Of a DNA stretch of 50,230 nucleotides, positions 1 through 50,230 are shown one piece after another. The translations under genes and the position numbers were made by a program. The DNA comes from Actinomycetota bacterium (lineage in GTDB: Bacteria; Actinomycetota; Thermoleophilia; Solirubrobacterales; Solirubrobacteraceae). Under the pieces are notes generated by a model. That model did not search any database, was not told the origin of the DNA, and worked only from the letters and a program-made list of their open reading frames with translations. Numbering within the stretch: the stretch's first letter is position 1; every line of letters starts with the position of its first letter. The stretch covers positions 86,282 to 136,511 of the forward strand of contig VAWK01000018.1 in the NCBI GenBank assembly GCA_005885515.1. The letters are read 5' to 3'.

Positions 1-87
1 CCCGTAGATCTCGGCGCCGATCTCGATGTCCGCCAATGGCCGCGTGCGGCCGTCGGCCAACAGGACGCGCGTGTCGCCCGAAGCGCA
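1..87 (-). mobile_element. Intein N-terminal segment (5' edge; continues outside window)
   Basis: The intein begins at Cys77 of the host protein (codon 85-87). The following residues, C-A-S-G-D-T-R-V-L then ADGRTRPLADIEIGAEIYG, match block A of Hint-fold inteins: Cys1, then GDT, a strand, and the P-L-x-D-I-x-x-G pattern. Insertion is exactly at the third cysteine of the CxxxCxxC motif, so splicing would need a cysteine as the first C-extein residue to rebuild the cluster motif. Whether a homing endonuclease is present cannot be seen because the rest lies beyond position 1. Confidence 0.85.
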
Positions 88-315
88 GTAGGTGCACGCA
101 TGACTGCATCCCCGGTAGGGATTGATCGTCCAGCGGAACGGCATCCGCGACTGCTCGGGCACGCGGTTGAGGATCGAGCGGGCGCGCACCTCCCAGAACC
201 GCGTCTCGAGCGCCTCGGGCGCATCGAAGCGCCGCAGGGTCGCCTCGTCCCGGTATCCGGGCAGGCGCCGCTGCTGTCCGCCGTCGAGGGTGAGGTCATC
301 CCAGCGCACGAACAT
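1..315 (-). CDS. Rv2578c-family radical SAM protein, intein-interrupted, 5' part only
   Basis: The first 105 codons of a gene that runs off the left edge. Residues 66-77 contain NPYRGCSHACTYC-type sequence: the CxxxCxxC cysteines (70, 74, 77) that would ligate the radical SAM [4Fe-4S] cluster, preceded by the RWTINPYRGC segment typical of the Rv2578c/SPL-like radical SAM group. Directly after the third cysteine the sequence changes to ASGDTRVLLADGRTRPLAD, which is not radical SAM sequence but the N-terminal splicing block of an intein. The mature enzyme would therefore form only after protein splicing. The start chosen is ATG at 313-315, giving MFVRWDDL; it sits inside a palindrome described separately. 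Function in the family is poorly defined; a link to DNA damage is suggested by that palindrome. Family and intein are sure from sequence pattern; the biochemical role is unknown to me. Confidence 0.88.
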   Translation of the reverse strand, partial: MFVRWDDLTLDGGQQRRLPGYRDEATLRRFDAPEALETRFWEVRARSILNRVPEQSRMPFRWTINPYRGCSHACTYCASGDTRVLLADGRTRPLADIEIGAEIYG

Positions 316-322
316 ATGTTCG
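309..322. promoter_or_regulatory. LexA/SOS-box-like operator over the start codon
   Basis: CGAACATATGTTCG is a perfect 14-base inverted repeat. It agrees with the Gram-positive/actinobacterial LexA box (CGAAC-N4-GTTCG/C). The ATG of the radical SAM gene is in its centre. A LexA dimer bound here would block transcription of a short-leader or leaderless message. No second copy of GAAC-N4-GTTC was noticed elsewhere, including upstream of recA. Confidence 0.75.
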
Positions 323-743
323 CATAACCCTCGGCGCCACCGAGGTTCGGGGCGAGCGCGGCGCGGGCGGACCCCGCGGCATTGGCTCTGCGGTGCAATG
401 GCGCCGGGCTTCTTATGAAAACTTCGCAGGCGGACCGCGGCTTAGACTGGCTGGCTCGCTCAGGCCCAAGTGCAAGATGCTGTGCGGTTGCCGCCGGACA
501 CAGGTCTACGATTACCAGTGCCCCACGGATGCGGGGGAGCGTCCCCGGCCCGCACCCTCCTCCTTCACGGGTCGGGGACCCCAATCTGTTGGGCGGCCCT
601 CGGTCGGGCCTATCTCCGGCAACGTCGCCGAGTGGGTTTCCACCCCAAATTGCGGCGTCTCATTTCCCAAAATGCGAGATATCCCGCTCCAGGCATCTAC
701 GCTTTCTCGCGGGGGTAAGCATCAGACGGGACGCACGCGAGGC
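316..743. other. 428-base stretch without a convincing gene
   Basis: Short overlapping ORFs in all frames lack a family match, a ribosome binding site or consistent codon-position bias. The part from 316 leftward into the radical SAM gene would hold its promoter. The region 600-715 is less GC-rich than the surroundings (runs such as CCCCAAATTGC and TTTCCCAAAATGCGAG). I recognise no tRNA, tmRNA, RNase P or riboswitch signature. Confidence 0.5.
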
Positions 744-941
744 ATGTCCGACGGCTACACGCTGACGAAGCAGCAGATCGCCTGCCTGGAGGAACTCGCC
801 GACGACTACGAGTTGGTGAGCGCCGATGACGGGCCGCCCGTCGTGCGCGGACCGAGGGAGGAATTGTCGCGGGTCGGCGCGAGCGGGCGCTTGGTGGCGC
901 TCGTCGAGGGTGTCCGGTCCTACCTGGACGTCAACGGGTAG
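744..941 (+). CDS. Small hypothetical acidic protein (65 aa)
   Basis: ATG at 744 opens a 65-residue frame starting MSDGYTLTKQQIACLEEL and ending RSYLDVNG with a TAG stop. The composition looks protein-like rather than like a shadow frame: mixed hydrophobic and acidic residues, two probable helices (about residues 7-20 and 46-61) and no long proline/arginine runs. No clear Shine-Dalgarno is visible; GCGAGG lies just upstream. A longer in-frame start at 393 exists, but the extra N-terminus looks non-coding. I do not recognise a family. Confidence 0.45.
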   Translation: MSDGYTLTKQQIACLEELADDYELVSADDGPPVVRGPREELSRVGASGRLVALVEGVRSYLDVNG

Positions 942-997
942 CGTCCGGCGAGTCCGCCAAGCCTACGTCGTCTTCGCCGTCTGGGATGCGGCCGGTG

Positions 998-1105
998 CTA
1001 ATCGCTCGGGTGGCGTAGGAGCGCCCGTGAGAGAAGATCGAGGGCGGCGAGGCTACCGACGAGGGCCAGCCCGCCCGGGTGTCTGAGGAGCCGGTAGTAG
1101 TGCAT
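998..1105 (-). CDS. Possible 35-aa hydrophobic micropeptide
   Basis: The minus-strand ATG at 1103-1105 reads MHYYRLLRHPGG followed by a strongly hydrophobic leucine/alanine helix and ends ALLRHPSD with a TAG stop. A basic start followed by one amphipathic or membrane-type helix is typical of small membrane peptides. There is no visible Shine-Dalgarno, so this could be chance. No family is recognised. Confidence 0.2.
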   Translation of the reverse strand: MHYYRLLRHPGGLALVGSLAALDLLSRALLRHPSD

Positions 1106-1370
1106 CGGGCGAAGGTAGCGCGCACCCTAGACGGAAGCTCTACGTAAGGTCGGAGTTTGCCGCTCGTCGGTTGTCAGAGCAGCAGCCAATTCGCGGAACG
1201 AGCGCAGAGGCGAGAACGGCGCGATCTGCTCGCGCCGAGGCGCTGGCAAGCCAGACCGACACGGACTCTTACGAATCCCCTACACACGTCTGCGCAGATG
1301 CTTAGGTGCGCCTTCGTGGCGCCTTAGCGGGGACGGCGAGGATAGCCGAGTCCACTCCGCCGATTTCTCC

Positions 1371-1376
1371 AGGAGG
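1371..1376 (+). promoter_or_regulatory. Strong Shine-Dalgarno of the secreted protein
   Basis: AGGAGG is a perfect anti-16S complement, ten bases ahead of the ATG at 1387. It fixes the start of the downstream gene and rules out the longer frame from 1306. Confidence 0.8.
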
Positions 1377-1386
1377 TTCCTTCCCA

Positions 1387-1752
1387 ATGAACATATCCAA
1401 GATGCTCGGGGCCACCATGGTCGCCGGCGCGCTGGCCGCCGGAGGCGCCGCTTCTGGCATAACCGGCGCCTCGGCCGCGTCCAGCTCGAGCGCCGGCAGC
1501 ACCGGATCGAGTAACGGCGCGTCGGGTTCGGGCGCTGGCAGTGCAGAAACGAGCAACGCCGCGTCCAGTGGCAGCTCCACGACGCCCAAACCCGGCACCC
1601 CCTCTCCCCCGTCCCGCAGACCGACCCCGCACCACAAAGGCCCCTGCCCCGGCATGGGCTCAAGCTCGGGCTCGGGCTCCGGCTCGGCATACGAACCGGG
1701 CTCCAGCTCGGGAGCGGGCCCGGCGGGCGGCCCGGACGTGACCTACCAGTAG
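1387..1752 (+). CDS. Small secreted Ser/Gly/Ala-rich protein
   Basis: A 121-residue product starting MNISKMLGATMVAGALAAGG, a typical Sec signal peptide: one basic residue, a hydrophobic Ala/Gly core, and a likely cleavage around the GASAAS segment near residue 30. The mature part is low-complexity Ser/Gly/Ala with Thr/Pro in the middle, one CPG cysteine, and Ser-Gly dipeptide runs towards the C-terminus that ends PDVTYQ. Nothing enzymatic is visible. The perfect Shine-Dalgarno suggests strong translation. It resembles the short exported low-complexity proteins common in actinobacteria; the role is unknown. It converges with miaB. Confidence 0.6.
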   Translation: MNISKMLGATMVAGALAAGGAASGITGASAASSSSAGSTGSSNGASGSGAGSAETSNAASSGSSTTPKPGTPSPPSRRPTPHHKGPCPGMGSSSGSGSGSAYEPGSSSGAGPAGGPDVTYQ

Positions 1753-1781
1753 CGCCGGTGGGTCCTCACGCGGCGCATAAC

Positions 1782-1814
1782 CCCGCAGGCGCTGCCCACG
1801 CCGGCGCCTGCGGG
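1782..1814. terminator. Hairpin terminator between convergent genes
   Basis: CCCGCAGGCGC (1782-1792) pairs perfectly with GCGCCTGCGGG (1804-1814) around an 11-base loop. It lies in the 88-base gap between the secreted-protein gene (plus strand) and miaB (minus strand) and could end both transcripts. There is no T tract, as is usual in actinobacterial hairpin terminators. Confidence 0.6.
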
Positions 1815-1840
1815 AGCGTCGCCGTCCTGGCTCGGTGCCG

Positions 1841-3205
1841 TCAGCCGGCGACCCTGGCGAGCAAGCTCTCCTCGCCGGACAGCGTCTGGCTGGTGGCGGA
1901 TTCGATCCGCACCTGCGCCAGCTCGCCGGGTGCGGCCAGGCCGGTGAAGTTGACGACCTTGTTGTGTCGCGTGCGGCCGCGCAGCTTGTCGGGGTCGGTG
2001 CGCGAGGGCCCTTCCACGAGCACCTCGAGCGTGCGCCCGACGAATCGCAGGGCGCGCTCGCGCGCCCTGCGCTGGACGAGCTCGACCAGACGCTGCATGC
2101 GCTCGACCTTGACCGGATGCGGCACGTTTGCCTCGGCCGTGTTCGCCGCCTCGGTGCCCCGTCGCGGCGAGAAGATGAACGTGAAGGCACCGTCGTAGCC
2201 CACCTCCTCTACGACCTCCATCGTCTGCAGGAAGTCCTCCTCGGTCTCCCCGGGGAAGCCGACGATGATGTCTGTAGTGAGCGCCACATCCGGCACGTGC
2301 TCGCGGATCAACGCCACCCGGTCCAGATACCGCTGGCGGTCATAGGTCCGCCGCATCGCCTTGAGGATGCGCGAGCAGCCGGACTGCAGGGGCAGATGGA
2401 TGTGCTCGCACAAGCTCGCCAGCTCGGCGTGTGCCCAGATCACGTCCTCGCGCATGTCCTTGGGGTGCGGACTCGTGTAGCGGATGCGCTCGATGCCCTC
2501 GACCGCATCGATCGCCGCGAGCAGTCCGGCGAACGTCGGGCGCGTCGCTGGCGATCCGCCAGCACGCGGGCCCGTGGCTGGCGCGCGCGACGGCAAGTCG
2601 CGCCCGTAGGAGTTGACGTTCTGCCCCAGCAGCGTCACCTCGCGCACGCCATCGGCCGCCATCGCCTCGGCCTCCTGCACGAGCTCTGCAAGCGGGCGGC
2701 TGACCTCGCGCCCACGCGTGGAGGGCACGATGCAGTAGGCGCACGCGCAGTTGCAGCCCACGCTGATCTGCAGCCATCCTTGGAACGGTCTCGCCCGCAG
2801 TGCCGGCAGGTGGCCGGTGAAGCCCTCGAACTCGAAGTACCCCTGCGCCGTGAGCGAATCGCTGATCAGGAACTCGGCCAGCCGATGGACCTGGCCGGGA
2901 CCAAATGCGACGTCGACGAACGGGAAGCGCTCGAAGACCTCGTCCTTCAGAGACTGCGCCCAGCAGCCGCCAACCCCGACCACCCGCTCGGGCCGTTCCC
3001 GCTTCAGGCGCCGCGCTTCACCGAGATGGGCGATGAAGCGGCTGTCGGCCGACTCGCGGATCGAGCACGTGTTGAACAGGATGAGGTCGGCGTCGCCGCG
3101 CCGCGCGGCCTCGGCGTAGCCGAGCGAGCGAAGCATGCCCTTCATCCGCTCGGAGTCGTGCTCGTTCATCTGGCAGCCGAACGTGGTCACGTGGTAGCGC
3201 TTCAT
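1841..3205 (-). CDS. miaB: tRNA-2-methylthio-N6-dimethylallyladenosine synthase MiaB
   Basis: Methylthiotransferase that adds the 2-methylthio group to i6A37 of tRNAs reading UNN codons. The 454 residues show the N-terminal UPF0004 domain with its three cluster cysteines (Cys11 in FGCQMNEHDS, Cys47 in NTCSIRE, Cys81 in GGCWAQ), the radical SAM motif with Cys151, Cys155 and Cys158 before IVPSTRGRE, and a C-terminal TRAM-like domain from about residue 390. An Ala/Pro/Arg-rich insertion (DLPSRAPATGPRAGG) lies in the radical SAM domain. The ATG start matches the family's usual MKRYHVTTFGCQMNEHDS opening. It lies downstream of recA with a 109-base gap; actinobacteria often have recX here, and none is present. 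Confidence 0.96.
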   Translation of the reverse strand: MKRYHVTTFGCQMNEHDSERMKGMLRSLGYAEAARRGDADLILFNTCSIRESADSRFIAHLGEARRLKRERPERVVGVGGCWAQSLKDEVFERFPFVDVAFGPGQVHRLAEFLISDSLTAQGYFEFEGFTGHLPALRARPFQGWLQISVGCNCACAYCIVPSTRGREVSRPLAELVQEAEAMAADGVREVTLLGQNVNSYGRDLPSRAPATGPRAGGSPATRPTFAGLLAAIDAVEGIERIRYTSPHPKDMREDVIWAHAELASLCEHIHLPLQSGCSRILKAMRRTYDRQRYLDRVALIREHVPDVALTTDIIVGFPGETEEDFLQTMEVVEEVGYDGAFTFIFSPRRGTEAANTAEANVPHPVKVERMQRLVELVQRRARERALRFVGRTLEVLVEGPSRTDPDKLRGRTRHNKVVNFTGLAAPGELAQVRIESATSQTLSGEESLLARVAG

Positions 3206-3314
3206 GGACCACAGGGTAGCCCGGCGCTGGCTGCCGAAGCCCGGCGCTCACACTCGCCGGCTCAGCGCCCGAGCAGCTCGTATCCGGCGCGTCGCCCGGG
3301 ACCTCGGTGACTGC

Positions 3315-4421
3315 TCAGGCGGCCCGCGCCGCCGCGGGTGCGGCGGGTTCGCTGGCGATCGGCGGGCGTGCCTCGCCGTCGCGGTCGATCGGCGTGACGG
3401 CATCCTTGCTCAGGCCCAGCGCCGCATAGATCTTCTCCTCGATCTCCTTTGCCAAAGCGGGGTTGGCGTCTAGGTGGGCCTTCGCGTTGGGACGCCCCTG
3501 GCCGAGGCGGTCGTTTCCGTAGGAGAAGAACGAGCCGGACTTGGAGACGATGTTGTGCTCCAGGCCGAGGTCGAGCAGGCAGCCCGAGGTGGAGACGCCC
3601 TTGCCGAACTCGATGTCGAACTCCGCCTGGCGGAAGGGCGCGGCGACCTTGTTCTTGACGACCTTCACGCGCACGCGGTTGCCGACCGCCTCGGTGCCGT
3701 CCTTGAGCGTCTCGATGCGCCTGATGTCAAGGCGCTGGGAGGCATAGAACTTCAGCGCGCGGCCGCCCGGCTGCGTCTCGGGACTACCGAAGAGGACCCC
3801 CACCTTTTCGCGAATCTGGTTGGTGAGGATGCACAGCGTCTGCGTCCGGTTCAGGTTGGCCGCCAGCTTGCGCATCGCCTGAGACATCATGCGCGCCTGG
3901 GCCCCCACGGTCTGGTCACCCATTTGACCCTCGAGCTCGGCACGCGGCGTGAGCGCGGCGACCGAGTCGATCGCGACCACGTCGACGGCGCCCGAGCGCA
4001 CGAGCATGTCCGCGATCTCCAGGGCCTGCTCGCCGTAGTCGGGCTGCGAGACCAGCAGCTCGTCGATGTCGACCCCGATCTCTTTCGCGTACAGCGGATC
4101 CATCGCGTGCTCGGCGTCGATGAACGCGCACACCCCGCCCAGCTTCTGCGCCTCGGCCAGCACGTGATAGACCAGCGTGGTCTTGCCCGAGGACTCGGGG
4201 CCGAACACCTCCACGATGCGCCCGCGCGGCACGCCGCCGATCCCGAGTGCCAGGTCCAGCGACAGCGCCCCCGTGGGGATCGCCTCGCAGCGCACCTGCG
4301 CGCCCTCGTCGCCCATGCGCATGACCGTGCCCTTGCCGAACTCGCGCTCGATCTGCGTAAGCGCGCCCTGAAGAGCGGCGTCGCGCGCCTTGGCTGCCTT
4401 CTCCTGGTCGGTCACGGGCAT
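3315..4421 (-). CDS. recA: Recombinase RecA
   Basis: DNA strand-exchange ATPase and LexA coprotease. The product is 368 aa. The Walker A motif GPESSGKTT is at residues 74-82; the core with [13 protein letters not shown] and the DNA-binding loop region with [14 protein letters not shown] follow, and the C-terminal tail is Ala/Pro-rich. The ATG at 4419-4421 is preceded by GAGGAG and fits the family start; a longer open frame upstream is only the absence of stops. No intein is present, although RecA is a common intein host. I see no canonical SOS box in the 167 bases upstream, so expression may come from the thpR-cinA side or from a divergent operator. recX is absent downstream. Confidence 0.97.
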
Positions 4422-4588
4422 GGTCTGGCTCCTCGCTCGAGATGGACCGAGCAAGCTACTCCTCGCCGCGGACGGAACAGCCGCCCGCAATGGGCCGCCG
4501 GGCCTGGCCGTAGCGGCCCGCTCGCGCCCTTTCCCGCCCGCTTGCGCCGTTCGGCCTCGCGCCACCTGCACGCCGAGCGGACGGTCGC

Positions 4589-5230
4589 TCAGCGCTCGGC
4601 GGCGAGCAGATCGCACGTGGCCAGAGGCTGGTAGCTCGCGCCGGCGGAGGATAGCCACGAGCGGTACAGGACGATCGCCTCGGGCCTGAAGCTCAGCGAC
4701 GGCGTTGCCGGCAGGACGGGCTCCTCGGCCTGCGCGCCGCCTGGGCGAAGGCGCGCTGGCCCAGCGGGGCGCGATGGGGCGCCGCGCCCGCGCATGCGGG
4801 CCACGGTGATGTGCGCTTTGAAGCGACGCCGCTCGGCCTGCCAGCCGGTCGCGTCTGCCAGCGCGCCGCGCAGCCCTTCGTGCAGGCGCGTAAGCCCTCC
4901 GTCGCGGTCGTGTACCTCGACCGCGAGCGCCCGGGGGCGCCGCGGCGGCAGCCACAGGGGAGCGCCGAGCGAGAGCTCCCCAACCCGGGTCGCGCAGCCG
5001 CTGAGCACGGCGGCGATCTCCGCAATCTCGCCCACCGGACGGCCGCCGAGGAAGCACAGCGTCACGTGCAGCGCCTCGGGCTCGAGCAACCGCATGCTCG
5101 CGAGCGCCCCTCGCCCCCTCCGGATCGGCAGCCTCGCCGTGGCCGCGCGGGCCCACGCGAGCAACCCCTCGCGCACCTCCGCGGGCGGGTCGACCGCTAT
5201 GAACAGGCGCGCTGTGGCATCACGGGTCAT
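4589..5230 (-). CDS. thpR: RNA 2',3'-cyclic phosphodiesterase
   Basis: A 2H-phosphoesterase (historically 2'-5' RNA ligase) of 213 aa. Both catalytic HxT motifs are visible: HVTLCFLGG in the N-terminal half and HITVARMRG in the C-terminal half. RLFIAVDPP near the start is the usual first strand of the fold. I chose the ATG at 5228-5230; an in-frame TTG at 5264-5266 would add twelve residues without better support. It sits between cinA and recA, its usual place in actinobacteria. Confidence 0.9.
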
Positions 5231-5323
5231 CGCCTCAGGCGATGCTAGTGGCCGACCCGCTACCAAGCTCCGCCCCTCTGCGCCCCGCGACGCGGACGCG
5301 AGCGCACCGGTGGCGAGGCTGCC

Positions 5324-6637
5324 TCACGCGGCCAGCGCCCGGCGGATCAGGTGCATCGCCACCGTCGTCGCACGATCGCGCACGTCGGCTCGCGTCCCGG
5401 GTAGGTGCACGGAGCGCGTGAGGTGCGCAGCGGGGTCCGTGGCTACGCTCAGCCACACCAGGCCGACCGGCTTCTCCTCGCTGCCTCCTCCCGGACCGGC
5501 GATGCCGGTCACGCCCACTCCGACGTCCGCGCGCAGGCGCGAGCGCGCCCCGTCGGCGAGCGCCTGGGCGACCTCGGCCGAGACCGCGCCATGCGCCTCG
5601 ATCAGCTCGGCGGGCACGCCCGCCTGGTCCATCTTGGCCTCGTTGGAATAAGCGACGATCGCACCGTTGAAGTACTCGGAGGCGCCGGCCGGCTCGGTCA
5701 GCCGCGCCGCCAGCAGCCCGCCGGTGCACGACTCGGCGGTGGCGATCGAGCGGGATCCGCCGGACCCTCCCCCCGCGCCGTCGCCGCCGGCGCCCCGCAG
5801 CAGCGCCGCCACCTGCTCGTCCACCGAGCTGCCGTCCTCGGAGAACAACGTGTCGGCGTGGCGTTCGCGGATGACCTCAAGCAGCGCTTCATAGGCGTGT
5901 TGCGCGGCGGGCTCAAAGCGCGTGACCACCTCGATCTCGCCCCGTTTGAGGCACGTGGTGACCTCCAGACGCTCCAGTGCCACGCCGTCGCGCTCGGCCA
6001 CGCGCAGCGTCTCGGCGATCTCGGACTCGGGGATCCCGAATAGGCGCAGCGTGCGCTGGCGATAGTCCACCGTGTCCTTGAGGGCCGTGCGCAGGGCGTC
6101 CTGCCGCAGCGCCTGTGCCCACATCGGCTGCAGCTCGCGCGGAGGCCCGGGCAGGACCACGATCGTCGGGCCGCGGTCGTTGGTGGGCGGCACGACCAGC
6201 CCCGGCGCCGTTCCCACGGGCGCCAGCACCGTCGCGCCGTCGGGCACGGTCGCCTGCTTGCGGTTGCCTGCCCTGATCGCGGCCTGGTCGAGGTTCGGCC
6301 AGCGCTTGGCCAGGGGCGCGAGGATCGCCGCGATGCGCTCCTGCAACTCCTCGTCCAGCACCATCTCGCGGCCCTGGAACCGCCCCACCACCTCGGCTGT
6401 GAGGTCGTCGGCGGTCGGGCCCAGCCCGCCGCTGGTCAGGACCACGTCCATGCGCTGGTCGGCCATGAAGCGCAGCGCCGCCTGGATGTCATGCGGCCGG
6501 TCCCCGACGATCACGATCAGCGCCAGCTCGACGCCGAGCTCGTGCAGGCGATCGGCGAGCCACGGGCCGTTGCGGTCGCTGACCCTGCCCGTCAGCACCT
6601 CGGTGCCGGTCACCACTATCCCGGCGCGCGCGCTCAC
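5324..6637 (-). CDS. cinA: CinA-family nicotinamide-nucleotide amidohydrolase
   Basis: A 437-aa two-domain protein. The N-terminal MoCF-type domain shows [19 protein letters not shown] and [14 protein letters not shown]. The C-terminal amidase (PncC-like) domain shows [20 protein letters not shown] and the [13 protein letters not shown] motif. It removes the amide of NMN in pyridine-nucleotide salvage and, by its N-terminal domain, may act as ADP-ribose pyrophosphatase. A Gly/Ser-rich linker (about residues 280-296) joins the domains. The start is GTG at 6635-6637, which overlaps the stop of the RodZ-like gene by four bases (GTGA), implying translational coupling. Confidence 0.94.
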
Positions 6638-7428
6638 GTGCAGGTGGGTAGCTGGCCGAGGCGCAGCGGCCGGCGGCCGGCGGCCTTGGTGATCGTGTAG
6701 CCGATCGCCTGGCTCGACGGCGGCACGCTGCGGGGCGAGCCGTCCACGATCATCGTCACGGAGCTGTTGCCGAGCGTGATTTCAAAACGCCGCGCGTGGT
6801 AGGTGGGCGTGCTCGCTCCGGGCTGCAGCTCGACGCCCGGGATCAGCTTGCGCCCGCCATCGCCGATCAGGCACACGTACACGATCGCCCGCGGCCGCAG
6901 CGACAGCGTCACGAGCGCGGGCGCGCCGCCGGCGCCAGCCGAGCGCTTGGCGTGGCGGGCGTGCGTGCGTGCGTGTTTTGCCGACGTACGGGAGGTGCTC
7001 GAGGAGCCGCCGTGTTTCGAGGAGCCACCGCTTACCAGCGCCACGATCAGCAGGATGATGATCACCACCACGAACCCCACCAGCGCCATGTACGCGCGCG
7101 AGGGGCCGGTTCCCCCCGGACGGCTACCCCCACCCCCGGGCGTGCGCGCATGCCGCGGGCTGGCCACGACCGGCTCCAGGCCCGTCTCGGTGGGGGTCTC
7201 GTGGTTGAGCCGGTACTCTTCGACCAGCGCCTTGCCATCCAGGCCCAGCGCCTGCGCGTAGGTGCGCAGAAAGCTCTTCACGAAGGTGGGCCCGGGAAGC
7301 AGCCCCCACTCCTCGTTCTCCAGCGCGCGCAGGTACTTGGCGCGGATCTTGGTCTTGGCCTCGATCTCCGAGACGTCGATCCGCGCCCGCATGCGCGCTT
7401 CGCGCAGCGATTCACCAATCTCGGGCAT
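6634..7428 (-). CDS. RodZ-like helix-turn-helix membrane protein
   Basis: A 264-aa bitopic protein. Residues 1-75 form a RodZ/Xre-type helix-turn-helix domain ([48 protein letters not shown]). A glycine/proline linker follows, then one membrane helix at about 113-134 (a run of Val/Ile/Leu), a basic Ser/Thr/Lys/His-rich stretch, and a C-terminal periplasmic beta domain of the DUF4115 type. In rods RodZ ties MreB to wall synthesis; here the symbol is not certain because cell shape is unknown. Its neighbours ftsK and cinA are the usual ones in actinobacteria. Confidence 0.85.
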
Positions 7429-7443
7429 TTCCGAGGGAAAAGG

Positions 7444-9945
7444 CTAGTCTCTCGCAGTCGCGGCGGGCTCGCCCAGCGCGGCCAGCACGCGCGGCAGGTC
7501 GGCCTCGGTGATCAGGACCTGCCTGGGCTTGGACCCCTCATAACCGGAGATCACCCCCCGACGCTCGAGCATGTCGATCACGCGGCCGGCGCGGGTGTAG
7601 CCGAGGCGCAGGCGACGTTGCAGCATCGACGTCGAGGCCGTCTGCATTTCCGCCACCAGGGTGATCGCGTCTGCCAGCACGGGGTCCTCGTCCGGATCGA
7701 GCTCCTCCCCCTCCGCGGCGTGCTCGTCGCTCTCGAGCTGCTCGAGCAGCTCCTCGCGCAGCTCCGGCTCCCCCTGGCGCCGCCACTGCTCGGTCAGGCG
7801 CGCGATCTCGCGCTCGTCGATGTAGGCGCCCTGGATGCGCTGCAGCCGCGAGCTTCCCACCGGGCTGAAGAGCATGTCGCCTTGACCCAGCAGCGACTCG
7901 GCTCCGTTCTGGTCGAGGATCACGCGCGAGTCGGTTTGCGACGACACCGCGAACGCGATGCGCGAGGGCACGTTGGCCTTGATCATGCCCGTGATCACGT
8001 CGACGCGCGGGCTCTGCGTGGCGAGCACGAGGTGAATGCCAACGGCGCGCGCCTTCTGCGCCAGGCGGATGATCGAGTCCTCCACGTCCGCCGGCGCCAC
8101 CATCATCAGATCCGCGAGCTCGTCGATCACGCACAGGATGTAGGGCAGCGGCGGCTCGCCGGCTGCGGCGCGCCGCGCGTTCAGCTCGGGCAGTCCGCGC
8201 GTGCGTGCCATCGACATGATCCCGTAGCGCTGCTCCATCTCGCGGACGAGGTTCTTCAGCGCGTTGGCGGCCATGCGCGCGCTCGTGATCACAGGCGTGA
8301 GCAGGTGCGGGATCGACTCGTAGTGGTTGAGCTCCACTTGCTTGGGGTCGACCAGCACGAGGCGCACCTGGTGCGGCGTCGCCCGCAACAGCACGCTGGC
8401 GAGCATCGCGTTGATCGCAGCCGACTTGCCCGCGCCGGTGGTGCCGGCCACCAGCAGGTGCGGCATCTTGGCGAGGTCCGCGCCGATCACCTTGCCGGCC
8501 ACGTCCTTGCCGAGCCACACCGCCAGCGGCGAGGAGTCCTTCGGTGGCTCCTGGAAGACATCCCCCAGCCGGACGATGCGGCGGTGGGCGTTTGGCACCT
8601 CCACGCCGACCGCCTGCTTACCGGGGATCGGCGCCAAGATGCGGATGTCGGTCGCCGCCAAGGCGTAGGCGAGGTCGTCCTTCAGCTGCGCCACCTTGGC
8701 GACCTTCGTTCCCGGCGCGAGCCTGAGCTCATAGCGCGTGATATGGGGACCGGTGACGCTTCCGATCACTTTTGCTTTTACGCCGAAGTGCCCCAGCGCC
8801 TCGAGCAGGCCGGCCGCGATCTGGGACTGGCCGGCGGTGTCGGGGCGCAGCTGCTGATCCGTCGAGCGCACGAGCATCTTGGCCGCGTCCGGAAGCTGCC
8901 AGGCGAAGCTCGGATCGCCGGTGACCGCCTCGCACAGCCGGCCGCGGGGCGTGAGCGCGGCCGCGCGCGCATAGGTCACGCCGGGGATCTGCTCCTCGGC
9001 GGGATCGCCGTCCCCGCCGGCCGCTTGCTCGCCCGCCGCGCGCGAGCCGGTAAGCGCTTCCGGCGGCGACGCGCGCTGCTGCTCGGGCCCGGCAGCGTCA
9101 TCGTCGGGGTACATCGAGCGCAACACCAGCTCGCCCGGAGGCGGCTCGGGAGCGGCCATATCCGCTTCGGAGTCGAGCGGGTCGCCGTGCGCGGCATCGA
9201 TCTCGGCCGGGCAGGCGCCGCCGCCCGCGGCCAGTCGACGATCGAGTAGCGCGCGCGCGCCGCGCGCCGCGCGCGCCAGCCCGGCGGAGCCCGCCGCGAG
9301 TGTGCTCGCCAGAGATGCTCCGGTGAGCATGAGCACGCCCCCGAGCAGCAGGAAGATGACGAGGATGTCCACGCCCACCTGCTGCACGAGCCCATGGGCC
9401 ACCTGGTAGAGCGCCTCCCCCACGACGCCCCCGTGCGCCTGCAGGAACGCTGGCGTCCACCGGTCCTGGCCGCGCTCCGCGGCGGAGCTGATGCCGAACG
9501 TGCCCGCGGCGAGCGCGAGCGTGAGCGACGCGAACAGGCACGTCAGCCCGCCGCGCCGCGAGCGCGGGTCGGGCAGCACCGCGCCCAGCAGCAGCGTGCC
9601 CCCGGCGAAGCACAGCGCGAGCGGCGCGAGCCCCCGCGCGCGGCCCAGCAGCCAGCCGAAGGCGACCGCGAGGCCGTGCCCGGCGCCGCCGCCGTCCCAA
9701 CCGCCGTAGAGGACAAACGCCATGAACACCCCCAGCGCCACCAGCCCCAGCCCGAGCAGCTCGCGCTGCACAGGCGAAGGGCTCCACAGCCCCAGGCCGG
9801 GCAATCGCGCCGGCAACGACAGCGCCCGGCCGAGTAGTCCACGCGCCCTGCCACGCCGGCGCCGCCGCGCGCGCCCGCCACGGCGCCCCGACGCGGCGCC
9901 GACCGAACGTCGGCCAGCGGACGGACGTCTGCCGCTCGAGGCCAT
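7444..9945 (-). CDS. ftsK: DNA translocase FtsK/SpoIIIE
   Basis: Septal DNA pump of 833 aa. A basic N-terminus is followed by four hydrophobic segments (roughly residues 60-220), an acidic/proline linker, the FtsK alpha/beta motor with Walker A GTTGAGKSAAINAM and Walker B LPYILCVIDELADLMM, and a C-terminal gamma winged-helix domain (LQRRLRLGYTRAGRVIDMLE) that reads KOPS-type polarity sequences. I use ATG at 9943-9945; a TTG nine bases upstream is possible. It lies 16 bases from the RodZ-like gene and is divergent from the two-component genes. Confidence 0.95.
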   Translation of the reverse strand: MASSGRRPSAGRRSVGAASGRRGGRARRRRRGRARGLLGRALSLPARLPGLGLWSPSPVQRELLGLGLVALGVFMAFVLYGGWDGGGAGHGLAVAFGWLLGRARGLAPLALCFAGGTLLLGAVLPDPRSRRGGLTCLFASLTLALAAGTFGISSAAERGQDRWTPAFLQAHGGVVGEALYQVAHGLVQQVGVDILVIFLLLGGVLMLTGASLASTLAAGSAGLARAARGARALLDRRLAAGGGACPAEIDAAHGDPLDSEADMAAPEPPPGELVLRSMYPDDDAAGPEQQRASPPEALTGSRAAGEQAAGGDGDPAEEQIPGVTYARAAALTPRGRLCEAVTGDPSFAWQLPDAAKMLVRSTDQQLRPDTAGQSQIAAGLLEALGHFGVKAKVIGSVTGPHITRYELRLAPGTKVAKVAQLKDDLAYALAATDIRILAPIPGKQAVGVEVPNAHRRIVRLGDVFQEPPKDSSPLAVWLGKDVAGKVIGADLAKMPHLLVAGTTGAGKSAAINAMLASVLLRATPHQVRLVLVDPKQVELNHYESIPHLLTPVITSARMAANALKNLVREMEQRYGIMSMARTRGLPELNARRAAAGEPPLPYILCVIDELADLMMVAPADVEDSIIRLAQKARAVGIHLVLATQSPRVDVITGMIKANVPSRIAFAVSSQTDSRVILDQNGAESLLGQGDMLFSPVGSSRLQRIQGAYIDEREIARLTEQWRRQGEPELREELLEQLESDEHAAEGEELDPDEDPVLADAITLVAEMQTASTSMLQRRLRLGYTRAGRVIDMLERRGVISGYEGSKPRQVLITEADLPRVLAALGEPAATARD

Positions 9946-10030
9946 CCAGCGCAACTTCGACGCCGAGCCCGCGGAACCTCCCCACCGCGCCTTACCATCG
10001 CTTTAGCGCCTATCGCTACACACAAGCCAG

Positions 10031-10717
10031 ATGAACGACTTCACTCGCGCGCCGCGTGTCCTGGTCGTCGAGGACGACGAGGACATCGCACAGGCGCTTC
10101 AGCGCTCCCTTCGCATGGAGGGATATGAGGTCCGCGCTGCCGCCGACGGGCGTGCGGCGCTCGAGCACGGTCGATCGTTTGCCCCCGATCTGGTGATCCT
10201 CGACCTGGGCCTCCCCGGGCTCGACGGGCTCGAGGTGGCGCGCTCGCTGCGGGCCGAGGACGATGTGCCGATCCTCATCCTGACCGCTCGCGACGCGCTC
10301 GAGGCGCGCGTGGAGGGGCTGGATGCCGGTGCCGACGACTACCTGGTGAAGCCGTTCGAGCGCCAGGAGCTGCTCGCGCGCATGCGCGCGCTGTTGCGCC
10401 GGCGACCGCCACGTGGCTCGGCGCCACTGCGCGTGGGCGATCTCACGCTCAACGTGGACACCCACGAAGTGCAGCGCGGCGAGCGCGCCGTCGAGCTCAC
10501 CCAGCGGGAGTTCGAGCTGCTGGAATATCTGATGCGCAACGAGCGCATCGTCATCTCGCGCCAGCGGCTGCTCGACGAGGTGTGGGGATACGACCCGTTC
10601 TCGACCACCAACACGATCGAGGTGTTCGTGTCCAACCTGCGCCGCAAGCTCGAGTCCGAAGGCGAGCCACGGCTGTTGCACACGATCAGGGGGGCCGGCT
10701 ACGTCCTTCGTGCCTAG
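10031..10717 (+). CDS. OmpR/PhoB-family response regulator
   Basis: A 228-aa DNA-binding response regulator. The receiver domain has acidic pocket Glu14-Asp15-Asp16, phospho-acceptor Asp58 in LVILDLGLPG, Thr85 in LILTARD and Lys107 in YLVKPFE. The C-terminal winged helix includes ELTQREFELLEYLMRNE and ends RRKLESEGEPRLLHTIRG then AGYVLRA. The overall pattern is MprA/TcrA-like. The gene pair lies between rnj and ftsK on the opposite strand. Its last eight bases overlap the kinase start, as expected for a coupled two-component operon. The signal is unknown. Confidence 0.95.
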   Translation: MNDFTRAPRVLVVEDDEDIAQALQRSLRMEGYEVRAAADGRAALEHGRSFAPDLVILDLGLPGLDGLEVARSLRAEDDVPILILTARDALEARVEGLDAGADDYLVKPFERQELLARMRALLRRRPPRGSAPLRVGDLTLNVDTHEVQRGERAVELTQREFELLEYLMRNERIVISRQRLLDEVWGYDPFSTTNTIEVFVSNLRRKLESEGEPRLLHTIRGAGYVLRA

Positions 10718-12133
10718 GCTCCTGGACGCGATCGCGCGCGCCTCGCGGCGCGCCTCCGCGAGCTTCGACCGGCTACCCATACGCGTGCGTCTCGCTGCCA
10801 CCTCGGCGCTGCTGACGTTCGTGATCCTGTGCGCGTTCGCGCTCGCGGTCGGCTGGATCACCGTGCACCGCGTCCGCGCCGACTTCAACCGGCAGGTCGT
10901 CGACACCGCCGACCAGCTGCGCTCGCAGCTGCACATCAGCATCGGCGCCACCCTCCGCCAGGGGGTCATGATCCAGCCCCCGCTGGCGGACTTCGCCTCA
11001 CCGGCCGACCATGCGGTGATCAGGATCTTCACCCTCGGCGGACGGGTGATCGCGCAGGAACCGGCACGCGCTCCGTCGCTCGGGGAACCGCGCGCGTTCG
11101 CCCAGACCGTCCACGGCTATCGCGTGGTCAGCCGTCCCGCGCCCGTGCGGATCAGCGGCACCAACCAGCTGCTCGGCGAGGTGGCCATCCAGTACGGGCG
11201 CCGCACGTCTGACACGGAGGCGACGGTGGCGCGGGTGGAGCTGTTCCTGGTGCTGGGCGTGCTCGCGGGCAGCGGGCTTGCGCTGCTGGCCGGAATCGCG
11301 ATCGCCCGCCGCGCGATGGCACCGATCGCCGAGCTCACCACGACCGCAGCCGAGATCGCGCGCACGCGCGACCCGTCACGCCGCGTGCCCGAGCCGGTGA
11401 CCCACGACGAGGTGGCCGAGCTCGCGCGCACGCTGCAGGGCATGCTGCGCGAGCTGGATGCAGCCCGCGCGGATACCGAGGCGATGCTCGCGCGCCAGCG
11501 CCGGTTCGTAGCCGACGCTTCGCACGAGCTGCGCACGCCGCTGACGGGCGTGCTCGCCAATCTGGAGCTGCTCGCCGAGTCGCTGCGGGGAGACCACGGC
11601 GAGGCCGCCCGCTCGGCGCTGCGCTCGTCCCAGCGCATGCGCCGCCTGGTGGGGGACCTGCTGCTGCTGGCGCGCACCGACGTCGGGCGCGTGGTGTCAC
11701 GCGAGCCGTGCGACCTGGCGCAGGTGGTGGTCGAGGCGGCGGGCGAGCTCGGTCCGGTCAGCGACGATCACGAAATCGTGCTCGACGTCCACCCTGCGAT
11801 CGTCGAGGCGGCGCCGGACGAGCTTCACCGCCTCACGATCAACCTGGTGGAGAACGCGCTGCGTCACACACCCGCCGGCACGCAGATCCGCATCTGGACG
11901 GCCGCCTCCGACGGTCAGGCCCCGGCGTGCCCGCCGAGCTGGCGCCAACGCTGTTCGAGCGCTTCGTGCGCGGCACCGGCGACCGCGGGGGCTCGTTTGG
12001 CCTCGGACTGGCGATCGTCAAGGCGGTGGCGGAGTCGCACGGCGGCAGCGTCGTGCTCGAGCCCGCCGAGCCGAGCCGGGGGGCGCGCTTCGTCGTGCGC
12101 CTGCCCGCGCGCGAGCTGGTCGCGGTGGCCTGA
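10710..12133 (+). pseudogene. Sensor histidine kinase, frameshifted in the G1 box
   Basis: A membrane sensor kinase partnered with the preceding regulator. The GTG start at 10710 leads to a first membrane helix (about 29-52), an extracytoplasmic domain, a second helix (177-200), a HAMP domain, an H-box with His272 in ASHELRTPLTG, and the N-box NLVENALRHTPAG. The frame then changes. Up to 11915 the reading frame is the start frame; from 11918 the kinase continues two bases out of phase with GPGVPAELAPTLFERFVRG, the GGSFGLGLAIVKAVAESHGG G2 box, and an end at 12133. Dropping the CA at 11916-11917 restores D-G-G-P-G, the expected G1 motif. Without correction the frame runs on to 12677, antisense to rnj, and lacks G1/G2. 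Either a recent inactivating mutation or a sequence error. Confidence 0.85.
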
Positions 12134-12160
12134 CCGTCGCCGCCGACGCCGCGCGGGCCC

Positions 12161-13840
12161 TTACACCTCGACCACGACCGGCAGCACCATCGGCCTGCGC
12201 CGCAGGCGCTCGTACACCAGCGCGGCCAGGTCGTCGTGCAGCATCTGCTGCAGCAGGTCGATCTCGCGGACCTGCTCCCCAGCCGCGCGCGCGAGCGTGC
12301 GCTCGACTTCGCCGCGGATCTCCTCGCGCAGCTCGTCGGCCTGCCTGAGGAAGGGCACGCCGCGAAAGATCACCTCCGGATCGGTGACCGAGCGGCCATC
12401 CTGCTCGGCGACCGTGACCACCACGATGAAGATGCCATCGGCCGACAGCATGCGCCGGTCGCGCAGGGCGACATCGGCCGTGTCGCCGATCTCGACGCCG
12501 TCCACGAACACCATCCCCGACTGCTCGCGCTCGCCGAAGCGGGCGCCGCGTGCATCGATCTCCAGCGGCAGGCCGTTGTCGCCGGCAAAGATGTCCGCCG
12601 CCGGCACCCCCACCGCCTCGGCCAGCTGGGCGTGCAGCCGCAGCCGCTTGAAGTCGCCGTGTACCGGCATCACGTAGCGGGGCTTGAGCAGGTTGAGCAT
12701 CAGCTTGATCTCCTCGGCGTAGCCGTGTCCCGACGCGTGCACGGGGGCGTCGCTGGGGGTGACGACGTCGCAGCCGATGTGGTAGAGGCGGTCGATCGTC
12801 TCGTTCACCGCTCGCTCGTTGCCCGGGATCGGCGTCGCCGAGAACACCACCGTGTCGCCCTCGCGGAGCTCCACCTGGCGGTGATCCCGGTAGGCCATCC
12901 GGCGCAGCGCCGACAGCGGCTCGCCCTGCGAGCCCGTCGAGATCACGACGATCCGCTCGTCCGGGAGATCATCGATCTCCCCGGGCCCGACGAGCAGGCC
13001 ATCGGGGACCTCGATGTGCCCCAGCGAGCGACCGATGCCGACGTTCTTGCGCATCGAGCGCCCGACCAGGGCGACCTTCCGATCGAGCGCGGCGGCGGCG
13101 TCCAGCGCCTGCTGGACGCGATGGATGTTGGAGGCGAAGCTCGTGACCACGATCCGGCCCTCGCAGCGGGCGAAGACGTCCTCGAGCGAGGGCCCCACGA
13201 GCGACTCCGACGGCGAGAACCCGGGACGGTCCACGTTGGTGGAGTCGCCGCACAGCAGCAGCACGCCGTCGCGGCCGAGTTCGGCCAGGCGCGAGACGTC
13301 CGCCGGGGGCCCGTCGACGGGCGTCTGGTCGAACTTGTAGTCACCGGTCAGGAGCACGACGCCGAGCTCGGTCCTCAGCGCGACCGCGCATGAATCGGGG
13401 ATCGAGTGGGTCATGTGCACGAGCTCCAGCGAGAACGGCCCGAGCTGCAGCGGCTGGGCGGTCGCCAGCTCGCGTAGGTCAGCGTCCTCGAGCCGCTGCT
13501 CCTCGAGCTTCGAGCGCGCCATGGCGATCGTCAGCGGGCCGCCGAACACGGGCGGGTAGGTCCCTTCGTCGCCACCGCGTTCGCCCAGCTCGCGCAGGAT
13601 GAACGGCAGCGCGCCGAGGTGATCCTCGTGACCGTGGGTCACGACGATCGCCTCGATGTCCCGCGCGCGCCGGCTCAGGTAGGAGAAGTCGGGCAGCACG
13701 AGATCGATGCCGATCATGTCCGGCGTCGGGAAGCGCAGGCCGACGTCGACGACGATGATGCGCTCGTCGAGCTCGACGACCATCAGGTTCTTGCCGATCT
13801 CCCCCAGGCCTCCCAGGGGCAGGACGCGCACCGCGCTCAC
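12161..13840 (-). CDS. rnj: Ribonuclease J
   Basis: 5'-3' exonuclease/endonuclease of mRNA and rRNA maturation, 559 aa. The metallo-beta-lactamase core has the zinc motif THGHEDHLGALP (residues about 72-80). The beta-CASP domain and the late histidine motif ASGHGYAEE are visible, and the C-terminal RNase J domain follows. The start is GTG at 13838-13840, overlapping the dapA stop by four bases. The rnj-dapA-dapB order is standard in actinobacteria. It converges with the kinase gene, leaving only 27 bases. Confidence 0.96.
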   Translation of the reverse strand: MSAVRVLPLGGLGEIGKNLMVVELDERIIVVDVGLRFPTPDMIGIDLVLPDFSYLSRRARDIEAIVVTHGHEDHLGALPFILRELGERGGDEGTYPPVFGGPLTIAMARSKLEEQRLEDADLRELATAQPLQLGPFSLELVHMTHSIPDSCAVALRTELGVVLLTGDYKFDQTPVDGPPADVSRLAELGRDGVLLLCGDSTNVDRPGFSPSESLVGPSLEDVFARCEGRIVVTSFASNIHRVQQALDAAAALDRKVALVGRSMRKNVGIGRSLGHIEVPDGLLVGPGEIDDLPDERIVVISTGSQGEPLSALRRMAYRDHRQVELREGDTVVFSATPIPGNERAVNETIDRLYHIGCDVVTPSDAPVHASGHGYAEEIKLMLNLLKPRYVMPVHGDFKRLRLHAQLAEAVGVPAADIFAGDNGLPLEIDARGARFGEREQSGMVFVDGVEIGDTADVALRDRRMLSADGIFIVVVTVAEQDGRSVTDPEVIFRGVPFLRQADELREEIRGEVERTLARAAGEQVREIDLLQQMLHDDLAALVYERLRRRPMVLPVVVEV

Positions 13841-14751
13841 GCGCTGCGCGCCTGGACCGGTGGCGCGGGAGCGCCGGCGGCCGAGGGCGAGGCGGCCTGC
13901 TCGCCGTCGAGCAGGCCGTGCCGGAGCAGCATCGAGCGCACCGCCTCACGCTCCTCCTCGGTGGCCTCGACGAGCGGCAGGCGCAGCCCGCCGACGTCGT
14001 GGCCGAGCAGGTTCAGCGCCGCCTTCGTGCAGGTCGGGCTCGAGGTGAGGAACAGCGTCTGGAACACGTCGCGCAGCGAGGAGTCGATCTCCGCCCGGCG
14101 CTCGGGCTCATCGACCATGCGGCGCATTTCGTTGCCGACGACGTGGCTGGCCACGAGGATCCCGCCGGCGCCGCCCATGTCGAGCGTGCGCGCGAACGTG
14201 CCGTCGTCCCCCGAGTACAGCTCCAGTCCCTCGACTGGCTGCAGCTCGGCGGCGTTGGCCTGCTTGACGCCCTCCACACCATCGATCTGGGCGAGCTCGG
14301 CGAGCAGGTCCGGCGGAACGTTGGTGGCCGTGCGCCCGGGGATGTTGTAGAGCACGATCGGCTTGTCGGTCGCCTTGGCGATCGCTTCGTAGTGGCGCTT
14401 GAGGCCCAGGCGGCTGGGCTTGTTGTAGTACGGCGTCACCGACAGCATCGCGTCGGCGCCCAGCTCGCTGGCGCGTTCTGTCAAGTGCACGGCGTGGCGA
14501 GTGTCGTTGGTACCCGTGCCGGCGACGATCGACTTGCCCGGCGGGCGCTCCCTGGCGGCGAGTCCGATCAGGTTCAGCTGCTCCTCGTCGGTGAGCGTCG
14601 AGGCCTCTCCGGTGGTGCCCGCCACGACGAAGCCATCGGAGCCGTTGTCGCCCAGATGGCGCATGAGCGCCACGAACGCAGCCTCGTTGACCCGCCCCTG
14701 GGCGTCAAAGGGCGTGACGATCGCCGTGAGGACCGCGCCGAGGTTCATCAT
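13837..14751 (-). CDS. dapA: 4-hydroxy-tetrahydrodipicolinate synthase
   Basis: Condenses pyruvate with aspartate semialdehyde in lysine/diaminopimelate synthesis. The 304 aa form a TIM barrel with the Schiff-base lysine Lys163 in GVKQAN, Tyr135 in LYNIPGRT, and the GTTGEAST phosphate/semialdehyde loop at 45-52. The C-terminus carries an extra Ala/Pro-rich tail. Two adjacent ATG codons (14749-14751 and 14746-14748) are possible starts. It is coupled to rnj and separated from dapB by about 100 bases. Confidence 0.96.
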   Translation of the reverse strand: MMNLGAVLTAIVTPFDAQGRVNEAAFVALMRHLGDNGSDGFVVAGTTGEASTLTDEEQLNLIGLAARERPPGKSIVAGTGTNDTRHAVHLTERASELGADAMLSVTPYYNKPSRLGLKRHYEAIAKATDKPIVLYNIPGRTATNVPPDLLAELAQIDGVEGVKQANAAELQPVEGLELYSGDDGTFARTLDMGGAGGILVASHVVGNEMRRMVDEPERRAEIDSSLRDVFQTLFLTSSPTCTKAALNLLGHDVGGLRLPLVEATEEEREAVRSMLLRHGLLDGEQAASPSAAGAPAPPVQARSA

Positions 14752-14774
14752 CCGCTGCAGTATTACCAGAAGCG

Positions 14775-14812
14775 CCCGGCGGCGCTCGCGAGTCCCGGCG
14801 GCGCTCGCGAGT
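14775..14812. repeat. Two perfect 19-base tandem repeats
   Basis: CCCGGCGGCGCTCGCGAGT occurs at 14775-14793 and again, identically, at 14794-14812, in the gap between dapA and dapB. It is the only perfect tandem duplication I see in an intergenic region here; its function is unknown. Confidence 0.85.
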
Positions 14813-14852
14813 CACGCCGGCGCGGCGCGCGCCCGCCGTCCGGCGCCGTCAC

Positions 14853-15527
14853 CTAGAAGAGCAGGCTCTCCAGCCCGACCACGAACGGCTGCTGGAGGCC
14901 CGCCACGCGGCGCACCGCGAGCAGCACGCCGGGCATGAACGACTCGCGGCTGAGGCTGTCGTGTCTGATCGTGAGTGTCTGGCCCGCGTCGCCGAAGATC
15001 ACTTCCTGGTGGGCGACGAGGCCCGGCAGGCGCACGGAGTGGATCGCCGGGCGGGCGGCCGCACCGGCGGCGCCGATCAGGTCGGCCGTGCGCGCGGCGG
15101 TGCCGCTCGGGGCATCGACCTTGCCCTCGTGGTGCAGCTCGATGATCTCCGCCCGCGGCATGTGCCTGGCGGCGTCGGCGGCGAAGCGCATCATGAGCAC
15201 CGCGCCGATGGCGAAGTTGGGCGCCAGGAACGCGTGCGCGCGGCCATCGGCACGCTCGACCTCCCGCTGCAGCGGCGCGGGATCGAAGCCGGTGGTGCCG
15301 ACTACGACGTGCACCCCAGCGCGCACGCACGCCAGTGCGTTCTGCAGGGCGGCATCGGGGCGCGTGAAGTCCACGACCACCTCCGCGCCGGAAAGCAGCT
15401 GCTCGAGCGTCGTTCCCAGCAGCGGGTCCGCGCGACCGGTCAGCTCCATGTCGTCGGCGCCCTGCACCGCCTCGCACACCGCCTCTCCCATGCGCCCGGC
15501 GGCGCCCGCGACGGCGACGCGGATCAT
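14853..15527 (-). CDS. dapB: 4-hydroxy-tetrahydrodipicolinate reductase
   Basis: NAD(P)H-dependent reductase acting after DapA in the diaminopimelate pathway. The product is 224 aa, somewhat shorter than the usual 240-270. The Rossmann motif VAVAGAAGRMGEAV is at residues 4-17, VDFTRPDA and VVGTTGF give the cofactor-site strands, and the catalytic region ELHHEGKVDAPSGTA carries the conserved His-His and Lys. The ATG at 15525-15527 overlaps the stop of the upstream peptidase gene (ATGA). Confidence 0.95.
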   Translation of the reverse strand: MIRVAVAGAAGRMGEAVCEAVQGADDMELTGRADPLLGTTLEQLLSGAEVVVDFTRPDAALQNALACVRAGVHVVVGTTGFDPAPLQREVERADGRAHAFLAPNFAIGAVLMMRFAADAARHMPRAEIIELHHEGKVDAPSGTAARTADLIGAAGAAARPAIHSVRLPGLVAHQEVIFGDAGQTLTIRHDSLSRESFMPGVLLAVRRVAGLQQPFVVGLESLLF

Positions 15528-16897
15528 CGCGCGGGCGGCCGGCTGGCCACCGCGCGGGCCGCCTCGCGGCGCTCATCGCGATCGCCGCTGCCATCGCCGC
15601 GCGCCGCGTGATGGCTACCGTTGGCGCTGCCGACTGCGAGCGGCTCGATCGCTGCCAGGAAAGCCGCTTCGTCGGGCCCGACGCCCGCGACCGACAGGTC
15701 GCTGCTGCGGTACAGCGTGCCCGCAAGCTCCGCGAGGGCGTCCAGCTGGACGGAATCGATGCGCTCGATGAGCTCGTCGACCGACAGGATCGGCAACGCG
15801 TTCAGCACCGATCCGCCCAGGTGGGTCATGCGCGCAGCGGTGGACTCCATCGACAGCACAATCCGCCCCTTGAGGTTCTCGCGCGAACGGTCGAGCTCCT
15901 GCGGGGTGGCCGGTTCGCGCGCGCAGCGCTCGAGCTCGCCCGCGATCACGGCGATCGTCTCGGCCAGGTTCTCTGGCCGGGTCCCCAGATAGATGCCCAC
16001 CTCACCCGTGTGGGCGAACAGGTTGGAGAAGCAGAACACGGCGTAGGCGAGACCCCTGCGCTCGCGTACCTCCTGAAAAAGCCGCGACGACGAGGTCCCG
16101 CCCAGCACCCCTTCGAGCACGCGCAGGGCAAAGCGGCGCTCGTCATCGCGCGCCAGGCCCGCTCCGCCGATGCACACGTGGTACTGCTCGGTGTCTTTCT
16201 GCAGGAAGCGCACGCGTCGCTCAAACGCGAGGCCCCCGGGCGGCGGGCCCTGCTCGGCCGCGGCGGGCCGCGGGTCGGCCGCGCGCGCCATCTGCACGAG
16301 CTCATCGTGGTCCAGCGAGCCCGCGGCCGAGATCACGATCCGCTCGGGCACGTAGCGGCGTCGATGGAAGCGCAGCAGCTGCTCGCGCGTTGTGGACGCC
16401 ACCACCTTCGCGTCGCCGATCACGGCTCGCCCCAACGGGTGTGCGCCGAACACCGCGCTGCCGAGCAGGTCGAAGACCCTGTCCTGAGGGTCGTCTTCGT
16501 ACATCGCGATCTCCTCCAGCACCACCTCGCGCTCGGCCTCCAGCTGGCCGAGGCGCGGATGCCAGATCATGTCGCTCATCACGTCGAAGGCGCGCTCGAG
16601 GTGGCGATCGAGCACCCGCGTAAAGAGCGAGGTGGCCTCCTTGTCCGTGCCGGCATTGATCTCTGCCCCCATGGCATCGAAGATCTGGTCGATCTGCTCG
16701 GACTCGTAGCGCGCAGTGCCCCGGAACAGCATGTGCTCGAGCAGGTGCGAGATGCCGGCCTGCGCCGGATGCTCGGCCGCCGAGCCGGTGGCGATCCAGA
16801 AGCCGAGCGCGACCGAGCGCACGCCTGGGACGCGCTCGGTGACCACCCGCACGCCCGACTCAAGCGTGGTGATGTGGTGCTCGCCGCGCGAGCTCAA
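15524..16897 (-). CDS. M16-family zinc peptidase
   Basis: A processing-peptidase-like (PqqL/MPP beta type) metalloprotease of 457 aa. The inverted zinc motif HLLEH is at residues 51-55, and the distal glutamate lies in VVLEEIAMYEDDPQD near residues 125-139. The second half is the usual catalytically inactive repeat. The last 40 residues, rich in Ser/Arg/Ala, look dispensable. The likely start is TTG at 16895-16897, because it reproduces the four-base overlap with the pnp stop (TTGA) and places the conserved region correctly. It follows pnp and precedes dapB, the usual actinobacterial order. Confidence 0.93.
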   Translation of the reverse strand: MSSRGEHHITTLESGVRVVTERVPGVRSVALGFWIATGSAAEHPAQAGISHLLEHMLFRGTARYESEQIDQIFDAMGAEINAGTDKEATSLFTRVLDRHLERAFDVMSDMIWHPRLGQLEAEREVVLEEIAMYEDDPQDRVFDLLGSAVFGAHPLGRAVIGDAKVVASTTREQLLRFHRRRYVPERIVISAAGSLDHDELVQMARAADPRPAAAEQGPPPGGLAFERRVRFLQKDTEQYHVCIGGAGLARDDERRFALRVLEGVLGGTSSSRLFQEVRERRGLAYAVFCFSNLFAHTGEVGIYLGTRPENLAETIAVIAGELERCAREPATPQELDRSRENLKGRIVLSMESTAARMTHLGGSVLNALPILSVDELIERIDSVQLDALAELAGTLYRSSDLSVAGVGPDEAAFLAAIEPLAVGSANGSHHAARGDGSGDRDERREAARAVASRPPAR

Positions 16898-19236
16898 TCG
16901 CGCTCGCGCCTGTGGCGTGGGCGCCCCGAGCCGCGCGGCGCCCCGCCCGAGCCAAACTCGCGGGACTGCGCCCCGTCGCGTCGCCTGCCACGCTCACGGC
17001 CATTGCTGGACGGACTGCGTCCGCCGCCCTCACGCGGCGCGCGACCGCCCGCCGAGCCGGTGCCCACGCCGACGAGCTCCTCCACCGACTTGCCGGCGAC
17101 CTCCGGGTCGTGGGCCAGGCGCAGCCCGATGCGGCCGCGCTCGCGGTCCACCTCGACCACGCGAACGGTGACCTCGTCGCCGCGGTTGAGCACGTCCTCG
17201 ACGCTGTCCACGCGCCTGCCCGGAGAGACGTTGGAGATGTGCAGCAAGCCGTCGGTGCCCTTGGCCAGCTCGATGAAGGCGCCGAAGGTCGTGGTCTTGA
17301 CCACCTTGCCCACGTACTCGTCTCCAACCTCGACCTCCTTCAGCATCATCCGCACGCGCTCGACCAGCGCGTCGGCGAGCTCTCCGTTGGCGGAGTAGAT
17401 CAGCACCTGTCCGTCGTCGTTGACGTCGATCTGGGACTCGAACTCCTCCGAGAGCGCGCGGATCGTTTCCCCGCCCTTGCCGATCAAGAGCCCGATCTGG
17501 GAGGGGTCGATCTGGATCGTCTGGATGCGCGGCGCGAACTGGCTCAGCTGCTCGCGCGGGCTGCCGATCACGGCCGCCATGTCCGCGAGGATGGACTTGC
17601 GCGCGCCGTTGGCCTGGGTGAGCGCGTCGCGCAGGATCTCGAAGGTCACGCCGGAGATCTTGATGTCCATCTGCAGCGCGGTGATCCCGCGCTCGGTGCC
17701 GGCGACCTTGAAGTCCATGTCGCCGAGGTGGTCCTCAACGCCGGCGATGTCGGTGAGGATGATGTAGTCCTCGCCCTCCTTGATCAGGCCCATCGCGATG
17801 CCGGCCACGGGCCGCTTGATGGGCACGCCGGCGTCCATCAGCGCCAGCGACGAGCCGCACACCGACGCCATCGAGGAAGAGCCGTTCGACTCGAGGATGT
17901 CCGACACCACGCGGATCGAGTAGGGGAAGTCTTCGATCGCGGGGACCATCGGCGCGAGCGCGCGCTCGGCCAGCGCGCCGTGGCCGATGTCGCGGCGCTT
18001 CACGCCGCCGATGCGGCCCGCCTCCCCGACCGAGAACGGGGGGAAGTTGTAGTGGTGCCAGTAGTACTTTTTCGTCTCCAGGCCGAGCGTGTCGAGGCGC
18101 ATCTCCTCCTTCAGCGTGCCGAGCGCGGTAACGCTCAGCGCCTGGGTCTGGCCACGGGTGAACAGCGCCGAGCCATGGGTGCGCGGGCTAACGCCCACCT
18201 CGATCGTGATGTCGCGGATCTCGTCCTCCGCGCGCCCGTCCGGGCGCTTCTTGTGAACCGCGATGTGCTCGCGGATGATCGACTTCTCGAGCGCCTCGAA
18301 CGCGAGCTGCACGGCGGCGTGACGCTCCTTGGACGCCTGCACCTGCTCCTCGGACGCCCCCTCCGGGGGCGCGGGAGCGTACTGCTCGAGCACGGCCGCC
18401 TGCACCGCCAGCGTCGCGTCCTGGCGCTTGAGCTTGTCCTCCACCTGGGTCGCCTCGTCCAGCGCCTGGCCGTGCGAGCCGCGAATCGACCGCACCAGCT
18501 CCTCCTCGACGGGCACGGACTCGTGCACGATCTTCTCCTTGCCCGCCCGCTCGGCGAGCTCGCGCTGAAGCGCGCACAGCTTCTTGATCTCCTCGTGGGC
18601 GATGTCGAGAGCGTCGAGGATCTCGGCCTCGGGGATCTCGTTGGCGCCCGCCTCGACCATCAGGATGGCCTCCTCGGTGCCGGCCACAACCAGATCGAGG
18701 TCCGAGCCCTCGTCGGCATCCGAGAGGAGGTCCTCCTCTTTGGGATTGACGACGAAGTTGCCGTCGACCTTGCCGATGCGCACGGCTCCGACCGGCGCCG
18801 GGAAGGGGATGTCGGAGAGCATGACGGCCGCCGAGGCGCCATTCATGGCCAGGATGTCGTACGGATGGACGTGGTCGATGGACAGCGGGATCGCGACCAG
18901 CTGCGTGTCGTAGCGCCAGTGCTTCGGAAACAGCGGCCGCAGCGGGCGGTCGATCATGCGCGCGGTCAGGGTCGCCTTCTCCCCCGGCCGGCCCTCGCGC
19001 TTGAAGAACGACCCCGGGATTTTCCCCGTGGCGTACATTCGCTCCTCCACGTCGACCGTGAGCGGCAGGAAATCGACATCGCGCACGGCTCCGGCGACCG
19101 CGGTGGCGAGCACCATCGTGTCGCCCTGGCGCACCACCACTGCGCCTGAGGCCTGCTTGGCCATCCTGCCCGTCTCGAAGGAGATCTCGCTGCCCGCGAT
19201 CTCTACCGAAACCCGCGTAACGGCATCACTGCTCAT
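16894..19236 (-). CDS. pnp: Polyribonucleotide nucleotidyltransferase (PNPase)
   Basis: Phosphorolytic 3'-5' exoribonuclease, 780 aa. Two RNase PH-like domains flank an alpha-helical linker; the active second domain carries DIAGVEDHLGDMDFKVAGTE. A KH domain (IGLLIGKGGETIRALSEE) and an S1 domain (VGDEYVGKVVKTTTFGAFIE) follow, and the C-terminus is an Arg/Gly/Ser-rich tail. The start is ATG at 19234-19236, eight bases after AGGAAGG; a GTG two codons upstream is possible. The tail is longer than in E. coli and typical of actinobacteria. Confidence 0.97.
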   Translation of the reverse strand: MSSDAVTRVSVEIAGSEISFETGRMAKQASGAVVVRQGDTMVLATAVAGAVRDVDFLPLTVDVEERMYATGKIPGSFFKREGRPGEKATLTARMIDRPLRPLFPKHWRYDTQLVAIPLSIDHVHPYDILAMNGASAAVMLSDIPFPAPVGAVRIGKVDGNFVVNPKEEDLLSDADEGSDLDLVVAGTEEAILMVEAGANEIPEAEILDALDIAHEEIKKLCALQRELAERAGKEKIVHESVPVEEELVRSIRGSHGQALDEATQVEDKLKRQDATLAVQAAVLEQYAPAPPEGASEEQVQASKERHAAVQLAFEALEKSIIREHIAVHKKRPDGRAEDEIRDITIEVGVSPRTHGSALFTRGQTQALSVTALGTLKEEMRLDTLGLETKKYYWHHYNFPPFSVGEAGRIGGVKRRDIGHGALAERALAPMVPAIEDFPYSIRVVSDILESNGSSSMASVCGSSLALMDAGVPIKRPVAGIAMGLIKEGEDYIILTDIAGVEDHLGDMDFKVAGTERGITALQMDIKISGVTFEILRDALTQANGARKSILADMAAVIGSPREQLSQFAPRIQTIQIDPSQIGLLIGKGGETIRALSEEFESQIDVNDDGQVLIYSANGELADALVERVRMMLKEVEVGDEYVGKVVKTTTFGAFIELAKGTDGLLHISNVSPGRRVDSVEDVLNRGDEVTVRVVEVDRERGRIGLRLAHDPEVAGKSVEELVGVGTGSAGGRAPREGGGRSPSSNGRERGRRRDGAQSREFGSGGAPRGSGRPRHRRERD

Positions 19237-19335
19237 ATCCACTGCCTTCCTGTTCCGCCCCGTTCACTCGGCGGTCCGTTTTTCGATCTTCAGTTGAACG
19301 CAACGAGCTTAGCGGACGCCTTGCCGCCCCCCGGC

Positions 19336-19372
19336 GTGCGCCGCGCGCGCGGCGCACTGCTCGCAGTGCGCC
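19336..19372. terminator. Overlapping alternative hairpins after the peroxiredoxin gene
   Basis: 19336-19357 is a perfect 22-base palindrome (GTGCGCCGCGC and its complement). 19351-19372 is a second inverted repeat, GGCGCACTGC/GCAGTGCGCC. They share GGCGCAC (19351-19357), so only one can form at a time. They lie just beyond the peroxiredoxin stop (19381-19383) and before pnp. The best reading is a terminator for the peroxiredoxin transcript, possibly with partial read-through into pnp. There is no T tract. Confidence 0.55.
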
Positions 19373-19380
19373 GCCACCGT

Positions 19381-19860
19381 TTACGCTCGGGCCGCTGGGC
19401 GAGCGGCCGTCAGAGCTGTGACCCCTTCGCGCAGTAGCTCGACCGGCGGCAGCTCCGCCGGCGAGTCCGCCTGAAAGCTCCAGCGCACGATCCCGTCGCT
19501 GCCGACCGCCACCAGCGCTCGCTGCGCGAAGCCGCCCTCGTGCAGAACGCCGAAGGCCGCGCAGGCGGCGCCCTTAGGCTCGAAGTCAGACAGCTGCTGG
19601 CTGCTCACCCCGAGCTTCTCGCGGAAGGCCTTCTGCGCCCAGGTGGAGTCGCAGGAGACTCCGTATAGCGCCACCCCCTGCTCGGCTAGCTCGGGCAGCA
19701 GCCCCTCGTACAGCTGCAGCTGATCGGTGCACACCGGGCTGAACGCGAACGGATAGAAGACCAGCATGCTGTGCTGGCCCCGCAGCTCGCGCTCGGTGAA
19801 ACTCGATCCCTCCTCGCGCGCAAGCCGGAAGGCCGGCGCAGGCGTGCCGGGGGCGATCAC
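19381..19860 (-). CDS. Peroxiredoxin (AhpE/AhpC-TSA type)
   Basis: Thiol peroxidase of 159 aa. The thioredoxin-like fold has the peroxidatic Cys44 in FYPFAFSPVCTDQL. A further cysteine pair, at the YGVSCDS and GAACAAFGV segments, could give a resolving residue, but the assignment is unsure. Tryptophan in IVRWSFQ is usual for the family. The start is GTG at 19858-19860, with no strong Shine-Dalgarno. It lies inside the pnp-rpsO interval, which is usually empty, so it is a local insertion. Confidence 0.88.
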   Translation of the reverse strand: MIAPGTPAPAFRLAREEGSSFTERELRGQHSMLVFYPFAFSPVCTDQLQLYEGLLPELAEQGVALYGVSCDSTWAQKAFREKLGVSSQQLSDFEPKGAACAAFGVLHEGGFAQRALVAVGSDGIVRWSFQADSPAELPPVELLREGVTALTAARPAARA

Positions 19861-19876
19861 GCTGATGGGGCGTGCC

Positions 19877-20149
19877 TCACTTGCGCAGGCCGAGCTCTTT
19901 GATCAGCGACCGGTAGCCCTCGAGGTCGGTGCGCTGCAGGTAGTCCAGGAAGCGCCGCCGGCGACCCACGAGCATCAGCAGGCCGCGTCGCGAGTGGTGA
20001 TCTTTGCCCTGCTCGCGCAGGTGCTCGGTGAGATGGTTGATCCGCTCGGTCAGCAGCGCGATCTGCACCTTGGTGGAGCCCGTGTCCCGCTCGCCCGCGC
20101 CGAACCTGGCGGCTATCTCACGCTTGCGCTCACTCGTTATCGCGGCCAT
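19877..20149 (-). CDS. rpsO: 30S ribosomal protein S15
   Basis: Primary 16S rRNA-binding protein of the small subunit platform. The length of 90 aa is right for the family. The conserved [20 protein letters not shown] and the [20 protein letters not shown] helix are present, and the end is [11 protein letters not shown] at 20147-20149 is chosen over longer in-frame starts because it gives the standard N-terminus MAAITSERK. Confidence 0.97.
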
Positions 20150-20177
20150 CGGCGCGGACACGCTAGCAGACGCCCGG

Positions 20178-21065
20178 CTACTCCCGGGCAGCGTGAACGT
20201 CGACCAGCTCGCGCGTGCGCTCGACGTCGCGACGCATCTGCGCGACCAGCGCCTCGGGCGTGTCGAAGCGACGCTCACCGCGAAGCCGCTGCAGGAACTG
20301 GAGGCACAGCTGGCTGCCGTAGAGGTCGCCCTCGAAGTCCAGCAGGTAGGCCTCGATCAGCTCTCCGCGACCGGTCTGGAACGTGGGCCGCACGCCGATG
20401 CTGACGGCCGCCGCGTAGCCGTTGGCGAGACAGGCGTAGACGCCGTGGCCGGGGCACGCAAGCGCCTCCTCGGGGATCAGGTTGGCGGTCGGAAAGCCTA
20501 GCCTCCGCCCGCGCTCGTCGCCGCACACGACCTCCCCGCACAGCTGAAACGACGCGCCGAGGAACTTGTTGGCCTCGGCCACGTCCCCCGCCAGCAGCAG
20601 GCCGCGGATGTGGCTCGAGGAGACGATCTCGCCATCGACCTCGAGCAGCGGGTGAACGATCGTGCTGAAACGCCGGTCGGCGGCGAGCATGCGGGCGTCG
20701 CCCTGAGCCTTGTGCCCGAAGCGGAAGTTCTCCCCGACCGCCACCTGCCTGGCCGCGAGCGCGTCGACGAGCACCTCGTCGACGAATTCGGCCGCCGAGC
20801 GGCTCGCGAAAGCGCCATCGAAGGGAATCACGATCAGCTCTTGCACGCCCAGCGAGGCGATCAGCTCGGCCTTGCGCTCGGGCCGGGTGAGGAGCTTGGG
20901 AGTGTGCTGCGGCGCGACCACCGAGACCGGATGCGGGTCGAAGGTGAGCACGCTCTCGGAGGCGTCGATCACCTCCCGGTGCCCGAGGTGCACCCCGTCG
21001 AAGGTGCCGACCGCCACGCTTGCTCGCTCGCGGCGCTCGACCTCGGGCAGGGCAACGATCTTCAC
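20178..21065 (-). CDS. ribF: Bifunctional riboflavin kinase/FAD synthetase
   Basis: Makes FMN and then FAD. The N-terminal adenylyltransferase domain has [14 protein letters not shown] and FDPHPVSVV, then [14 protein letters not shown]. The C-terminal flavokinase domain has [11 protein letters not shown] and GVRPTF. The length is 295 aa against about 310-330 usually. The segment between the HxGH motif and the FDPHP strand is about ten residues shorter than typical. The start is GTG at 21063-21065. It follows truB closely. Confidence 0.95.
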
Positions 21066-21076
21066 GCCGCCAAAGC

Positions 21077-21769
21077 CTAGTGCGGTGGCTCGCCGGGCAG
21101 CATCGCAAGCGCGTCGCCGAGCGCGATCACGGGCGCGTCGGGCCAGGCTGCCCCGCGCCGGGGCGGCGCGACGGCGTCGCGCACGTCAAAGGGACCGATC
21201 GCGATGCGCCGGAGCTGCAGGCAGTAGGCATCGCCCAGGTCGGCGATGAGCGAGCGCACGTAGGTGCCGGCGGCGCACTCGATTTCAAACGCGGCCGTCG
21301 CCGTGCGAGCGGGCCCGCCGCCCTGCTCCCGCCACAGCTGCCGGAAGCGGTACACGGTGACCACGCGCTCGGGCATCACCAGCTGCTCTCCGCGGCGCGC
21401 GCGGCGGTAGGCGCGCTCGCCCGCGATCTTCACGGCCGAGTACACGGGCGGGCGCTGGCGGACCTCGCCTGTTGGCAGGTCGGGCGGGTCGGGGGGCAAG
21501 CGGCCGGTCTCGGTGATCTCGCCCTCGGTGTCGCCCGTGCTCGAGCGCGCTCCGAGCCGCGCAACCGCTTCGTAGCGCTTGGGCAGGTTCATCAGCGTGC
21601 GCTGTGCCCGCGTGGCCCGTCCCACGAGGATCAGCAGAAGGCCGGTCGCGAACGGGTCGAGCGTGCCGGCGTGACCCGTGCGCGGGCCGCCCAGCGAGCG
21701 CCGCACGGCGGCCACCACGTCGTGCGAGGTGGCCCCGGCGGGCTTGTTGATCAAGAGGACGCCGTCCAC
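21077..21769 (-). CDS. truB: tRNA pseudouridine(55) synthase
   Basis: Isomerises U55 in the T-loop of tRNA. The 230 aa carry the catalytic Asp38 in HAGTLDPFATG and the KRYEAVARLGARSSTGDTEG strand-loop. It is short for the family (usually about 290-310): the segment before PPVYSAVKIAGERAY lacks about twenty residues, and there is little C-terminal extension. The start is GTG at 21767-21769, giving MDGVLLINKPAG. It lies 15 bases after nrnA. Confidence 0.95.
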   Translation of the reverse strand: MDGVLLINKPAGATSHDVVAAVRRSLGGPRTGHAGTLDPFATGLLLILVGRATRAQRTLMNLPKRYEAVARLGARSSTGDTEGEITETGRLPPDPPDLPTGEVRQRPPVYSAVKIAGERAYRRARRGEQLVMPERVVTVYRFRQLWREQGGGPARTATAAFEIECAAGTYVRSLIADLGDAYCLQLRRIAIGPFDVRDAVAPPRRGAAWPDAPVIALGDALAMLPGEPPH

Positions 21770-21784
21770 TGCGGCGCGAACGCG

Positions 21785-22819
21785 TCAGGCCGGCGTGACG
21801 GCGGCCTGCTCGCCGGAGCGGACGTGCAGCTGCGCGGCGACGGCTGCGCGCAGGAAGGAGATCAGCTCCGCGAGCGCCAGCCTCGTCGAGAAGCCCGCCG
21901 CGCGCCTGTGGCCCCCACCTCCCTGCGCCCTGGCGATCGCTGACACATCGACAACCTCGTCGGTCGCCCGCAGCGATACTTTGTGCTGGCCCTTGCGCTC
22001 CCCGGTGGTGAGCTCGCGCACGAGCACCGCCACCTTGGTTCCCTGCACGGACCGCAGCTGGTCGATGATCCCCTCCGAGTAGGTGTCCTCGGCGCCGGCC
22101 TGCGCGAAGTCCTCTGCGCTGAGCACGGCCAGCGTGATCGCGCCGCTGTCGAAGCGCTGCACGCGGCCGAGCGCGAGCGCGTATAGCGCGAGCTTCTCCT
22201 GCGGCACTTCCTCGTACAGCCGGCGGTAGACCCCGGGAACGTCGACGCCGGCCTCGATCAGGTCCGCGGCCATGATGTGCGCCCGCGAGCCCGTGTTCTC
22301 GTACATGAACCGCCCCGTGTCGGTGATCAGGCCCACATACAGCGCCTGCGCGACGTCTGGCGTGAGGCGCACACCAAGGTCGCGCGTGAGGTCCCAGACC
22401 ATTTCCGCCGTGCACGAGGCCGAAGGATCGACGTAGTTCAGCGTCCCGAAGCGCGTGTTGTCGTGATGGTGGTCGATGTTGACCAGGTGCGCGCCGTCGC
22501 GCAGGACCCGTGCCGAGTTGCGGTCGATGTTGCCGCAGTCAAGGAACACGACCGTGCGCTGCGCGATGTCCGCGGGAGGCGCCTGGATCAGGCTCTCCAG
22601 GCTGAAGATGCGGTACTCGAGCGGCAGCGGCAGATCATCCGGCGCGATGAAAATCTCCGAGTGCTTGCCCAGCTCTTCCAGCAGTCCCTGCATCCCCACC
22701 AGCGACCCCAGCGCGTCGCCGTCGGGACTCTCGTGCGTGGCCAGCACGAAACGCGCGTCCTGGCGGATGTGCTCGAGAACCTGCTCGCGCGTCGCCGCGG
22801 CGGCGCCGACGTCGTTCAT
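21785..22819 (-). CDS. nrnA: DHH/DHHA1 phosphoesterase, NrnA-like
   Basis: Probable oligoribonuclease and 3'-phosphoadenosine-5'-phosphate phosphatase, 344 aa. The DHH-domain motifs are HESPDGDALGS (about residues 29-39), FLDCGNIDR and NIDHHHDN. The DHHA1 domain has the substrate-binding GGGGHRRAAGF near the C-terminus. The ATG start overlaps the rbfA stop (ATGA). The rbfA-nrnA-truB order is standard. Confidence 0.94.
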   Translation of the reverse strand: MNDVGAAAATREQVLEHIRQDARFVLATHESPDGDALGSLVGMQGLLEELGKHSEIFIAPDDLPLPLEYRIFSLESLIQAPPADIAQRTVVFLDCGNIDRNSARVLRDGAHLVNIDHHHDNTRFGTLNYVDPSASCTAEMVWDLTRDLGVRLTPDVAQALYVGLITDTGRFMYENTGSRAHIMAADLIEAGVDVPGVYRRLYEEVPQEKLALYALALGRVQRFDSGAITLAVLSAEDFAQAGAEDTYSEGIIDQLRSVQGTKVAVLVRELTTGERKGQHKVSLRATDEVVDVSAIARAQGGGGHRRAAGFSTRLALAELISFLRAAVAAQLHVRSGEQAAVTPA

Positions 22820-23160
22820 GACGAGCCGATCTCATCGATCAGCGCGTCCACACGCATCGCGCGATCGGTGGTGTCGTCGTAGCTGAACTCGAGCATCGGC
22901 GTGCGCTTGAGTCGCAGCTCGCCCGCCACCCGCGCCTGCAGGAAGCCATGCGCGCTGCGCAGCCCATCGAGGCTGGCCTCGCGCTGCGCGGCGTTCCCGA
23001 GCACGCTCACGTAAACGCGCGCGTGCCTCAGATCAGCGCTGGTCCTCACGTCGGTCACGGTTATGAATCCCACCCGCGGGTCTTTCACCTCTCCTGATAC
23101 CGCGTCGCCGATCACCTGGCGGATCGCCTCATCGACGCGCCGCATCCGTCCGGAACCCAT
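22816..23160 (-). CDS. rbfA: 30S ribosome-binding factor A
   Basis: Assists late 16S rRNA maturation. The 114 aa form a KH-like fold with MRRVDEAIRQVIGDAV at the start, DPRVGFITVTDVRTSADL and ARVYVSVLG, and end LEFSYDDTTDRAMRVDALI. The ATG start at 23158-23160 is clear. A 155-base gap separates it from infB. That gap holds a weak stem (23268-23289) without a T tract. Confidence 0.95.
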   Translation of the reverse strand: MGSGRMRRVDEAIRQVIGDAVSGEVKDPRVGFITVTDVRTSADLRHARVYVSVLGNAAQREASLDGLRSAHGFLQARVAGELRLKRTPMLEFSYDDTTDRAMRVDALIDEIGSS

Positions 23161-23315
23161 CCTACCCGCCCGCCCGGTGAGCCGGCCAGCCTTGAGCGCT
23201 CGCCTGCAACCCTGCCCGAGCGCCGCCTAGTAGCCGGCCGGCGGGCTCGACCTGACCCTGCTCTGCGGCGCTCCGCGCCGGCGGAGTGCGCTTCGATGGC
23301 GGAGAGCCCCGTCGA

Positions 23316-25682
23316 TCAGGAGGTGAGCACACGCTCCTGCAGGCGCGTCTCGTACGTCTCGAGCACGTCGCCCTCGTGCAGGTCCTGGAAGTTCGCCAGC
23401 ACGATGCCGCACTCGAAGCCGCTCGCGACCTCGCGCGCGTCATCGGTGAAGCGGCGCAGGCTGGCGATCGTGGTGTCGTAGATCACGGTGCCGTCGCGCA
23501 CGACCCGCACGCGTGCGCCGCGCGTGACCTTGCCCTCGGCCACGAACGCTCCCGCGATCGTGCCTACGCGCGAGGCGCGGAACAGCTGGCGCACCTCCGC
23601 CTGCCCGAGGGTGGTTTCGACCTCGGCCGGCTCCAGCATCCCCTGCATCGCCGCGCGCAGCTCCTCGATCGCACGGTAGATGACCGCGTAGGAGCGGATC
23701 TCCACGCCCTCGCGCTCGGCGATCGCGCGCGCATCGCCGACCGGGCGCACGTTGAAGGCAAGGATCACGCCGTCGGATGCGGCCGCGAGCATCACGTCGG
23801 ACTCGTTGATGCCGCCAACGCCGCGGTGGATTATGTTGACCTTGACCTCCTGCTGGGGAAGCTTCGCGATCTCGTCCTCGATCGCCTCCAGCGACCCGGC
23901 CACGTCGGCCTTGATGACGAGCGCGAGCTCCTTGACGGCCCCCTCCTGCGCGAGCTTGAACACGTCCTCGAGCGAGACCTTGCGCCCCGAACGGCGCGCC
24001 AGCGCCTCCGTCTTCAGTCGGTTGGCACGCTCGCCGGCCAGCTGGCGGGCGCGCCGCTCGTGCTCGACCACGCGCACGATCTCGCCCGCCTCGGGCACGC
24101 CGTCGAAGCCCAACACCTCGACCGGCTGGCCAGGAGTCGCGCGCTTGACGCGCGCGCCGATGAAGTCGTGCATGGCACGCACGCGGCCGAAGTGCGCGCC
24201 CGCCACCAGCGCATCGCCGACGCGCAGGGTGCCGCGCTGGATCAGCACGCTCACGACCGGTCCCCGGCCGGGGTCGAGCTTGGACTCGATCACGGTGCCC
24301 GACGCGGGGGCGTCCCGATTTGCCTTCAGCTCCTCGAGGTCGGTGACCAGCTGAATCGTGTCCAGCAGCGCGTCCAGCCCCTGGCGGGTCTTCGCGCTCA
24401 CATCGACGAACTCGATATCGCCTCCCCACTCCGACGGCTGCAGCCCTCGCTGCGTCATCTCGGTGCGCACCCGCTCGGGCTGCGCGCCCTCCTTGTCGAC
24501 CTTGTTCACGGCCACCATCATCGGCACCTCGGCGGCGCGGGCATGGTCGATCGCCTCCTCGGTCTGCGGCTTGACCCCGTCGTCGGCCGCAACCACGATC
24601 ACGGCCAGGTCCGTAACGCGCGCGCCGCGCGCTCGCATCGCTGTAAACGCCTCGTGCCCGGGGGTGTCCAGGAAGGTGATCTCCTTATCGCCATGGTGGA
24701 CCTGGTAGGCGCCGATGTGCTGCGTGATGCCCCCAGCCTCGCCCGCGGCCACCTCGGTCTCGCGGATCGCGTCCAGCAGCGAGGTCTTGCCGTGGTCCAC
24801 GTGCCCCATGACCGTCACCACCGGCGGCCGGTCCTCCAGCTCGCCGTCGGCGTCCGCGAACTCCGGTTCGAGGTCGACGTCGTCGGCGGCGTGGGCGATC
24901 TCGATCTTCTTGTCGAACTCGTCCGCCAGCACCTGGATCGCGTCATCGGACAGCGTCTGCGTCAACGTGGCCATCTCGCCGAGCGTCATCAGCTTCTTGA
25001 TCACCTCTGGAACCGCCACGCCGAGGTACTCCGCGACCTCCTTGACCGTGGAGCCCGAGTTGACCCGGATCATGTCGGTCGCCTCCATCGCCGCAGTGTC
25101 GATCGGCGCGATCGTCTCCTCGTAGGTCCCGCGCCGGCGCCGGCCACGGCGCGGTCGGCGCTGCGGCAGGTTCGCCGGGCCTCCCTGCTGGCGCCGGGAG
25201 GCCTGGGAATCGATCACCACGCGCCGGCGCCCGCCAGGACCGATCTCACCCGGGGTGCGCTCACCGGTACGCGAGTCGCGCGTGGGCCGCACCCGTTCGA
25301 CGGCCGGGGCTGACGCGCGTGGCGGCGGCGCCTGTGGCGCGCCTGCCGCCACGGCGACGGGCGGCGCCGCGGTGCCCGCAGAAGCGTCCGCGCCAGCCGG
25401 GGTGGCCGCGCGCGCTGATGTCGAGGTCGGCGGCGAGGCGCCGGGTTGGGGCGCTGGCGAGCCGGCCGGGGCCGTTGCCGGGCTGGGGGCGCGCCCCGAC
25501 GCACCGTCGCCATCGCCGCGGTGAGCTGCGCCGTCAGGCGCGAGCGCCTTCAGCGCCATCGCCTCGTCCACGGTGGAGGCGGCCGCCTTGACGTCGAGTC
25601 CGGCGGCGGTCAGCCGGTCGAGCAGCTCCTTGCTCGAGAGCCCCTGCTCCTTCGCTATCTCATACACGCGCTTCTTGCTCAT
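23316..25682 (-). CDS. infB: Translation initiation factor IF-2
   Basis: GTPase that brings fMet-tRNA to the 30S subunit. The 788 aa comprise an IF2N domain (residues 1-50), a long Ala/Pro/Gly-rich linker (about 50-130), an Arg-rich basic patch (150-186), a second IF2N domain (200-260), the G domain with G1 GHVDHGKT at 293-300 and NKVDKEGAQ, and the C-terminal tRNA-binding domains. The ATG at 25680-25682 overlaps the ylxR stop by one base and gives [20 protein letters not shown]. Upstream open frame is chance. Confidence 0.97.
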
Positions 25683-25936
25683 CAGCCCACCGATTCTATG
25701 AGCTCGGCGTCGATCCTCACCGAGGTGCGCAGAGCACGCGCCACGCCACCGTTGCGCTGTGCGCGCGCCAGGCAGGCGGCGGCCGGCCGGCCGGATTGCC
25801 GCTCGCGGCACAGGTAGGCGCCACGCCCCCCCATCTTGCCATCGCGGTCGAGCACCGCGCGCGCGGCACGCGCGCCGGTGTCGGCGAGCGCAATGCGCAC
25901 GAGCTCGGCCTTGGGCGCCACCAGCCCACAGCCCAC
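25682..25936 (-). CDS. ylxR: YlxR/RnpM-family RNA-binding protein
   Basis: Small RNA-binding protein reported in other bacteria to bind RNase P RNA. Features seen are RRRCVGCGLVAPKAEL at the N-terminus (partly before this start), GGRGAYLCRERQ in the middle and a C-terminal helix. The only standard start codon in frame is GTG at 25934-25936 (84 aa). That start would lose the conserved first cysteine of the CVGC motif and has no correctly spaced Shine-Dalgarno. In-frame coding sense continues upstream to ATA at 25964-25966. That codon overlaps the nusA stop as ATAG and has GAGGGG eight bases ahead, so the real product may be ten codons longer from a rare ATA start. Confidence 0.85.
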   Translation of the reverse strand: MGCGLVAPKAELVRIALADTGARAARAVLDRDGKMGGRGAYLCRERQSGRPAAACLARAQRNGGVARALRTSVRIDAELIESVG

Positions 25937-25962
25937 GCAACGGCGACGGGGCTTCGCTGCTC

Positions 25963-27642
25963 CTATGTGGCCTGCCCCTCGGCGGCCTCGGGCGCCGCCT
26001 GCACGCGGGCGTGCTCGCCGCCGTCGGCGAGGGTCGCCTCCTCGGTGTCCAATTGCGCCTGAGCGAGCTCGGAAGCCGCCTCGCGGCCGGACGGCTCGTC
26101 GGGCTCCGAGCCGGCCTGCGCGGCGGTGCCCACGGGCTCGCTGGTCGGCGCGCCCGTCGCTGGCGCATCACCCGTCGGGGGAGACTCGCCCGCCGCGGAA
26201 GCCTCGTCCCCAGCGGGCACATCGTCCGCGGCCTCGGCGGCTGCATCCGGGACGGGCTGGGCGGCTGCATCCGGGACGGGCTGGGCGCCTGCATCCGGGA
26301 CCGACTGGGCGCCTACATCCGGGACGGTCTCGGCGGCTGCATCCGGGACGGCCTCGGCGGCTGCGCCCGCCGGCGCGGCGGGCGTGAGGTCGGCGATCTT
26401 GTCGCTGTCGATGGCGGCCAGCGCTTGGTGCATCTCGAGCCCGCAATAACGCGAGCCGGGCAGCGCCGCGTTGGGACAGCGCCTGCCGTTTGAGAGGATC
26501 GCCGCGCAGCGGCCCTGGACTTCCTCCTCCTCGTAGGCGTGCTCGGCCTCCTCGGCGGCGAACTCGGTCTCCGAGCGGATGTCCACGCGCCAGCCGGTCA
26601 ACCGCGCCGCCAGGCGCGCGTTCTGGCCCTCGCGCCCGATAGCCAGCGAGAGCTGGTCGTCGGGCACGATCACCGTCGCCTGCTTGGCGTCGTCATCGAC
26701 CAGCACCTCGCGCACTCGCGCAGGCGACAGGGCCTTTGCGACGAATCGAGCGGGCTCGTCGTTGAACGGGATGATGTCGATCTTCTCGCCACGCAACTCG
26801 GACACGACCATGCGCACGCGCGAGCCGCGCGGGCCGACGCACGCGCCCACTGGGTCTACGCCGTCGGCGTGGGAGACGACTGCGATCTTGGAGCGATAGC
26901 CCGGCTCGCGCGCCACGTTGGCGATTTCCACCAGGCGGTCGGCGATCTCGGGCACCTCGAGCTCGAACAGCTTCTTGATCAGCTCGGGGTCGCGTCGGGA
27001 GACGATGATCGCGGGACCCTTGGTGGAAGGCGAGACCTCCTTGATCACGGCCTTGATCCGCTGAGAGTGGTCGTAGCGCTCGCCCTCGACCTGCTCGGAC
27101 TTCGGCAACAGCGCCTCCACGCGTTCGCGCAGCTGGACCAGCGTGTAGCGCGAGTCCGACTGCTGCACGATGCCCGTGATCAGCTCGCCCACCCGGTCGC
27201 GGTACTCCTCGTACATCATGTCGCGCTCGGCCTCGCGGATGCGCTGCAGGATCACCTGCTTGGCGGTCTGGGCGGCGATGCGGCCGAAGTCGTCGGGGGT
27301 GACGTCGCGCTCCTCGATCTGGTCGCGATATTCCTCGAACTTGCGCGGATCGATTTCCGGTTCCTCCGGCTCGCGCATCTCGCCGGTCTCCGGGTCGATC
27401 GTGGTTCCCTCATCGATCGTCTCGACGATCAGGTGCGCCTCGAGGCGCTCCGGGATGATCAGTTCGATCACCCGGAAGTCGGCCGTGTCGCGGTCCATCT
27501 CTACGCGGGCATACTTGGCCGACCCGGGCTGCTTCTTGTAGGCCGACAGCAGCGCGTCCTCGAGCGCCATCATCAGCTTCTCTGGCTCGATTCCCTTCTC
27601 GCGGGCCAGCGCGTGCATGGCCTCGAGGATCTCGCGTGACAT
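25963..27642 (-). CDS. nusA: Transcription termination/antitermination protein NusA
   Basis: Binds RNA polymerase and RNA. The 559 aa comprise an N-terminal domain with a family-specific insertion (about 80-125), an S1 domain (about 145-210), KH1 with VGPRGSRVRMVVSELRGE (269-287) and KH2 with LAIGREGQNARLAARLTGW. Beyond the usual end (about 375) come a cysteine-rich module (Cys379, Cys389, Cys400, His405), an octapeptide-type repeat (430-469) and an acidic Ala/Pro/Glu tail to 559. The extension is about 180 residues. ATG at 27640-27642 is the family start (MSREILEAM). The stop lies just ahead of ylxR. Confidence 0.96.
   Translation of the reverse strand: MSREILEAMHALAREKGIEPEKLMMALEDALLSAYKKQPGSAKYARVEMDRDTADFRVIELIIPERLEAHLIVETIDEGTTIDPETGEMREPEEPEIDPRKFEEYRDQIEERDVTPDDFGRIAAQTAKQVILQRIREAERDMMYEEYRDRVGELITGIVQQSDSRYTLVQLRERVEALLPKSEQVEGERYDHSQRIKAVIKEVSPSTKGPAIIVSRRDPELIKKLFELEVPEIADRLVEIANVAREPGYRSKIAVVSHADGVDPVGACVGPRGSRVRMVVSELRGEKIDIIPFNDEPARFVAKALSPARVREVLVDDDAKQATVIVPDDQLSLAIGREGQNARLAARLTGWRVDIRSETEFAAEEAEHAYEEEEVQGRCAAILSNGRRCPNAALPGSRYCGLEMHQALAAIDSDKIADLTPAAPAGAAAEAVPDAAAETVPDVGAQSVPDAGAQPVPDAAAQPVPDAAAEAADDVPAGDEASAAGESPPTGDAPATGAPTSEPVGTAAQAGSEPDEPSGREAASELAQAQLDTEEATLADGGEHARVQAAPEAAEGQAT
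26236..26355. repeat. Five 24-base tandem repeats in the nusA tail
   Basis: Units of GGCGGCTGCATCCGGGACGG plus four variable bases start at 26236, 26260, 26284, 26308 and 26332. They encode the tail repeats of the VPDAAAQP type (NusA residues 430-469). Units differ at a few third positions and at GGC/GCC, so the array is old enough to have drifted but remains in frame. Confidence 0.9.
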
Positions 27643-27646
27643 CGCG

Positions 27647-28102
27647 CTACTCCTCGAGCAGGTTCGAACGGCGAATGTCGGCGTAGGGGATCGCGACCAT
27701 GCCTCCGTCAGCGGCGAGCGTGACCTCCTCCTCCGAGGCCGCCACGAGCTCGCCCGTGAAGCTGCTGCGTGCCGGCGGCGCCGAGGCCGCGCGGTCACGC
27801 GAGCGAGCGGCGGCCCGCGGGCCGCGCGTGCGCACGCGGGCGCGGCGGCCGACGAAGCGGCGGAAGTGGGCGGGCTTGGTCAGGGGTCGCTCGCTTCCGG
27901 GCGAGGACACCTCCAGCGAGTAGCGCTCGCGCAGGTCGCCGAGCAGCATCGTGACCCGCTCGCACAGCCCGAGCGTGACGCCGTCGGGATGGTCGATGTA
28001 CACACGCAGGCAGTCGCCGCCGACGACCTCGGCGAGCAGCACCTCGACGTCGGGCTCGCTGCGCGCCAGCCGCGTCTCGATTTCCCCCTGCAATGTGGTC
28101 AT
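27647..28102 (-). CDS. rimP: Ribosome maturation factor RimP
   Basis: Needed for 30S assembly. The 151 aa show the RimP N-domain (MTTLQGEIETRLARSEPDVE, GGDCLRVYIDHPDGVTLGLC), the YSLEVSSPGSERPLTKPAHF signature, and a short C-domain. An Arg/Ala-rich insertion of about 20 residues splits the C-domain. ATG at 28100-28102 follows GAGGAGC; a longer frame upstream crosses a terminator hairpin and is rejected. First gene of the rimP-nusA-ylxR-infB-rbfA operon. Confidence 0.93.
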   Translation of the reverse strand: MTTLQGEIETRLARSEPDVEVLLAEVVGGDCLRVYIDHPDGVTLGLCERVTMLLGDLRERYSLEVSSPGSERPLTKPAHFRRFVGRRARVRTRGPRAAARSRDRAASAPPARSSFTGELVAASEEEVTLAADGGMVAIPYADIRRSNLLEE

Positions 28103-28121
28103 TGAATCCGCTCCTCTACGT

Positions 28122-28144
28122 AAAAAAAGCGGGCGTGCGCCCAC
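28122..28144 (-). terminator. Hairpin with T7 tract in the rimP leader
   Basis: On the minus strand GTGGGCGCACGCCCGC (28144-28129) is followed by seven T (28128-28122), a textbook intrinsic terminator. It lies only 20 bases before rimP and 128 bases after the TPR gene stop. It could end the upstream transcript, act as an attenuator for rimP-nusA, or both. Confidence 0.75.
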
Positions 28145-28184
28145 TTTCGGTACGACAGCCGGCGCCTGCGCACCGGCACGAAAG
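28135..28184 (-). promoter_or_regulatory. Possible antiterminator pairing in the rimP leader
   Basis: On the minus strand GTGCGC (28173-28168) is complementary to GCGCAC (28140-28135), which forms the centre of the terminator. CTTTCG (28184-28179) pairs with CGAAAG (28149-28144) and would favour the other fold. These are two mutually exclusive structures. TATGCT and TATACA at about 28186-28200 are possible -10 elements placing transcription start just upstream. The fold was predicted by eye. Confidence 0.4.
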
Positions 28185-28271
28185 CTGTATATCGAGCATA
28201 GCATCGCGCCGGGCGCGGAACGCGCACGCGGCTGCCGCTGCGGTGCGTGCCCGCGGCGCGCGCGAGCAAGC

Positions 28272-28640
28272 TCAGCAACCGTGGGCGTCACGGCGTGCGC
28301 GGTCCCGATACAGGCGGTAGTCCTCGCGCTCGGGGCGCAGCGAGCACGCGAGCGCCAGCGGCTGGCAGGCCTCGCGGTGGCGGCCCAGCAGCTGCATCGA
28401 GCGGCCGAGGCAGAACAGCGCGTAATCGTTTGTCGGCGCCCTGTCGGCGACGGCGTGGAACTCGATCGCCGCGCGAGCGTAGTAGCGAGCGTGAAACAGC
28501 GCGCGCCCGAGCGTCTCGCGGATCGAAGCCTTCTCGGGCTCCAGATCGCGTGCTTTGCTCAGCGGCACGATCGCCGCCTGGTAGTCGCCGTGGTCGAGCA
28601 GCTCACAGCCGCGCTGGTAGAGGTCGTACACGCTCTCCAT
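28272..28640 (-). CDS. TPR-repeat protein
   Basis: A 122-aa all-helical protein with three tetratricopeptide repeats: YQRGCELLDHGDYQAAIVPL, then LGRALFHARYYARAAIEF, then LFCLGRSMQLLGRHREA. It is a protein-protein interaction scaffold; no enzymatic motif is present. ATG at 28638-28640 is chosen. AT-rich TTAAGCTT just upstream may be the -10 of a near-leaderless message, with TTGCCA further up at a short 14-base spacing. It lies between coaBC and the rimP operon. Partner unknown. Confidence 0.85.
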   Translation of the reverse strand: MESVYDLYQRGCELLDHGDYQAAIVPLSKARDLEPEKASIRETLGRALFHARYYARAAIEFHAVADRAPTNDYALFCLGRSMQLLGRHREACQPLALACSLRPEREDYRLYRDRARRDAHGC

Positions 28641-28723
28641 GCGCGAAAGCTTAACGCCCGCCGCGTGTGGCAAGCAGGCGCCCGTGTGCGCCCAGTCCGG
28701 GCGCGGGGTCTGACGACGGGCGG

Positions 28724-30046
28724 CTAGGAGCGGGCGCGCAGGCGCTCGACCGTGTCGAGGATCTGCTCGGCGACCTGCGTCTTGGGAGCGCGCGAGATGA
28801 ACAGGCCGGCGCTCGCGTCGCGCGTTCCGGCGGCCTCGCCCCTGTCCGCGGGCGGCCGCTCGTGCGCCGACGCGTCGGCGGTCAGGATCGTGACCTCGTT
28901 GTGATCCGAGTCAAAGCCGATGTCGGCGCGCGAAATGTCGTTTACGACGATCGCGTCCAGATGCTTGGCGAGCAGCTTTGCGCGCGCGGCCTCCAGCGCC
29001 CGCTCGCCGTGCTCGGCCGCGAAGCCGACGAGGATCTGTCCGTCGCGGCGCCGCGCGCTCAGCGCGACGAGCACGTCGGCGGTGGGCTCGAGCGCAAGCG
29101 CCAGCGATTCCCGCCCCGACTTGGTGATCTTCGCGGCCGCCGGCGCTGCGGGCCTGAAGTCGGCGACGGCGGCGGCCATCAGCAACACGTCGCACGATGG
29201 GAAGGCCTGCTCGCAGGCCTCCTTGAGCTGTGCCGCGGTGACCACGCGGCGGCAGTCCACCCCCGGCGGCGGCGGCAGCGCCACGTTGGCGGCCAGCAGC
29301 GTCACCCGCGCCCCGCGCGCGCGGGCGGCCGCCGCCAGCGCGAGGCCCATGCGCCCGGAGGAGCTGTTGCCGAGGAACCTCACGCTGTCGATCGGCTCGC
29401 GCGTGCCTCCGGCGGTCACCAGCACGCTCAGGCCGGCCCAGCTGCGTCCTGCCCGCGATCCGCCGGCGCCGTCAGCGGCGAGGACCTCCTCGCAGACGGC
29501 CAGCAGCTCGGCCGGCTCGGCCAGGCGCCCCACGCCGTGCTCGCCCGGCGTCGCGAGCCGGCCGCTGCCGGGCGGGACGATCCTCACCCCGCGCGCGCGC
29601 AGGACGTCGAGGTTGGCCTGCACGGCGGGGTGCTCGTACATGTGGTTGTTCATCGCCGGCGCGACGATCAGCGGGCAGGTGGCGGCGAGCGCGCAGCTGC
29701 CCAGAAGGCTGTCGGCCAGGCCGTGAGCGAGCTTGGCGATCGTGTTGGCGGACGCCGGCGCGATCAGGTACAGGTCGGCTTGCGCGACCAGCTCCAGATG
29801 GCTCGGCGGCTCATGCGCGGGCGGCGGCTGATCGGGAAAGGCTCCTCGCGCGGGGTCGCGCTCGAACTCGCTCACCAGCGCCGGCGCGCCGCTCAGCGCG
29901 GCGAATGACGCCGCGCCCACGAAGCGACGGCTCGCCGGCGTTTGCACGACGCGCAGCACGTGCCCGCCGGCGGTCGCGAGGCGCACGAGCTCGAGCGCCT
30001 TATACGCGGCGATGCCGCCGCTGACGCCGAGCAGGATGCGAGCCAT
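28724..30046 (-). CDS. coaBC: Bifunctional phosphopantothenoylcysteine decarboxylase/synthetase
   Basis: Two steps of coenzyme A synthesis. The N-terminal flavoprotein domain (CoaC) has GVSGGIAAYKALELVR, PASANTIAKLAHGLADSLL and the substrate-clamp PAMNNHMYEHP. The C-terminal synthetase (CoaB) has VTAGGTREPIDSVRFLGNSS and AAVADFRPAAPAAAKI. At 440 aa it is slightly longer than average, with a small insertion near 65-80. The ATG start is at 30044-30046. The rpoZ-coaBC neighbourhood is standard for actinobacteria. Confidence 0.96.
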   Translation of the reverse strand: MARILLGVSGGIAAYKALELVRLATAGGHVLRVVQTPASRRFVGAASFAALSGAPALVSEFERDPARGAFPDQPPPAHEPPSHLELVAQADLYLIAPASANTIAKLAHGLADSLLGSCALAATCPLIVAPAMNNHMYEHPAVQANLDVLRARGVRIVPPGSGRLATPGEHGVGRLAEPAELLAVCEEVLAADGAGGSRAGRSWAGLSVLVTAGGTREPIDSVRFLGNSSSGRMGLALAAAARARGARVTLLAANVALPPPPGVDCRRVVTAAQLKEACEQAFPSCDVLLMAAAVADFRPAAPAAAKITKSGRESLALALEPTADVLVALSARRRDGQILVGFAAEHGERALEAARAKLLAKHLDAIVVNDISRADIGFDSDHNEVTILTADASAHERPPADRGEAAGTRDASAGLFISRAPKTQVAEQILDTVERLRARS

Positions 30047-30111
30047 TTCCCCAGGTTTCTAGATGACGTGCGCTCCGCGGGCAAGCCGTGGCGCAGGCCT
30101 TGCCGGCGCCC

Positions 30112-30339
30112 TCAGCGGTACTGGTAGCGGAGCTTGCCCGCCGCGACCTCCTCGAGCGCGATCGTGAGGTAGTTTTTCGACGCCGTGTCGACCATCGGCG
30201 GCGGGAACTCGTCGAACGTGCCTTCGCCGAGGTTGTGGTAGTAGCTGTTGATCTGGCGCGCCCGCTTGGCGGCGACGACGACGCTGGCGTAGTTCGAGTC
30301 GACGTGCTCGAGCAGGCTGTCGATGCGCGGAGAGATCAC
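30112..30339 (-). CDS. rpoZ: RNA polymerase omega subunit
   Basis: Small subunit that helps assemble beta-prime. A 75-aa product from GTG at 30337-30339: ISPRIDSLLEHVDSNYASVV, AAKRARQINSYY, and a C-terminal LTIALEEVAAGKLRYQYR. The GTG overlaps the gmk stop by four bases (GTGA), and AGGAAAGGTGG lies upstream. Longer in-frame starts reach into gmk without support. Confidence 0.95.
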   Translation of the reverse strand: MISPRIDSLLEHVDSNYASVVVAAKRARQINSYYHNLGEGTFDEFPPPMVDTASKNYLTIALEEVAAGKLRYQYR

Positions 30340-30962
30340 GGATTGGCCACCTTTCCTGGTTGGCTCTCCAGTGTAGTGGGGTGAGGCCCGCGCGCCCCCC
30401 GGCACGGGCGCTCGAGCTCCACCGCGACGATCGCCGTGAGCTGCTCGAGCGCCTGCTCGAGCCGGTCGTTGACCACCACGTGGCGAAACTCCCGCCGCGC
30501 GCTGAGCTCGTGCTCGGCCACGCGCAGGCGGCGCTCGACCTCATCGGGATCGTCGGTGCCGCGTCCGATGAGCCGCGCTCGGAGCGCCTCCAGGGAGGGC
30601 GGCGCGATGAACACCTGCACTGCATCGGGCACCGCGGCGCGCACCTGGCGCGCGCCCTGCACCTCTATCTCCAGCACCACTGGCACGCCCGCGCGCACGC
30701 GCTGCTCGAGCTCGCTGCGCAGCGTCCCGTAGCGCCGGCCGGCGTAGTCGGCGTGCTCCACGAATTCCCCCGCCCGGACCCGCCGCTCGAAGTCCTGGCG
30801 GCTGAGAAAGTGGTAGTCCACGCCGTCACGCTCGCCGGGGCGCGGCGCGCGCGTGGTCGCCGACACCGACAGCTGGAGGGCGGGGATCCGCTCCATCAGC
30901 CCGCGGATCAGCGTCCCCTTGCCCACGCCCGAGGGCCCCGTGATGACGAACACGCGCGCCAC
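30336..30962 (-). CDS. gmk: Guanylate kinase
   Basis: Phosphorylates GMP to GDP. The 208 aa show P-loop GPSGVGKGT at residues 9-17, the GMP-binding region SVSATTRAPRPGERDGVDYH, and EFVEHADYAGRRYGT. The start is GTG at 30960-30962. A short Pro/Ser/Thr tail after residue 185 carries the overlap with rpoZ. It is downstream of mihF, the conserved actinobacterial pair. Confidence 0.96.
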   Translation of the reverse strand: MARVFVITGPSGVGKGTLIRGLMERIPALQLSVSATTRAPRPGERDGVDYHFLSRQDFERRVRAGEFVEHADYAGRRYGTLRSELEQRVRAGVPVVLEIEVQGARQVRAAVPDAVQVFIAPPSLEALRARLIGRGTDDPDEVERRLRVAEHELSARREFRHVVVNDRLEQALEQLTAIVAVELERPCRGARGPHPTTLESQPGKVANP

Positions 30963-30971
30963 CGGTCCACC

Positions 30972-31352
30972 CTAGCCCGCCGGCCGGTAGGAATGACCAG
31001 GCTGCTTCTCGCGTAGGCCTACCGGTGCAGCGCTTCGCTGGCGCTCTGAGAGACCGCCGATCGTCTTTGAGGGGGCGATCCGGCAGTGGGTGAGGATCTT
31101 GTTGACCTTCACCCGGCCGTACTTGGGGACGGCGAGAAGCATGTCGAACACCTTTGCCGTCTCGACGTACTCCGGCGGGTCGAGGAGAAGCGAGTGGATC
31201 GACAAGCGGCCGGCCTTCAGATCGCGCTTGAGCTGGGCCCGCTTGATCCGGATCTGGTTGGCCCTCGCGAGCGCATCCATTCGCTGGTTCAGTGAGCGCT
31301 CTGGTGCCATGGAGGAAGCATTTGAGGACGTCGCGCGGGTCGCCGTCGTCAT
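30972..31352 (-). CDS. mihF: Actinobacterial integration host factor (mIHF type)
   Basis: Nucleoid-associated DNA-bending protein. The core MDALARANQIRIKRAQLKRD, LKAGRLSIHSLLLDPPEYV and the helix-two-turn-helix LLAVPKYGRVKVNKILTHCR with IAPSKTIGGLSERQR match mIHF/sIHF. I give ATG at 31350-31352 (126 aa), because a good promoter ends eight bases before it, which would make a leaderless message. The ATG at 31308-31310 (112 aa) fits the family length equally well but is preceded by a pyrimidine-rich TTCCTCC rather than a Shine-Dalgarno. It is followed by gmk, as in Mycobacterium. Confidence 0.92.
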   Translation of the reverse strand: MTTATRATSSNASSMAPERSLNQRMDALARANQIRIKRAQLKRDLKAGRLSIHSLLLDPPEYVETAKVFDMLLAVPKYGRVKVNKILTHCRIAPSKTIGGLSERQRSAAPVGLREKQPGHSYRPAG

Positions 31353-31360
31353 GGGCGGCG

Positions 31361-31388
31361 AGTCTACACACCAGCGCCCGGCGATCAA
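31361..31388 (-). promoter_or_regulatory. Promoter of mihF-gmk-rpoZ
   Basis: On the minus strand TTGATC (31388-31383) and TAGACT (31366-31361) are separated by 16 bases, close to the housekeeping sigma consensus. Start of transcription would fall within a base or two of the ATG at 31352. Confidence 0.55.
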
Positions 31389-31494
31389 GCCAAACGCCTC
31401 GAATTCACCTGCACCTCAACCTCAGGTCGAGTCGTGTCGAGCGTGGTGGACGCTGCGCTCGCTTCGGAAACTGGTTTTGACCCGTAATCTCGGG

Positions 31495-32520
31495 CTATTT
31501 CGCGTCTTCGCCGGCTCGCTCGCCGGCGACGCCGACCGCACGTGGAGGCTGTGCAGCGGCCCCCGCCGCGGCCGCTCCGCGGCGTCCTCGGGCCAGACCG
31601 TCGGCGATCCGCGCCGCCGCGGCCGGATCGCGAAAAGAGGCGGTGCCGACCGCCACGAGCGTGGCGCCGGCGTCGATCATGTCGCGGGCATGCGCGGTGC
31701 TCTCGACTCCCCCCATGCCGACCACCGGCACACTCACGCGCGCGGCAACCGTCGCCACCTGCGCCAGCGCGACCGCGCGCACGGCGGGGCCCGACAGGCC
31801 ACCCGTGCCGCCGCCCAGCCAGGCCGACGCGGGGGCTCCCGCAGCCGAACGCACGAGCGCCATCGCCCGCAGCGTGTTGATGAGCGACACGGCGTCGGCG
31901 CCGCCGGCCTGCGCAGCCGCAGCGCAACTGGCCACATCGGCGGTGTTCGGCGTCAGCTTCACGATCAGCGGCTTGCGCGTGCGCGGTCTCAGCTGCGCGA
32001 CCACCCGCTCCAACTGGCCCGGATCGGCCCCGATGTCCAGGCCGGTGCGCACGTTCGGACAGGACACGTTGAGCTCGATCGCCGCGATCTCGGCTCGCGT
32101 CTCGCAGGCCTCGACCAGCCGCGCGAACTCTTCGGCGGTAGAGCCCATCACATTGGTGATCAGCGGGACCGGGAAGCGCTCGGCTCGGTCCCGCGGCGGG
32201 GAGCGCCCGTCGGCGCGATCGGCTGCCGGCGCGGGCGTCGTCAGGCCCGTCAGCTGGGGAAGGTCCGACCGCATGTAGGCCTCGAGCCCGGCGTTGGGCA
32301 GCCCGATCGAGTTGATCAGCCCGGCCGGGGTCTCCCACAGGCGGGGAGGCGGGTTGCCCGGGCGGGGCTTGAGCGTGATCGTCTTTGAGACGTAGGCGGC
32401 AAACGGGAATTCCGCATCCAGCGCGCGCCCGAACGCCTTGCGCGCGGCGATCACGTCAAACGTGCCCGAGCCGTTGATCACGCGATGGGCCAGCTCCAGG
32501 CCGCAGAAGCGCACGCTCAC
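31495..32520 (-). CDS. pyrD: Dihydroorotate dehydrogenase, class 1B catalytic subunit
   Basis: Oxidises dihydroorotate to orotate. The 341-aa FMN barrel has SKTITLKPRPGNPPPRLWE (about 45-63), INSIGLPN, and the catalytic Cys154 in IELNVSCPNVRTG, which marks class 1. Its pairing with pyrK identifies type 1B, which passes electrons to NAD+. A low-complexity Ala/Asp/Arg insertion sits at about 93-115. The GTG start at 32518-32520 overlaps the pyrK stop by four bases; the long upstream frame lies in pyrK and is a shadow. Last gene of the pyr operon. Confidence 0.95.
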   Translation of the reverse strand: MSVRFCGLELAHRVINGSGTFDVIAARKAFGRALDAEFPFAAYVSKTITLKPRPGNPPPRLWETPAGLINSIGLPNAGLEAYMRSDLPQLTGLTTPAPAADRADGRSPPRDRAERFPVPLITNVMGSTAEEFARLVEACETRAEIAAIELNVSCPNVRTGLDIGADPGQLERVVAQLRPRTRKPLIVKLTPNTADVASCAAAAQAGGADAVSLINTLRAMALVRSAAGAPASAWLGGGTGGLSGPAVRAVALAQVATVAARVSVPVVGMGGVESTAHARDMIDAGATLVAVGTASFRDPAAAARIADGLARGRRGAAAAGAAAQPPRAVGVAGERAGEDAK

Positions 32521-33313
32521 GCCGGCGCTCCAGCGTGCGGATCGACATGCTCGAGCTGCTCGGCGTCGATCACCGGACCATCGACGCACACCCGCAGGTA
32601 GCCGCCCCCGCGCCTGGCGACGGTGCATCCGAAGCAGCCGCCGAACCCACACGCCATCGGAGCCTCGAGCGCGAGCTGCGCGGGGACCGAGCGCTCGGCG
32701 CACATCGCCCGCACCGCCTCGAGCATCGGCGCCGGCCCGCAGGCGTAGACGAGCGCCAGCGGATCGCGCTCGAGCTCGGCGGCGAGCAGGTCGGTGACCG
32801 GACCGTGATGGCCGGCCGAGCCGTCGTCGGTCGCCACCCTGGCGCCATCGAGCAGTCCCGCGCCCTGAGCGCGTGCGGCGTCGCGAAAGCCGAGCAGCAC
32901 GACGACCTCGCCGGCGAGCCCGTCCTGCAGGATCGCCAGCGGGGCGATCCCGGCGCCGCCGCCGACGAGCAGCGAGCGCCGCCGCGCCGGCGGCAGCCTG
33001 AAGCCGCGCCCAAGCGGCCCGAGCAGCCAAACCCGCTCGCCCGCCTGCAGCTCGCAAAGCCGCCGCGAGCCGGGCCCGACGTCCTCGAGCAGGAAGTGCG
33101 ATTCGGCGCCCACCCGGCGCGCGATCGAGAAAGCCCGCGGGAGGTACGGCCGCTCTTCATCGCCTCCGCCCCAGCGCTCGGCGGCCGCGAGCATCGCGAA
33201 CTGTCCCGGATCGGGCTCGGGTGCGTCCGGGTCGGCGACGCGCAGGACGCGGTAGGCGCCCAGCTCGTCCATCCCCGTGACGGCCAGGCGCCGGCGCGTG
33301 AAGGGAGCCACGC

Positions 33314-33317
<4 letters not shown>
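32517..33317 (-). CDS. pyrK: Dihydroorotate dehydrogenase electron-transfer subunit
   Basis: FAD/[2Fe-2S] partner of PyrD type 1B that reduces NAD+. 266 aa: the N-terminal FAD domain has [10 protein letters not shown], the NAD domain has [12 protein letters not shown] and YACGPAPML, and the four iron-sulfur cysteines are Cys223, Cys228, Cys231 and Cys244. The start is GTG at 33315-33317, overlapping the carB stop (GTGA). The upstream in-frame extension lies inside carB. Confidence 0.95.
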
Positions 33318-36416
<3,099 letters not shown>

Positions 36417-36430
<14 letters not shown>

Positions 36431-37544
36431 TGCGCTCCAGGAAGCGGTCGAACAGGTACAGGCTGTCGTGCGGACCGGGACCCGCCTCCGGGTGGTATTG
36501 CACGGTCCCGCCGGGCACCTCGAGCAGCTCGAGGCCCTCGACGGTGCGGTCATACAGGTTCACGTGCGACAGCGCGGCGGCACCGAAGTCGGTCTGCCAG
36601 CGAACCGGCTCGTCGAGGGCGATCGTGCGCGCTCCGTTGGGTCCGACCGCGGCGAAGCCGTGATTCTGGGAGGTGATCTGCACGCGCCCGGTCTGCAGGT
36701 CCTTGACCGGGTGGTTCGCCCCGCGGTGCCCGAACGGCAGCTTGAAGGTGTCCAGCCCGACCGCGCGGCAGAGCAGCTGGTGGCCGAGGCAGATCCCCCA
36801 CACGGGCTTGCGGCCGACGATCTCGCGAACGGTGTCGACCACGTAGCCGAGCGCCGCCGGATCGCCGGGGCCGTTGGACAGGAACACAGCATCGGGCTCC
36901 TCGGCGAGCAGCTCCTCGGCCCGGCTGCGGCAGGGGTGCAGAGACACGCGCGCCCCGCGCGCCGCCAGCTCGCGCACCATCGAGCCCTTGATGCCGGTAT
37001 CGAGCACGGCGATCCGCGGCCCGCTGCCGTGACCGTGCCGGCTCACGCGCGCGGGCGTCACCAGTCCCGCCAGGTCCTGGCCCGCCATCGGTGGCTCCGC
37101 GGCGATCAGCTCGCGGGCTTCGGTCTGGACGATCGACGCGGGAAACACCCCTCCCCGCATCGCGCCGGCGTGGCGGATGTGGCGCACCAGCGCACGCGTG
37201 TCCACACCGGTGATCCACGTCACGCCGCAATCGCTGAGCCAGTCGAGCCAGCCACCCTCCGCGGTGGGGGCGTCCTCGCGGTTGCAGGCCTCGCGCATGA
37301 TCGCCGCGCGCGCCCATGGCTGCTCGGACTCCATCGCCCCTGCGCTCACCCCGTAGTTGCCGATGTGCGGATAGGTGAAGGCGATCAGCTGCCCTGCGTA
37401 GGACGGGTCGGTCATCGACTCCTGGTAGCCGGACATGCCGGTGGTGAAGACGACCTCTCCAACCGCGTGGTCGGCCGCCTGGCTCAGCTCGCCGTCGAAG
37501 CGCGCGTCGTCTTCGAGCAGCACGTAGCCCGCGCAAGTCGTCAT
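36417..37544 (-). CDS. carA: Carbamoyl-phosphate synthase small subunit
   Basis: Glutaminase subunit that feeds ammonia to CarB. The 375 aa have the N-terminal CPSase domain ([20 protein letters not shown]) and a class I amidotransferase with Cys252 in GICLGHQLL, then His351 and Glu353 in [12 protein letters not shown] at 37542-37544 shares one base with the hydrolase stop; a GTG one codon upstream would give a GTGA overlap. Both starts are equally plausible. Confidence 0.96.
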
Positions 37545-38068
37545 CACAGGATCAGCTTCTGCACGGCCTTGAACTCCGGCGTGCCGGCGCGCTCGAGCAG
37601 CTCGAACAAGGCGGCCTCGACGGTGCTCACGACAGCTCCGGCCCGCTCCAGGCGCTCGAGGCCTCGCGCGTGGTCGAGCTCGTGACGCGACCCGACCGCG
37701 TCGGCCGGGACGTGAACCTCGATACCCGCGGCGAGCAGGTCATGAACGGTCTGGCTGACGCAAACATGGGTCTCGATCCCGCATACGAGCGCCTGCTCGC
37801 GCCCGGCCAGATCGAAGCGCTCGGCGCGCGCCGCCGAGAAGACGGTCTTCTCGATCGGCCGCTCGTCTTGCAGGCCGAGCTCGGGCGCGGTGTGGCCGAG
37901 GCCCTTGGGGTACTGCTCGGTGACCACGCTCGGAAGCCCCAGGATCCGCGCTCCCTGCAGCAGCTTGGCGCATGACTCGGCCACCCCGGCGAACGAGGCA
38001 TAGGGGCGAAACGCCTCCTGCACATCGACGACGACCAGCGCCGCGCGGTCGCGAACCAGCAGGCTCAT
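37544..38068 (-). CDS. Isochorismatase-like cysteine hydrolase inside the pyr operon
   Basis: A 174-aa alpha/beta hydrolase of the isochorismatase/nicotinamidase superfamily. The catalytic triad is complete: Asp15 in LVVVDVQEAF, Lys74 in IEKTVFSA and Cys103 in GIETHVCVSQT. No membrane or signal segment is seen. The ATG start overlaps the pyrC stop (ATGA), and the stop overlaps carA, so it is made as part of the pyrimidine operon. The family hydrolyses amides and ureido or isochorismate-type substrates; the true substrate cannot be read from the sequence. A role in clearing a carbamoyl or ureido by-product is only a guess. Confidence 0.9.
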   Translation of the reverse strand: MSLLVRDRAALVVVDVQEAFRPYASFAGVAESCAKLLQGARILGLPSVVTEQYPKGLGHTAPELGLQDERPIEKTVFSAARAERFDLAGREQALVCGIETHVCVSQTVHDLLAAGIEVHVPADAVGSRHELDHARGLERLERAGAVVSTVEAALFELLERAGTPEFKAVQKLIL

Positions 38069-39408
38069 GCCACGGCGACCGGCGAGAGGGCCTGCTCGCG
38101 GTGCACGATCCCCCCGGCGGCGAACGTGAGCATCACCCGGCCCCGCAGCCGCCCTCCAGCAAAGCAGCAGCTCGCCGAGCGGCTGTGCCAGCCGTGCTCG
38201 CCGGCGATCCAGCTCGCATCCAGGTCGATCAGGGTCATGTTCGCCAGCTGGCCCTGCGCGATCGTCGGAGCGGGCAGGCCGAACAGCTGGGCGCCCGCAG
38301 TCATGCGCTGCACGAGCAGCTCGAGCGGAAGCTCACCGCTCTCGACCAGACCTGTGTACAGCGCCGCGAACGCCGTCTCGAGGCCTGTGGTGCCCATCGG
38401 CGCCTGCTCGAACGGGACCTCCTTCTCTTCGCGCGCGTGCGGGGCGTGGTCGGTCGCCACGCAGTCGATCGTGCCCGTCCGCAGCCCCTCGATCAGCGCC
38501 CTGCGGTCCTGCTCGCTGGCCAGCGGGGGATGCATCTTCATGCGCGTGTCCATGCCGCGCACGTGCTCGTCGGTGAGCAGCAGATGGTGCGGGGTGACCT
38601 CGGCACTCACCCGCCAGCCGCGCGCCTTGGCGCCCGCCACCGCCTCCACCGAGGCGGAGCAGCTGAGGTGCTGGAAGTGCACGCGCGCGTCCTCGTAGCC
38701 AGCCAGCGCGGCGTCGCGGGCGACCATCGTTGACTCACTGAGCGTCGGGATTCCGCTCACCCCCAGCGCTGCGCTGACCGGCCCCTCGTGCATGGTGCCG
38801 TCACGTGAAAGCGTGGTGTCCTCCTCGTGCAGGGCGATCACGCCGCCGCACAGGCGCTGGTACTGCAGCGCCTTGCGCAGCATGCCCGCGCTCTGCACAG
38901 GCCGGCCGTCGTCGGTGAAGCCGAGGGCGCCCGCTTCGCGCAGCTCCGCCATCTCGGTCAGCTGCTCGCCCTGCAGGCCTCTCGTGATCGCCGCCAAGAA
39001 CCCGACGGGAACGCGCGCCTGGCGCGTCGCTGCCTCCCCCAGCGAGCGCAGCAGCGGAGCCGAATCGAGCACGGGATCGGTGTTGGGCATCGCCAGCACG
39101 CCGGCAAATCCGCCGGCGGCGGCCGCGCTGGTGCCGGTGCAGATGTCCTCCTTGTGCTCCTGCCCGGGCGTGCGCAGGTGCACGTGTGGATCGAAGAAGG
39201 CCGGCACCAGCAGGCATCCGCGCCCCTCCAGGAGCTCCTCTCCGGGATCGGCGCGCAGCGTCTCGGGCGCCGCGAGCTCGGCCACCAGGCCCCCGCGCAC
39301 GCGCACGTCGTAGCGCGCGTCGAGTCCGGCGCGGGGGTCGAGCACGCGCACGTCGCGCAGCAGCACGTCGGCTGGCGTGCACGGCTGGTATGCCAGCGCG
39401 TCGGTCAC
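38065..39408 (-). CDS. pyrC: Dihydroorotase
   Basis: Cyclises N-carbamoyl-aspartate. 447 aa, class I type. The metal motif DPHVHLRTPGQEHKEDI has His75 and His77, and VTPHHLLLTDEH and CVATDHAPHAREEKE supply the other ligands and base. The Ala/Gly-rich stretch (TSAAAAGGFAGVLAMPNTD) is normal. The GTG start at 39406-39408 overlaps the pyrB stop (GTGA); the ORF upstream is antisense-free pyrB sequence in another frame and is rejected. Confidence 0.96.
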   Translation of the reverse strand: MTDALAYQPCTPADVLLRDVRVLDPRAGLDARYDVRVRGGLVAELAAPETLRADPGEELLEGRGCLLVPAFFDPHVHLRTPGQEHKEDICTGTSAAAAGGFAGVLAMPNTDPVLDSAPLLRSLGEAATRQARVPVGFLAAITRGLQGEQLTEMAELREAGALGFTDDGRPVQSAGMLRKALQYQRLCGGVIALHEEDTTLSRDGTMHEGPVSAALGVSGIPTLSESTMVARDAALAGYEDARVHFQHLSCSASVEAVAGAKARGWRVSAEVTPHHLLLTDEHVRGMDTRMKMHPPLASEQDRRALIEGLRTGTIDCVATDHAPHAREEKEVPFEQAPMGTTGLETAFAALYTGLVESGELPLELLVQRMTAGAQLFGLPAPTIAQGQLANMTLIDLDASWIAGEHGWHSRSASCCFAGGRLRGRVMLTFAAGGIVHREQALSPVAVA

Positions 39409-40436
39409 GCGCCGTCCTGCATGCCGAAGATCGCGGCATCGGGCACGCCCTCGGCATCGGAGAGCTCGGCGCCGGGGCCGGTGCGCGCCCGATCGCTCGC
39501 CGGCGCGATCTGCCTGCCGCGCCGCCTGGGCGAAGGCGCGCTGGCCCCGGCGAGCAGCTCGTAGAGCACAGCCATGCGCACGACCACGCCGGCCTCGACC
39601 TGGGCGGTGACGGCGGCCTGCGGCGAGTCGAGCACCTCGCCTGAAAGCTCCACGCCGCGGTTGACCGGGCCCGGGTGCATGAGCACCTGGCGTGGCGTCA
39701 GGCGGCCTGCGTTGAGCTGATACCAGGCGGCGTACTCGCGCAGCGAGGGAACCCACGTCTCGCTCATCCGCTCGCGCTGCATGCGCAGCGCATAGACCAC
39801 GTCGGCCGAAGCAAGCTCGGCCAGCGTGTAGCGCACGTCACAGCCGAGCGCTTCGATCCCGCGCGGGATCAGCGTGGGCGGCCCCGCGACCGTGACGCTG
39901 GCGCCCATGCGCTGAAAGGCGATTATGTTCGAGCGCGCCACGCGCGAGTGCGCGACGTCGCCGACGATCCAGATCGAGGCCCCGTCGATCGCGCCAAGGC
40001 GCTCGCGCAGCGTGTACACGTCGAGCAGCGCCTGGGTGGGGTGCTCATGCTTGCCGTCACCGGCGTTGACGATCGCCGCGCTACACCAGCCAGAGACCAG
40101 CTCCGCCGCGCCGGCCCACGGTGTGCGCAGCACGATCGCGTCGGGCTTGTGCGCGCTGAGCGTGAGCACGGTGTCCTTGAGCGACTCGCCCTTCTCCACG
40201 CTAGACCCGGTGGCCGCGAAGTTCACGACGTCGGCCGACAGGCGCTTGGCCGCCAGCTCGAAGGAGCTGCGCGTGCGCGTCGAGGCCTCGTAGAAGAGGT
40301 TCAGCACCATGCGCCCGCGCAGCGCGGGGACCTTCTTGATCTCGCGGTCAGACACCTCGGCGAAGCGCGCGGCCCGCGCGACGATCCGCTCGATGGCGTC
40401 GCGGTCGAGATCCTCGATCGAGAGCAGGTGTCTCAT
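39405..40436 (-). CDS. pyrB: Aspartate carbamoyltransferase catalytic subunit
   Basis: Commits carbamoyl phosphate to pyrimidines. The 343 aa have the carbamoyl-phosphate motif FYEASTRTRSSFE, HPTQALLDVYTL and LMHPGPVNRGVE. The last 50 residues (from APSPRRRGRQI) form a low-complexity extension beyond the usual end at about 295-310, with no known function. The ATG start at 40434-40436 overlaps the pyrR stop (ATGA). Confidence 0.96.
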   Translation of the reverse strand: MRHLLSIEDLDRDAIERIVARAARFAEVSDREIKKVPALRGRMVLNLFYEASTRTRSSFELAAKRLSADVVNFAATGSSVEKGESLKDTVLTLSAHKPDAIVLRTPWAGAAELVSGWCSAAIVNAGDGKHEHPTQALLDVYTLRERLGAIDGASIWIVGDVAHSRVARSNIIAFQRMGASVTVAGPPTLIPRGIEALGCDVRYTLAELASADVVYALRMQRERMSETWVPSLREYAAWYQLNAGRLTPRQVLMHPGPVNRGVELSGEVLDSPQAAVTAQVEAGVVVRMAVLYELLAGASAPSPRRRGRQIAPASDRARTGPGAELSDAEGVPDAAIFGMQDGA

Positions 40437-41026
40437 AGGCGAGCCTCGGTGGTCGCGCCGATTGCGACCTCGTCCACGCCATCGAGCTCGCGCACGTGAA
40501 CGTGCACGTGCTCGGAGGTGGAGGTCGGCAGGTTCTTGCCGACGTAGTCCGGTCGCATCGGCAGCTCGCGGTGGCCGCGGTCGACTAGCACGGCCAGCTG
40601 CACGCGTCGTGGCCGACCGTAGTCGAACAGCGCCTCGATCGCCGCGCGCACGGTGCGGCCGGTGAAGAGCACGTCGTCGACGATGACCACGGTGCGCCCG
40701 GTCACGTCGAAGTCGATATGCGACGCATGCACGATCGGGGAGTCCGGTCGGCTGGCGACGTCGTCGCGGTAGAAGCCGATGTCGAGGTCCCCGAGCGGGA
40801 CCGCGACATCGAGCAGTGCCGAGAGCATGTCGCGCAGGCGGCCCGCCAGAAAGGCTCCGCGGCGATGGATGCCGACGAGGCACAGCCCGGGATCGCTCGC
40901 GTTACGCTCGGCGATCTCGTGCGCGATGCGCGTGAGCGCGCGCCGCACGTCTGCCTCGCGAAGGATGATCGTGGCGGCACCATAGGCGCCGGCCGCGTGG
41001 TCGCCTTGCGAGTTAGCCTCGTCCAT
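40433..41026 (-). CDS. pyrR: Bifunctional pyr operon regulator/uracil phosphoribosyltransferase
   Basis: RNA-binding regulator with phosphoribosyltransferase fold, 197 aa. The PRPP motif TVVIVDDVLFTGRTVRAA is at residues 112-129, and the start of the fold is READVRRALTRIAHEIAE. An N-terminal extension of about 15 residues is present. The ATG is at 41024-41026, with Shine-Dalgarno AGGAAGGA at 41038-41031. It heads the pyr operon, and a binding site for PyrR lies in its own leader, so autogenous control is likely. Confidence 0.96.
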   Translation of the reverse strand: MDEANSQGDHAAGAYGAATIILREADVRRALTRIAHEIAERNASDPGLCLVGIHRRGAFLAGRLRDMLSALLDVAVPLGDLDIGFYRDDVASRPDSPIVHASHIDFDVTGRTVVIVDDVLFTGRTVRAAIEALFDYGRPRRVQLAVLVDRGHRELPMRPDYVGKNLPTSTSEHVHVHVRELDGVDEVAIGATTEARL

Positions 41027-41030
41027 CGAT

Positions 41031-41063
41031 TCCTTCCTGGCCTCACGGGACCGGGTTAAAGGA
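41031..41063 (-). promoter_or_regulatory. pyrR: PyrR-binding loop sequestering the pyrR Shine-Dalgarno
   Basis: On the minus strand GGTCCCGTGAGGCC (41052-41039) matches 12 of 14 places of the PyrR-binding-loop consensus ARUCCNGNGAGGYU. It is immediately followed by the Shine-Dalgarno AGGAAGGA. TCCTT at 41063-41059 is complementary to AAGGA at 41035-41031, so the loop can sit on a stem that hides the ribosome site. No T-rich terminator follows, which points to translational repression when UMP/UTP-bound PyrR stabilises the fold. Confidence 0.7.
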
Positions 41064-41071
41064 GCACGCAG

Positions 41072-41077
41072 AATCTA
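41072..41077 (-). promoter_or_regulatory. Possible -10 element of the pyr operon
   Basis: TAGATT on the minus strand fits TATAAT in four of six positions. A GGGACG hexamer 15 bases upstream is a weak -35. Transcription would start near 41064, giving a leader of about 38 bases that contains only the PyrR loop and the Shine-Dalgarno. The promoter would overlap the last codons of rnz. Confidence 0.35.
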
Positions 41078-42094
41078 TCAGGGCGAGCTGATCGTCCCGG
41101 CCGCCGCGGGCTCGCCCGCCGCCGGCGGCTCGGCCTCGCCGGGCTCGGCCCCGGGCCGGGCGCCGCGGCCGCTCCAGCGGATCAAGGCCGCGGGGCCGCG
41201 CTCCGGAAACGGGACCTCGATCGTGTCGAAGTCGCGCGGCGCCTCCGTGGCCGCGAACGCCGCTCGCGCCTCTTCCCGCACCTCGGAGCCGGCGTAGCGG
41301 CTGGAGATATGGGTGAGCGCGAGCATGCGCGCCTGCGCCCCGCGCGCCAGCTCCGCGGCCTGGCGCGCGGTGCTGTGGAAGGTCTCGCGCGCGCGATCGG
41401 CCTCCTCGTCGCTGAATGTGGCCTCGTGCACGAGCACATCGGCTTCGTGGGCGGCCACGGCAAGTGCCTCACACGGCGCGGTGTCGCCCGAGAGGACGAT
41501 CTTGCGGCCTTGCCTTGGCGGTCCCATGACCTGCTCGGGACTCACGCCGTCGACCGGGTGTCCTCGCTGCAGGCGGCCGAAATCGGGTCCCGGGCTCACG
41601 CCCAGCCGCTCAGCGGCGCCGGGGTCGAATTCGCCGGCTCGCTCATCCTCGACGAGCGCGTAGCCATATGCCTCTCGGGCGCCGTGCTGCACGGGCACCG
41701 CGGCGACTCGGTAGCCGTCGCGCTCCACGGCCTGCGCCGGATCGAGCTCCACCACGCTGAGCTCGAACGGCAGCCGCCCGTAGATGATGCGCATCACCCC
41801 CATCAGCTCGGCGATGCCGCGCGGACCATAGACGGCCAGCGGCAGGTCGCGCTCGCGCAGGGCCAGCGACTTCAGCATGCCCGGCAGCCCCAGCCAGTGA
41901 TCGGCATGGAAATGGGTGACGAACACGCTGTCCATGTCGACCAGCCCCACCGAGCGCAACAGCTGGCGCTGGGTGCCTTCGCCGCAGTCGAATAGCAGGC
42001 GATCCCCCCCGCGGCGCACGAGCACGGCGGGCAGTCCCCGGCGAGCGGCCGGCACCGAGCCGCCTGTGCCGGCGAAGAACAGGGACAGGTCCAT
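41078..42094 (-). CDS. rnz: Ribonuclease Z
   Basis: tRNA 3'-trailer endonuclease. The 338-aa metallo-beta-lactamase has the zinc motif THFHADHWLGL (His61, His63, Asp65, His66), the glycine-rich start FFAGTGGSVPAARRG, IVLSGDT and the late LALTHISSRY. A C-terminal Gly/Pro/Ala tail (from about 310) is low-complexity. The ATG start is at 42092-42094. It ends 51 bases before pyrR. Confidence 0.93.
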   Translation of the reverse strand: MDLSLFFAGTGGSVPAARRGLPAVLVRRGGDRLLFDCGEGTQRQLLRSVGLVDMDSVFVTHFHADHWLGLPGMLKSLALRERDLPLAVYGPRGIAELMGVMRIIYGRLPFELSVVELDPAQAVERDGYRVAAVPVQHGAREAYGYALVEDERAGEFDPGAAERLGVSPGPDFGRLQRGHPVDGVSPEQVMGPPRQGRKIVLSGDTAPCEALAVAAHEADVLVHEATFSDEEADRARETFHSTARQAAELARGAQARMLALTHISSRYAGSEVREEARAAFAATEAPRDFDTIEVPFPERGPAALIRWSGRGARPGAEPGEAEPPAAGEPAAAGTISSP

Positions 42095-42166
42095 GGCTTG
42101 GTAAACGGTAGCGGCGCAGCACCCACGCGACAGCGGCAGAGCTTTCTCGCGTGCCGAGACCGTCGG

Positions 42167-43156
42167 TCACGAAGCGGAGGCCATCAGAGCCGCACCGATG
42201 ACCGCGGCGGCCGCGCCTGCGCGCTGGAGGTAATCGAGCCGTTCGTGGAGGAGAGACCGCGCCAGGACGATCGTGACCAGCGGGTAAAAAGACGAGAGGG
42301 CTCCCACGATGCTGAGCAATCCGACCGTGGTGGCAGCCGCGAACAGGGCGCTGGCGCCGAGGTCCAGGGCGCCGACGGCCACCAGCGGAAGTGCCCCACG
42401 GTGTCCCGATGCGCGGCCGGCGCGCAGCAACACTAGGGCGCCTGTCAAGAGGACGACGGTGGTGAACCGGGCTACCACCACCGCCCAGAGGGTGCTCGCC
42501 TCGCTGGCGACCCGGCGTCCCGATGCGCGGTGGGGGCGCCTCTCCGGGCGCAGCACCATAGCGGCGCATATCAGCAGGACGAAGGTGGTGAGCCGAGTCA
42601 TCACCACCGCCCACAGGGTGCTCGCCCCGCTGGCGCCGCCGAGGGCGACCATGAAGGCGCCGAAGCAGACGGCGGCTGTAAGCCCGAGTGCCACGCTCGT
42701 CGCCGGTGAATCGCGCGAAGCCGACGCCTCGCCATCGACCTCCACCTCCGCCTTGCCGCGCGACGCCAGCACGAGACCGGCGAGCGCGAGCCCGATCCCC
42801 ATGATCGCGATGGCCCGGGGGCGCTCGCCGGCGAGCACGCCAAACACGACCGGGATCGCGGCATCGGTGGCGGCGATGGGCGCGACGAGCCCCATCTTCC
42901 CGCGCGCCAGGCCGCGGTACAGGGCGGCGAGCGCCAGCGCATTGAACAGGCCCGCCAGAGCGCCGAGCGCCAGGGTAGACGCCGGCGGCGGAGCTTCGGA
43001 GGACGCCGCCAGGACGGGCGCCAGCAGGGCCAGGCCCGCCGCCTGGGAGACCAGCAGGACGGTGAGCAGCGTGACGCGGCGGCAGCCGACGCCCGCGATG
43101 AAGTCGGCGGAGCCCCAAGCCGCGCTTGCGCCGAGAGCAAGCACCACAGCAAGCAT
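42167..43156 (-). CDS. EamA/DMT-family transporter with a duplicated helix
   Basis: An integral membrane permease of 329 aa. The first half has the five helices of an EamA unit (residues about 1-130). The second half reads as six: after the sixth helix, STLWAVVMTRLTTFVLLICA is followed, after a short basic loop, by the near copy STLWAVVVARFTTVVLLTGA. This gives eleven predicted helices instead of ten. The ATG start is at 43154-43156. Substrate unknown; the family exports amino acids, nucleotides and other metabolites. It is divergent from the decarboxylase gene. Confidence 0.88.
   Translation of the reverse strand: MLAVVLALGASAAWGSADFIAGVGCRRVTLLTVLLVSQAAGLALLAPVLAASSEAPPPASTLALGALAGLFNALALAALYRGLARGKMGLVAPIAATDAAIPVVFGVLAGERPRAIAIMGIGLALAGLVLASRGKAEVEVDGEASASRDSPATSVALGLTAAVCFGAFMVALGGASGASTLWAVVMTRLTTFVLLICAAMVLRPERRPHRASGRRVASEASTLWAVVVARFTTVVLLTGALVLLRAGRASGHRGALPLVAVGALDLGASALFAAATTVGLLSIVGALSSFYPLVTIVLARSLLHERLDYLQRAGAAAAVIGAALMASAS
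42403..42637. repeat. Tandem duplication inside the EamA gene
   Basis: 42422-42511 and 42548-42637 align at 72 of 90 positions by hand, and GTCCCGATGCGCGG occurs at 42403-42416 and 42517-42530. The unit is 114-126 bases and encodes one membrane helix plus the following loop. The 12-base difference lies in the loop and keeps the frame. Confidence 0.85.
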
Positions 43157-43233
43157 CCCTCTCGTATCGAGCGACCGGGGAAGCGCCTTGAACGCAAGGT
43201 CCCAATGCGGCCAGATCGAGTTTGCAAGATCTT

Positions 43234-44844
43234 ATGTACGGTGGTTCACCTGCCGATAGACCGGCGATGCCCGCATCGCTGGACACCGCCACGCAAAGAG
43301 CGGATGGTCTGACCGGGCGAGCAAGCGGCTCACCCAGCACTCACCTCCCCGAGCGGCCCAGCAAGGAACTCGACCATGCCCGCGCGCCGTACTTCGAGGC
43401 GCTGCGCCACTACGGATCCCGCGGCGCTGGTCGCTACCACGTGCCCGGTCACAAGGGCGGGCTGGGCATAGACCCCGAGTTTCGGGAGGCGCTCGGCGAG
43501 AGCGCGCTCGAGCTGGACATCCCGCTGGTGATCCCGGGTGTCGACGTCGGCGCGTCGCCGACGCCCTTCGACGAGGCGCTCGAGCTCGCTGCCGACGCGT
43601 GGGGGGCAAGGCGAACCTGGTTCCTCTCCAACGGCGCCACCCAGGGCAGTCATGCGATCTGCGTCGCGCTGGCCGGACTGGGCACAGAGGTGGTCGTCCA
43701 GCGCAACGTCCACGCCAGCACGATCGACGGGTTGATCCTCGCCGGGCTGCGCCCCACATGGGTCGCCCCGGAGCTGAATCCTGAGCTCGGCATCGCCCAC
43801 TGTCCGACCGCCGAGTCGCTGGAGATCACCCTTGCCGACTCGCCCGACGCCGTGGGCGTGATCGTCGTCTCCCCCACCTACTACGGCGTGGTGGCCGACG
43901 TGCGAGCCCTCGCCGATGTCGCCCACGGCTGGGGCGTGCCGCTGATCGTGGACGAGGCCTGGGGGTCGCACTTCCCTTTTCACCCGGCGCTGCCCAAGCA
44001 CGCGCTGTCGCAGGGCGCCGACCTCGTCCTGTCCGGAACCCACAAGATGGTCGGCAGCCTGTCGCAGTCGGCGATGCTGCACCTCGGACACGGTGTCGGC
44101 GAGCTGCTGGACGAACGCGTCATTCAGCGCGCGCTGATGCTCACGAGCTCGACCAGCCCGAGCTCCCTGTTGTTGAGCTCTCTCGACGCCGCCCGCCGGC
44201 ACGCCGTGCTGCAAGGAACGGCGCTGATCGACGACGCGCTCGCCGCGCTGGCGGACGCGCGGGCGGCCATCCGCGCGATCCCGGGCCTCGACGTCCTGGA
44301 CGACAGAATGCTCAAGCACCCGAGCGTCTATGACTACGATCCGCTGCGGCTGGCGATCGACGTCCGCGGAGTCGGCGCCAGCGGGTACGAGCTCGCCGCG
44401 CTGCTGCGCGGCGGCAGCGACGACCACCTCGAGCTGTGCAGCGAGAACTTGCTGGTGGCCGTGTTCGGGATCGCAGAGCCGGTGCGCGCGGCCATCGACC
44501 GGCTGATCCGCGGCCTGAAGACCGCGGTCGAGCAGCTCTCCGACCGCACCCGTGGCCGCAGGCGGCGCGCGCTCCAGCCCCCACCGCGCTGGGGGCCTCT
44601 CTCCATGACCCCGCGCGAGGCGTTCCTCGGCCCGCAGGAAGCGGTGCCGGTCGAGCAGGCCGTCAACCGCGTCGCCGCCGAGTCGCTGGCGGCCTATCCC
44701 CCCGGCATCCCCAACGTATTCCCTGGCGAGCGGCTGACGGCGCAGACGCTCAGCTACATCAGGCGCACGCTCGAGCACGGCGGCACCGTTCGCGGGCTGA
44801 GCGACGCGAGCCTGCGGACGATCCGAGTGGCGGTGGAGCGATGA
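43234..44844 (+). CDS. Orn/Lys/Arg-family PLP-dependent decarboxylase
   Basis: A fold-type I PLP enzyme of 536 aa. Residues matching the family are RYHVPGHKGGLG near the N-terminus, FLSNGATQGSHA (cofactor phosphate), VVSPTYYGVVADV, LIVDEAWGSHF (Asp for the pyridine nitrogen) and Lys271 in LSGTHKMVGSL (Schiff base). The C-terminal domain ends PPGIPNVFPGERLT. This is the ornithine/lysine/arginine decarboxylase type rather than an aminotransferase; the exact substrate is unclear. The start is uncertain: ATG 43234, ATG 43267 or TTG 43222, none with a good Shine-Dalgarno. The stop overlaps the next start. Confidence 0.88.
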   Translation: MYGGSPADRPAMPASLDTATQRADGLTGRASGSPSTHLPERPSKELDHARAPYFEALRHYGSRGAGRYHVPGHKGGLGIDPEFREALGESALELDIPLVIPGVDVGASPTPFDEALELAADAWGARRTWFLSNGATQGSHAICVALAGLGTEVVVQRNVHASTIDGLILAGLRPTWVAPELNPELGIAHCPTAESLEITLADSPDAVGVIVVSPTYYGVVADVRALADVAHGWGVPLIVDEAWGSHFPFHPALPKHALSQGADLVLSGTHKMVGSLSQSAMLHLGHGVGELLDERVIQRALMLTSSTSPSSLLLSSLDAARRHAVLQGTALIDDALAALADARAAIRAIPGLDVLDDRMLKHPSVYDYDPLRLAIDVRGVGASGYELAALLRGGSDDHLELCSENLLVAVFGIAEPVRAAIDRLIRGLKTAVEQLSDRTRGRRRRALQPPPRWGPLSMTPREAFLGPQEAVPVEQAVNRVAAESLAAYPPGIPNVFPGERLTAQTLSYIRRTLEHGGTVRGLSDASLRTIRVAVER

Positions 44845-47612
44845 GCCCTTCTGCAAGGCCGCCGATGAGCCGCGCGTGGCGCATCTACCTGGCTGCAGGG
44901 GCCGTGGTCGCGACCGCCTACTTCTTCGCCCCCAAGGGCCTCGGCCACCACGCGATCTACGACACGATCGGGATCTCATCGATCATCGCCATCCTGCTGG
45001 GCATCCGCCGGCGCCGACCGGCCAACGCGCTGCCCTGGTACCTGTTCGCCTACGGGAATCTCGCCTTCGTGATAGGCGACGGCATCCGTGCGTTCTACGA
45101 GACCACGACGGGGCAACCCGCCCCGTTCCCCGGACTCGCAGACGTCGCCTACCTGATCGCATACCCGATCCTGATCTCCGGCGTGGTGCTGCTGGTGCGC
45201 AACCGCGACAAGGTGCGCGACCGCGGAAATCTGATCGACGCCCTGCTGATCGCCACCAGCGCGGGCCTGCTCTTCTGGGTCTATCTGATCAGGCCCTACA
45301 CGGTCAATCCCGAACTCCACTGGCTGGAGACCACGATCTCGGTCGCCTACCCCGTTCTCGACCTCGTGCTGCTGGGCGTGGCGGCCCGCCTGATGTTCAG
45401 CCCCGGCCGACGCACCCCCGCGTACTACCTCCTGGCCGGCAGCCTCGCAGCGCTCCTCACCGCCGACAGCTTCTACACGGTCACGCTGCTCAACAACACC
45501 TACCACACCGGCAGCCCAGTGGATGCCGGCTGGCTCGTGTCCTACCTGCTCTGGGGCGCAGCAGCTCTGCATCCGTCGATGTCGGAGCTTGCCAATCCGG
45601 TCAAGCAGTCCGAGGACCTCACGATCTCGCGAGGGCGAATGGTGGTGCTCGGCGCCGCCTCGCTGCTCGCACCGTCCGTGCGGATCTTCGAGACGGCGCG
45701 GCATCAAGATCTCCCGCCGTTCACGACCGTTCTCCCCACCGTGATCCTGTTCGTCCTGGTCATGATCCGCATGTCATTTCTGGTGGAGGCGCTCAGCTCC
45801 GCGCTCGAGCGCCACGAGCTGGCCGAGCGGCGCCGGCGTCAGAGCGAGGCGCGCTTCGGCTCGCTCGTGCAGCACGCATCCGACGTCGTGCTCGTCGTGA
45901 GCGGAAACGGCTCAGCCGGCGGAATTGCCGACGGCGCGAAGGTCACCTTCCAGAGCCCGTCCGTGGAACGCGTGCTCGGGTTCCGCAACGACGAGCTGCT
46001 CGAGAAACCCCTGCTCGAGCTGATCCACGAGAGTGACCGCGCCGCCACGCTCGCGGTGCTGGAAGAGGTCTGCGCCCACCCCACCGACCGGCACACGTCG
46101 GTGCAGTTCCGCTGCCGCCATCGCACCGGAGGCTGGCGAGAGGTCGAGACCACCTTCACCAATCTGCTCGCCGATCCCACCGTGGGCGGCGTCGTGCTCA
46201 ACGCCCGTGACGTCACCGAACAGGTGGCCCTGCAGCAGCGGCTCTCCCACCAGGCCTTCCACGACCCGCTGACCGACCTCGCCAACCGGACCTTGTTCCG
46301 CGACCGGGTGGAGCATGCGCTGGACCGCCGCGAGCGAGCCGACGAATCGATCGCGGTGCTGTTCCTGGACATCGACAACTTCAAGACGATCAACGACAGC
46401 CTCGGGCACTCGGTCGGCGACCAGCTCCTCGTCGGGGTGGCGGACCGCCTGCGTAGCTGCGTGCGCGCCGGCGACACCGCCGCCCGGCTCGGCGGCGACG
46501 AGTTCGCAATTCTGCTCGAGGACCCGGGCTCCGCGGATGTCGTGGCGGACAGGATCCGCGAGGCGCTCAGCACCCAGTTCGAGATCGACGGCAAAGAGCT
46601 GTTCGTCACCGCGAGCATCGGGATCAGCGTCAGCCAACTCTCCCAGGGCGTCGCCGACGAGCTGCTGCGCAATGCCGACGCCGCCATGTACGTCGCGAAG
46701 AGCCGTGGCAAGGGCCGCTCGATCGTTTTCCGCCCCGACATGCATCTGCGCGCGCTCAAGCGGTTGGACCTCGAGTCCGAACTGCGCCGCGCGATCGCGC
46801 GCGATGAGTTTCGCCTGCACTACCAGCCGCTCGTGCAGCCCGGGACGGGGCGGATCGCCGGCTTCGAGGCGCTGGTCCGATGGACCCACCCCGAGCGCGG
46901 CCTGGTCGGGCCAGACGAGTTCATCCAGATCGCCGAGGACACCGGCCTGATCCGCCCGATTGGGCGCTGGGTGATGCGCCACGCCGCTATCCAGGCCTCT
47001 CTCTGGCAGTCGAAGTACCAGCAGCAGAGGCTGACGATGAGCGTCAACCTCTCACCCCAGGAGCTTGTCTCCGCGGAGATCGTCCATGAGATCGGGCGCG
47101 CACTGGCCGAGTCGGGGCTCGACCCGACGACGGTCGTGATCGAGATGACCGAGCGCGTCCTGATGTCGGACACCGACGCCACCAACGCCAAGCTCGGCGA
47201 ACTGAAGGCCCTGGGTGTGCTGCTGTCGGTTGACGACTTCGGCACCGGCTATTCCTCGCTCAGCTATCTGCGGGGCTTCCCGATCGACGCGATCAAGATC
47301 GCCAGGCCGTTCCTCGACGGGATTCCCGCGGGCGAACAGGACACTGCGCTCGTACGCGGGATGATCGAGCTCGGCCATAACCTCGGCCTTCAGGTGGTGG
47401 CCGAGGGCGTCGAGCGGGTCGAGCAGTGGGACGCCCTCCGAGACATGGGCTGCGATCTGGCCCAGGGATACTTCCTGGCCCGCCCCCAGGGTCCCGAGCG
47501 GATCGAGAAGCTACTCGACGGGATCCGCTTGGAGGGCGCGCTCAAGCCCTCGGACAAGCTCGACCTGGTCGGGGCCGGCGGCGTTCTTGGCGTCGGGCCG
47601 GCAAGCGCCTGA
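44841..47612 (+). CDS. Membrane PAS-GGDEF-EAL cyclic-di-GMP protein
   Basis: A 923-aa sensor with about nine hydrophobic segments (residues 12-315), a coiled linker, a PAS domain (about 337-465), a diguanylate cyclase domain with RLGGDEFAILLE (GGDEF 551-555) and RAGD at 542-545 as inhibitory I-site, and an EAL domain with FEALVRW (676-678), SVNLSPQEL, EMTERVL, DDFGTGYSSLSYLRG, IKI and VVAEGVERVEQ. All key residues for both activities look intact. The usual KID before the last strand reads KIA. ATGA overlap with the decarboxylase stop fixes ATG at 44841 and implies co-translation. Confidence 0.94.
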   Translation: MSPSARPPMSRAWRIYLAAGAVVATAYFFAPKGLGHHAIYDTIGISSIIAILLGIRRRRPANALPWYLFAYGNLAFVIGDGIRAFYETTTGQPAPFPGLADVAYLIAYPILISGVVLLVRNRDKVRDRGNLIDALLIATSAGLLFWVYLIRPYTVNPELHWLETTISVAYPVLDLVLLGVAARLMFSPGRRTPAYYLLAGSLAALLTADSFYTVTLLNNTYHTGSPVDAGWLVSYLLWGAAALHPSMSELANPVKQSEDLTISRGRMVVLGAASLLAPSVRIFETARHQDLPPFTTVLPTVILFVLVMIRMSFLVEALSSALERHELAERRRRQSEARFGSLVQHASDVVLVVSGNGSAGGIADGAKVTFQSPSVERVLGFRNDELLEKPLLELIHESDRAATLAVLEEVCAHPTDRHTSVQFRCRHRTGGWREVETTFTNLLADPTVGGVVLNARDVTEQVALQQRLSHQAFHDPLTDLANRTLFRDRVEHALDRRERADESIAVLFLDIDNFKTINDSLGHSVGDQLLVGVADRLRSCVRAGDTAARLGGDEFAILLEDPGSADVVADRIREALSTQFEIDGKELFVTASIGISVSQLSQGVADELLRNADAAMYVAKSRGKGRSIVFRPDMHLRALKRLDLESELRRAIARDEFRLHYQPLVQPGTGRIAGFEALVRWTHPERGLVGPDEFIQIAEDTGLIRPIGRWVMRHAAIQASLWQSKYQQQRLTMSVNLSPQELVSAEIVHEIGRALAESGLDPTTVVIEMTERVLMSDTDATNAKLGELKALGVLLSVDDFGTGYSSLSYLRGFPIDAIKIARPFLDGIPAGEQDTALVRGMIELGHNLGLQVVAEGVERVEQWDALRDMGCDLAQGYFLARPQGPERIEKLLDGIRLEGALKPSDKLDLVGAGGVLGVGPASA

Positions 47613-48201
47613 GCGGCACCGGCGAAAGACGTGGGCGGCCGCGGACGGCGGTCCGTGCTCGTGCCCGTCCGTGCCCAGGAGGTCACCCAAGAGACATCGC
47701 GGGACGGCACGCCCCATCTCGACACGGTGGCTCCAGGCCTAAACCAAAGGTGTCAACCGGAGCGAGATAGCTCAAGGGCAGTGGCGCGGCACGCCCTAGC
47801 CCTCTTCCTCCTCAAAGGAGAGCGAGCGCCTCCATCTCCAAGTCACTCAGCCCGGCACGCCGGGAGTGCGACGGTCGACGGACCGGGTCGTGCCGCGGCA
47901 GATCTTTACCCCGAGGCGGCGATCTGCAACCTGGGACCAACTGGCGCTGCAGTTAGGTGTCTCAACAGCGAACCACGCTCCCACCCGCCCGCGGCGTTGG
48001 GGTGGGTTAGTGCGCCGGTCGACCGTTTGCGAGCCGTGACCAGGCACGAGCTGCCGATCGCCGTCGGCGTGAGGCCAGGCGCACGTCGGCGGGCGCTGAC
48101 AGGCGAATCGCGGCCTGTCATATCACCGGCCGAGAAACGGCGACCCATGGGAAGCGCGAGGCTGGGGAGGGTGAACGCGCAGGCTCGTCGAATCTCAACG
48201 C
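47613..48201. other. 589-base stretch without a recognisable gene
   Basis: Frames here lack homology, a ribosome site or a clear codon bias. A short perfect stem CCCGG/CCGGG occurs at 47851-47864. A segment near 47765-47795 has a D-arm-like AGCTCAAGGGCAGTGGCGC but no T-arm, so it is not a tRNA. The stretch separates two unrelated transcription units and should contain the promoter of the 48202 gene. Confidence 0.5.
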
Positions 48202-48729
48202 GTGGCTGCGCCTCCAGATGGGATCTCCCTCGAGCGCCACCGCGACCTGACCGGCGCCAGCATTCAGGCCCCGTGGCTTCGGCGTGTGCTCCTGTGCGGC
48301 GTCGCAGCGCTGCCGCTGCTCGCCCTGCTCAATGTGTTCGGGCAGCATCCGACGACCAGCTCCGCAAGCTCCCCGATCGCAAGCATGAACGTGACAGCGC
48401 CCGCGCGCCTTCGCAGCGGGTTGATCTTCCAGGTGCGCGTACAGGTGTCGGCTCGCCGCGACATCAAGGAATTGCAGCTAGTGCTCGACAAGGGATGGTG
48501 GGAGTCGATGAGCGTCAACTCGCTGGTACCCGAACCCAGCCAAGAGTCCTCAGAAGAAGGCAAAGTCGTGCTCACTTACGGCAAGTTGGCAGCGGGCCAG
48601 CAACACGTCAGCTGGATCTATTTCCAAGTAAATCCCACCAATGTCGCGAAGCGCTCCGAGGATCTCGAACTGCGAGACGGCCCGACGCCGCTGTTGCGCA
48701 TCCATCGAGCAATCACGATCTTCCCCTGA
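48202..48729 (+). CDS. Membrane-anchored unknown protein paired with DUF421
   Basis: A 175-aa protein from GTG at 48202. A signal-anchor helix (about residues 27-46, LLCGVAALPLLALLNVF) is followed by an extracellular domain of mixed strands: VTAPARLRSGLIFQVRVQV, KELQLVLDKGWWE and VSWIYFQVNPTN. No catalytic motif is seen. It lies six bases before the DUF421 gene and is probably its partner. I do not recognise a named family. Confidence 0.75.
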   Translation: MAAPPDGISLERHRDLTGASIQAPWLRRVLLCGVAALPLLALLNVFGQHPTTSSASSPIASMNVTAPARLRSGLIFQVRVQVSARRDIKELQLVLDKGWWESMSVNSLVPEPSQESSEEGKVVLTYGKLAAGQQHVSWIYFQVNPTNVAKRSEDLELRDGPTPLLRIHRAITIFP

Positions 48730-48735
48730 GCTGCC

Positions 48736-49179
48736 ATGGATCTCGTCATCCGCGCCACGGTCATCTTCTTCTTCATCCTGCTCGTCACACGCATCGCGGG
48801 CCGACGGGAGCTGTCGGACCTCCAGCCGTTTGACCTCATCCTGCTGGTCGTGCTCGGCGATCTCGTGCAACAGGGAATCACCCAGAGTGACGAGTCGGTG
48901 ACAGGCACCCTCACGGTCATCTCGACGATCGCCTTGCTCTCCGTGGCCGTGAGCTGGGTTTCGTCCCGCTCCCGGCGCGTGAAGCTGCTGACCGCTGGCG
49001 AGCCGCTGGTCCTCGTCCAGGACGGCCGCCCGATCGAGCGCAACCTGCGTCGCGAGCGGGTCACGCTCGAGGAGGTGCAGGAGGAAGCGCGACGCTCGCA
49101 GATCGCGTCGCTGGCCGACCTCCAATGGGCAATCCTGGAGGACGACGGTCACATCAGCTGCATTCCTCGACGAGATTAG
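48736..49179 (+). CDS. DUF421 (YetF-like) membrane protein
   Basis: A 147-aa protein with two to three membrane helices in the first 75 residues (VIRATVIFFFILLVTRIAGR, LQPFDLILLVVLGDLVQQGI and TVISTIALLSVAVSWV) and a cytosolic domain carrying EPLVLVQDGRPIERNLRRE, the usual DUF421 motif. The family is linked to spore or envelope stress in other bacteria; function is unproven. Shorter than YetF itself (about 230), as in many actinobacterial copies. ATG at 48736. Confidence 0.88.
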   Translation: MDLVIRATVIFFFILLVTRIAGRRELSDLQPFDLILLVVLGDLVQQGITQSDESVTGTLTVISTIALLSVAVSWVSSRSRRVKLLTAGEPLVLVQDGRPIERNLRRERVTLEEVQEEARRSQIASLADLQWAILEDDGHISCIPRRD

Positions 49180-49242
49180 GTTCAGGAGCCCACCTACTGG
49201 GCTGGCGAGATCGTGCCCCGTGGCGGCGTTTCGGGCACTCGG

Positions 49243-49279
49243 ATCGCGTTGCTTGGGCCAGCCCGGGCCCCAACGCGAT
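49243..49279. terminator. Strong two-part hairpin after the DUF421 gene
   Basis: ATCGCGTTG (49243-49251) pairs with CAACGCGAT (49271-49279); inside it GGGCC pairs with GGCCC. No T tract follows. It lies 64 bases after the DUF421 stop and 72 before the tRNA, and probably ends the plus-strand transcript. Confidence 0.5.
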
Positions 49280-49350
49280 GCTCATCCACGAAGCAGGCGT
49301 CCGCCAGATCGCACCTGATGTGCCCATACAGCCAATAAACTGCGCCTCCC

Positions 49351-49423
<73 letters not shown>

Positions 49424-49463
49424 TTGAGGTTCTGCGATGGAGCGTCCGCCGCCCCGCGCCTCA

Positions 49464-49477
49464 GTACCAATTGGTAC
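49464..49477. repeat. Perfect AT-rich palindrome downstream of the tRNA
   Basis: GTACCAATTGGTAC is a perfect 14-base dyad in otherwise very GC-rich DNA, about 40 bases after the tRNA and just beyond the end of the minus-strand gene. It could be a protein-binding site; no partner copy was seen in the window. Confidence 0.5.
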
Positions 49478-49638
49478 CGATTACGGGGCCGCCGCCCGTC
49501 AGTCGAACTTGACTTCCGACGCCACCGCGCCCACGTTGGCCTTGTGCCCAGCGTGGCGCTTCGGCGCCGCCTGGCGCTCTGCCTGCTCGCGCTGTGCCAG
49601 TTCCGCCGCCTGCACGTTCGTCGCGGCGACCGCCAGCT

Positions 49639-50230
49639 TCAGCGTCTTGCCGTGGTGAACGTGGCGTCGGCGGTGCCGATTTCGCGGCCTGCTTTCGACG
49701 CGGTGAGCTTGTAGTGGTACGTGGCTCCCGGCGTCAGATAGGCGATCCTGGCGCTCACGGAAACGGCTGAGGCGCCGGCGCCCAGTGCCACGGGCTTGCC
49801 GGGGGCGCGGCCTCCGTAGCTGGGGGTCGAGCCGTACTGGAACTGGTATGTCGTGGGCACCCCTTGCGGGGTGACCATGCCGTTCAGGATCACAATCGAC
49901 GACGTGACTGTGGTCACTGGCCCGAGCGCCACGGGCGGCGCGGTGACCGGCGTGCTCGCACCCGGCGTAGTTGCGCTAGGAGTGGTTGCGCTCGGCGCCG
50001 GGGTCGTCGTGGCCGTGCCGGGTGAGGTGACCGAGGCCGGTCGCGTCACGGACGTCGCGACGGCACTTGCCGGGGAGCCGGAGTTTCCAGCCAGCTTGAC
50101 CAGAGCCGCGGCTAGTACAGCCAGCGCAAACGCCGCCACGACCGCGACCGCGACGATCGGGGCCTTCCAGTTCGAGGAAGACGCAACGCGCGTTCGGGCG
50201 GCGGCGCCGCAGCGAAGGCACCACTCCTGG
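49639..50230 (-). CDS. Zinc-ribbon, membrane-anchored Fn3-like protein, 5' truncated
   Basis: The gene enters from the right edge with no start in view. Reading in from 50229: QEWCLRCG (a half zinc ribbon), a short linker, one membrane helix (WKAPIVAVAVVAAFALAV), a Thr/Pro/Ser/Ala-rich stalk and a fibronectin-III-like domain (YQFQYGSTPSYGG, ARIAYLTPGATYHYKL, ADATFTT). The stop at 49639-49641 comes right after the domain. The next frame, read from 49651 to a TGA at 49499-49501, continues with coding-like sequence (KTLKLAVAATNVQAAELA, strong G/C at third positions), so one G seems to be missing near 49650 and the true end is probably 49499. It is a common surface-protein architecture in Solirubrobacterales. 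Confidence 0.78.
   Translation of the reverse strand, partial: QEWCLRCGAAARTRVASSSNWKAPIVAVAVVAAFALAVLAAALVKLAGNSGSPASAVATSVTRPASVTSPGTATTTPAPSATTPSATTPGASTPVTAPPVALGPVTTVTSSIVILNGMVTPQGVPTTYQFQYGSTPSYGGRAPGKPVALGAGASAVSVSARIAYLTPGATYHYKLTASKAGREIGTADATFTTARR

Follow-up and report, generated by a model that had tools for sequence, protein, structure and literature searches.

The Rv2578c-family gene at the left edge of the window (the whole stretch of 50,230 nucleotides analysed) almost certainly carries, as judged from its sequence, an intein of class 1 that includes a LAGLIDADG homing endonuclease and is inserted at the codon for the invariant third cysteine of the radical SAM motif. This architecture is of a known, curated kind (NF038136), which agrees with the precedent of intein-bearing Rv2578c-family proteins mentioned in the preliminary description, and the gene is a further, ordinary member of it. 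The open reading frame on the minus strand, from position 315 to position 1, encodes 105 residues (MFVRW to ...AEIYG), reading MFVRW...NPYRGCSHACTYC and then, across the junction, ASGDTRVLLADGRTRPLADIEIGAEIYG, and it exits the window at the left edge. Residues 70 to 76, CSHACTY, directly precede the intein start at Cys77. The NF038135 profile (Rv2578c-family radical SAM) matched residues 4 to 78 of the N-extein (1.6e-26) and also the C-extein (2.1e-90); the summed score of 396 bits is below the cut-off of 430, as are the scores of intact relatives. The homology of both exteins and the CxxxCxxC motif predicted after splicing indicate that the host is a Rv2578c-family radical SAM protein. Elsewhere in the window, positions 1015-1223 have a second copy, 77% identical, at G000:C53:10741-10949.

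Coordinates of the intein-bearing gene in the window and in its left flank (L003)
Feature	Position	Strand	Basis or remark
Sequenced stretch (window)	G000:C49:86282-136511		
N-extein, residues 1-76 (MFVRW...GCSHACTY), Rv2578c-family radical SAM protein	88..315	-	ORF, translation, NF038135
Cys70 codon, cluster cysteine 1	106..108	-	sequence, residue position computed
Cys74 codon, cluster cysteine 2; position -3 relative to intein	94..96	-	sequence, residue position computed
Cys77 codon, intein Cys1, in place of cluster cysteine 3	85..87	-	same start in 8 other intein-bearing genes (relatives)
Intein block A and following, 29 residues (CASGDTRVLLADGRTRPLADIEIGAEIYG)	1..87	-	continues left of window
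61-N assembly gap	L003:8222-8282		directly left of window position 1, inside intein
Intein remainder, 285 residues, ending SHN	L003:8221-7367		translation
C-extein, 269 residues and stop, beginning CFARPTHTYLGF	L003:7366-6557		translation

The preliminary description had placed the intein start at the third cysteine of CxxxCxxC and expected Hint blocks, possibly a LAGLIDADG domain, an HN end and a C-extein beginning with Cys further to the left; the start was located exactly there, and all of these elements were found in L003. Left of the 61 Ns, L003 contains an open frame of 554 residues, with block B (TSEDHRFLT), two LAGLIDADG motifs (YLRGVIRGDG and FLAGIFDAEG) and the intein C-terminal sequence YDLTTGTGDFIANGVVSHN (VVSHN end). 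Both the C-terminal block and resumed radical SAM sequence, the absence of which would have spoken against an intein, are thus present, the latter reading from CFARPTHTYLGF to a stop. The two splice junctions and blocks A, B and F/G can all be recognised. The hallmarks of a class 1 intein are the CASGDT start, SEDH, the SHN end and the +1 Cys, with Cys1, the His of block B, the terminal His-Asn and the +1 Cys conserved; block B has Ser in place of the usual Thr (SxxH), and relatives are alike in this. Since an acidic residue is retained in both LAGLIDADG motifs (RGDG and DAEG), the endonuclease looks intact and would be expected to cleave.

Profile searches are consistent with this anatomy. 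NF038136 matched in two pieces (5.8e-42 and 1.7e-136; 144.3 and 456.4 bits against a cut-off of 700, with 31 residues unsequenced), which align to model positions 1-106 and 135-566. Most of the complete relatives also score below this cut-off, and only 1 of 61 genomes passes it. The cut-offs of PF14528 LAGLIDADG_3 (36.2 versus 22.5) and TIGR01443 (19.0 versus 15.6) were passed, and PF14890 Intein_splicing scored 17.6 on the C-part, with a cut-off of 35.8. TIGR01445 intein_Nterm reported the loci of relatives and not this locus in its own genome, presumably because the gap splits blocks A and B. The motif pattern had no matches in 200 shuffles of L003. The structure model of a relative, L068, resembles three LAGLIDADG inteins (TliVMA, PI-SceI and PI-PfuI) as well as the endonuclease I-DmoI; with a mean pLDDT of 70.5, low values in parts and a high whole-chain rmsd due to domain arrangement, the model was used for domain types only. 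Two more intein N-terminal regions, in frames of 1383 and 1452 residues, are found in the same genome at G000:C67:15310-15558 and G000:C7:16412-16705, respectively.

The host family was found in 36 of 61 related genomes. Among the 33 genes in the extein tree, 9 contain the intein and 24 lack it, and the presence label changes 8 times on the tree, compared with a mean of 8.0 for shuffled labels. L012, the neighbour of the window's gene on this tree (89/78), is intein free. In all intein-bearing relatives, the third cysteine is the first intein residue and Cys is again the first residue of the C-extein, and the empty-site genes have closely similar, uninterrupted flanking codons. Decayed inteins (L026, L034, L025 and L040) and endonuclease-free mini-inteins (L007, L027, L038 and L042) coexist with intact forms. 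Sporadic presence combined with intact, decayed and mini forms is, on sequence grounds, what would be expected of a homing element that is gained, degenerates and is lost. Homing would also be the main explanation for the insertion point, where the codons around cysteine 3 are among the most conserved in the gene and the site would supply the +1 Cys needed for splicing. The intein of L034 (G035) is 448 amino acids long because of a long low-complexity insertion, rich in Ala, Gly and Ser, between block B and the decayed endonuclease. L035 is the Rv2578c gene of a single-contig relative and lacks the intein. Near 1149-1190 (G031:C1 about 685650-685690), a T run (CTTTTAT) in this gene shows a shift of one base, which lies a few bases ahead of the insertion point and is either a sequencing error or a scar left by repair at the homing site.

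Inteins at the same residue are distributed more widely in radical SAM proteins, including those of phages. A search pattern consisting of C-x3-C-x2-C followed by an intein start matched in 9 of 296 genomes of the phylum, and the reversed pattern matched in none. Two of the nine are of the PA0069 type, L043 by profile and L044 by sequence. In viral_contigs, each of the 14 matches was a radical SAM gene interrupted by an intein at cysteine 3. In genome_contigs, where the search excluded the His of the Rv2578c-type motif, 5 of 10 matches were real, including PA0069-like proteins of Planctomycetales, a proteobacterium and a gemmatimonad, a Rv2578c-like protein of an actinomycete and a PapB-like maturase, and L061, L066, L067, L069 and L070 were discarded as chance matches. 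The phage host proteins comprise a B12-binding radical SAM protein (L047), SPASM or MoaA-like proteins (L056 and L060), PHROG 13321 or PA0069-like proteins (L050, L052, L054 and L055) and an unplaced fragment (L048). The phage contig L058 contains two oppositely oriented copies of one intein-bearing radical SAM gene (1496-4765, minus strand, and 8164-10050, plus strand), and one of them follows in frame after roughly 500 residues of structural appearance; the duplicate is probably a palindromic assembly artefact. No papers were found in literature searches for inteins with spore photoproduct lyase or for intein insertion sites with radical S-adenosylmethionine.

In the splicing-domain tree, the inteins of the Rv2578c, PA0069 and PHROG-13321 types, except that of L050, form one clade (99/97), which includes the window's intein and spans four phyla as well as Rv2578c, PA0069 and phage proteins. 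The inteins of L047, L048, L050, L056, L060 and L062 fall outside this clade, and the L060 intein is alignable to it over its full length, endonuclease included. A single clade of site-3 inteins was rejected (AU p = 0.003) only when the site-2 intein L074 was kept out of it; when L074 was included, a single clade of radical SAM inteins was not rejected (AU p = 0.43), and independent invasion by all site-3 inteins is therefore unsupported. L056 and L074, both from viral contigs, have related inteins (99/94) in similar phage radical SAM proteins, and their insertion sites are three residues apart, L056 having its intein at the third cysteine and L074 at the second.

Controls for the other two cluster cysteines used end-of-intein patterns, whose sensitivity is not equal to that of the third-cysteine pattern. 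With these patterns, no first- or second-cysteine inteins were found in the same 296 genomes, and viral_contigs yielded no true first-cysteine case, the sole match being due to chance. The second-cysteine pattern gave 13 matches in viral_contigs, of which only L074 and L080 were radical SAM proteins; the rest were terminase, other phage proteins or chance matches. Seven of nine lineages have the intein at site 3 (binomial p = 0.008), a value that was not counted as evidence because the patterns are unequal and the independence of the lineages is uncertain. A preference for the third cysteine in these samples is thus suggestive, given the unequal pattern sensitivity and possibly related lineages. 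It is quite improbable that the third cysteine serves inteins as a hot spot throughout the radical SAM superfamily of bacteria and phages because a Cys-3/Cys1 pair makes splicing responsive to oxidation, metals or cluster loading and thereby delays the release of oxygen-sensitive enzymes until conditions are suitable.

The anatomy suggests a splicing route in which Cys77 of the precursor would attack the Tyr76-Cys77 bond, the N-extein would be transferred onto Cys +1 of the C-extein, the terminal Asn of the intein would cyclise with the help of the penultimate His, and an S-N shift would yield a 345-residue enzyme with CSHACTYCFARPTH. The preliminary description assumed that the precursor cannot assemble the SAM cluster normally before splicing. 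This premise needs correcting, since intein Cys1 takes the place of the third ligand and the precursor retains a complete C-x3-C-x2-C. Because Cys70, Cys74 and Cys1 still spell the motif, a cluster or metal might bind there and occupy the splicing nucleophile, and such binding could itself block splicing. The geometry of the MoaA type is present, with Cys74 at -3 and Cys77 as intein Cys1. In the unspliced precursor these two residues make up a CxxC pair; disulfide formation or metal binding by this pair would be expected and, from the MoaA precedent, would slow splicing in oxidising or metal-rich conditions. Redox- or metal-sensitive splicing is therefore plausible from the position of the insert.

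A stronger claim is that the intein has been retained as a post-translational switch, in which splicing is blocked, until conditions suit the oxygen-sensitive enzyme, either by a disulfide between Cys74 and Cys1 or by the binding of a metal or an Fe-S cluster to Cys70, Cys74 and Cys1. The presence of Cys -3 and Cys1 in every case found, the same cysteine pair in the Pyrococcus abyssi MoaA precedent, and the higher number of inteins recovered at cysteine 3 than at either of the other two are consistent with this claim. However, Cys-3 is conserved because the radical SAM enzyme needs it, and its conservation is thus no evidence of regulation. The sporadic presence of the intein (9 of 33 genes), with many close relatives lacking it, argues against a conserved regulatory role, and the comparison of sites depends on unequally sensitive patterns and on inteins that may share ancestry. 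A retained switch is accordingly considered unlikely, and a homing element in a conserved codon is the preferred reading.

Taken literally, the 61 Ns put the N- and C-halves of the gene in different frames, as would be the case if the gene were dead or mis-assembled, yielding no full protein or joining unrelated halves. The stated gap length would also cause automatic annotation to give two partial genes. However, both gap edges are codon boundaries, and 18 of 19 aligned relatives have 31 residues (93 bases) between the same two points, the remaining one having 32. This indicates that the 61 Ns misstate the gap and that the frames can join; a frame break at the gap was rejected on these grounds, and the run of Ns is best read as an estimated scaffold gap size. 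Every visible splicing residue and the entire C-extein are intact as well, which makes a dead or mis-assembled gene highly improbable, although a lesion may lie within the 31 unsequenced mid-intein residues. With 31 residues added, the predicted lengths are 345 amino acids for the intein, 690 for the precursor and 345 for the spliced enzyme. That the Hint and endonuclease domains are instead a stably fused part of the enzyme is scarcely credible, since intein-free orthologues lack exactly this stretch, with the cysteine regenerated at the join, and block G (SHN followed by C) is intact even in forms that have lost the endonuclease.

The useful part of these results is a comparison set, in which radical SAM proteins of the Rv2578c and PA0069 families and of phages have inteins of one clade at the same cluster cysteine. 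Close relatives without the intein can be set against mini-inteins and full homing forms, and more distantly related inteins occupy that residue in further radical SAM families. With this natural series one can ask whether an intein at an Fe-S cysteine only parasitises a conserved codon or has turned into a redox or metal switch, which is debated for inteins generally.

Among known systems, NF038136 rSAM_Rv_intein (NCBIfam, intein-containing Rv2578c family) shares the host family, intein family and insertion point with the window's gene, whose own pieces remain under the curated cut-off owing to the gap and divergence. Another curated intein-bearing radical SAM family is NF045703 rSAM_Tes_intein (tetraether lipid synthase Tes), to which the phage L047 protein is weakly similar across the C-terminal junction. 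Splicing of the P. abyssi MoaA intein is blocked by a disulfide between Cys-3 and Cys1 until this bond is reduced (Callahan et al. 2011, as reviewed in PMC10663303 and PMC3922620). As described in these reviews, that intein resembles the window's intein in having a radical SAM host, Cys1 and an N-extein Cys at -3, but it is archaeal, resides in another radical SAM family and has been studied experimentally. The mycobacterial SufB and DnaB inteins, which have been discussed as redox- or metal-responsive, are likewise actinobacterial but interrupt different host proteins, and the DnaB example is a class 3 intein whose disulfide lies inside the intein (Cys48-Cys118) rather than with the N-extein.

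Follow-up and report, generated by a model that had tools for sequence, protein, structure and literature searches.

A conserved SOS box and predicted LexA operator at the start of a probable Rv2578c-family radical SAM gene in Solirubrobacterales

The radical SAM gene and the dyad at its start

The window, i.e., the whole stretch of 50,230 nt that was analysed (positions 86282-136511 of its contig), opens just past an assembly gap, within the intein of a radical SAM gene that lies on the minus strand and runs leftward from position 315. The N-extein of this probable Rv2578c-family protein (88-315, minus strand, counted from an ATG) ends in HACTY and is followed by the start of the intein (CASGDTRVL..., 1-87, minus strand), which is inserted before the third cysteine of the CxxxCxxC motif and continues past the window across the assembly gap. 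Beyond the gap the C-extein (CFARPTHTYLG...) was found. As this begins with CFARP, the intein splits GCSHACTY from CFARP directly before the third radical SAM cysteine. The 4Fe-4S motif is thus present as GCSHACTY-intein-CFARP, and the protein has a Pfam Radical_SAM match. The nearest NCBIfam models are NF038135 (Rv2578c family) and NF038136, its intein-containing exception, in which this form is already catalogued. When joined by hand, the exteins score 406.8 against NF038135 (cut-off 430; E = 5e-122), the intein form being broken by the assembly gap. A comparison by sequence gave no relative in the PDB. The protein probably belongs to COG1533; to our knowledge, no reaction has been assigned to the Rv2578c family.

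At the 5′ end of the gene, CGAACATATGTTCG occupies positions 309-322. It is the sole match in the window at up to two mismatches, where about 0.04 are expected, and forms a perfect 14-bp inverted repeat with all 10 bases of the CGAAC-N4-GTTCG core of actinobacterial LexA operators; its extended form in the clade is tgCGAACATnTGTTCG. The initial annotation of an SOS box of the Gram-positive/actinobacterial type is thereby borne out. In total, the window contains 20 perfect 14-bp inverted repeats, of which only those at 309-322 and 24857-24870 have the CGAAC-N4-GTTCG form. The latter, CGAACTCCGGTTCG, lies within a long reading frame and is probably a chance occurrence. Another dyad, CCTCGG-N5-CCGAGG (328-344), is located directly 5′ of the SOS box and is possibly due to chance as well.

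The box was originally described as centred on the start codon. An ATG is indeed present inside it (315-313, minus strand), but this is probably not the true start. In most orthologues of the order, the codon at this position is GTG, ACG, CTG, GCG or out of frame, while two codons further GTG or ATG is found in 58 of 59 orthologues, the exception being a frame-shifted alignment. Moreover, position 2 of the NF038135 model aligns to residue 4 as counted from the ATG. Codon conservation and the start of the family model therefore both indicate GTG 309-307 (minus strand), which shares a single base with the box, as the common start. The ATG is best seen as a variant of the operator spacer; it may serve as an alternative start but is rejected as the conserved one.

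SOS boxes in the genome and among orthologues

A pattern search of the genome (2.69 Mb, 79 contigs) yielded 15 CGAACN4GTTCG dyads. The reversed pattern, used as a control, occurs 6 times, and base composition predicts about 2.4 dyads. Several of the 15 lie within coding regions and are probably chance occurrences. Elsewhere, the dyad is located 38 nt upstream of lexA, 1 nt 5′ of an imuB ATG in an imuB-like gene that is followed by dnaE2, 21 nt upstream of uvrA and 70 nt upstream of dnaB. The scan ahead of lexA, dnaE2 and imuB that had been proposed initially was therefore positive at lexA and imuB-dnaE2, and additionally revealed uvrA and dnaB. The LexA protein encoded by this genome is canonical (TIGR00498), and the dyad recurs in the promoter of lexA itself, in agreement with the motif assumed for this organism. 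A box with all 10 bases, at most 111 nt from the mapped start, is present in 30 of 30 lexA loci, including that of this genome. For imuB, the relatives were scanned with a narrow protein motif that missed many of them; a perfect box was found in 10 of the 12 readable promoters (12 of 30 relatives).

Three HTH proteins likewise have the dyad in front of their genes. At these loci (L002, L009 and L012, around 1501-1514), the boxes overlap or abut candidate starts of HTH-domain proteins of unknown role. The L009 protein (494 aa) has a GTG start on the final box base, as in the radical SAM gene, with CGTCC at -15 to -11; most of its relatives match its C-terminal half only. In locus L014, a perfect dyad (1501-1514) separates dnaB from the gene 5′ of it. 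Locus L003 contains a 114-aa open reading frame (1176-1517, minus strand) with an SOS box at its start and no Pfam match. The recA promoter (window 4453-4487, minus strand) reads CCGTCCG-N10-TAGCTT. An SOS box beside recA is kept in many relatives and is degraded here to CGGGCGGCTGTTCC (7 of 10 bases).

Conservation of the dyad in orthologous promoters, on which the initial interpretation depended, was found at three levels. Within the same order, at least 9 of the 10 dyad bases are present at the start of 59 of 61 orthologues, with an offset to the coding start of -7 in most and of -8, -9, -10 or -11 in others. Since the gene does not include the left half-site and the offsets vary, conservation acts at the level of the DNA and not of the protein sequence. 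In 80 named Actinomycetia loci (Mycobacterium, Rhodococcus, Gordonia, Nocardia, Kribbella, Arthrobacter, Microbacteriaceae and others), a box with at least 9 of 10 bases was present in 69, versus 5 of 714 control windows, and ends 8-10 nt 5′ of the start. Nearly all promoters inspected from Mycobacterium other than M. tuberculosis contain the box; an Rv2578c query matched no identical genome within the genus, the best reaching 88-89%. Finally, the box occurs in 39 of 40 further divergent genomes of the phylum versus 2 of 40 control stretches. There a TTGACA-like -35 usually lies on one side of it and a -10-like hexamer on the other, with the box filling the spacer, and the start codon often lies just a few bases past this hexamer. 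A large-genome family (f27), which appears to be Streptomyces-like, mostly has GGAACN4GTTCT about 40 nt ahead of the gene and thus a leader, whereas in the window the box reaches the start codon.

The initial annotation had also presented the gene as an intein-controlled enzyme under SOS control. The SOS part of this description is supported, while the intein is incidental: the box is kept in 23 of 24 orthologues with an intein and in 36 of 37 without, and a link between both elements is rejected.

The SOS reading of the dyad is well supported by this pattern. A chance match might be considered, given the 2.4 dyads expected genome-wide from composition and the presence of some of the observed ones in coding regions, but it is refuted by the conservation across the order and most of the phylum sample, which leaves it a negligible probability. 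Alternatively, another regulator could bind the dyad, or the palindrome could have been preserved because translation initiation requires it; it does overlap the region of the start, and the window has further short palindromes. This is very improbable, since the sequence conforms to the SOS box of Gram-positive bacteria, is found again at the genome's own lexA and translesion polymerase genes, and is retained although the distance of the box from the start codon differs from lineage to lineage. Very probably, the dyad functions as a LexA operator, overlaps a predicted leaderless core promoter and keeps the radical SAM gene repressed as long as the DNA is undamaged.

Promoter architecture and proposed control

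Within the operator, the hexamer GAACAT (316-321, minus strand), preceded by TG at 324-323, is the candidate -10 element. GAACAT is a poor match to a -10 and its assignment rests on spacing: in imuB of close relatives, TTGACC lies at 17-bp spacing from the same hexamer, and in relatives of the radical SAM gene a CGTCC element is found at PafBC spacing from it. As these two independent upstream elements both fit, the -10 was placed at GAACAT. In the radical SAM promoter of the window itself, no recognisable -35 was found and the position of the CGTCC element (333-337, minus strand) is degenerate (GCGCC), so this promoter may be weak. Across most of the phylum, a TTGACA-like -35 precedes the box, a -10-like hexamer follows it directly and the start codon comes a few bases later. 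This arrangement points to a leaderless or near-leaderless transcript, and in the window a transcription start is predicted on or adjoining the GTG at 307-309. The operator is nearer to the gene in this order than in most of the phylum, and here operator and core promoter would fall together, on a gene whose mRNA has no leader. As the operator would contain the -10 hexamer with its extended TG and end at the start codon, bound LexA would directly block RNA polymerase. Self-cleavage of LexA, stimulated by RecA, would then give access to the promoter, with the mRNA starting at or beside the GTG. What the sequence shows directly is the box, its conservation and the set of SOS genes in this genome; binding of LexA and repression of the gene are predicted.

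LexA may not act alone in this group of bacteria. A dual control can be envisaged in which LexA repression is combined with activation by a PafBC-type WYL protein through the -26 CGTCC element, which lies ahead of the -10 named above; one promoter would then respond to two sensors of damage. At -15 to -11 relative to the box, 47 of 59 orthologues match CGTCC in 4 or 5 of its 5 bases, the background being 2.8% per position. The published RecA-independent damage motif is tTGTCRgtg-N8-TAnnnT (PMC5656591), and its distance of 15 nt from GTC to the hexamer is the same in the order; the majority of the relatives' recA and lexA promoters share it. Moreover, two WYL domains are encoded by a single 855-codon open frame of the genome (loci L116 and L117), whose product resembles a naturally fused PafBC. 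However, this WYL protein is named by no NCBIfam model, and the bases flanking GTC are not those of the mycobacterial motif. In addition, the window copy reads GCGCC where PafBC-dependent promoters have the -26 GTC at 15 nt from the -10. Having lost most of CGTCC, the promoter of the window falls outside such a dual control, which would apply to the relatives. Overall, we regard dual control as a serious but not the favoured possibility. Somewhat more tentative is the evolutionary scenario that an ancestral, phylum-wide SOS gene underwent a change in this order, in which the LexA operator moved onto the -10 and start of a leaderless radical SAM repair gene and a PafBC-type site was added.

Relation to known SOS genes

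SOS control of SplB-type genes has been reported before. The splB gene (COG1533) is described as an SOS gene in alpha- and beta-Proteobacteria and in Bacteroidetes (PMC3323433, PMC8565304), where the type of enzyme and its regulator are alike but the LexA motifs and the phyla differ. Closer by, the LexA regulon of Streptomyces venezuelae, determined by ChIP, includes the radical SAM gene vnz_31145, which was likened to enzymes repairing UV-induced thymine lesions (PMC9380542). It offers an actinobacterial precedent, backed by ChIP, for a LexA target of the radical SAM type, which is the level of the comparison made here. Given these reports, the finding in the window extends a known theme. Rv2578c of M. 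tuberculosis may itself be among the LexA-box genes, as the initial annotation proposed; a literature search, with the primary papers on M. tuberculosis LexA beyond its scope, retrieved no paper joining Rv2578c and LexA. New are the conservation of the box throughout the phylum, the shift of the operator in this order and the PafBC-like upstream element that is present in most relatives and degenerate here.

The conserved box points to a role of the radical SAM enzyme in DNA repair, although such a role is deduced from regulation. Because the LexA box is kept across the phylum, DNA damage would be the first place to seek the substrate of the Rv2578c family.
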